Assembly: GCA_003576855.1 (NCBI GenBank)
Contig: QEVI01000009.1
Location: forward strand, 1-34,858
DNA: 34,858 nt
Source: Planctomycetota bacterium
GTDB lineage: Bacteria > Planctomycetota > Planctomycetia > Pirellulales > Lacipirellulaceae
Reading direction: 5' to 3'
Made by a program: the position numbers and the translations under genes
The notes under the pieces: model-generated
The model's input: the letters and a program-made list of their open reading frames with translations, nothing else
Told to the model about the DNA's origin: nothing
Database searches by the model: none
In this document: positions 1 through 34,858 of the stretch, piece by piece
Numbering within the stretch: position 1 is the first letter of the stretch
Layout: the number at the start of each line of letters is the position of its first letter

Positions 1-386
1 ACCTGATGACGGCCGGTTTTACGCTGCCGGAATCGCTCCGGCAGACGGCCGAGTCTGTGGGCAATCGCGCCGTGAAGCAGGGCGTCCGGCGCCTGCAACA
101 GGCCGTGGAACGGGGCGAGCGATTCAGCCGCGAACTGGAGCGCATGCACGATATCTTCCCGCCGATCGTCAATCAGCTCGTGATCGTGGGCGAAAGCACG
201 GGCCAATTGACAAAGGCCACCCGCGACATCTGCCAGCACCTTCGCCGAGAAGTCGAGCGGAAGACGACGATTCTCGTCGGCGCCCTCGAACCGATGCTGA
301 CGATTTCCCTCGCCGCGTCGATCGCCGTCATTCTACTGGCGATTTACCTGCCGATGTTCGACATGATCAACACCATGTCGAAGTAA
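1..386 (+). CDS. gspF: GspF/PilC inner-membrane platform protein, 3' part only
   Basis: This is the C-terminal part of a type II secretion / type IV pilus platform protein, the polytopic inner-membrane protein that couples the assembly ATPase to pilin extraction. About 127 residues are visible; the family is usually near 400, and the frame is open to the window edge, so the gene starts upstream and the Met at base 6 is internal. The second GspF domain is recognisable: a helical segment with the family pattern FPP-x-VNQ-x-x-x-x-GESTGQL (around bases 156-208), then a hydrophobic C-terminal helix after GALEPML that ends in a YLPMFDM-type tail, typical of GspF/PilC. It lies 28 bp before the first pilin gene and heads the visible part of the operon. 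The choice between gspF and pilC is a matter of naming here; the following genes resemble a gsp order. Confidence 0.9.
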   Translation, partial: LMTAGFTLPESLRQTAESVGNRAVKQGVRRLQQAVERGERFSRELERMHDIFPPIVNQLVIVGESTGQLTKATRDICQHLRREVERKTTILVGALEPMLTISLAASIAVILLAIYLPMFDMINTMSK

Positions 387-414
387 ATGCCTACCAACCC
401 GGGAGCCTGGTCAC

Positions 415-735
415 GTGAGTGCTCGACGCTGCGGACATTCTCTGCTGGAACTGATGGCCTTTGCGGCTGTGCTGGCGATTGTGGCCAAGCTGGCGATTCC
501 GCGGCTGGCAGGAGGCAAGCAGGACTCGGACGACGCCGCTTGCATGGCCAACGTCGGGCACATCGAGGTGCAAGCCGAGATCTGGCGGCACGACACCGGC
601 GCCTGGCCGGCGTCCGATTTGAGCGACATTGGCGGCAACATCAATTATTTTCCTTCCGGATTGCCCCAATGTCCCGTGACGGGCGCTCCCTACACGATCG
701 ACACTTCAGGACGAGTCGTCGGCCACAACCATTAA
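415..735 (+). CDS. GspG/ComGC-like prepilin (first of tandem pair)
   Basis: A 106-residue type IV prepilin-like protein. The GTG start is supported by a GGGAG ribosome site at 401-405. The short basic leader ends in Cys-Gly, followed by HSLLEL and a hydrophobic helix. Prepilin peptidase should cut after Gly, leaving Glu at +5 as expected, but +1 is His where Phe or Met is usual. The C-terminal half has a pattern shared with the next gene: DTG-x-WP, then DIG-x-N-x-NYFP-x-GLP, then P-V-x-G-x-x-YT. This recalls the GspG 'D-x-G-x-YP' region. It is probably a pseudopilin of the fibre built on the GspF platform. Which of the two tandem copies is the main subunit is inferred: this copy has the weaker leader and the unusual +1 residue, so it looks minor. 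Confidence 0.85.
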   Translation: MSARRCGHSLLELMAFAAVLAIVAKLAIPRLAGGKQDSDDAACMANVGHIEVQAEIWRHDTGAWPASDLSDIGGNINYFPSGLPQCPVTGAPYTIDTSGRVVGHNH

Positions 736-888
736 CGAGCCGTATATCGCGAAAATACTCGAAGATTTCACTTGCGTTTTCACGCACGCCGTTTGTTTTG
801 ACCTAGATTTGGGCGAAGTAGAAAAACCGATGGCCGCTTCGCTGGGTACGCCGCGGCATCGCCATCAACACGTCGTTAGGAGTATCCC
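736..888 (+). promoter_or_regulatory. AT-richer leader before the second pilin gene
   Basis: This 153-bp gap is the longest inside the visible pilin part of the operon, and its first half is more AT-rich than its surroundings. It ends with a strong ribosome site, AGGAG at 878-882, placed seven bases before the ATG at 889. A TTGACC hexamer lies at 798-803 with a weak TAGAAA at 819-824, 15 bases apart, which is a poor sigma-70 fit. The gap may hold a separate promoter for the second pilin gene, but the sequence does not settle which elements are used. Confidence 0.3.
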
Positions 889-1212
889 ATGCTCAAACGT
901 TCCGGCCTCAAGAAGCGAGGTTTCTCGCTGCTCGAATTGCTCGCCGTCGTGACGATCCTCGGCATCATTGCCGCGATCATCATTCCGCGCGTGACGGTCT
1001 CCAGCGCGACCGCCAAGCAGAAGGTCCGCGATCACCACAAGGCCACGATCAACGCAGCGGTCGAACGCTACTACATCGACACCGGAAGGTGGCCCGCAGC
1101 CAATCTGAGAGATATCGGCGCCAATGTGAACTACTTCCCGGACGGCCTGCCCACCAACCCCGTGGACGGCACCGCTTATACGCTCAACGCCACGACGCAC
1201 CGCGTCAACTAG
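889..1212 (+). CDS. GspG-like prepilin, probable main pilin
   Basis: A 107-residue prepilin. The leader MLKRSGLKKRG is strongly basic and is followed by FSLLELLAVVTILGIIAAI, a textbook class III signal: cleavage after Gly, Phe at +1, Glu at +5, then the hydrophobic assembly helix. The body carries YYIDTGRWP, then DIGANVNYFP and a Pro-Val-Asp-Gly turn, matching the preceding gene and pointing to tandem duplication. It has the best ribosome site of the pilin group (AGGAG, 878-882), its own AT-rich upstream gap, and a perfect 9-bp hairpin just after the stop. These three traits suggest it is made in larger amounts than the downstream minor pilins. It most likely forms the shaft of the pseudopilus. 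The substrate of the system, if any, cannot be told from this sequence. Confidence 0.9.
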   Translation: MLKRSGLKKRGFSLLELLAVVTILGIIAAIIIPRVTVSSATAKQKVRDHHKATINAAVERYYIDTGRWPAANLRDIGANVNYFPDGLPTNPVDGTAYTLNATTHRVN

Positions 1213-1221
1213 CGGCCCCCG

Positions 1222-1244
1222 CGGAAGTTCAGGACGAACTTCCG
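1222..1244 (+). terminator. Post-pilin hairpin (attenuator or mRNA-stability element)
   Basis: A perfect inverted repeat, CGGAAGTTC / GAACTTCCG, with a five-base loop (AGGAC), starts ten bases after the stop codon of the second pilin gene. No T-tract follows, so it is not a standard intrinsic terminator. Hairpins in this position after highly expressed genes often protect the upstream message from 3' decay or reduce read-through. That role is inferred from position. Confidence 0.6.
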
Positions 1245-1279
1245 GCCGGCGTCACGGCCGCCAGCACCGCGCTTCGCGA

Positions 1280-1768
1280 ATGGATAACCCCGCTCCAGAA
1301 CGTCACCTGAAGGCTCGGCGCGCCCGGCGCGTCCGAGCCTTCAGTCTCCTGGAGCTGGTCGCGACGCTGGCGATTATCGCGCTGCTGGCAGCGACCGGGA
1401 TCGCCACGTTCGGAACGACGTCTGTCCAGAATCTGGCTGCCGAAGGGTTTTCCAGGAAGCTAGCGCTGGACTTGTTGCAGGCCCGCCGCCGCACCATTGC
1501 CACCGGGGCCAACCACTACCTGCAACTGACGGTCGTGGCGTCCAAGACGACCGCGTACACGATGTACCGCCGGGCGGGCGGCGGCGATGTTGTCGTCGAT
1601 AAAACGCAATCCGTGCCGGACGGCGTTACCGTGACGGCAAGCCACACGACGCTCGAGTTCGATTTCGAAGGCGCGGCGCTGGCCGCCTATTCCATTGCGG
1701 TCGCCGGTCCGCAGCGAAGCTGGACCGTAACGACCACGCCCATCACCGGCGCCGTCCACGTTCAGTGA
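1280..1768 (+). CDS. GspH-like minor pseudopilin
   Basis: A 162-residue prepilin-like protein with a long basic leader (about 20 residues, Arg-rich) followed by AFSLLELVATLAIIALLAA. The residue before the predicted cut is Ala, where Gly is nearly universal; +1 Phe and +5 Glu are kept. The body, around 'LALDLLQARRRTIATG', then a beta-rich region ending in 'RSWTVTTTPITG', resembles GspH/FimT pseudopilins in size and layout. It follows the main pilin gene by 67 bp, with the hairpin in between, and precedes the I-, J- and K-like genes as in gsp operons. GspH-type proteins sit in or near the pseudopilus tip. No clear ribosome site is seen before the ATG. The family call is fairly safe; the exact subtype is less so. 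Confidence 0.8.
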   Translation: MDNPAPERHLKARRARRVRAFSLLELVATLAIIALLAATGIATFGTTSVQNLAAEGFSRKLALDLLQARRRTIATGANHYLQLTVVASKTTAYTMYRRAGGGDVVVDKTQSVPDGVTVTASHTTLEFDFEGAALAAYSIAVAGPQRSWTVTTTPITGAVHVQ

Positions 1769-1902
1769 CGCCGGCGCAAGGCGACGCCCGCAAGTTCTCG
1801 GCCTAGCCGCTCGCGTCGCAGCTTCCCAGCGTCCCGTGAGCTACTCTTGCGCAGTCCCCGATGGAACGATCGCGCCGTGGCCACGCTCGGCGTCGGCGGC
1901 GA

Positions 1903-1908
1903 GGGAGG
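1903..1908 (+). promoter_or_regulatory. Ribosome site deciding the gspI-like start
   Basis: GGGAGG lies five bases before the ATG at 1914. An in-frame GTG at 1836 would add 26 residues with no ribosome site and no signal-like sequence, so the ATG is preferred. Confidence 0.6.
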
Positions 1909-1913
1909 CCTCG

Positions 1914-2390
1914 ATGCGCTTTCAAATCACCCGATACGTGCGCTGTTCGACAGCCCGACGGCGTCCGTCGCGACGCGGATTCTCCCTGGTCGAGACGCTC
2001 GCCGCGACGGCATTGACCGCCGGCACGCTCGCGCCCGCGCTGGCGGTCATGCGCGACGCCATGGCCGTGAGCCGCGAAACGGCGCGACGCCATCTCCTGG
2101 CCAATTACGCCGTGTCGCTGCTGGAGTCGACGTCGGCGCTCACCATGCAGGATTGGACTTCCGATGTCACGACCGGCAACCTCGCTTCCGAGGGATATCC
2201 GACCATCCGGTACGAGGTGTCCCGGTCCGACAGCCCCGCCGGCGGCGGATCAACCGGGCGGCTGATGCACATCCAGGTATCGCTCTACGACGACGCCAAC
2301 GGCAACGCCACGCGCGACGCCAGCGAAAAGATTACGCGATTCCGCACCAAAGTGGCGAAGCTCACCACCTACCTCAATGAACCGAACTAA
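1914..2390 (+). CDS. GspI-like minor pseudopilin
   Basis: A 158-residue prepilin-like protein. A basic leader ends in RRG and is followed by FSLVETLAATALTAGTLAPAL, giving Gly at -1, Phe at +1 and Glu at +5. The Glu-Thr after FSLVE is common in GspI/PilV-type minor pilins. After the helix come an alpha-helical stretch (ETARRHLLANYAVSLLES) and a beta-rich domain with 'SLYDDANGNATRDASEKI', a Asp/Asn-rich stretch that could bind calcium, though this is only a guess. The 145-bp gap upstream holds no other credible gene. The 3' end overlaps the next gene by 14 bp, suggesting translational coupling. GspI is the expected partner of GspJ and GspK at the pseudopilus tip, and both follow. Confidence 0.8.
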   Translation: MRFQITRYVRCSTARRRPSRRGFSLVETLAATALTAGTLAPALAVMRDAMAVSRETARRHLLANYAVSLLESTSALTMQDWTSDVTTGNLASEGYPTIRYEVSRSDSPAGGGSTGRLMHIQVSLYDDANGNATRDASEKITRFRTKVAKLTTYLNEPN

Positions 2391-2901
2391 GCGGCGTCAG
2401 CGCGCCGCCTTCACGCTCGTCGAGATCTTCGCCGTCACGACCATCATGGCCGTGATGGCCGTCTCGACGTTCGCCCTCGTGCGGACGGCCAACGCGGCAT
2501 GGAAACGTCACCGCGACGATTCGGAGCGTCGCCGCGAGGCCATCGCCGCGCTGCAGCATGTCGTACGGCGCCTGAGGCAGGCGACCGCCGTGGCCGCGAT
2601 ATCCGGCTCGACCGACGCGTCCGGATACATCTCCGCCACGATGGCCGACGGATCGACTTCGGCCTGGGACCACGACGCCGCCGTTAACCGCATCTTCTAT
2701 GGAAATCCGACGGCGGATAATCTGCTGGCTGAGGGAATCGCTTCCATGACGTTCGTGGGATTCACAGCGAACGGCCAGACCATCGCCGCCGACCCGGACG
2801 ACATCCACCTGGTACATTGCCGCCTCGGCTACTCCCTGCCCCGGCCGGGAGGCAGCGTGACCGAATACGTGTCCGGCATGGCGTGGCTGCGGGCGTGGTA
2901 A
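2377..2901 (+). CDS. GspJ-like minor pseudopilin
   Basis: A 174-residue prepilin-like protein. The leader MNRTKRRQRAA is followed by FTLVEIFAVTTIMAVMAVSTFAL, with Glu at +5, but the residue before the cut is Ala, as in the GspH-like protein. The soluble domain starts with a long helix (KRHRDDSERRREAIAALQHVVRRLRQ) and continues with a beta-rich part typical in size of GspJ/PilW proteins. The start lies inside the end of the preceding gene, in a different frame, and there is no independent ribosome site, so translation is probably coupled. In the known secretion systems I, J and K form a tip complex; the same order here supports the call. The C-terminus, with 'YVSGMAWLRAW', is unremarkable. Confidence 0.8.
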   Translation: MNRTKRRQRAAFTLVEIFAVTTIMAVMAVSTFALVRTANAAWKRHRDDSERRREAIAALQHVVRRLRQATAVAAISGSTDASGYISATMADGSTSAWDHDAAVNRIFYGNPTADNLLAEGIASMTFVGFTANGQTIAADPDDIHLVHCRLGYSLPRPGGSVTEYVSGMAWLRAW

Positions 2902-2939
2902 CGGCACTTGCTGACGGCACAGGTTGATCGACGCATTGC

Positions 2940-3317
2940 ATGTACACGACCACTCGCCATCGACGACTTTCCGAGCCGCGCCGCGGCGCCGCGCTGGTGT
3001 TGTGCCTCAGCATCATATTCATCGTCACGCTGATCGTCGTGAACGTGCTTGACGTCATCACGCTCGAACTGTCGAGCGTTCGCAACAGCATCAATTATGA
3101 ACGGGCCCTTTATCTGGCGAACGCTGGCGTCCACGCGGTGGCCGCCGAACTGGAGGCCAGCCCCGCCTGGCGCGGCACAATCACCGACGGCGCGTTTCCC
3201 GCCGACGACAGCTATTCGGCGGTCGCCGTCAATGGCCCATCCGGAACGGTCGAAGTCACGTCACAAGGCGTTTCGGGCGACGTGACCCGCACCGTCATTG
3301 CGACGTTCCAACTTTAG
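2940..3317 (+). CDS. GspK/PilX-like pseudopilin
   Basis: A 125-residue membrane-anchored protein. The leader ends in EPRRG and is followed by AALVLCLSIIFIVTLIVVNV. Gly precedes the cut, but +1 is Ala and Glu at +5 is absent. This is the pattern seen in GspK and PilX proteins, which sit at the tip and do not need to dock onto a lower subunit. The following 'NSINYERALYLANAGVHAVAAELE' matches the ERALYLAEAG-type helix typical of PilX/GspK N-terminal regions. At 125 residues it is far shorter than a classical GspK (about 300), so it lacks the large extra domain and is nearer in size to PilX. It follows the J-like gene by 38 bp and precedes the PilM-PilN fusion by 13 bp. Confidence 0.75.
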   Translation: MYTTTRHRRLSEPRRGAALVLCLSIIFIVTLIVVNVLDVITLELSSVRNSINYERALYLANAGVHAVAAELEASPAWRGTITDGAFPADDSYSAVAVNGPSGTVEVTSQGVSGDVTRTVIATFQL

Positions 3318-3330
3318 CAACGGTACCACT

Positions 3331-4965
3331 ATGGCAGACCGACGTGTACTAGGCGACCGACGCCGCTGGCGGCTACGCACGCGGCGCGATCGTCACAGCA
3401 GCGAACAGCGCGCCGTTGTGCTTGAACTTTCGTCCAGCCAACTGACGTTGATCGAGCTGCGCAAGTCGGTTGACGGTCAGGACTCCGATGAGCTCGCGGC
3501 TTCGTCCGTCGCGTGGCGAAAATCCGCCGTCTCGCTCGACTCGCCGGAAGGAGTGGAGGAGCTAACGGCGGCTTTTCGCGAAGCGGCCCGGACGCACGAT
3601 TTGCACGGGTGCAAAGTCCGCGTCGTTCTTAGCGGCGATTACTGCGTCCTGCGCACGTTGCGAGGCGCCGTCGACGAAGTGCAACGCGAATTGCTCCAGC
3701 TTGAGCAACGTAGCCGCATGTATCTGTCGCTGGGCGTCGGCGAGAAGGTGCTCGTCAGCAGCACCTGGGCCGTTGACGCCCGGCACGCCCATGCCACCGC
3801 CGCGGTGTGCAACCAGGCGACGCTCGACGCGATTCAAGCTGCCAGCGACGCCGCCGGCATCGACGTCGCCGTCATCGAGCCCGCGCTGTGTGCACTCGCT
3901 CGTGCAGCGCGTCGGCTTGCGGAAACGCCCACCGGCGCGTACCTCTTGGTCAACGTCAGTCCCTCCAGCGTCGAAGTGGGCGTGTGCCACGAAGACCAGT
4001 TGCTGCTCGACTACCGGCCCGGCGGCCGAGCCGCGTCCACCAATCTGCTGCCCCTCTTGGAAAACCACCTCAACCGGCTCAGCCGGCACATCGGCCGGTG
4101 CCTACGCACGGCGCCGCCCGATATCCGGCAGGTTTACCTGTGCGGCGACGAGCAGTCCGTTCGTCGTGCGGCCCAGCAATTCGAGCGTCAAGCGGCCATC
4201 AAGGTCCACGTCATTAAGCCGCAGGACGTTCGAGCTACTTGGCGGTTCGCCTCTGGCGAAGGGTGCGTGTCGGCCGCGGGGCTCGGCGGCGTCCTGGCGG
4301 CCTACCTTGCCGAGGACGAACGCGGCGTTCCGAACCTCATGCAGCACATCATCGAATGCAAACGCGCGCCGCTCCGCCCGGCATTGGTGCGCAGCGCCTT
4401 GCCCCTGGCTGCCACGCTGCTAGTGGCTGCTTCGATGGCCTTCGTCAACGCCCGCCTGCAATCCGAGCTGGATGTCATGCAAACAGAACTCGACGGCCTC
4501 GCCGTCGCCGAGGCGAGATCCACGGAACTGCGCTTACAACTGCTCGCCGCCAGAGCAAAGCTTACGGAGCTCGACAAGCTGGCGGGACAACTGCCGGCCG
4601 AGCTCGGCGAAGAGCTTATCCTGAGCATCGCCGCGTGCATGCCAAGCGACGTTTGGCTTCGCCAGCTTGAAATCACCGACCGACGCCGTGCCCGCCTGCA
4701 GGGCGCCAGCTACCTGGAAGCCGGCGTCTACGACTTCGTCCGCTGGTTGGAACTGGCTCCCCGGCTCGACGAAGTGGCGCTGCGGGGCACCAGCCCCTCC
4801 ACGTCGGCCAATGGGCCGGTCACCAGTTTCGACCTTGAACTCACGATTTCCTCGGAGCATCAGCCGCCGCAACCGCACCATCGCTCCGCGGCTGCCGCCG
4901 ATGCTAGCAAGTCCCCGGTTGGCGCCGGTCTGGCGGCCGCTACGCCGTCGCTGCCAGCCGACTGA
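3331..4965 (+). CDS. PilM-PilN fusion (GspL-like assembly protein)
   Basis: A 544-residue protein joining two pilus-assembly parts. Residues about 25-340 resemble the actin-like fold of PilM: a first strand 'RAVVLELSSSQLTLIEL', a 'GIDVAVIEPALCALARAARRL' region, and 'AYLLVNVSPSSVEVGVC'. The glycine-rich nucleotide-binding loop expected near the start is replaced by ELSSSQ, so ATP binding is doubtful. A single membrane helix follows at about 352-375, then a coiled coil, then a PilN-like periplasmic domain ('MPSDVWLRQLEI', 'LEAGVYDFVRWLE'). GspL of type II systems has this same combined layout, while most type IV pilus systems keep PilM and PilN apart. The ATG at 3331 is chosen over an in-frame TTG at 3298 that lies inside the preceding gene. 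The PilO-like gene follows. Confidence 0.82.
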   Translation: MADRRVLGDRRRWRLRTRRDRHSSEQRAVVLELSSSQLTLIELRKSVDGQDSDELAASSVAWRKSAVSLDSPEGVEELTAAFREAARTHDLHGCKVRVVLSGDYCVLRTLRGAVDEVQRELLQLEQRSRMYLSLGVGEKVLVSSTWAVDARHAHATAAVCNQATLDAIQAASDAAGIDVAVIEPALCALARAARRLAETPTGAYLLVNVSPSSVEVGVCHEDQLLLDYRPGGRAASTNLLPLLENHLNRLSRHIGRCLRTAPPDIRQVYLCGDEQSVRRAAQQFERQAAIKVHVIKPQDVRATWRFASGEGCVSAAGLGGVLAAYLAEDERGVPNLMQHIIECKRAPLRPALVRSALPLAATLLVAASMAFVNARLQSELDVMQTELDGLAVAEARSTELRLQLLAARAKLTELDKLAGQLPAELGEELILSIAACMPSDVWLRQLEITDRRRARLQGASYLEAGVYDFVRWLELAPRLDEVALRGTSPSTSANGPVTSFDLELTISSEHQPPQPHHRSAAAADASKSPVGAGLAAATPSLPAD

Positions 4966-5012
4966 GCGCCAGCACTGTCCGCCCGTTCCTCGATTCCGCC
5001 AAAGTCCCCGCC

Positions 5013-5630
5013 ATGCACGATTCCCTGATCCGCAAATTTTGCGAAAGCCGCTATCGTTGGGCAATTGTTTCGACCGCTACCGCACTGTTCGCTCTGCTGG
5101 TGCTGTTGCCGTTGGTCGATGAGTTCTTTGACAAAAGAATGAGTCGTACCGATCTTGCTAGCAGGCTAGAGACTGCACGGCGGACTGCTGAGCAGCTTCC
5201 TGCGTTTGAAAAGCAGGTGGCCGGCGTACGCGAGCAGTTGGGGGCTTTCGAGGCTCGAACGATCGACGAGGCCGGCCTGGCCGGGTTTCGCAGTCGCATG
5301 GTAGACGCGGTTCGCGAGTCGGGCTGCCAGATTCGTCGCTTCGAGGTCAGCCCACCCGCGCAACGCCCCTGGATGGATCCCGACAGCCCGCTGGCGGAAA
5401 CGCAACCCAACGCCAGCGCCGCGACGCCGTTTCTGCTGGAACGGCGAAACGTCGTGCTGGCCGTCGACGGCGCCATGTCGGCCGTACAAGAACTGTTGGC
5501 GAGGCTGGAAAAAGAGCAGTGCCTGTCGCATCCACGCCGTTTGAATATGCAATCCGTCACCGGGACCGGCGAGGCGGTCACGCTCGAAATGGAGTTGTGG
5601 CTGTTCGCACTGGTGCGCAAGTCGGCATGA
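5013..5630 (+). CDS. PilO/GspM-like inner-membrane assembly protein
   Basis: A 205-residue bitopic membrane protein. A short cytoplasmic end is followed by one membrane helix (about residues 15-35, 'AIVSTATALFALLVLLPLV'), a coiled-coil stretch (about 40-75) and a small alpha/beta periplasmic domain. This layout and its place directly after the PilM-PilN fusion identify it as the PilO or GspM equivalent, which pairs with PilN/GspL in the inner-membrane ring and links to PilP/GspC. The periplasmic part includes 'FRSRMVDAVRESGCQIRRFEVSP' and a terminal 'AVTLEMELWLFAL', plausible for the ferredoxin-like PilO core. Sequence identity in this family is always low, so the call rests on layout and position. 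The secretin gene follows after 62 bp. Confidence 0.78.
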   Translation: MHDSLIRKFCESRYRWAIVSTATALFALLVLLPLVDEFFDKRMSRTDLASRLETARRTAEQLPAFEKQVAGVREQLGAFEARTIDEAGLAGFRSRMVDAVRESGCQIRRFEVSPPAQRPWMDPDSPLAETQPNASAATPFLLERRNVVLAVDGAMSAVQELLARLEKEQCLSHPRRLNMQSVTGTGEAVTLEMELWLFALVRKSA

Positions 5631-5676
5631 GGGCGTAGGGCAACGCCAATTCACGCAGCACGAACACTCGAGCGCG

Positions 5677-5692
5677 GTGTCACGGAGGACAC
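5677..5692 (+). promoter_or_regulatory. Small hairpin carrying the secretin ribosome site
   Basis: GTGTC (5677-5681) and GACAC (5688-5692) can pair around a six-base loop. The loop and the first stem base hold the GGAGG ribosome site (5684-5688) of the secretin gene, whose ATG follows at once. The site supports the start at 5693. Whether the stem affects translation is unknown; five pairs is a weak stem. Confidence 0.4.
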
Positions 5693-7699
5693 ATGCTCGT
5701 ACGATGTAACTCGGCGCGGCTCAACCGCCCGCCAGCGGCCGCTCGTCACGGCATGATGGCCCTCTGGGCCGCCGTGGCGCTAGCCGGCTTGGCGACGTGC
5801 GGCGACGCTTCGCGCGGGCAGCCGCCTGAGCTTCCCGCCGCCGCCGATCCGCTGCCGGCCCCCAGCGCTGAGCACGACGCTGACGCCGGCGAGCCCCTCG
5901 GTTCCCCGGAACCCTCAACGCCGCCTGCCCCCGTGGCAGACGACGGGCCAAAGCCGGCTCTCGCCAATGCGCTGGAGCGGCCCGGAGACGTCACGTTCCG
6001 CAACATGACGATCGAGGCCGCGCTGTTCACCCTCGGCGAACAGTGGAAAGTGAACATCGTCACGGGCAAGCAAATTGAAGGCGACGTCAACGGCGTCTTC
6101 AAGCAAGCACCGCTACGCGAAATACTCGACGCCATTCTGCTGGCCAACGGCTACAGCTACCGGCCCATCGGCGAAAGCCTCGTCATCCAGCCGACCGCGG
6201 AGGTCGGCAGCGCCAACCCGCTATTCCGTTCTCTGACGATTCCGATTCAGTACGGCAGCGTTGACGAAATCGTCTCTGGCGCCGAGCTGCTCAAGAGCGC
6301 CGGCGGCCAGATCAAGTCGTTTCCGACCGCCCGCAGCATCCTGGTCGTCGATTACGCCGACCGCGTCGAAACCATTTCAGCGTTCGTCCGGGGCATGGAA
6401 GCGGCAGCCGCACAGGCTGCCGGCGTGGCCGCCGTCGAGGCCCCCAGCCGGCTCGAAGTCGCCTACTTCCATACGCACTTCATCCCCGCGACCAGCGCCC
6501 AGCAGCCGCTGTTGACGGTCCTCAGCCCGCTGGGCCGCGTAGCGGTCATGCCCCGCGAGAACCGGCTGCTGGTGGTGGACTACGCCGCCAACCTGGAAAT
6601 GGTCGGCAAAGTGCTGGAGCGCATCGACCGGCCCCGGCCGCAGGTTCGCATCACCGCTCTGATTTACGACCTCAGTCTGGAAGACGTCGAGCAACTGGGC
6701 ATTAACTGGGGCAGCGCCGGCAAAGGCAACACGGTCGGCGCCGACGGCGAGGCGAACCAAGCGCTGGAGTTCGAGACGACCACGCTCACGCCTTTCACGG
6801 CCGGAGAAGCCGGCGGCCAGATGACCGTGCGGAGCCTGACCCGCAACTTCGACATCAACACCGTTCTGCTGCTCCTGCAAACCGCCAACGACGCCCGCCT
6901 GCTGGCCAATCCGACCGTCACGGTCATGGACAATGAATTGGCCGAATGGAAGAGCGTTTCGGAGATCCCCTATCAGCAAATCACGCAATCCGAACTCGGC
7001 GGCCAGATCGGCACTACCGCATTCAAGGAGGCGGGAATCACCCTTAAGGTGCAGCCGACGATCGCCGGCGACGGCACGATCGAAATGATGGTCGAGCCGG
7101 AATTCAGCCGCCTGGCCGGCTTCACCCCGCAAGAAGATCAGCCCATCATCGACACCCGCAAAGCCACCACCAAGGTCCGCATCGCCAACCGGCAAACGCT
7201 CGTACTCAGCGGACTGCGGCAGCGCAGCGACACCGGCGAATTCAACGGCATTCCGTTCCTCAAAGACGTGAAGTACGTCGGCTCGCTCTTCCGCTCCCGC
7301 AACACCAACGTCCGCGAGAGCGAGCTCGTGGTGTTCATCATGCCGGAACTGGTCTCCTACGACGAGCCGCAGCAGCCCCGCGAATTCCAGGCGCTCGAGA
7401 CGATCAACTGCCGGCTCGAGGCCATCCCGTATGCCGAGGGCTGCCCGGCGCCCGGCATGCCCGTTGTGTGCGCGGCGCCTCCCGAAGCGCTGCCCCCGGT
7501 CGAGGGGGACATGCCAGTTGACGAGGACTTGCCCGCTCCTGAAAGCACGCCGCCCGCCCCGTCGGCCGGCCCGATGCGACCGCCCTACGAACAGCGCTTC
7601 CGCGCAGATAACAAAACAAGCCTTCGCCCGAAGCCCGCCGCCGACGGCAACCAAAGCGAGAAAAAGCCCTCCATGTGGAAGCGGTTGTTCAGTTCGTAG
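5693..7699 (+). CDS. gspD: GspD/PilQ-family secretin
   Basis: A 668-residue outer-membrane secretin, the gated channel of type II secretion and type IV pilus systems. After a signal-like segment (about residues 20-37) and a Pro/Ala-rich linker comes an N0-like domain (about 98-168, 'RNMTIEAALFTLGEQWKVNIV'), then two N1/N2-type KH-like modules (about 180-240 and 255-320; 'MPRENRLLVVDYAANLEMV'). The secretin core spans about 320-550. Its landmarks are 'IDRPRPQVRITALIYDL', 'LLLLQTANDARLLANPTVTV', and near the end 'GIPFLKDVKYVGSLF' followed by 'ESELVVFIMPELV'. A Pro-rich tail of about 110 residues follows the barrel and could serve as a pilotin or wall contact. The start is fixed by GGAGG at 5684-5688. 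In most clusters the secretin comes before gspE or after pilP; here it follows the M/O-like gene. Confidence 0.95.
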   Translation: MLVRCNSARLNRPPAAARHGMMALWAAVALAGLATCGDASRGQPPELPAAADPLPAPSAEHDADAGEPLGSPEPSTPPAPVADDGPKPALANALERPGDVTFRNMTIEAALFTLGEQWKVNIVTGKQIEGDVNGVFKQAPLREILDAILLANGYSYRPIGESLVIQPTAEVGSANPLFRSLTIPIQYGSVDEIVSGAELLKSAGGQIKSFPTARSILVVDYADRVETISAFVRGMEAAAAQAAGVAAVEAPSRLEVAYFHTHFIPATSAQQPLLTVLSPLGRVAVMPRENRLLVVDYAANLEMVGKVLERIDRPRPQVRITALIYDLSLEDVEQLGINWGSAGKGNTVGADGEANQALEFETTTLTPFTAGEAGGQMTVRSLTRNFDINTVLLLLQTANDARLLANPTVTVMDNELAEWKSVSEIPYQQITQSELGGQIGTTAFKEAGITLKVQPTIAGDGTIEMMVEPEFSRLAGFTPQEDQPIIDTRKATTKVRIANRQTLVLSGLRQRSDTGEFNGIPFLKDVKYVGSLFRSRNTNVRESELVVFIMPELVSYDEPQQPREFQALETINCRLEAIPYAEGCPAPGMPVVCAAPPEALPPVEGDMPVDEDLPAPESTPPAPSAGPMRPPYEQRFRADNKTSLRPKPAADGNQSEKKPSMWKRLFSS

Positions 7700-7892
7700 C
7701 GAAAAACACGAACGCACCGCGTAGCGCAGTCCGCCGGCCGGCGCCGGGAAGCCCTTAACCGACGCCATTCGGCGCATCGGCCTGCCTCGACGCGGCCGGT
7801 CACCTATCTTTTTGCAGGCCCCCCTTCGGCGCGGCCCTGGCCGCCCCCCGCGCGGCTTTCCCACAATTCTCAGCCACGAGCAGCGATAGTCC

Positions 7893-8456
7893 GTGTCGCA
7901 CGCCGCCTTCCCCCGCCGTCACGTCGCCGTCCCGCTCGCCATGGCGGTCATCCTGGGGCTGACTGCCGCGGGCTGTGCGGACGATCCCGGCCTGCAAACG
8001 GCGTCCGCCAGGCCGGAAGTCCCGGCGCCGCCGGCTGCGGCGGTAACGACGGCAGTCCCTCCGGCGGCGCCCGCGCCGGCATCGCCGAATTCCCCTCCGC
8101 TGCCTGGCCCGCTAGCCACTGCAATCCGCCCCGCGGCGACCAGCCCCGATCCAGCGCCGCCGGCGTCGAACCGCCAGGCCGACTATAAGCCGCCGTTTCC
8201 GGATCGAAAGGACTTGTTCGTCCCTCCCAAACGCCAGGGCGGCGTGCGCCTCTCCGACGGCGAGACCGAGGACTCGGTCGTCCTGCTCGGCTTTGTCCGC
8301 GTGAACGAGCCGCTGGCGGTGCTTTCAGTGAACGGCGAAGTCGCCTCGATCGCCGAGGGCGCAGCGCAATATGGAATCGAGGTCATCTCGATCCAGCCCC
8401 CCTCGGTCGTCCTGCAGCGCGGCAGGCAGCGCTGGCAGGCCTCGCTTGAGAACTAG
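7893..8456 (+). CDS. PilP/GspC-like lipoprotein
   Basis: A 187-residue predicted lipoprotein with a GTG start. The signal ends in LTAAGC, a good lipobox, so Cys28 should be lipidated. A long Pro/Ala-rich linker (about 35-100) leads to a compact C-terminal domain (about 125-187) with 'VVLLGFVRVNEPLAVLSVNG', 'VASIAEGAAQYGIEVISIQ' and 'SVVLQRGRQRWQASL'. This beta-pattern, with a regulated-access turn and a final 'V-V-L-x-R-G' strand, matches the HR/PilP domain that joins the inner-membrane ring to the secretin. A lipid anchor fits PilP; a GspC would have a membrane helix and often a PDZ domain, and neither is present. The gene closes the operon, 193 bp after the secretin, instead of preceding it as pilP normally does. 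No firm promoter is seen in that gap. Confidence 0.75.
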   Translation: MSHAAFPRRHVAVPLAMAVILGLTAAGCADDPGLQTASARPEVPAPPAAAVTTAVPPAAPAPASPNSPPLPGPLATAIRPAATSPDPAPPASNRQADYKPPFPDRKDLFVPPKRQGGVRLSDGETEDSVVLLGFVRVNEPLAVLSVNGEVASIAEGAAQYGIEVISIQPPSVVLQRGRQRWQASLEN

Positions 8457-8524
8457 CGCCCCGCCAGCCGGAGGCATGCTTGCCCCCGAGCCGTATGCAG
8501 GCAGCGCCGACGTCCGCGCACTTG

Positions 8525-10222
8525 CTAAACCGTGCCGTTAGCGTCGTCGTCCAGCTCCCAAGGGCTGGTGGGTCTCGCCTCGGGCGCCGGGTGGAGTGCG
8601 GCTTCATCTTCGGCCACCCGAATCGGCACGGGTATTCGGTGGTGCAGCAGTTCGGTCGAGACCGATCGCATATTCAGCAGCAGCGCGATGACGGCCAGCG
8701 CGGGCGTCGCCAGGATCAGGATTTCGCCCTCGACTGCGGCCATGCCGCGGTCCCACAGTTCCGCTAGCGTCCAAACGGGATTCGTCAGTTGCAGCAGCGT
8801 ATAGCCAGCGTTGCGGTACTCGCGCGACATCATCTGCACGACCGTCGGCACCCCGATCGCGGTAAGCAGCAGGATCACGTGCAGCAAGAACGCCGCCGCC
8901 ATCGGCACATAGGCCCAGCGGCGAATCAGGTTGATGAGCAGGCGACCGAATCCCAAAAAGCCGACGACATACGACCACGCCAGAACAAGGAAACAAGCGG
9001 CGGTTTCGATCGGCGTCCACGTTCCGGCCGCGGCGTCTAACAGCCACAGCGCCGCCAGGCCGGCGAGCACCAGCGTCGTCAGATTGGCCACGGCGAACAG
9101 GTACCCCGAACCCGGACCGGGGTTCATCAAGCTCAACAGCGCTCTGGCGAGCGTGGATTGCGGCAGCGATCGCTGAACTCGCCGCGAGAGGTGCGGCCAT
9201 TCGCCGGTGAGCATGGCGCCCATCGCATACCAATAGAACGAGGCCATCGCGCCGCCGGCGATGATGACGTCGCTTAACGGGCCACCGCCCAGGCTTTCGT
9301 AAACCGAGAAGGCGTACAGCACGCCGCCAACCCACCCCGCAAAGCACGCCTGTTGCGCCATCATCCAACGGCGCAGCGGCGTCGAGCGGTTCTCGCTGAC
9401 GAACGCAATCTGCGCCGCCGCCGCCGCCCGCAGCAGGCCGAAGGTCGTCACGTAAACCATCATCAGGCCGAACGCAATCACCCAGAACTCCGGCTCGCGA
9501 AACACGACCGAACCGCCCGTCAGAATCGCCGTGCCGAGGCTGATGGCTCCGACGAACGCCCCGAACAACCCCAACACCAGCGCCACCGACGTCACGATTT
9601 GCGTGTGCTTGGCCCGCGCGACGGCGCCGATCAACAACGCCATCATGCACAGCATCAGCGAACCCAGCACCGCCATCGCCAGCATCATCGCCGTGGTTAG
9701 CGCATCCACGCCGCGCAACAGGAACGTAAACGCGATGCACGGGCTTACCGCGCACAAATACACCAGCATTTGCACCGTGGCGCTCAACAGCTTTCCAGTG
9801 ACGATCTGCCGCGAACCTAACGTGGTGATCGATAGCAGGTCGTACGTCTGCTCCTCCTGTTCCGCGGCCAACGATCGAAACGCCGTATACGGCACGATGA
9901 GCGCCAGCGGCAACGCCAGGATCGCGTAATAAAAAATCAACAGCCCCGGCCCGGAGGCCGCGTAGTAAATCTGCGGGCCCACCACGGCCACGCCCACGAA
10001 GCTCACCACCCAGCAGCCGATCAGCACAATGATGAACGTCACCAGGAACTGGCGGCTCTTGAGGGCCTGTCGCGTCTCCTTGACCAGAATCGGGTTGGCC
10101 CGCTCGGTCAGCGCCACCAGGCGCCGTTCCAGCCACTGCCAGGCATCCGCCCAGCGCGTCGGCGCCGCTTCCGCGCGCTCGGCGCCCGTCTCGGTGATGG
10201 TCGTCGGCGGCACGGTCGTCAT
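8525..10222 (-). CDS. ABC-2 type transporter permease
   Basis: A 565-residue polytopic membrane protein, the permease partner of the ATPase encoded just upstream. The region 'NPILVKETRQALKSRQFLV' before the first membrane helix, and 'AFRSLAAEQEEQTYDLLSITTLG' between helices 2 and 3, are typical of ABC-2 permeases found in planctomycetes. About a dozen hydrophobic segments can be counted. The C-terminal tail is polar. Its ATG overlaps the stop of the ATPase gene in an ATGA arrangement, so the two proteins are probably made at a fixed ratio. The substrate cannot be read from the sequence. The operon context, with a large exported protein upstream, suggests export or an envelope function. Confidence 0.88.
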   Translation of the reverse strand: MTTVPPTTITETGAERAEAAPTRWADAWQWLERRLVALTERANPILVKETRQALKSRQFLVTFIIVLIGCWVVSFVGVAVVGPQIYYAASGPGLLIFYYAILALPLALIVPYTAFRSLAAEQEEQTYDLLSITTLGSRQIVTGKLLSATVQMLVYLCAVSPCIAFTFLLRGVDALTTAMMLAMAVLGSLMLCMMALLIGAVARAKHTQIVTSVALVLGLFGAFVGAISLGTAILTGGSVVFREPEFWVIAFGLMMVYVTTFGLLRAAAAAQIAFVSENRSTPLRRWMMAQQACFAGWVGGVLYAFSVYESLGGGPLSDVIIAGGAMASFYWYAMGAMLTGEWPHLSRRVQRSLPQSTLARALLSLMNPGPGSGYLFAVANLTTLVLAGLAALWLLDAAAGTWTPIETAACFLVLAWSYVVGFLGFGRLLINLIRRWAYVPMAAAFLLHVILLLTAIGVPTVVQMMSREYRNAGYTLLQLTNPVWTLAELWDRGMAAVEGEILILATPALAVIALLLNMRSVSTELLHHRIPVPIRVAEDEAALHPAPEARPTSPWELDDDANGTV

Positions 10223-11166
10223 TGCACCCGCCCTTCGGTGACGTGCATGAACACATCCTCCAAGCTCTTCGTCTTGCTGCCGAACTCGACCACGGGGAAG
10301 CCCGCTTCAATCAGCTCCCGCAGCAGCGTTGCTTGTTCCTCGGGGCCGCCGTCGTGCGTGAGCATCACCTGCCCGGCTCGCAGGGCGACGCTGCTTACGT
10401 CGCTGCGGGCCTGCAGGTAATTGATCAGCACCGCTGGATCGCTGAGCACCCGCAGCCGCACCTCGCTGCGGGTGTGCGTGCGACTGCTGATCTCCTGCAC
10501 CGTGCCCACGGCCAGCAACCGGCCCTGTTCGATGATCCCGACGCGGTGGCACATCTCGGCCAGCTCCGTGAGAATATGCGAGCTGACCAGCACCGTCTTG
10601 TTGTGGTCCGCCAGCCGGCCGATCATCTCGCGAAGCTCGATCCGCGCCCGCGGATCGAGCCCCGCCGCCGGCTCGTCCAGGATCAGCACGGCCGGGTCGT
10701 GGATCATCGTGCGGCCCAGCGACAGCCGCTGCTTCATCCCCTTCGACAAGCCGTTGATCGGCTTGTCGGCCAGCGTTTCCAGCAGCGTGAATTCCATCGC
10801 GTAATCAATGGCCGCCCGTCGCTGATAGCTCCGCAACCCATACGCGCGGGCGAAAAAGTCGAGGTACTCCGCCACGTTCATGTTCTGGTACGTGCCGAAG
10901 TAGTCGGGCATGAACCCCAAGCGACGCCGCACGCGGTCCGGGTCGTCGACGACGGAAAAGCCGTCCACGAAGGCGTCGCCGTAGGTCGGCTCGTCGAGCG
11001 TCGACAGAATCCGCATGCTGGTGGTCTTGCCGGCCCCGTTAGGGCCGATGTACCCGAACACCTCGCCGGCGTAGACCTCGAAGCTCATGTCGTACACCGC
11101 CTTGGTCGGTCCGAAGTACCGATGCAGGCGTCGCACCTCGATCAGCGGGCGGCGAGCGCCCACCAT
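10219..11166 (-). CDS. ABC transporter ATP-binding protein
   Basis: A 315-residue cytoplasmic ATPase with all standard motifs: Walker A GPNGAGKTT (about residue 40), the ABC signature LSKGMKQRLSL, Walker B AVLILDEPAAGLDP, and a switch His in VLVSSHIL. The first 220 residues form the nucleotide-binding domain; the rest is an accessory domain of the DrrA/NatA/CcmA-like type. The start is placed at the ATG at 11166, with GGGAGG at 11175-11180 eight bases before it. An upstream in-frame GTG (11175) would sit directly on this ribosome site. The upstream gene ends with its stop at 11169-11171, two bases before this ATG, and the permease gene overlaps the 3' end by four bases. Confidence 0.95.
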   Translation of the reverse strand: MVGARRPLIEVRRLHRYFGPTKAVYDMSFEVYAGEVFGYIGPNGAGKTTSMRILSTLDEPTYGDAFVDGFSVVDDPDRVRRRLGFMPDYFGTYQNMNVAEYLDFFARAYGLRSYQRRAAIDYAMEFTLLETLADKPINGLSKGMKQRLSLGRTMIHDPAVLILDEPAAGLDPRARIELREMIGRLADHNKTVLVSSHILTELAEMCHRVGIIEQGRLLAVGTVQEISSRTHTRSEVRLRVLSDPAVLINYLQARSDVSSVALRAGQVMLTHDGGPEEQATLLRELIEAGFPVVEFGSKTKSLEDVFMHVTEGRVQ

Positions 11167-11168
11167 CG

Positions 11169-13445
11169 TCACCACCTCCCCTCGACGACGTGAAAACTGG
11201 CCTGTTCATCGGCGCCGTCGACCCCCAGGTCGATCCCGATCGCCTGCTGCGTAAAGGCGATGTACCTGCCCTTGCCCCACGAACGCACCAGGGCCGAGTT
11301 GATCGCCCCCAGCCGGCCCTCCATGATGCTTTGCGACGCGGTGAAATCGAAACCGGCGCCCGTGTAGCCGGAGTCGGCGCCAACCGGCGCCTCCGGAAGG
11401 TTCTCCGTAAACAGCCGGCGAATCTGCACGTTTACCTTGTCCCAGTCGGTCTCCGGCACAAGCTGCCCCTGATCGACGGGAAGATTCTCGCACCAGTACA
11501 CGCGGCCTTGGTGGTCTTCGACTGCCAAATGGGTGACGTCGACGCCGAGACGATTGACCACGCGGAGGCCGCGCGCGGTCACGCGCAGCTCCAGCTTCCT
11601 GTTCGAGGCGCCGGCCGAGACGGCCTGGTATTGCGTCGGAGTTCGCGAGGCGAGCCAGCCTCTGGTGAGCTGCTGGTCATTCGCCCAGACGAGCTCCCGC
11701 AACGGTTGGAGATTCCGCGTCCAGGTTCGATAGCCGACCGCCCACTCCGGGTACATCGGATACATCGCTTGCGAGCGAGGGATCTTCAGGCCTCCGCGCG
11801 GCGAAATGCCGGCGTAGTACGACAGCCGCCCCCAGCTAGCCGCTTCTCCCGCCCGCTGGTCCAGCAGCGTAAGCGTCCGCGCGCGGACCTTCACGCCGAA
11901 GCCATCGGCGAACAACCCGTAGGCGAATAGCACCGCCGTCGTCGCCACGGCGGCCGCCGGCACCGTGAACAGCAACATCGGCAGCTTGTTCCGCCGCCTG
12001 AGCAGCCAGTAGTTCAGCGGCCCAATCCCCACGACGAACAGCGTGATGAGTATCTGAAACATACCCACTGGCGCTACGCCGACGTCCGCAATCAGCAGCT
12101 TATTGAAGTCGGGGTTAAAGCCGTTCGGTTGATTCCCATGGCGAGTCGCCCACGATATGCGGGGCTGCAGCAGCGTTTGATTCAGTGAGACGAACAGCGG
12201 GTTGCCGGCCGGATTGAACGAACCCCCCAGGCCGGTTCGAAACGCCGTAATCGCTCCCAACCCATAGCCGCGGACAAGGAAGTGCCTCCCCGGCGGCGGG
12301 CGGAAGTAAGACCCGATCGCCTCGGCCAGCGGCGCCGAGACGATCTTCGGCAACAGCGCCAGCGCGGATTGCCCGGTCTCGAAACCCGACAGCAGCAGCG
12401 CCGCCTCGGTTGGCTCGCTGGCCCGTTCGTTCGTCGGTGGGCGCCGCCATCCCCGTGCAGCCAGCTCGCGTTGCAGGGCTTCCGGACTGTCGGCTCCCTC
12501 CGGTTCGGCGGCCTTCGGTGCGTCGGCCGCCGCGGGCGAATCCAGGGCTTCGTCAATCGTCGCCAGCCGGCGCCAATCCTGCCCTGCTTCAGTTACCCAG
12601 AGATTGCCGCCAGCACGGACCCACCGCAGCAGCCCGGTGGCTTGTTCCCGATGCCGCTCGACCAGCGTGATGAGCTCCGCGGCAGGAATGATCACGACGT
12701 CGAGCGTAGAGTATTCCAGCCAGTCGACCGGCAGTTCCGCCAGCGCCATTGGCTTGACGCTTACGGCGCTGCCGCTGTAGGCGCCCTGCAAGGCAACTTG
12801 GTAGGCGCTCGTTTGGGTGACAGTCGTTCCCGCCAGGATCACGCCCATGTTCGTCGCGCCAGGTCCGAGCTGAAATCCGCTGGCGTCTTTAACCGCCAAA
12901 AAGTCGTCGGGCCGCCCGTCGATCCATACGCGCCATCCGAGCATGTACCAATCCTGGTACTGCGGCACGAGAATCCGCCCCGACGCCGTCGTGGCGCCTC
13001 GGGGAAACAAAAACGAGTCCTCCACCTCGATCGAGCGGCCCTTGCTCGAATAATCCCCGGCGTTAAACCGCACCGTGATCCGTTGCTCCTGCGTCGTCGG
13101 TTTTGCAGTACGAACGGTTAAGTCAACCGGCCGATAGCCGTATTGGCCCGGCCAGTCGATGTTGATGCTCAATTGCAGGCCGCTTTGCGGAGAGTAACCG
13201 GCCCCTTGTGGCGAAGCTGGCAGCGTGACCAGCGAACCGTTGAAGTTATACAAGTACGTAACCGCACCGCGCGGCCCGTTGGCCACTTGGAGGTTTTGGC
13301 CGAAGTTCTGCCCCGGGCGAAGCATTGGCGTCGCCACGACCTGGCCGCTGCAAGGCCGCGCAAACGCGAGCACGAGCAGCCAAGCCGCGCATCGTTGCGC
13401 GGCGGCGAAGCAGGGCCACGTCGAACACCGCCGGAGGGGCATCAT
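11169..13445 (-). CDS. Large exported membrane protein of ABC operon (GATase-like region)
   Basis: A 758-residue protein of unknown function. An N-terminal signal (about residues 1-34) is followed by a beta-rich extracytoplasmic part. Around residues 235-300 lies a stretch ('TLDVVIIPAAELITLV', then 'LLRWVRAGGNLWVTEAG') that resembles the class I glutamine amidotransferase-like fold used without catalysis in many bacterial envelope proteins. Two membrane helices occur near the middle ('MFQILITLFVVGIGPLNYWLL' region and 'AAAVATTAVLFAYGLF'), then another beta-rich domain. The start at 13445 is preferred because its ATG overlaps the stop of the upstream small gene (ATGA); a longer form from 13502 would lie wholly inside that gene. 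Its coupling with an ATPase and permease recalls the GldG/auxiliary subunits of ABC systems, but this is inference. Confidence 0.75.
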   Translation of the reverse strand: MMPLRRCSTWPCFAAAQRCAAWLLVLAFARPCSGQVVATPMLRPGQNFGQNLQVANGPRGAVTYLYNFNGSLVTLPASPQGAGYSPQSGLQLSINIDWPGQYGYRPVDLTVRTAKPTTQEQRITVRFNAGDYSSKGRSIEVEDSFLFPRGATTASGRILVPQYQDWYMLGWRVWIDGRPDDFLAVKDASGFQLGPGATNMGVILAGTTVTQTSAYQVALQGAYSGSAVSVKPMALAELPVDWLEYSTLDVVIIPAAELITLVERHREQATGLLRWVRAGGNLWVTEAGQDWRRLATIDEALDSPAAADAPKAAEPEGADSPEALQRELAARGWRRPPTNERASEPTEAALLLSGFETGQSALALLPKIVSAPLAEAIGSYFRPPPGRHFLVRGYGLGAITAFRTGLGGSFNPAGNPLFVSLNQTLLQPRISWATRHGNQPNGFNPDFNKLLIADVGVAPVGMFQILITLFVVGIGPLNYWLLRRRNKLPMLLFTVPAAAVATTAVLFAYGLFADGFGVKVRARTLTLLDQRAGEAASWGRLSYYAGISPRGGLKIPRSQAMYPMYPEWAVGYRTWTRNLQPLRELVWANDQQLTRGWLASRTPTQYQAVSAGASNRKLELRVTARGLRVVNRLGVDVTHLAVEDHQGRVYWCENLPVDQGQLVPETDWDKVNVQIRRLFTENLPEAPVGADSGYTGAGFDFTASQSIMEGRLGAINSALVRSWGKGRYIAFTQQAIGIDLGVDGADEQASFHVVEGRW

Positions 13446-13762
13446 CTCGCAGGCGTCTCTCCGTTTGTGGGGTATTCGGTGGGCGGCGTCCGCAGCGGCC
13501 ACTTGGGCGCAGCGGTCCTTTCAATGCCGCCTCGGCTGGTACGGGCCACGATCTCCTGCGGTCCGAGCCAGCGGGCAAATACCGATCCAAGTGCGAAAAA
13601 GGCCGCCTGCACCAGCAGCGACGCGCACACGCTGACGACCCCCACCGTGACGCCGACGGCCCAGATCCGGCCAGCGATGGCTTCCCCAGCCAATAGAGCG
13701 ATCACCGCCGCCGCCGAGGCAACGACCAGCATGGTCCGAAGTGAAAACCGGGGCAGCAGCAT
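13442..13762 (-). CDS. Small membrane protein with RFSLRT-type N-terminus
   Basis: A 106-residue membrane protein of unknown function. It starts MLLPRFSLRTMLVVASAAAV, a sequence type that is very common at the N-terminus of short planctomycete membrane proteins. A second hydrophobic segment lies at about residues 33-65, and the rest is a soluble tail. The ATG at 13762 is preferred over a TTG at 13771 three codons upstream; neither has a strong ribosome site. It is the first gene of the ABC operon and its TGA stop overlaps the next ATG. The RFSLRT-type start is recalled from genome reading and is no guide to function. Confidence 0.7.
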   Translation of the reverse strand: MLLPRFSLRTMLVVASAAAVIALLAGEAIAGRIWAVGVTVGVVSVCASLLVQAAFFALGSVFARWLGPQEIVARTSRGGIERTAAPKWPLRTPPTEYPTNGETPAR

Positions 13763-13771
13763 AACGCCCAA

Positions 13772-13984
13772 TTGTGGCAGAAGACGTTACCGCATCGCAA
13801 GTTCCGCGCTGAACAATGCATCGCCATACGCTTAAACGCCCCTTCCACCCTGGGCGGCCAGCGCGCTGCCTGGGCCCGCCGACCACTACGTCGCCGGCCG
13901 TCACCCCGGTAGCATGGTTAGGCGGCATTCCTGCCGTTATTCGCTTCGCATTCAGCTTCTTGGCGCCGTTGACCAGGTCGGATT
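13772..13984. other. Divergent promoter gap without a gene
   Basis: This spacer separates the ABC operon from the 906-residue exported protein, and both are read away from it, so promoters in both directions are expected. No convincing -35/-10 pair was found by eye. A TTGACC at 13968-13973 lies only 11 bases before the rightward ATG and is badly placed for that gene. Confidence 0.3.
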
Positions 13985-16705
13985 ATGACTACACACTTGC
14001 TCGCTTCGCCATGCCGCCGATCGTCCACCGCCCCCGGCGCCGCGCACGGCTCGCTTCCAAAGCCGCAATCCATCCTGGGCGGCTCGGTTGCACGTACAGC
14101 ACTGGCAATTATATCGCTGCTCGCGGCGGGCCCGCCCTCGTCCGCCGAGGCCGCCGACGTCGAGGCCTATGCCGGCCAACCGTTCGGCGTGGCCCGCGTC
14201 ACCGTCCCGGTCCTTGCCAGCGGGCCGGTGACCCCGCTGCAGGACGCGCGATTCACGGTCGCCGATCCCGGCGGGCGCGCCCTCTATCCGACGCTTCGCG
14301 AGGAGCCGGTGCGACGCTTCATCCGCCGTCTGCTGGAAATCGACGCGCCGCGCTCCGTGACGCTCTATTTCCTGTTTACCGGCGACGAGCCGTTCGACGT
14401 CGATGTGTTCGCCCCGGCGCGGCAAACGGTGCGCGTGGCGCCCCGAATGGCGCCGCCGCAGCATCGGCAAATGCTCGACCAGTGGTGGCGCCATTACAGC
14501 GCCGCTTGGCGAAACCTGCGCCAGGATCCGCAGTTCCCGCCGTTGGTCGATAACTTTCTCGCCGTCAATCTGGCCCGCCGGCTGAACCTGCCGCTACCCG
14601 AACCGGCCGGCGGCCTCTTGGCCCTGTTCTCGCCCAAAAAAACAATCTGGGACGAGCTCTTCGCCTCGGAACGGCATCAGCTCTCCGTCGATCAAATGCT
14701 GCTCGCCGGCGAGCCGCCGGTCGCTGAGCCGGCGCCGCTGCCGACGCCGCTGCCATGGTACGCCTTGCCGGCGCCGGACGAAGCCGCCGTCGAGCAGGCG
14801 GCCGTGGAATCGATCGCCGCTCATGTCCCCGTCGAGTGCTTCTACCTCCGTTTCGGCAACTTCACTAACTATCTCTGGTTCCGCAACTTCAGCCGGAAAT
14901 GGCAAGACGACCTGGCCAACATGATCGTCCGCCGCGCCATCGACCGCGGCGGCAACCAGCGGATTGAACAGCAGCTTTCGCTCCGCGAATCCGCTCTCGC
15001 CCAGTTCCTCGGCCCGCAGGTGATCGCCGACGTGGCGATCATCGGTCTGGACCCCTACCTGGCCACGGGGGGCGCCGTCGGCATCCTGTTTCAAGCGAAG
15101 GCCAATCCGCTGCTCGCGCAGGACCTCAACACGCAGCGACGGCAGGCCCTGCAGAAGTTCCCGGACGCCACGGAAACCACTGTGCGCATCGCCGATCACG
15201 ACGTGTCGCTCATCGCGTCGCCGGGCGGCGAAGTCCGCTCGTACTACGTCCAGGACGGCGATTTCCATCTGGTCGCCACGTCACGCCGCTTGGTGCAGCG
15301 CTTTCTCCTGGCGGGGCAGGGCGAAAGGCCTTTGGCCGCGTCGGCCGGATTTATCGGCGTGCGGCAGCAGTTGCCGGTTAGCCGAAACGACGCCGTATTC
15401 GTCTACGTGTCTCCTGAGTTCGTCCGCGAATTGACCAGCCCGGCGATTTGGATCGAATCGCAACGCCGCGTTCGTTCGGCCCGCGAGATCAAGCTGCTCC
15501 ACTTGGCGAGACGACAAGCGGCCGCCGAAGCCGTGGCCGCCGTCTCGCGCCAGCAGCTTATCGACGCTAGTTTCCTTCCTGAAGGCTTTGGCTTGCATGC
15601 CGACGGCAGCGAGCTGGCCGAAGCCGGCGACGCCATCGTCGATTCCCGCCGCGGCGCTCCCGGCCGATTCGTCCCGGTCGCCGATATGGAAGTCGCCTCC
15701 GTCACCGCCGCGGAAGCCGCCGCATACGCCGCATTCGCCGAGCGCTGGCGACAGCAGATTGGCCAGACGCCCCCCGTGGCTGTTGCCATGAGTCGCCGGG
15801 CCCTGTCCACCGGCGGCGAAACCATCGCCGTCAGTGTTCTCGCCTCGCCGCTGGCCGACGTGAAGCTTGGCCGGCTCCCCGACATGCTGGGCGATCCTAG
15901 CCGTCAGCGCGTGGCGCCGGTGGCCGGCGACCTCATTCGTGCCGAGTTCATTCTGGACGCCGTGTTGCCGCTGGCCGCCGCCGAACAGCATCACCTGTTC
16001 ATCGGCGTCCGCGATTCCGCACCGCCGCTCGTCGTGCAGCAGGGCCGCATCGCGCCGGCCGCGCCTGCCGCGGAGATGGTCCGCATGTATGTCGGCGCCT
16101 GGCCCAAGCCGGGACTCATCCGGTTGCTGCTGGGGCAAGAAACCGCCCACGGGCCCGACCCGGCGCCTGGGCCGCGATCGACCTGGCAGGCCCGCAGTAA
16201 TGACTTCCTGCTGATCAGCTTCAAGCCCGAGCTGGTGCGCGAAGTCCTGCCGCAACTCCGCATCGTCGAGGCCGAGAAGCCCGCCCAAGTTCGCGTCGCT
16301 GTGGAAGACCTGAGCAATACGCAGCTTTCCCACGCCATCGACGCGCTCGGTTACCAGCGGACGCGAGAAACGGCCCTCGCCGCCGTGCGGCTGATGAACA
16401 CCCTGGTGCAACAGTTCCATGTGCCGCCCGAAGAGGCCCGCGACGCGGCCGAACGGCTGATGGATGGCCGTTTTGCTTCTCCGCTGGGCGGCCAGTACGA
16501 GCTGATCGAACTCCCCAGCGGCCAGCGGGTGTGGAGCGCCAGTGCCGTGGCCCCGCAAAACCGGTTCCTGCTAACCGCCGCGCCGGAGGACTTCGAGCTG
16601 CCGCTCCTGAGTTGGCTGCGCGGCCTGCGGGCCGAAATGCTGCTAGACGACCAGCGACTGACGGCCGACGTCGAAATCGACATGGCCGCCTCCGCCTTGC
16701 CTTAA
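13985..16705 (+). CDS. Large exported protein of unknown function
   Basis: A 906-residue protein with no family that I can name with confidence. A long n-region (about 37 residues) leads to a signal-like hydrophobic segment, 'ALAIISLLAAGPPSSAEAADV'. No later membrane helix is obvious, so the mature protein is probably periplasmic or surface-located. The body mixes helical, Arg- and Gln-rich stretches ('IRRAIDRGGNQRIEQQ'-like at about 310-330) with beta-rich parts. The segment 'CFYLRFGNFTNYLWFRNF' (about 285-302) looks like a conserved core, and 'DDQRLTADVEIDMAASALP' closes the protein. No ribosome site is clear before the ATG. It is divergent from the ABC operon and convergent with lipA, so it probably forms its own transcription unit. 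It may be a planctomycete-specific protein. Confidence 0.75.
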   Translation: MTTHLLASPCRRSSTAPGAAHGSLPKPQSILGGSVARTALAIISLLAAGPPSSAEAADVEAYAGQPFGVARVTVPVLASGPVTPLQDARFTVADPGGRALYPTLREEPVRRFIRRLLEIDAPRSVTLYFLFTGDEPFDVDVFAPARQTVRVAPRMAPPQHRQMLDQWWRHYSAAWRNLRQDPQFPPLVDNFLAVNLARRLNLPLPEPAGGLLALFSPKKTIWDELFASERHQLSVDQMLLAGEPPVAEPAPLPTPLPWYALPAPDEAAVEQAAVESIAAHVPVECFYLRFGNFTNYLWFRNFSRKWQDDLANMIVRRAIDRGGNQRIEQQLSLRESALAQFLGPQVIADVAIIGLDPYLATGGAVGILFQAKANPLLAQDLNTQRRQALQKFPDATETTVRIADHDVSLIASPGGEVRSYYVQDGDFHLVATSRRLVQRFLLAGQGERPLAASAGFIGVRQQLPVSRNDAVFVYVSPEFVRELTSPAIWIESQRRVRSAREIKLLHLARRQAAAEAVAAVSRQQLIDASFLPEGFGLHADGSELAEAGDAIVDSRRGAPGRFVPVADMEVASVTAAEAAAYAAFAERWRQQIGQTPPVAVAMSRRALSTGGETIAVSVLASPLADVKLGRLPDMLGDPSRQRVAPVAGDLIRAEFILDAVLPLAAAEQHHLFIGVRDSAPPLVVQQGRIAPAAPAAEMVRMYVGAWPKPGLIRLLLGQETAHGPDPAPGPRSTWQARSNDFLLISFKPELVREVLPQLRIVEAEKPAQVRVAVEDLSNTQLSHAIDALGYQRTRETALAAVRLMNTLVQQFHVPPEEARDAAERLMDGRFASPLGGQYELIELPSGQRVWSASAVAPQNRFLLTAAPEDFELPLLSWLRGLRAEMLLDDQRLTADVEIDMAASALP

Positions 16706-16713
16706 CAAGCCGC

Positions 16714-16741
16714 CCGACACCCGACACCCGACACCCGACGC
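16714..16741 (+). repeat. Four-copy 7-bp tandem repeat
   Basis: The unit CCGACAC occurs four times in a row (the last as CCGACGC) in the 43-bp spacer between two convergent genes. It starts eight bases after one stop codon and ends seven bases before the other. Such short tandem arrays can vary in copy number by replication slippage. Confidence 0.85.
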
Positions 16742-16748
16742 CTGCCCT

Positions 16749-17717
16749 TTACCCCAGCCGATGCAGCTCCACCGCCGATGGCAGCCGCTGCCCGGTGACC
16801 GCCTCTTCGAGCAACTTGCCGGCGCGATACGAGCTGCGTACCAGCGGCCCGGAGGCGACGCCTTTGAAGCCCATCGCGCGGGCCGCTTCTTCATATGCCA
16901 GGAACTGCCGCGGCTCGACGTACCGCTCCACCGGCAAGTACCGCGTGCCGGGCCGCCCGGGCGCCAGGTACTGCCCCAGCGTAACCAGCTCAACCCCCAC
17001 CCCCCGCAGCCGCTCGAGCGCCGCGATCACTTCGTCATCCGTTTCGCCCAAGCCCACCATCAGGCTGCTCTTGGCGGGCAAGTCCGGCCGCAGCCGCCGT
17101 GCGCGCCGCAGCACTTCAAGGCTTTGAGCAAACGACGCCCGCGGATCTCGCACGATCTTGTCCAGCCGCTCCACGCACTCGACATTGTGCGCGAACACCG
17201 CCAGTTCGATTCCGTCGAGCAGCGACTCCAGCGCCCCCCAGTTGCCCGCCAGGTCGCTGCAGAGCAGTTCAACCCGCGTACGGGGCATCCGCGCGCGGAC
17301 CGCTTCGACGCACCGCCGATAGTGCCCGGCGCCGCCGTCCGGCAAATCGTCGCGATTGACCACCGTCACCACGATGTAATCCAGCCCCAGCCGAGCGACC
17401 GCATCAGCCAGCCGCTGGGGCTCGGCCACATCGGGCGGCGGCGGCGTCTTCAGCGTCTCGACCGAGCAGAACCGGCAACCCCGCGTGCAGCTTTGGCCGG
17501 CGATCATGAACGTGGCCGTGCCCCGCGCCCAGCAGTCGTGGATGTTCGGGCACCGCGCCTCTTCGCAAACGGTGTGCAGGGCGTTCTCCGCCACGGCATG
17601 CTGCGTGGCATTGAACGCCTGCTGGGCCCGACCGGCGGGAAGATTCACCCGCAGCCACTCCGGCAACCGGCGGCGGGACGCACTGTTACTGGCACTGGAG
17701 CCGGCGGCGTTCGACAT
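16749..17717 (-). CDS. lipA: Lipoyl synthase
   Basis: A 322-residue radical-SAM enzyme that inserts two sulfur atoms into octanoyl groups on carrier proteins to form lipoate, needed by pyruvate and 2-oxoglutarate dehydrogenases and glycine cleavage. Both iron-sulfur motifs are present: CEEARCPNIHDCW for the auxiliary cluster (about residues 47-60) and CTRGCRFC for the radical-SAM cluster (about 76-83). The C-terminal 'VRSSYRAG' supplies the conserved serine that ligates the auxiliary cluster. The length is as expected. The N-terminal 30 residues are Ser/Ala- and Arg-rich and look dispensable. It lies 17 bp after cysK, which may supply sulfur in a broad sense. No lipB is visible. The short gap holds a perfect TATAAT. 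Confidence 0.97.
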   Translation of the reverse strand: MSNAAGSSASNSASRRRLPEWLRVNLPAGRAQQAFNATQHAVAENALHTVCEEARCPNIHDCWARGTATFMIAGQSCTRGCRFCSVETLKTPPPPDVAEPQRLADAVARLGLDYIVVTVVNRDDLPDGGAGHYRRCVEAVRARMPRTRVELLCSDLAGNWGALESLLDGIELAVFAHNVECVERLDKIVRDPRASFAQSLEVLRRARRLRPDLPAKSSLMVGLGETDDEVIAALERLRGVGVELVTLGQYLAPGRPGTRYLPVERYVEPRQFLAYEEAARAMGFKGVASGPLVRSSYRAGKLLEEAVTGQRLPSAVELHRLG

Positions 17718-17723
17718 GCCCGA

Positions 17724-17729
17724 ATTATA
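17724..17729 (-). promoter_or_regulatory. Candidate -10 element for lipA
   Basis: A perfect TATAAT on the minus strand ends six bases before the lipA ATG at 17717. A TTGAAG lies 19 bases upstream, inside the end of cysK. If used, transcription would begin at or next to the start codon, giving a leaderless message. The ribosome site of lipA is poor, which agrees with this. A chance match is possible. Confidence 0.35.
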
Positions 17730-17734
17730 CGCCT

Positions 17735-18676
<942 letters not shown>

Positions 18677-18857
18677 CGGTTTTACCCCCGATTCGAGTGT
18701 GGATGTCAGCCGACGAGCCGTCTCCGCCCAGCGCGCGCCAGCGGAATCAGATCAGCTTCCCGCAGGCGACCTCCGCGGCCGCGGCTACTGCGGCCTCGCT
18801 AAGTTCGGCGACTGCCCCTGCGGAGCCATCGACGAAACGAGCGTCTGGCGGACAACG

Positions 18858-18885
18858 ATTATCGTCCTTTCGGCCGTGCCGGCAA
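18858..18885 (-). promoter_or_regulatory. Possible sigma-70-type promoter for cysK
   Basis: On the minus strand TTGCCG (18880-18885) and GATAAT (18858-18863) are 16 bases apart. This would leave a leader of about 175 bases before cysK. The match is fair but not strong, and it lies just behind the stop of the MFS gene. Confidence 0.25.
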
Positions 18886-18891
18886 CCCCGC

Positions 18892-20184
18892 TCAGTTGCC
18901 GGCCGTCTCCACCAGCTCCGCCATGGGCAGCGGTTCGTTCACCGCGGTTTCAAGGCCCGCGGTCGCTGCCTCGGCCGCCGCCGATTGCCCCCGCTCGCCC
19001 ACGCTCCACGAAAGCACAAGAAACCCCGCCAGCACCGCGGCTCCGACGCCGATGCCGCCGTACCACAACGCTTGAGGGCTCTGCTCATACACGGCCGACC
19101 CCAGCGCCGGCCCGCAGACCGCGGCCGATGCGAACATCATCGTGTACCAGCCCATGTACGCCCCTTCGCCGCCGCGCGGACTGCGGTTGGCGATCAGTCC
19201 CGCCGACAGGGGGAACGACAGCATCTCTCCGGCGGTCACCACCAGCATCGCGGCGACCGCGAATTGGGGCGTCGTCCACAGCGGCAGGATGCCAAACCCC
19301 AAGCACGCCAGAAACGAGCCGCACCCGATCGTCCGCAGCGGACGCCAATGCTTGATCGCGTCGATCAACACCATTTCCACGGCGACGATCGTGCCGGTAT
19401 TCACTGCGAACATCAGCCCGATCAGCAGCTCGTCGAAGTGGTAATGATCGCGCAAGTACAACGGGTACGTCGAACCGAACTGAAAGAACACGACCGTGCT
19501 CGGCAACAGCAGCAAGAGCATCGCCACGAATTGCCCGTCCCGCAGCGGCCGAACCCGCACCCCATCCGAGTGCCGCGGGCACGCCTGCCGCGGCGAGCGG
19601 CGTACGCCAAAAAACGCAGCCAGCAGCAGCCCCGCGGCCAGCGTTGTCAGCGCATCGACGACGAAGAGCAACCGGAAGTCGATAGTCGCCAACACCCCTC
19701 CGATCGCAGGGCCGAACGACAGTCCCAGGTTGGCCGCCAGGCGATTCAACGAGAACGCCCGCGTCCGGTTCTCGGCGGTGGTGAGACCGGCGATGGCTGC
19801 CGCATTGGCCGGGCGCACCGCCTCGGCGATCATGCTCAGGCAGAACAGCGAGACAACCATCGGCGCCCAGCTTCGCCACAGGGGCAAAACCAGGTACCCC
19901 GGCGCCGCCAGGCACAGGCAGAGTACTTGCAGCCTCACGCCGCCGAGCCGCGCGCTGAGCCGCCCGCCCAGCAACGCCCCCACCACCGCGCCCAGCCCGT
20001 ACAACCCGACCATCCGTCCGGCAGCGGCCTCGCTCATGCCTAGCTGGCTGGTGAGATAGAGCGTCATGAACGTCATGACCATGGCGCCGGAGCGGTTGAC
20101 CAGCAGCGCAATGGCCAGCAACCAGACCTCGCGGGGCAGTCCGGCGTAAGCCGCCCGATAACGGCGAATTGTCGCGTCAATCAT
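18892..20184 (-). CDS. MFS transporter, predicted drug/metabolite exporter
   Basis: A 430-residue major facilitator superfamily protein with about 12 hydrophobic segments. The cytoplasmic loop between helices 2 and 3 carries the motif A-like 'GGRLSARLGGVR', and 'NRTRAFSLNRLAANLG' before helix 5 is usual for DHA1-type exporters such as MdtH/YajR. The central loop is short and holds no other domain. The substrate is not determinable. The start is placed at the ATG at 20184: the longer frame to 20289 adds 35 residues of low-quality Arg/Pro-rich sequence before the first helix. It is divergent from the PAS gene and stops 215 bp before cysK, so a link with cysteine export is conceivable but unsupported. 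Confidence 0.9.
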   Translation of the reverse strand: MIDATIRRYRAAYAGLPREVWLLAIALLVNRSGAMVMTFMTLYLTSQLGMSEAAAGRMVGLYGLGAVVGALLGGRLSARLGGVRLQVLCLCLAAPGYLVLPLWRSWAPMVVSLFCLSMIAEAVRPANAAAIAGLTTAENRTRAFSLNRLAANLGLSFGPAIGGVLATIDFRLLFVVDALTTLAAGLLLAAFFGVRRSPRQACPRHSDGVRVRPLRDGQFVAMLLLLLPSTVVFFQFGSTYPLYLRDHYHFDELLIGLMFAVNTGTIVAVEMVLIDAIKHWRPLRTIGCGSFLACLGFGILPLWTTPQFAVAAMLVVTAGEMLSFPLSAGLIANRSPRGGEGAYMGWYTMMFASAAVCGPALGSAVYEQSPQALWYGGIGVGAAVLAGFLVLSWSVGERGQSAAAEAATAGLETAVNEPLPMAELVETAGN

Positions 20185-20552
20185 CCTTGGGTTCCTCGCA
20201 GAGACGGGCGCCCTGCAGACGCGATCTGGCGGCCGGCGGTTCGCGGCGGCGCCAATTGTGCCGAAACGGTCCGCCGGTAACGGTCGCACGGATCGTTTTC
20301 GACGCCGGGGCCGGCCGCCGCGGCCTCATCCTCCGGCAAACCGCGGTCCGCTTGCGCTGGCGCTCGTCCGCCTGCGGATCGACGCAGCGGGATTCCACGG
20401 CCATCATCGCCAGCCGTTTGCCGCCGCCGTAAAGCTAGACTTGCCAAAAGGCGAATGAGCCCCCTGGGAATCACAGCCAAATCGTGAGCCCCTTCGCCGC
20501 CATCCGCGGCGCGCTGCCCGCCCCCCGATCGCTTCCCTTGAGAATCAGTGCT
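20185..20552. other. Divergent spacer without a convincing gene
   Basis: This 368-bp spacer lies between the MFS gene and the PAS gene. Several reading frames stay open through it by virtue of the high GC, but none has a ribosome site or a plausible protein. It must hold promoters for both neighbours. No clear -35/-10 pair or hairpin stands out. A GTG at 20484, in frame with the PAS gene, could lengthen that protein by 23 residues. Confidence 0.4.
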
Positions 20553-21962
20553 ATGCCGGCGATTCATCCCGCTCTGGTCAACGAGGAACGCCCCTTCGCC
20601 CTCGACGAACTGTTCTTCTCGACGACCGACCTCAAAGGCGTCATCCGTTACGGCAACCGGGTCTTCACCCGCGTCAGCGGCTACGAGGAATGCGAGCTCA
20701 TCGGCGCGGCCCATAATATCATCCGGCATCCCGATATGCCGCGCGGCGTCTTCAAACTCCTCTGGGAGTACGTCAAATCGGGCCGAACAATTGCGGCCTA
20801 CGTGAAAAACCTGGCGAAAGACGGTCGGTACTACTGGGTGTTGGCCGCCGTGATGCCTTGCCAGGGGGGCTACGTTTCGGTGCGCCTCAAGCCGTCGTCG
20901 CCGCTGCTGGAAAGCGTCCAGGCGATTTATCAGCAGGCCCTGGCCGTCGAGCGTCGCATCGAGACCGATCCGTCGCTGCGCAAGCAGGCCGCCGCCGCCG
21001 GCGAAGAAAGCCTCGCGGCGCAACTGGCCGCCGCGGGGTTCGCCTCCTATGACCAGTTCATGGAGCGGGCCCTTTCGCTCGAACTGGCGTCCCGCCGCGA
21101 GGCGCTGGCCAAGCCGTCCCAGCGCTGGCGGCGTCGCGGCCATTGGCCGGCGAGCAACCATGCCCAGCAGGGGCTTTCAGGCCGCTGCCGGCGCATCCAA
21201 GACCATCTGGCGACCTTGTTCTCGTCGCTGGAGCGGCTGAAGCCGCTGCAGCACGAATTCGTCGCATCGGCTACGCGACTGGAACAGACCTCCCACTGGA
21301 TTCAAAACGCCTCCCTCAACGCCACGATCACGTCGCAAACCATGGGCGCCGAAGGGCGAGTCCTGGCCGAGGTCGCCCGGCTGCTGCGCGAAAGCTCGTG
21401 CGAGACGATCGACGCCATCAAAGAACTTTCGCTGATGATGAGCGCCATCTCGCGAAAGCTGGGAAGTCTCGCGTTCGACGTCGCCATTACGGAACTGCAA
21501 ATCGAAGTCTGCACCTACTTCGTCGACGAGCTGCAAGTCGCCGAGCACGCATATGCCGGCGGCGACGACCTCCGCTGCGGCGCCGAGGAATCCCTGGCCA
21601 TCCTCTTCGATCAGTTGGAAAGCCGAACCCGCGTCGCCTACGACGCCGCCGCTGCAATGCGCAGCGAGTTGAGCGATATCCGAAGACCGCTCACGCGCCT
21701 CTCCCGACTGCTCGGCGAAATGCGGATGGTCCAGTTCTCGGGCCGCAAAGAGTCGTTGGCCCACCCCCACGGCCGGGAATTCGCCGCCGTCTTCGAGGAC
21801 GTCGCCCGCCGCGTGCGCGACTCGACGAGCGTCTGCTCGGCTCTGATCGATTCAATCGCCGCCTGCGAGGCGACCCTCGAAGACGCCGCGGCAGGACGCC
21901 GGGCGGTCCTCCAAGACGTTCACGAAGCCCGCTTGGCGACGCTGAGCCTGCCGGCCGTTTAG
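20553..21962 (+). CDS. Soluble Aer-like PAS protein with degenerate MCP-like hairpin
   Basis: A 469-residue cytoplasmic sensor-like protein. Residues about 12-115 form a PAS domain of the Aer type: 'FSTTDLKGVIRYGNRVFTRVSGY', 'HNIIRHPDMPRGVF' and 'KNLAKDGRYYWVLAAVMP'. In Aer the same segments bind FAD and sense redox state. No membrane helix and no HAMP domain follow. The C-terminal half is helical, and around bases 21290-21420 the stretch 'LNATITSQTMGAEGR' then 'VLAEVARLLRESS' lines up with the tip of chemoreceptor hairpins (LNAAIEAARAGE-x-GRGF-A-V-VA-x-EVR-x-LA) but has lost much of the consensus. It is thus an energy- or redox-sensing chemoreceptor relative whose coupling to CheA/CheW is uncertain. 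No che gene lies nearby. An in-frame GTG at 20484 is an alternative start. Confidence 0.8.
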   Translation: MPAIHPALVNEERPFALDELFFSTTDLKGVIRYGNRVFTRVSGYEECELIGAAHNIIRHPDMPRGVFKLLWEYVKSGRTIAAYVKNLAKDGRYYWVLAAVMPCQGGYVSVRLKPSSPLLESVQAIYQQALAVERRIETDPSLRKQAAAAGEESLAAQLAAAGFASYDQFMERALSLELASRREALAKPSQRWRRRGHWPASNHAQQGLSGRCRRIQDHLATLFSSLERLKPLQHEFVASATRLEQTSHWIQNASLNATITSQTMGAEGRVLAEVARLLRESSCETIDAIKELSLMMSAISRKLGSLAFDVAITELQIEVCTYFVDELQVAEHAYAGGDDLRCGAEESLAILFDQLESRTRVAYDAAAAMRSELSDIRRPLTRLSRLLGEMRMVQFSGRKESLAHPHGREFAAVFEDVARRVRDSTSVCSALIDSIAACEATLEDAAAGRRAVLQDVHEARLATLSLPAV

Positions 21963-21988
21963 CCCTCCGCTAAGTTCGACCGTAGAAA

Positions 21989-22152
21989 CACGGGGGACAC
22001 GGAGCAATGAGGCTCGTATTTGCGCTGTTGCAATAGGTCTTTGCCAGCGTTGAACTTCCCAGCTTCTCGCTCGTACCGGCCTAACCCATTCGGCGAGGAA
22101 CGGCAACCAGGTCGATGGCGCCAATCGCGTAACTCCGTGTCCTCCGCGGCTT
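21989..22152. repeat. Spacer bounded by inverted GGACACGGAG copies
   Basis: The end of the PAS gene and the convergent esterase gene are separated by 266 bp. CACGGGGGACACGGAG (21989-22004) and its inverted relative CTCCGTGTCCTCCGCGG (22133-22149) bound a 164-bp unit. They share the ten-base core GGACACGGAG exactly. The inside has no gene. Its layout resembles small palindromic intergenic repeats. Confidence 0.6.
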
Positions 22153-22228
22153 AACCTCCCGCAATGCGATCGAGGCGAAACGCCGACCACTGGCCGCCGC
22201 GTACCGGCAAGAACCGCGAGCTCGCTGC

Positions 22229-23182
22229 TTATCTCGCAGCAGGCGTCGCCGCCAGGTGCTTCTCGAACCAGTCCGCGAACTGGGCCGTGTCGGCGAGCAT
22301 GTCCGCCCAGCCGTGGCCTGCGCCAGGCTTTACGACCAGTTCCGCCTCGACGCCGGCCGCCTCGAGCGCCGCAACCATGACCTGCGCTTGCTGAATCGGC
22401 ACCAATTCGTCGGCGTCGCCGTGGATGATCAGCGTCGGCGGATCGTCCGGAGAGACGTGCGTCACGGGCGAAATCTGCCGGCCGATCTCCTGCAATTGCG
22501 CCTCGTCCGTGATTTCGACGAACCGCCGCGTCGCGTCGTCGAGCTGCTCGAAATCGAACGGCGCTCGGAAGCCCTTGAGCACGCCGCGACCCAGCGCCAC
22601 TTCGCCCGGTTTGCCGTAATTGAGAAAATCGGTCGGCGGAAAAAAACAGGCGACCGCTTGCACGCGGCTACTCTCGCGTTCCACCGGGTCGGCGGCGCTC
22701 TTGTCTCCCTCGCTGCCGGCCATCCCCTGCATCAGCGACAAGTGCCCCCCAGCCGAGCCGCCCATGATGCCGATTCGCTCTGGGTCGATGCCGTACTGCT
22801 TCGCATGGCTGCGAATGTACCGCACGGCTCGGTGCATATCGCCCAGGATTTCGGGAATCTGGAACTTCGGCTGGCTGCCATGCACCACGGCGAACACCGT
22901 GAAGCCGCGCCGCAGCACTTCGTCGCACAGCGCCGGATTGATCGCCTCGTGCGCCGAAAACCACCCGCCGCTGACCACGAGAATGACGCCCACGCCCCGG
23001 GGCGCCGGCGGCTGAAACACATCCATCGTCAGCGCAACGCCGTACTTCCGGCCGTAAATGACGTCTTCGCTGCGGCGGTACGCCGTCTCGTCCGCCTGCG
23101 CCGCCGTCGCGGAGGCAACCGTCAGAAGCACCAGCGCCGGCAGACCGCGAACTGAAGTGGGCATAAGTCGACTGCGGTTCAT
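22229..23182 (-). CDS. Secreted alpha/beta-hydrolase (esterase, BD-FAE-like)
   Basis: A 317-residue alpha/beta hydrolase with a signal peptide (cut near 'ATAAQA', about residue 29). The nucleophile is the Ser of GGSAGGH, the acid is probably Asp in HGDADELVP and the base is His in GAGHGWAD; the order Ser-Asp-His is standard. An oxyanion segment, 'VVSGGWFSAHEA', replaces the usual HGGG. The fold and 'DVFQPPAP'-like start match esterases in planctomycetes that remove acyl groups from plant or algal polysaccharides (feruloyl or acetyl esterases), but the substrate is not proven. It shares a TAATG junction with the small lipoprotein gene upstream, so translation is likely coupled. Confidence 0.88.
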   Translation of the reverse strand: MNRSRLMPTSVRGLPALVLLTVASATAAQADETAYRRSEDVIYGRKYGVALTMDVFQPPAPRGVGVILVVSGGWFSAHEAINPALCDEVLRRGFTVFAVVHGSQPKFQIPEILGDMHRAVRYIRSHAKQYGIDPERIGIMGGSAGGHLSLMQGMAGSEGDKSAADPVERESSRVQAVACFFPPTDFLNYGKPGEVALGRGVLKGFRAPFDFEQLDDATRRFVEITDEAQLQEIGRQISPVTHVSPDDPPTLIIHGDADELVPIQQAQVMVAALEAAGVEAELVVKPGAGHGWADMLADTAQFADWFEKHLAATPAAR

Positions 23183-23379
23183 TAGGGCGTCTGCGACGGC
23201 GGCTTTTGCCCCGTCTCCCGCATCATGATCTTGATATGGTCCTGGCGGGCCTTCTCAACGTCCGCCGGCCCCTTTTCGGGCGCTTTCTCAGCGCATCCCG
23301 CCACGAACAGCGCGGCGAGCATAGCGGTAACCGCCCCACGCCGAAAAACGCCAGACCGCCACGCGCTATGCTCCACCAT
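23182..23379 (-). CDS. Small lipoprotein
   Basis: A 65-residue predicted lipoprotein. A basic n-region (about 16 residues) precedes 'AVTAMLAALFVAGC', where VAGC is a good lipobox, so the mature part is only about 35 residues, charged (Lys/Glu/Asp-rich), ending in 'GQKPPSQTP'. The GGGG run five bases before the ATG serves as the ribosome site. The TAA stop shares its last base pair of signal with the next ATG (TAATG). Tiny lipoproteins directly after DUF1559 genes are frequent in planctomycetes; this arrangement fits. Its role is unknown. Confidence 0.75.
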   Translation of the reverse strand: MVEHSAWRSGVFRRGAVTAMLAALFVAGCAEKAPEKGPADVEKARQDHIKIMMRETGQKPPSQTP

Positions 23380-23445
23380 TAGAACCCCATCATTGGCGTG
23401 CGACGGCGCCGCGCGGCCGCCGGCGGCACGCGATGCCCCGCGGCG

Positions 23446-24474
23446 TCACCGGATCGCCTGGTTGCCGTCCCGAATGCCGTAGTCGAGCCACACGTCGGCG
23501 TCGATCCCGTCGGCGATCGACTGGACGCTGCCGTCGCACATCGCCACGTTCGTTACGCCAGCGTGATAGCTGTTGGCCGGCGAAACCAATTGCCACCAGC
23601 AGTCGCCGGTGCACGGCTTCCAGCAAATCGAATTCGGCGTCAGCAGGTGGTTATACCACAGCCGCCACATGGTCCCTTCGCTCCACGGATAGCCCCGCCA
23701 GCGCCACTCCTGGTTCCACGGAACGTTCGACGTCTCCCACACGTACGTCTCGATCGCGGCCCGCGCCGCCTGAACGGTGGTCGACGGAATGCTCCCCTTC
23801 TCGAAACAGTCCGCCTTTGGATCCTTGCTTGCCCGCGTGTCCGTGCCAAACCCGTTGGCCACTTCGGCGAACGCCGCCGTGTTGCTCAGTCCGTCGACGA
23901 CCCGCGACACCGGAACCGGCGGCAACTGCGGAAACCCGCCCACCAGCGAGTTGGGGTGCGTCGGACTGTGCGGCCCGAATACGCCGTCCCATTGTCGCGT
24001 GATCTGCACCCAACTGCCGGCGTTGGCGTGGTAGTTCGTCCAGCCCATGTCGGCCCGCCCCGGCAGGCTGTTCAGGGGGTCGGTCGGGCACAGAAACAGC
24101 GCCGGTTGCGTCCGCGCCACTGCGTAGTTGTTCGTCGACCAGGGGGTCTCCTTGAAATTGAACCGCTGCGCAATAACCCCTTGCTCGAAGTAGGCCAGCA
24201 TTTGCGCCATCGGCGACCAGTATGGCGCATTGCCGTCAGGAATGCCGATGATCCCCAGCGAACCGGCCGGGAACTCCTTTTTCGCCGACTCGTAGTTGTG
24301 CAGCGCCAGACCTATCTGGCGCATGTGGTTCTGGCAGGTCGATCGCCGCGACGCCTCGCGCGCCGCCTGCACCGCCGGCAACAGCAGCGCCACCAGCACG
24401 CCGATGATCGCAATGACGACCAACAGCTCCACTAAGGTAAAAGCACCGCGACCGCGTAGCTCGCGCTTCTCCAT
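23446..24474 (-). CDS. DUF1559 family prepilin-like protein
   Basis: A 342-residue member of a family greatly expanded in planctomycetes. The N-terminus '[18 protein letters not shown]' is a class III (prepilin) signal with Glu at the proper position; the residue before Phe is Ala. After the hydrophobic helix comes '[22 protein letters not shown]', the family's typical linker, and near the C-terminus '[18 protein letters not shown]' holds the H-x9-DG motif. The function of these proteins is unknown; they are assumed to be surface or pseudopilus-like. The start is the ATG at 24474 with AGGGAG at 24482-24487. It could be processed by the same peptidase as the pilins at the left end of the window. 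A candidate promoter lies about 80 bases upstream. Confidence 0.95.
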
Positions 24475-24550
24475 CGACGTGCTCCCTAGACGAGAGGAAC
24501 GGACCCCGGCTGCCGCCTCGGCAACGCGCCGTGATGCCCGTTTCAGCGAT

Positions 24551-24579
24551 ATCCTACACGGGCGGCCGCGCAATGTCAC
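24551..24579 (-). promoter_or_regulatory. Candidate promoter for the DUF1559 operon
   Basis: On the minus strand GTGACA (24574-24579) and TAGGAT (24551-24556) are exactly 17 bases apart. They match the sigma-70 consensus at five and four of six positions. Transcription would start about 70 bases before the DUF1559 ATG. It lies in a 252-bp gap with no gene. Confidence 0.4.
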
Positions 24580-24726
24580 GCGCCTTGCGCGGCGTGGTTT
24601 GCCCCGCATCGCCGCGCGTCGGCGGCCGTTCCATTAGCGCTTGCGGTTCACCGCGTCGGACTGCGCATGCGCCTACAGCCGAACACGGCCCCCGATGGCC
24701 GCTGCGCCATGCGCACAGCCGCTCCG

Positions 24727-25728
24727 CTACCGCCGGGTGCTTTTGCCGCGGCCGGTGGACCTGCCGCTCCGACTGGCGATGGAACCGCGGCCGCGCACGA
24801 GGTTCTCGACCGACTGCCCGCCAGGCGGAATGACGTAGACCGTCGGGTCGTCGATGACCCACGGCGTTGACCAGTTCCGGCCGTTGTCGAGATTGGCGAC
24901 GTTCACAAAGAAGTTGTTGAGGTACAGGCACTGCGAACCATACGGCCGGCTGGAGAGGAGATGGTCCTGTTCGGTCAGGTCGTCGACTCCCGGACTGGCG
25001 TATTGGTGCACCATCCCGTCAGGCGTGAACGACAGGCCGAACGTCCACCAGCCCGGCTCTTCGATAATCGGGCCTTTCGCGTCCTGACCGCTCTCGCGGG
25101 CGCGAACCGCGATCTCCGCGAAGTCGTGGTCGTACCTGCGGCTAGATTGGCTGCGGAAAAGGATGAACATCCCCGGCCAATAAGGTTCGATCACCCCATC
25201 CGGCGTGCGCCCGCTGACATCCGCGCGAACTCCAAACGACGAGCCGCTCCGCTGCTCCCAGCGACTGAACTCCGGCAGATAGACCCGCACCACGACGCTC
25301 GGCGTCCAGCTTGCCGGAATCGGCCGGCCCAGGCGGGTTTCGATGCCCATGAGCAGGTCGTCTTGCATCTGCTTGCCGCTGGCGCCGCCCGGAATGCCGG
25401 AAAGCTTCGTGGCCACCATCAGCGAGGCGGCGCTGCCGGCGAGCCCGCCGGGCGGCGTCGCGATCCGTCGAATCACGTCGGGTTGGCCCCGTTTGGCGCC
25501 CTCGTACCAACGGCCGTTTCTCGACTTTCCGCCGGGCGGACGCTGCTCCTCGTCCTGCTCGTGGCTCGCCTTGGGGCCATTCATGAGGTATCCCCACTGC
25601 GGGTCCTCAAAGTCGTCCCCGACCAGGTCCACGACCAGGCCGGTCCCCGGCACGACCGGGGCGCCGCCGGCGTACTGGCAAGCGGTCACGGCCACGAGCA
25701 ACCCGGCGGCAATGCGATAAGCGGTCAT
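24727..25728 (-). CDS. Exported protein of unknown function with basic tail
   Basis: A 333-residue protein that I cannot assign. A signal peptide (MTAYRIAAGLLVAVTACQ..., cut near residue 22) leads to a beta-rich domain with many aromatic residues ('DDFEDPQWGYLMNG', 'PYWPGMFILFRSQ', 'EPGWWTFGLSFTPDGMVHQYASP'). This layout recalls a jelly-roll or LamG-like fold as found in polysaccharide-binding proteins, but it is only an impression. The last 25 residues are strongly basic and repeat Arg-Gly/Arg-Ser pairs. GGGGAGG at 25736-25742 places the ATG at 25728. It lies between the chelatase-like gene and the DUF1559 operon, all on the same strand, separated by gaps of 177 and 252 bp. Confidence 0.75.
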   Translation of the reverse strand: MTAYRIAAGLLVAVTACQYAGGAPVVPGTGLVVDLVGDDFEDPQWGYLMNGPKASHEQDEEQRPPGGKSRNGRWYEGAKRGQPDVIRRIATPPGGLAGSAASLMVATKLSGIPGGASGKQMQDDLLMGIETRLGRPIPASWTPSVVVRVYLPEFSRWEQRSGSSFGVRADVSGRTPDGVIEPYWPGMFILFRSQSSRRYDHDFAEIAVRARESGQDAKGPIIEEPGWWTFGLSFTPDGMVHQYASPGVDDLTEQDHLLSSRPYGSQCLYLNNFFVNVANLDNGRNWSTPWVIDDPTVYVIPPGGQSVENLVRGRGSIASRSGRSTGRGKSTRR

Positions 25729-25905
25729 GAGGGCGCCTCCCCGGCAGGGCGTCTGTCGCGCTCACCGGCGCCCCCGGCGGACGCCTACAGCCCATAACCG
25801 CCATATCGGACCAACCTGCCCAACCGCTACAGCTTCGCCGCAGAAAACCCAGGCCTGGACCGCTTTTGGCCCGCCAATCGCTCCACCGCCGCCCCTAACG
25901 CCGTG

Positions 25906-26370
25906 CTAGCTCCACGCGGCGCAGCCGCCGCCGTCGCTGCAGAGGTCGCAGCCTTCCCCCCTGCCGGATGCCCGCCGCAGGCACTGTGTGATTCGCTCGC
26001 CAATCACCTGCATCACCAGCGGATGAACGCCCAAGGGCGCCGTCACCACATGCCTGACGCCGCGGTCTTTCCACGGGCTGGCGGCCTCGGCGGCCAGCCG
26101 CGGGATATCTTCGCGCCAATGGCGGCCCGGCCCCAAGAAATACGGAAACACTACCACCAGGCGTGCGCCTTGCTCCACGCACCGCCGGAATGCCGTGGCG
26201 ATCGACGGCTCGGCCAGCTCCATATGGGCCGGCTCGACGATCGGCCATCCCGCGTACTGCCGGAACGCTTCGGCCGCCTCCAGCAGCAGGGCATTGCTTT
26301 CCTGTCGGCGGGAGCCGTGATCGACGATGATCAGCCCGGTCGTGTTCGGGTCAAACTCGCTGCCATCCAT
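25906..26370 (-). CDS. CbiX/SirB-like sirohydrochlorin chelatase
   Basis: A 154-residue single-domain chelatase of the CbiX family, which inserts cobalt (cobalamin) or iron (siroheme) into sirohydrochlorin. 'LIIVDHGSRRQESN' near the N-terminus supplies the metal-binding His, 'EPAHMELAEPSIATA' follows as in the family, and 'VVVFPYFLGPGRHWREDIP' carries the second conserved His. The C-terminus 'EGCDLCSDGGGCAAW' is Cys-rich with a CxxC; some CbiX proteins have a C-terminal iron-sulfur motif. The metal is not decided by sequence. No other cobalamin or siroheme genes are visible. The ATG at 26370 has a weak AGGA site close by. It is divergent from the acetyltransferase gene. Confidence 0.88.
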   Translation of the reverse strand: MDGSEFDPNTTGLIIVDHGSRRQESNALLLEAAEAFRQYAGWPIVEPAHMELAEPSIATAFRRCVEQGARLVVVFPYFLGPGRHWREDIPRLAAEAASPWKDRGVRHVVTAPLGVHPLVMQVIGERITQCLRRASGRGEGCDLCSDGGGCAAWS

Positions 26371-26550
26371 GTCCTAAGCGTAGCAGTCGACGGCGAGAAA
26401 CGCCGAGATGTCGACCAAAAAGCTCGTTTTCGCCGGTCCGCCATGGTATGTTTAAAAGCCTCGACACCCGCGTCGGCGGCCGCCCTTCGGCGGCGCCACG
26501 GGAACGTAGAATTGCGTCCTGGCTTCCGCCCGCACACCTTCAGGCCAGGC

Positions 26551-27144
26551 ATGCGCGTCCTTAACCTCCGCTACCATAAGCGCTTCCAGATGGAGCTCGA
26601 TCTGCGCCGCCTGCGGCCGCAGACGCCGGCTCTCCATCCCGACTATCGGCTCTCGCCATGGTCGCCGGAGTTGGTCTACGACCATGCCGAGGTGAAGTAC
26701 CTGAGCTTCCGCGATGAGCTGGACGCCGTCATTTTCCCCTGCCTGGGCGATTTGGAGGGATGCGTCAAGCTGATGCAGGAAATCTGCGAACGGGACGGAT
26801 TCGTCCCGGAGGCCACCTGGTTGGCCCGCTACGTGGGCGCCGGGCCTCGCAAAATCGAACCCTGCGGCACCATCCAGGCAATTCGCGTCCACCGCAACCG
26901 GGCGAACATCCAAAACATCGGCGTCACGCCCCATCACCGCGGCCGGGGCTTGGGCTCGGCCATGGTGTGCGCCGCCGTTCTGGGCCTCCACCAGGTCGGC
27001 GTCACTCGGGTCGCCTTGGAGGTGACCGCCGACAACCAGGCGGCGCTCCGCCTCTACCGCCGGCTCGGCTTCCATCCGACCAAAACGGTTTACAAGACGA
27101 CCGAGCAGTTGTCGGACGACTCCCCCCGGCGGGCAGTCCGCTGA
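26551..27144 (+). CDS. GNAT family N-acetyltransferase
   Basis: A 197-residue acetyltransferase. The acetyl-CoA site is clear: 'NIGVTPHHRGRGLGSAMV' is the Q/RxxGxG/A motif A, and 'ALEVTADNQAALRLYRRLGF' is motif B with the usual Asn and Tyr. The first 90 residues contain 'MRVLNLRYHKRFQMELDLRRLRP'-like, unusual basic sequence and may recognise the acceptor. Some GNATs of this size modify ribosomal proteins or small molecules; this one cannot be placed further. The ATG at 26551 is chosen over a long upstream extension because the extension lies opposite the chelatase-like gene. The M16 genes follow after 109 bp on the same strand. Confidence 0.88.
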   Translation: MRVLNLRYHKRFQMELDLRRLRPQTPALHPDYRLSPWSPELVYDHAEVKYLSFRDELDAVIFPCLGDLEGCVKLMQEICERDGFVPEATWLARYVGAGPRKIEPCGTIQAIRVHRNRANIQNIGVTPHHRGRGLGSAMVCAAVLGLHQVGVTRVALEVTADNQAALRLYRRLGFHPTKTVYKTTEQLSDDSPRRAVR

Positions 27145-27253
27145 CGGTTGCCTCGGCCCTGTTCGGCCGGTAACCTTGCCAGTTTGGCCCTCCTTGCCTT
27201 GCCTGCCGTTGGGGCGAAGGCGGCCACGCAGCCACCTCACTTGCTCCCGTTGA

Positions 27254-28516
27254 ATGGCCTCTACCAGCCGAGTTCAAAAGCGATCGGTCCATACGCACCA
27301 GCTCGCTAACGGACTGGTCCTTTTGGCGGAGCCGGCGCCTTCCGCCGAGTCCGCAGCGTTCACCTTGCTGACGCCCTGCGGCTGCAGCAACGACCCGCCC
27401 GATCGGCTCGGCCTGGCCGGCATGCTGTGCGACTTGACGTTGCGCGGCGCCGGGCCCCGCGACAGCCGCGCCCTGATTGACGACCTGGAGAACCTGGGCG
27501 TCGAGCGCGGCGAATCGGTCGGCATCTCGCAAACAAGCTTTAGCGGAGCGACGCTCGCCGACAACCTGCACGACGCACTAACGATTTACGCCGACATCGT
27601 CCAGCGGCCCCGCTTGCCGAGCGACCAGCTCGAGGCCGCGCGCCTCGTCTGTCTCCAGGAGATCCGCGGCGTCGAGGACGAGCCCGCCCAAAAGCTGATG
27701 GACGAGCTCCGCCGCCGAGCCTACCCCGATCCCTGGGGCCGGGCCAGCCACGGCGCCGAAGCCGGCGTCATGGCCGCCGCCATCGACGACGTCCGACGGA
27801 TGTGGACGCGGTTCTACCGCCCTAACGGCGCCATCTTGGGCATCGCCGGAAAGGTCGATTGGGAATCGCTCGTCGATCACGTCGAGACCCACTTCGGCGC
27901 ATGGAAAACCGTCGAACCGCCCGCCAGCGCCCAAGAAACGCCCGTCGACGCCAGCCCGCACATCGACTTCGAGGGAAACCAGTGCCACATCGGCATCGCG
28001 TTTCCGAGCGTCCCGTACCGCGACGAAAACTACTTACAGGCTTGGGCGGCCGTCGGCGTCCTCTCCGGCGGCATGAGCTCCAGGCTGTTCACCGAGGTCC
28101 GCGAAAAGCGCGGCTTGTGTTACAGCATCAGCGCGTCGCTCCACACGCAGCTCTCCCGCGCTCGCGTGCTGTGCTATGCCGGAACCACAGTCGAACGGGC
28201 CCAGGAAACGCTCGACGTGACCTTCGCCGAGCTGCTGCGGCTCCGCCAGGGCGTCGAGCAGGCCGAGCTGGAACGCCTGAAGGCCCGCATCAAAAGCGGC
28301 CTCATCATGCAGCAGGAATCCACCTCGGCCCGTAGCGGATCGATCGCCCGCGACTGGTACCACCTCGGCCGGGTGCGGTCGCTCGACGAGCTCGGCGCCA
28401 TGGTCGATGCGCTCACCGCGCAGAGCATCAACCAGTACCTCGACGAGCACCCGCCGGCCGACTTCACCTTCGCGACGCTCGGTCCCCAGCCGCTCGCACT
28501 ACCGGCAGCCGCCTAA
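27254..28516 (+). CDS. M16 peptidase-like subunit without zinc motif
   Basis: A 420-residue member of peptidase family M16. 'HQLANGLVLLAEPAPSAESAAF' starts the first alpha/beta half, but the position of the HxxEH zinc site is replaced by 'LAGMLCDLTLRGAG', so this subunit should not bind zinc. The second half has the family's late landmark 'GGMSSRLFTEVREKRGLCYSI', whose Arg/Tyr pair contributes to the active site of the partner in dimeric enzymes. It thus resembles the non-catalytic partner of the mitochondrial processing peptidase and of bacterial M16 pairs. The catalytic partner is encoded next, 210 bp downstream. Confidence 0.92.
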   Translation: MASTSRVQKRSVHTHQLANGLVLLAEPAPSAESAAFTLLTPCGCSNDPPDRLGLAGMLCDLTLRGAGPRDSRALIDDLENLGVERGESVGISQTSFSGATLADNLHDALTIYADIVQRPRLPSDQLEAARLVCLQEIRGVEDEPAQKLMDELRRRAYPDPWGRASHGAEAGVMAAAIDDVRRMWTRFYRPNGAILGIAGKVDWESLVDHVETHFGAWKTVEPPASAQETPVDASPHIDFEGNQCHIGIAFPSVPYRDENYLQAWAAVGVLSGGMSSRLFTEVREKRGLCYSISASLHTQLSRARVLCYAGTTVERAQETLDVTFAELLRLRQGVEQAELERLKARIKSGLIMQQESTSARSGSIARDWYHLGRVRSLDELGAMVDALTAQSINQYLDEHPPADFTFATLGPQPLALPAAA

Positions 28517-28528
28517 GCTGCCAGCCGC

Positions 28529-28683
28529 GAAAAGACGCAAAAAGACGCAAAACAATCAAGCAACAATACGAAGTTAAACAACTGCCGGTTCTTCCGGCGA
28601 ACGACGGTCCCCAGTCGACCGCGCCGCGCAAGCCGGCAAACTGCTTCATTCTTTTTTTTTGCGTCTTCTGTGCCTTTTTGCGG
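28529..28683. repeat. Spacer bounded by inverted AAGACGCAAA copies
   Basis: Between the two M16 genes, a direct double repeat of AAAAGACGCAA (28530-28550) faces an inverted relative, a T-run followed by GCGTCTTCTGTGCC and TTTTTGCGG (28652-28683). The unit is about 155 bp. Its size and design resemble the repeat between the PAS and esterase genes. The right end overlaps the first in-frame start (GTG, 28670) of the second M16 gene. Confidence 0.55.
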
Positions 28684-28713
28684 CCGCTCCCTCCGTCGCC
28701 CCACCGCCAATTC

Positions 28714-28717
28714 GAGG
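28714..28717 (+). promoter_or_regulatory. Ribosome site favouring a TTG start
   Basis: GAGG at 28714-28717 lies nine bases before a TTG at 28727 that opens the conserved M16 sequence. The upstream GTG at 28670 lies inside the repeat and has no ribosome site. Confidence 0.45.
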
Positions 28718-28726
28718 AACCCGCCG

Positions 28727-29965
28727 TTGAACTTCCGCAGCGCCACTCTGGATAACGGGCTTGAAATCGTCGCCGAGTGCAATGACACCGCTCATTCGCT
28801 GGGCTTGGGGTTCTTCGTGCGGACCGGCGCTCGCGACGAAATCGACGAAATTGCCGGCGTCAGCCATTTCCTCGAGCACATGGCATTCAAGGGCACCCGC
28901 CGCCGCTCGGCCGAGGACGTCAACCGCGACTTCGACGAAATCGGCGCCCACTACAACGCGTTCACCAGCGAAGAGAACACCGTCTATTACGCCTCCGTTC
29001 TTCCGGAATACCAGGAAGCCTGCATCGACCTGCTGGCCGACATCCTTCGCCCCAGCCTCCGCGAGGAAGACTTCGACCTCGAGAAGAACGTCATCCTGGA
29101 AGAAATCCAGATGTACGCCGACCAGCCGCCGTTCGGCATGGACGATCGCGTGAAGGAGATTCACTTCCAACGGCATCCGATCGCCCGCAGCGTACTAGGA
29201 ACCGTCGATTCGATCGGCGCCCTCCGAGTCGATCAGATGCGCGACTACTTCGCGGCCCGTTATTCCCCGCGCAACGTGTTCGTCGCCGCGGCCGGCCGCG
29301 TCGATTTCGACGCGCTGGTGAGGCAGGTTAACGAGCGTTGCGGCGGCTGGGCGCCGCTCGACGTCGGCCGCGAGGCGCCGCCCGCCGCCTCCCGCACCGG
29401 ATTCGAACTGGTCGCTCGCGAGTCCTCGACGCAGCAGTACATCCTGCAACTGGCCGACGGTCCGTCCAGCGAAGACGCCGATCGCTACGCCGCCAAAGTG
29501 CTGTGCACCATCCTCGGCGACGATTCGGGCAGCCGCCTCTACTGGACGCTCGTCGACCCCGGACTGGCCGAAACCGCCCATCTGAGCCACTACGAGTACC
29601 AAGGCGTCGGCATGCTTTTCACCTGGCTTGCCTGCGCACCGGGCGACGCCGTGGCAAACTACGAAAAGCTGATGGAAGTCTACCGCGCGGCCGAAGCGCA
29701 CGGCGTGACCGACGTCGAACTACGTCAAGCCAAGAGTAAAGTGAAGGCCCGCGTGGTGCTCGGCAGCGAACGTCCGCGGAATCGGCTGTTCAGCGTCGGC
29801 GGCAATTGGATGCAGCGCCGCGAGTACCGCTCCGTCGCCAACGACCTGGCCACGCTGGACGCCGTGACGCTCGACGACGTCCACGCCGTGCTCGCCAGGC
29901 GCCCGCTGACCCGCTGCAGCACGGTGACCATCGGCCCCCTCACGCAATTCAACGCCCAGGCGTAA
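28727..29965 (+). CDS. M16 zinc peptidase, catalytic subunit
   Basis: A 412-residue zinc peptidase of family M16. 'RSATLDNGLEIVAECND' starts the fold. HFLEHMAFKGT (about residue 47) is the inverted zinc motif HxxEH, and the third ligand Glu is found about 75 residues later in 'LEKNVILEEIQMY'. The second half keeps 'DDSGSRLYWTLVDPGLA', including the Arg and Tyr pair in a changed form. The length fits one M16B subunit, and the non-catalytic partner lies immediately upstream, so a heterodimer is expected. Such pairs cleave oligopeptides or process exported proteins; the substrate is unknown. A TTG start at 28727 is preferred over the GTG at 28670 (19 residues longer), since it has a ribosome site and avoids the repeat. 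Confidence 0.93.
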   Translation: MNFRSATLDNGLEIVAECNDTAHSLGLGFFVRTGARDEIDEIAGVSHFLEHMAFKGTRRRSAEDVNRDFDEIGAHYNAFTSEENTVYYASVLPEYQEACIDLLADILRPSLREEDFDLEKNVILEEIQMYADQPPFGMDDRVKEIHFQRHPIARSVLGTVDSIGALRVDQMRDYFAARYSPRNVFVAAAGRVDFDALVRQVNERCGGWAPLDVGREAPPAASRTGFELVARESSTQQYILQLADGPSSEDADRYAAKVLCTILGDDSGSRLYWTLVDPGLAETAHLSHYEYQGVGMLFTWLACAPGDAVANYEKLMEVYRAAEAHGVTDVELRQAKSKVKARVVLGSERPRNRLFSVGGNWMQRREYRSVANDLATLDAVTLDDVHAVLARRPLTRCSTVTIGPLTQFNAQA

Positions 29966-29999
29966 GCCGCCCGACCCTGCTCGCGCTCACCCCCGTTGC

Positions 30000-30054
30000 T
30001 AGCCGGACCGCCGCCGCGGTCCGAGAGTCCCGGCGGGCGGCGGCCCTCCGGCTA
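30000..30054. repeat. REP-like palindrome between convergent genes
   Basis: TAGCCGGA (30000-30007) pairs with TCCGGCTA (30047-30054), and inside CCGCCGCC can pair with GGCGGCGG. The whole forms a large imperfect stem-loop in the 141-bp spacer between the M16 and trkA-like genes. It could end transcription from both sides or be a repetitive extragenic palindrome. No T-run follows. Confidence 0.65.
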
Positions 30055-30106
30055 TCAGCGCCCGCAGCGCAGCGGCGCCGCGCACAAACCCCGCCGCGGG
30101 CGCCTG

Positions 30107-30775
30107 CTACAGCCCTTGAATCGTCGTCAAATCCCGCTGTTTTCCTACCAACAGCAGCAGTTGATCGACGCCCAGTTTGAATTCGCCGCCGGGGAACATC
30201 TCCAGCTTGCCGGTCATCGCGTCCTTGACGCCGACGACCCATACCGAGTGCCGACGCCGCAAATCCAGGTCCAGCAGCGTCTTGCCCACAAACATCTCCG
30301 GCACGGCCACCTCGACGAAGCTGTACTCCGGATCGATCGGCAGGAAATCGACGATGTTCGGCCAGATGAGCCGGTCGCCCATGGCGGTGGCGATTTCCTC
30401 CTCCGGAAAGATCACCCGCGAGACGCCGAGGCTCTTGAGAATCTGGCCATGCTCCTTGGTGACGCCCTTGACGATGACGCGCTCCGCGCCGACCGACCGC
30501 GCATGGAGCGTCGCCAGCAGCGACTGCGTGATGTCCTCCCCCAGGCTGATGATGACGGCCGTCGCGTCTCGCAGGTTCAAATGTTCCAGCGTCGCCCGAT
30601 CGGTCGCGTCTCCGATGACCGGCTCGTACAGAATGCCGTTGAGCTCGGCGATCTTCTCGCGGTTGGCGTCCAGTCCCGTCACGCGGCAGCCATGCTTCGC
30701 CAGCCGCCGCGCCAGCGCCGCTCCGAACGTCCCCATGCCAATGACTACGAAATGCAGCTTTTTTGCGTCTGCCAT
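30107..30775 (-). CDS. TrkA/KtrA-type RCK protein for potassium uptake
   Basis: A 222-residue cytoplasmic gating subunit. The N-terminal RCK domain has the NAD(H)-binding 'VVIGMGTFGAALARRLAKHG' (GxGxxG) and an acidic residue at the end of strand 2 ('VTGLDAN'). The C-terminal TrkA-C domain starts near residue 140 ('YSFVEVAVPEMFVGKTLLDLDLR'). A single RCK unit of this size is the KtrA form, as opposed to the double-length TrkA of enterics. It forms a ring on the membrane protein encoded upstream and opens it in response to ATP/ADP or NAD. The ATG at 30775 with a GGAAA site is chosen over a GTG at 30793. The gene lies 47 bp after its partner. Confidence 0.92.
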   Translation of the reverse strand: MADAKKLHFVVIGMGTFGAALARRLAKHGCRVTGLDANREKIAELNGILYEPVIGDATDRATLEHLNLRDATAVIISLGEDITQSLLATLHARSVGAERVIVKGVTKEHGQILKSLGVSRVIFPEEEIATAMGDRLIWPNIVDFLPIDPEYSFVEVAVPEMFVGKTLLDLDLRRRHSVWVVGVKDAMTGKLEMFPGGEFKLGVDQLLLLVGKQRDLTTIQGL

Positions 30776-30822
30776 GCTCAGTTTCCAATTCACATAAAAC
30801 GAAGTCGTCCGCGCACTGCCGA

Positions 30823-32208
30823 TCAGCCGAGCAGCGGCTCCTCGTTTACGAATTCCAGCGTCTGGCGTCGCTCGACGAGCGACACCGCCACGAACAGCGA
30901 AATCGGTCCCAGACGGCCGATGAACATCGCCAGGCTAATGACCAGCTTACCCGCGTCCGACAACACCGGCGTAATCCCCGTGCTCAGGCCCACCGTGCCC
31001 AGCGCCGACACCACCTCAAACAGCAAATCGAGGAATCGGCGGTTCGAATCGTGCTGCAGGACGCCCTGCCGCTCGATCACCAGCATGGCCGTGAGAATGC
31101 AGATGATCACCGTCCCGAAGACCATGATCAGCGCCGTCGCCCGGCTGGCCAGCTCCTGCGGAATCGTGCGGCGAAACACGTTGATCCGCCCCGCGCCCCG
31201 AAAACGCGACCACGCCGATAGCAAGAGCACGCTCAACGTGCTCACCTTGAACCCGCCCGCCGTCGAGCACGGGCCGGCGCCAATGGCCATCAAAATGATC
31301 GACAGAAACAGCGTGGCGTCGGTCAGCGCCCCGACGTCTACCGTGTTGAACCCCGCCGTGCGGCAGGTCACGGCGTGAAAGAACGACGCCAAACCTCGCT
31401 TCCACCACGGCATGTCGTGCAGCACGTTGCCCGATTCCAAGAACAAAAACCCCGCGACGCTGATCGCCAGCAGCAGCGCCGTTCCCAGCAGCATGATCTT
31501 GCTGTGCAAGTGCAAGCGCTGCCAGGGCCCGTGCCCGTCTCGTCCAGTCTGCCGGTAGACGTCCAGGATCACCGGGTACCCGATGCCGCCGACGATGATC
31601 AACGTGCAGATCACCAGGTTGACGGCGGCGTCCCCCTGGTACCGCATCAGGTTGTCGTCGAACAGCCCGAAGCCCGCGTTGCAGAACGCCGAGATCGCGT
31701 GAAACACCCCGTGCCACAGCGCGGTCGCCAGATCCATGTCGTAGGCGGTCAAAAAACGCAACGTCAACAGCACGGCGCCGCACCCCTCGAACAGGGCCGT
31801 CGCCAGAATGACGTGGCCCAAGATCGATCGAAGGTCGGCGTGATCGGGCACGCCCAGCGTCTCGACGATGACCGTTCGCTGCCGCAGGCTCGCCCGGTTG
31901 CCGAGTTGCACCATCGCGAAGGTCGTCACCGTGATGATGCCGATGCCGCCAAGCTGAATCAGCGCCAGGATAATGGCCTGGCCGGTGAAGCTGAAATGAC
32001 TGCCGGTCGATCGCACCGACAGCCCCGTCACGCAGCACGCGCTGGTGGACGTAAACAGCGCGTCGACGAACGAAATCGGCTCGGCGCTCGGCTGGCGGCT
32101 GAACGACCGGTTCAGCAACACGCCGCCGATGAGAATGACCATGGCATACCACGCCAGCGATATCCGCGCCGGATACTTGACCAGTGCGCCTGCGTGTTGA
32201 GTAACCAA
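30823..32208 (-). CDS. TrkH/KtrB-type potassium uptake membrane protein
   Basis: A 461-residue potassium-translocating membrane protein. The four pore repeats, each with a selectivity-filter Gly, are recognisable: 'STSACCVTGLS', 'FHAISAFCNAGFGLF', 'TCRTAGFNTVDVG' and 'GAGPCSTAGGFKVST'. The length and the pairing with a single-RCK protein favour a KtrB-like role. The ion-driving force (Na or H) cannot be told. The start is placed at a TTG at 32208, which has CAGGGG (32217-32222) eight bases before it. The ATG at 32262 would add 18 residues without a ribosome site, and is the alternative. It precedes the RCK gene and follows sthA, all on the minus strand. Confidence 0.92.
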   Translation of the reverse strand: MVTQHAGALVKYPARISLAWYAMVILIGGVLLNRSFSRQPSAEPISFVDALFTSTSACCVTGLSVRSTGSHFSFTGQAIILALIQLGGIGIITVTTFAMVQLGNRASLRQRTVIVETLGVPDHADLRSILGHVILATALFEGCGAVLLTLRFLTAYDMDLATALWHGVFHAISAFCNAGFGLFDDNLMRYQGDAAVNLVICTLIIVGGIGYPVILDVYRQTGRDGHGPWQRLHLHSKIMLLGTALLLAISVAGFLFLESGNVLHDMPWWKRGLASFFHAVTCRTAGFNTVDVGALTDATLFLSIILMAIGAGPCSTAGGFKVSTLSVLLLSAWSRFRGAGRINVFRRTIPQELASRATALIMVFGTVIICILTAMLVIERQGVLQHDSNRRFLDLLFEVVSALGTVGLSTGITPVLSDAGKLVISLAMFIGRLGPISLFVAVSLVERRQTLEFVNEEPLLG

Positions 32209-32216
32209 GCCTGAAA

Positions 32217-32222
32217 CCCCTG
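32217..32222 (-). promoter_or_regulatory. Ribosome site favouring a TTG start for the Trk/Ktr channel
   Basis: CAGGGG on the minus strand ends eight bases before the TTG at 32208. The upstream ATG at 32262 has no such site. Confidence 0.4.
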
Positions 32223-32303
32223 GGCGGCAAAAGGAATCGTTGTACCAAACCGCCCCGCCCATGCGCAGTGGGGCGCCGCGTGACCGGCTGGCGAGCCGAT
32301 GCC

Positions 32304-32318
32304 CGCCCCACCGGGGCG
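32304..32318 (-). terminator. Possible weak hairpin after sthA
   Basis: CGCCCC and GGGGCG can pair around a three-base loop, between the sthA stop and the channel gene. No T-run follows, so it is at most a weak terminator or a partial block. Confidence 0.3.
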
Positions 32319-32373
32319 ATCCCCGACCGCCGCCGCCCGCCCGCTGGGCTCCCCGACGCGGGGCCGGCTCCGT

Positions 32374-33789
32374 CTACCGCACGTGGTGCAGCTTGTTAAG
32401 GCCGTTGTACGCCGCCACCTTGTAGCACTCGGCCAGCGTCGGGTAGTTGAACACGTTGTTAATGAAGTAGTCGGCCGTCCCGTCCAGCGCCATCACCGCC
32501 TGGCCGATATGGATCAGTTCCGTCGCGCCGCTGCCGATGGCGTGGACGCCGACGATCCGGTGCGTCTCCTGGTGAATCAGCAATTTGAGCATCCCCAGGT
32601 CGTCGCCCAGCAGCTTGCCGCGGGCGATCTCGCGATAGTGGGCCACGCCCGATTCGTAGGGCACCCCTTCGGCGGTAAGCTGCTCTTCGGTCTTGCCGAC
32701 CATCGAAATCTCGGGCACCGCGTAAACGCCATAGGGAAACAGCGACGTGTTGTAATTGCCCACCTCGCACTGCCCGAACGCATGGCAGATCGCCCGCCGA
32801 CCCTGTTCCATCGACGTCGAGGCCAGCGCCGGAAAGCCAATCACGTCCCCCGCCGCGTAGACGTGCTCCACCGCCGTCTGGTAGTGCTCGTTCACTTCAA
32901 GCCGTTCGCGATCGTCGCACGCCAGCCCGATGCGGTCGATCCCCAGCGACTTGCAGACCCCCTGTCGGCCGACGGCGTACAGCAGCGTCTCGGCCCGCAA
33001 GGTCTTGCCGGATTCCAGCTTCGCCTGCACGAGCCGCTGCACCTTGCCATGGTGCGTCTCGACCTCTTCGATGCTGCTGACCTTCTCGCCCAGCCGCAGC
33101 GTGATGCCCTTTTGTCGCATGAAGTATTGAAAGGCGTCGACGATCTCGCGGTCGAGGAATCCCAATAGCCGCGTCCGGCCGTCGACCAGCGTCACCCGCA
33201 CGCCGAGCGTCGCCATGATGCAGGCGTATTCCACCCCCACGACACCGCCGCCGACGACGATCATCGTCTTCGGCAAGCCTTCGAGCGACAGAATCTCGTC
33301 GCTGGTGAAAATCGTGCGGTCATTGAACGGCGTCGTCGCCGGCCGCGCCGGCACGGTGCCGACGGCAATCAGGAACTTGTCCGCCTCGACGACCTCGCTC
33401 CCCGCGGGGCGGTGGATCCGCAGTTGCCGCGGGCCTTCAAACTCGGCCCGCCCCCAGATTAGTTCGATGCGGTTCTTCTCGAACTGCCGCCGAATCACCT
33501 CCCACTCGTGCCGAATCACTTGCTGCGATACGGCCGTCAGGTCGGCGATCGTGATGTCCCGTTTCACCTGCAGCGTGCTGCCGAACAGCCCGCGATGGTG
33601 CGCCCCGGTAAGGTGCAGCGCCGCCTCGCGGAGGGCCTTCGAGGGAATCGTGCCGGTGTTGATCTGCGTGCCGCCCAGCACCTGCGCCTTTTCGACGATG
33701 GCCACGCGCTTTCCCAGCTTGGCAGCCTGAATGGCCCCCTTTTGACCGGCCGGACCGGTCCCAATCACAATGCAATCAAAGTGTTTCAT
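32374..33789 (-). CDS. sthA: Soluble pyridine nucleotide transhydrogenase
   Basis: A 471-residue FAD flavoprotein of the pyridine nucleotide-disulfide oxidoreductase superfamily, which exchanges hydride between NADPH and NAD. The FAD site is 'CIVIGTGPAGQKGAIQAAKLG', the NAD(P) site is 'MIVVGGGVVGVEYACIMATLG', and the second FAD motif is 'VYAAGDVIG'. At the place of the redox disulfide the sequence reads GGTQINTGTIPSK, lacking both cysteines, which is the mark of SthA against lipoamide dehydrogenase or glutathione reductase. The C-terminal dimer interface 'VFNYPTLAECYKVAAYNGLN' matches SthA, including a Tyr-Pro-Thr-Leu-Ala segment. The ATG at 33789 has GGAAGG at 33798-33803. It is divergent from rarA and precedes the Trk/Ktr genes. 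Confidence 0.95.
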   Translation of the reverse strand: MKHFDCIVIGTGPAGQKGAIQAAKLGKRVAIVEKAQVLGGTQINTGTIPSKALREAALHLTGAHHRGLFGSTLQVKRDITIADLTAVSQQVIRHEWEVIRRQFEKNRIELIWGRAEFEGPRQLRIHRPAGSEVVEADKFLIAVGTVPARPATTPFNDRTIFTSDEILSLEGLPKTMIVVGGGVVGVEYACIMATLGVRVTLVDGRTRLLGFLDREIVDAFQYFMRQKGITLRLGEKVSSIEEVETHHGKVQRLVQAKLESGKTLRAETLLYAVGRQGVCKSLGIDRIGLACDDRERLEVNEHYQTAVEHVYAAGDVIGFPALASTSMEQGRRAICHAFGQCEVGNYNTSLFPYGVYAVPEISMVGKTEEQLTAEGVPYESGVAHYREIARGKLLGDDLGMLKLLIHQETHRIVGVHAIGSGATELIHIGQAVMALDGTADYFINNVFNYPTLAECYKVAAYNGLNKLHHVR

Positions 33790-34136
33790 CGAGGCGACCT
33801 TCCTGGGCGAGCCGCTGGGCACTATCGAAAGCTAGCCTGCAAAATCGGGGGCAAAGCGCCAATCGGCCCGCCCCCTCCCGCAATGCGGGCCGCTGTCGCC
33901 AGCGCCGCGCCAACCACGCCACTAGCCGCCGCTCAACGAGCGGCCGGAGCGGCCAAAGCGCCCGCGCCTAGCGTGCGGATTATTCCAGCAGCGCCAGTAG
34001 CCGCCGCTCAACGAGCGGCCGGAGCGCGCCTCACGGGCGTTCGGGTTATTCCACCCATCGCCGCCGCGCACCTCGTATACAATTCCAGTCGCACCGTTGC
34101 GACCGTCAATAACTCCACCCCTGGCTGGCCCGGTAC
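33790..34136. other. Divergent spacer carrying repeats
   Basis: This 347-bp spacer separates sthA and rarA. It holds two copies of a 29-bp repeat. A TACAAT at 34078-34083 lies about 55 bases before rarA and could be its -10, but no -35 is found at the right distance. No credible gene is present. Confidence 0.4.
33923..34026. repeat. Two 29-bp direct repeats, each with a hairpin
   Basis: An identical 29-bp sequence starting TAGCCGCCGC and ending GGCCGGAGCG occurs at 33923-33951 and 33998-34026, 75 bp apart. Each copy contains GCCGCTC-AAC-GAGCGGC, a 7-bp hairpin with a three-base loop. Beyond each copy an imperfect relative (GCGTGCGGATTATTCCA / GCGTTCGGGTTATTCCA) extends the unit. This is REP-like. 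Confidence 0.85.
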
Positions 34137-34858
34137 ATGTCGCTTTTCGCCGCCGCAGAGGATGACAATCGTCGAGCCGCCCAGCCCCTGGCGGCCAGGA
34201 TGCGGCCCCGCTCCCTCGCTGAATTCGTCGGCCAGCAGCATTTTCTTGGCGAGGGCAAGCTCCTCCGCCGGCTCATCAAGGCCGATCGGCTGACGGCGCT
34301 ATTGTTCTTCGGACCGCCAGGGACCGGCAAAACGACCCTCGCCCACCTGCTGGCCCACGAAACCGCGGCCCGATTCCGGCAGCTTAACGCTGTCACCAGC
34401 GGCGTGAAAGAACTCCGCTCGGTGCTCGACGAGGCCCGCGACGCGCTAGCGGCCGACGGCCGCCGTACGCTGCTGTTCATCGACGAAATCCACCGGTTCA
34501 ATCGCGCGCAGCAGGACGCCCTGTTGCCCGACGTCGAAGACGGCACGGTCGTCCTCGTCGGCGCGACGACGGCCAATCCGTTCTTTGCGGTCAACGATGC
34601 GCTGGTCAGCCGCGCCAGGGTCTTTGAATTCCAGCCGCTCAGCGCCGACGAAGTGAAGCTCCTCTTGCGGCGGGCAATCGCCGATCGCCAGCACGGCCTG
34701 GGGCGCCTGCCGATCGAGGCGGACGAAGACGCCCTCGACTTTTTGGCGACCACCTGCGACGGCGACGCCCGGCAGGCCCTTTCCGCGCTCGAAGTCGGCG
34801 TCCTATCGACCGACGAGCGGCCGATTCGCTTCACGCGGGCGTTGGCCGCCGAGTCCGT
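34137..34858 (+). CDS. rarA: RarA/MgsA replication-associated AAA ATPase, 5' part
   Basis: About 240 residues of the recombination factor RarA (MgsA), a clamp-loader-like AAA ATPase that acts at stalled forks. The frame is open to the window end. After a short N-terminal tail, 'PLAARMRPRSLAEFVGQQHFLG' is the family's first landmark. The Walker A GPPGTGKTT, 'LNAVTSGVKELRSVLDEAR', Walker B LFIDEIHRFNRAQQDALLP and sensor 1 GATTANPFF follow in order, and 'SRARVFEFQPLS' with 'CDGDARQALSALEVG' continues as in RarA. The normal length is about 440 residues, so the C-terminal half lies beyond the window. The ATG at 34137 is the first in frame before the conserved sequence; no strong ribosome site is seen. 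Confidence 0.95.
   Translation, partial: MSLFAAAEDDNRRAAQPLAARMRPRSLAEFVGQQHFLGEGKLLRRLIKADRLTALLFFGPPGTGKTTLAHLLAHETAARFRQLNAVTSGVKELRSVLDEARDALAADGRRTLLFIDEIHRFNRAQQDALLPDVEDGTVVLVGATTANPFFAVNDALVSRARVFEFQPLSADEVKLLLRRAIADRQHGLGRLPIEADEDALDFLATTCDGDARQALSALEVGVLSTDERPIRFTRALAAES

Follow-up and report, generated by a model that had tools for sequence, protein, structure and literature searches.

Type II secretion systems and type IV pili are the described systems closest to the operon analyzed here. The Xps system of Xanthomonas is encoded in the order E, F, G, H, I, J, K, L, M, C, D, and both its C protein (XpsC) and XcpP are devoid of a PDZ domain (PMC11981180). The system of Cytophaga, a Bacteroidetes 'T2SS', has been reported to diverge from the canonical type II clade (PMC6668835). 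With respect to genomic organization, 96.5% of type II systems are encoded in a single locus, while 99% of type IV pili are distributed over several loci (Abby 2016, PMC4793230). The present operon is located in a window of 34,858 nucleotides (the whole stretch of DNA that was analyzed), which corresponds to contig C412 in the 417-contig, 5.1-Mb assembly of a planctomycete (G000), and no description of it was found in the literature searched.

Eleven co-directional genes on the forward strand span positions 3-8456 of the window with a tight spacing of -20 to 193 nt, including two overlapping pairs (I/J and K/L). This agrees with the gene set and the order F-G-G-H-I-J-K-L-M-D-C given in a preliminary description of the window, and the same order was found in 25 relatives, which argues against a chance arrangement. 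The window opens within gspF, of which the contig start leaves only the last 127 codons (3-386; PF00482, 87 bits; best family GspF, TIGR02120). Contig C253 of the same assembly ends with gspE (562 aa), followed by the first 252 codons of gspF (L054, equivalent to C253 12019-12776, forward strand), and the two pieces align with a single intact gspF in a relative (G005), approximately nine codons being absent between them. The ATPase gene is therefore absent from the window because the assembly is broken within gspF. The upstream search for gspE or pilB as well as pilT that had been proposed thus yielded gspE but not pilT, and a PilT retraction ATPase was encoded neither in the operon nor by a conserved neighbor. 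As gspE is itself preceded by a receiver-domain gene (R, L054:9878-10273, forward strand), the first gene of the operon, the full order is R-E-F-G1-G2-H-I-J-K-L-M-D-C, and homologues of GspE, GspF, GspG, GspL, GspM and GspD are all present in one locus. The terminal position of the secretin and the ring protein, previously considered unusual, is shared by the Xps operons of Xanthomonas, Comamonas and Skermanella (PMC11981180); direct inspection showed the Xps layout in Comamonas and, with some genes shifted, in Skermanella and Acidisoma. On the opposite strand, the operon is adjoined by the permease and the ATPase of an ABC transporter and by a large protein (8525-13502), which are kept beside it in about 15 relatives.

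The genes downstream of gspF encode two short pilin-like proteins and four minor pseudopilins. G1 (415-735, 106 aa) matched GspG and ComGC profiles under their cut-offs and is kept in relatives. G2 (889-1212, 107 aa), the likely major pseudopilin, is strongly conserved and present as tandem duplicates in some relatives (L060, L068, L073, L115); its best family was GspG (TIGR01710, 46.6 bits compared to a cut-off of 88.9), which was matched by 14 of 14 G2 orthologues. An additional, divergent G2-like pilin gene is located upstream of R (L054:9211-9858, reverse strand) and occurs in several of the window's relatives. The minor pseudopilins comprise H (1280-1768; GspH/FimT/ComGD-like, N_methyl above cut-off, GspH 0.0015, ComGD 1.8e-4), I (1836-2390; prepilin motif RRGFSLVETL, weak XpsI and PilV matches, conserved position), for which the true start is probably the ATG at 1914, J (2377-2901; weak GspJ match, TIGR02599 1.4e-7) and the short K (2940-3317, 125 aa; PilX_N-like, PF14341 0.0012, conserved in order). 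The profile search produced no T2SSK match for K, which lacks the large GspK domain. Two prepilin peptidase genes are located elsewhere in the genome. ATPase E scored 564 bits with PilB (cut-off 676) and 526 bits with GspE (cut-off 630), a comparison that is not like for like, as the PilB model also spans the N-terminal domain, and F of a relative reached 254 bits with GspF (cut-off 424). None of the NCBIfam equivalog cut-offs for GspD, GspE, GspF, GspG and GspM or, in the case of E, PilB was reached.

L (3298-4965) consists of a PilM-like cytoplasmic domain, one transmembrane helix and a PilN-like periplasmic domain, and the PilM-PilN fusion in the layout of GspL that had been recognized earlier was present in all 25 aligned loci, with PF05137 (PilN) matched by 25 of 25 orthologues. 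The AlphaFold model of L (pLDDT 83.6) had PilM as its top PDB match (E 1.7e-16) and cytoplasmic EpsL further down (7e-10). Profile searches of the PDB with L and M as queries hit PilN and PilO, respectively, and neither GspL nor GspM. The INLLP-like linker of L was rejected as demonstrating a separate fusion of PilM and PilN, since GspL carries a similar stretch. In one relative, a stop codon within the PilM-like half breaks L into two neighboring ORFs that share the same frame (L058:9267-10847). M (5013-5630; GspM/PilO-like) matched XpsM (NF040576, 35.6 bits compared to a cut-off of 60) as well as PilO in the PDB profile search (5.4e-6), and among its orthologues XpsM was matched by 21 of 26 and PilO by 12 of 26. 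The secretin D (5693-7699; PF00263, 144 bits) scored 204 bits with PilQ and 183 bits with GspD (cut-off 351), both under cut-off, and alignment lengths suggest three N-domains, one fewer than in GspD and one more than in PilQ. Profile-profile comparisons, indicative given their small reference sets, placed L equally close to XpsL and PilN, M nearer to PilO than to XpsM and D equally close to PilQ and GspD, and matched C weakly to XpsC.

The last protein, C (7893-8456), had been described as a lipoprotein with a PilP-like domain, and both features held. The lipobox cysteine is invariant in 23 of 23 homologues, in place of a GspC-type transmembrane anchor. By sequence, C had no Pfam match and no useful match in the profile search of PDB sequences; its model (domain pLDDT mostly >90) matched GspC-HR (3oss_C, Z 8.6, 61 residues, rmsd 2.7), tied with PilP folds (2ivw, Z 8.1, and another with Z 8.0). 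C is thus predicted to hold a GspC-HR/PilP fold at residues ~125-187. Absence of a PDZ domain, by which the preliminary description had set C apart from GspC, was dropped as a criterion because XpsC and XcpP lack this domain as well (PMC11981180).

The mixture of type II and type IV pilus signals noted previously was apparent in the family profiles, which are split between the two: type II secretion is indicated by F, G, the XpsM-like M and the encoding in one locus, type IV pili by the PilM-like half of L, the PilO-like M, the PilQ-like D, the short PilX-like K and the lipoprotein C. With a probability that we put at roughly 60%, the operon codes for a single, complete machine of the type IV filament superfamily that spans the envelope and works like type II secretion; most likely it represents a type II variant of planctomycetes for the export of folded proteins. 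We prefer this reading because one locus holds the complete set, with an assembly ATPase and without a retraction ATPase, because its order matches that of Xps except for the two G genes and the C/D swap, and because GspF and GspG are the best families for F and G2. It is further favored by the conserved order in relatives, the XpsM matches of M, the GspC-HR-like fold predicted for C, the coexistence of separate pilus loci in the genome, the MshE-type motif of E and the co-occurrence of R with the operon. The unreached equivalog cut-offs count against it, as do the PilN and PilO profiles obtained for L and M, the slightly higher PilQ score of D, the missing large domain of K, the PilP-like lipoprotein character of C and trees that do not group the operon with type II systems. 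In such a type II-like machine, ATPase E, anchored via L and M to the platform F, would drive repeated assembly of a short periplasmic pseudopilus composed of G2 and G1 with a tip of H, I, J and K, which would push folded periplasmic proteins outward through the secretin D, with lipoprotein C coupling D to the inner-membrane parts via its HR domain.

Alternatively, the operon might encode a compact type IVa pilus that extends beyond the cell and serves adhesion or attachment to surfaces, its pil genes being gathered in one operon (pilB-pilC-pilins-pilMN-pilO-pilQ-pilP). In addition to the PilM-like model of L, the PilN and PilO profiles of L and M, the marginal PilQ preference of D, the PilX-like K and the lipoprotein C, the higher score of E with PilB, a model spanning the N-terminal domain as well, agrees with this explanation. 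The absence of pilT from the locus, the length of G1 and G2 of just ~106 aa and the Xps type II gene order speak against it, and we consider it unlikely, though the most probable of the alternatives. The window's genome also contains separate pilus and Tad-type loci, with PilT-type ATPases at other loci, which makes the operon an extra machine. One of the separate pilus loci (L080:7053-18162, on contig C26 of the same assembly) carries PilB, PilC, PilM, PilO and secretin genes and adjoins a histidine kinase and a response regulator.

Orthologues of secretin D (44-68% identity) were present in 25 of the 58 sampled relatives, separated by a wide score gap from other secretins, and the order E-F-G1-G2-H-I-J-K-L-M-D-C was the same in almost all of their loci, those ended by contig breaks being without the parts beyond the break. 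One locus (L079) had no C behind D. In Rhodopirellula, TBK1r and several uncultured planctomycetes, C is divergent and situated just upstream of R and E, and the remaining order is kept. A rearranged operon with G2 to D ahead of E-F-G1 was observed in Pirellulaceae KatS3mg111 (L128). In one complete genome (G017), an IS-like transposase gene interrupts gspE (L076:3489-4600), so the system is probably lost in this strain. The distribution is patchy even inside the window's own genus; phylum-wide, at least 10 of 294 genomes contained a match to the L profile, a lower bound as few candidates were scored per genome. When named genomes of bacteria and archaea were scanned with the ATPase alignment, planctomycete loci were recovered down to ~55% identity, followed by a gap below which the proteins were at most 41% identical and nearly all from other phyla; the best matches outside Planctomycetota likewise did not exceed 41%. 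The named close matches belonged to Adhaeretor, Botrimarina and Bythopirellula, which we take to be Lacipirellulaceae. As far as searched, the locus is confined to Planctomycetota, in line with the earlier suggestion, and tblastn of D against plasmids gave no match.

This distribution also bears on the possibility, raised in the preliminary description alongside secretion, that the operon serves the uptake of DNA or polymers. The short pilins and the short K resemble ComG proteins, and planctomycetes have been reported to take up large polymers. However, ComEC was near-universal irrespective of the operon (57 of 59 genomes), the operon itself was missing from 33 of the 59, and no comE-like or sugar-transport gene was a conserved neighbor, which renders an uptake machine improbable and leaves DNA uptake in particular without backing from the relatives.

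R was recognized here as a new component of the locus. It encodes a protein of ~130 aa, opens every locus whose upstream end is present and matched Pfam Response_reg in 12 of 12 cases. Using a threshold of E <1e-45, R was detected in 25 of the 26 genomes with the operon and in none of the 33 genomes lacking it; the sole exception (G028) has a contig that ends inside the operon. Both its position and this co-occurrence tie R to the operon. The switch lysine is missing from all 44 distinct R sequences and the phospho-acceptor aspartate from 26 of the 44, consistent with a degenerate receiver. Loss of the aspartate alone was dropped as the mark of a pseudo-receiver, as 18 of the 44 sequences keep this residue, and the missing lysine is the stronger mark. 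An MshE-type cyclic-di-GMP motif (NF053729, 61 bits) is present in ATPase E, and cyclic-di-GMP probably tunes the machine. This motif and the degenerate receiver would probably switch the machine on or off, possibly through contact between R and E.

In trees of the ATPase as well as of the ATPase and platform combined, the operon formed its own clade (support 100) on a long stem outside the classical type II clade (100) and the Xps clade (100) and thus represents a planctomycete lineage distinct from both. A single standard class holding all of the parts, the outcome that the preliminary description had named as contradicting a hybrid, was not found, although the nearest neighbor of the operon clade shifts with sampling. 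Forcing the operon and type II systems together gave p 0.030-0.034 in the AU test with 27 rows and p 0.39 with 21 rows of wider sampling; the marginal rejection obtained with the former was dropped, as it vanished with the different, wider row set. The matching order and XpsM/XpsL profile similarity could also reflect an ordinary Xps-type type II system transferred horizontally from Pseudomonadota, which we regard as improbable, given an Xps ATPase/platform clade that excludes the operon, the long stem of the latter and an identity of 41% between its ATPase and the Xps-type Comamonas protein.

A more far-reaching version of the secretion reading would be a machine confined to Planctomycetota that was derived from type IVa pili separately from classical type II secretion and is controlled jointly by a phosphorylation-independent pseudo-receiver of its own and an ATPase that senses cyclic-di-GMP. 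We put this combination forward tentatively, with the balance tilting against it. If the independent origin were true, it would join the Bacteroidetes system as a further example of secretion evolving repeatedly from pili. Export of enzymes across the outer membrane by planctomycetes is poorly known, and a compact, defined locus in cultured genera (Botrimarina, Adhaeretor and Rhodopirellula) makes this question accessible to gene deletion.

Among the known systems, Xps-type type II secretion shares with the operon the one-locus organization, the order E-F-G-H-I-J-K-L-M followed by C and D, a PDZ-less GspC with an HR domain, an L with a PilN domain and an M of the XpsM family. In contrast to Xps, the order after M is D-C (or C is divergent upstream), G is doubled, C is a lipoprotein, K has no large domain, L contains a full-size PilM-like half, R is an extra component, and ATPase and platform branch as a clade of their own. 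Classical type II systems (E. coli gspC-O, Pseudomonas xcp) are similar in their component set, the fused L, the HR domain of C, the secretin and a locus free of a retraction ATPase. They differ by having C and D first, a membrane-anchored GspC, a large GspK and four secretin N-domains compared to the apparent three of D, and the operon scored under every cut-off of their profiles. Type IVa pili (Myxococcus, Pseudomonas PilMNOPQ/PilBC) resemble the operon in the PilM-like fold of L, the similarities to PilN, PilO and PilQ, the PilP-fold lipoprotein and the PilX-like K; unlike these pili, the operon is a single unit with PilM and PilN fused, very short pilins and neither PilT nor PilY1 in the locus. 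The Bacteroidetes 'T2SS', set beside the operon on the basis of its published description, is likewise a secretion-type machine of the superfamily in another phylum.
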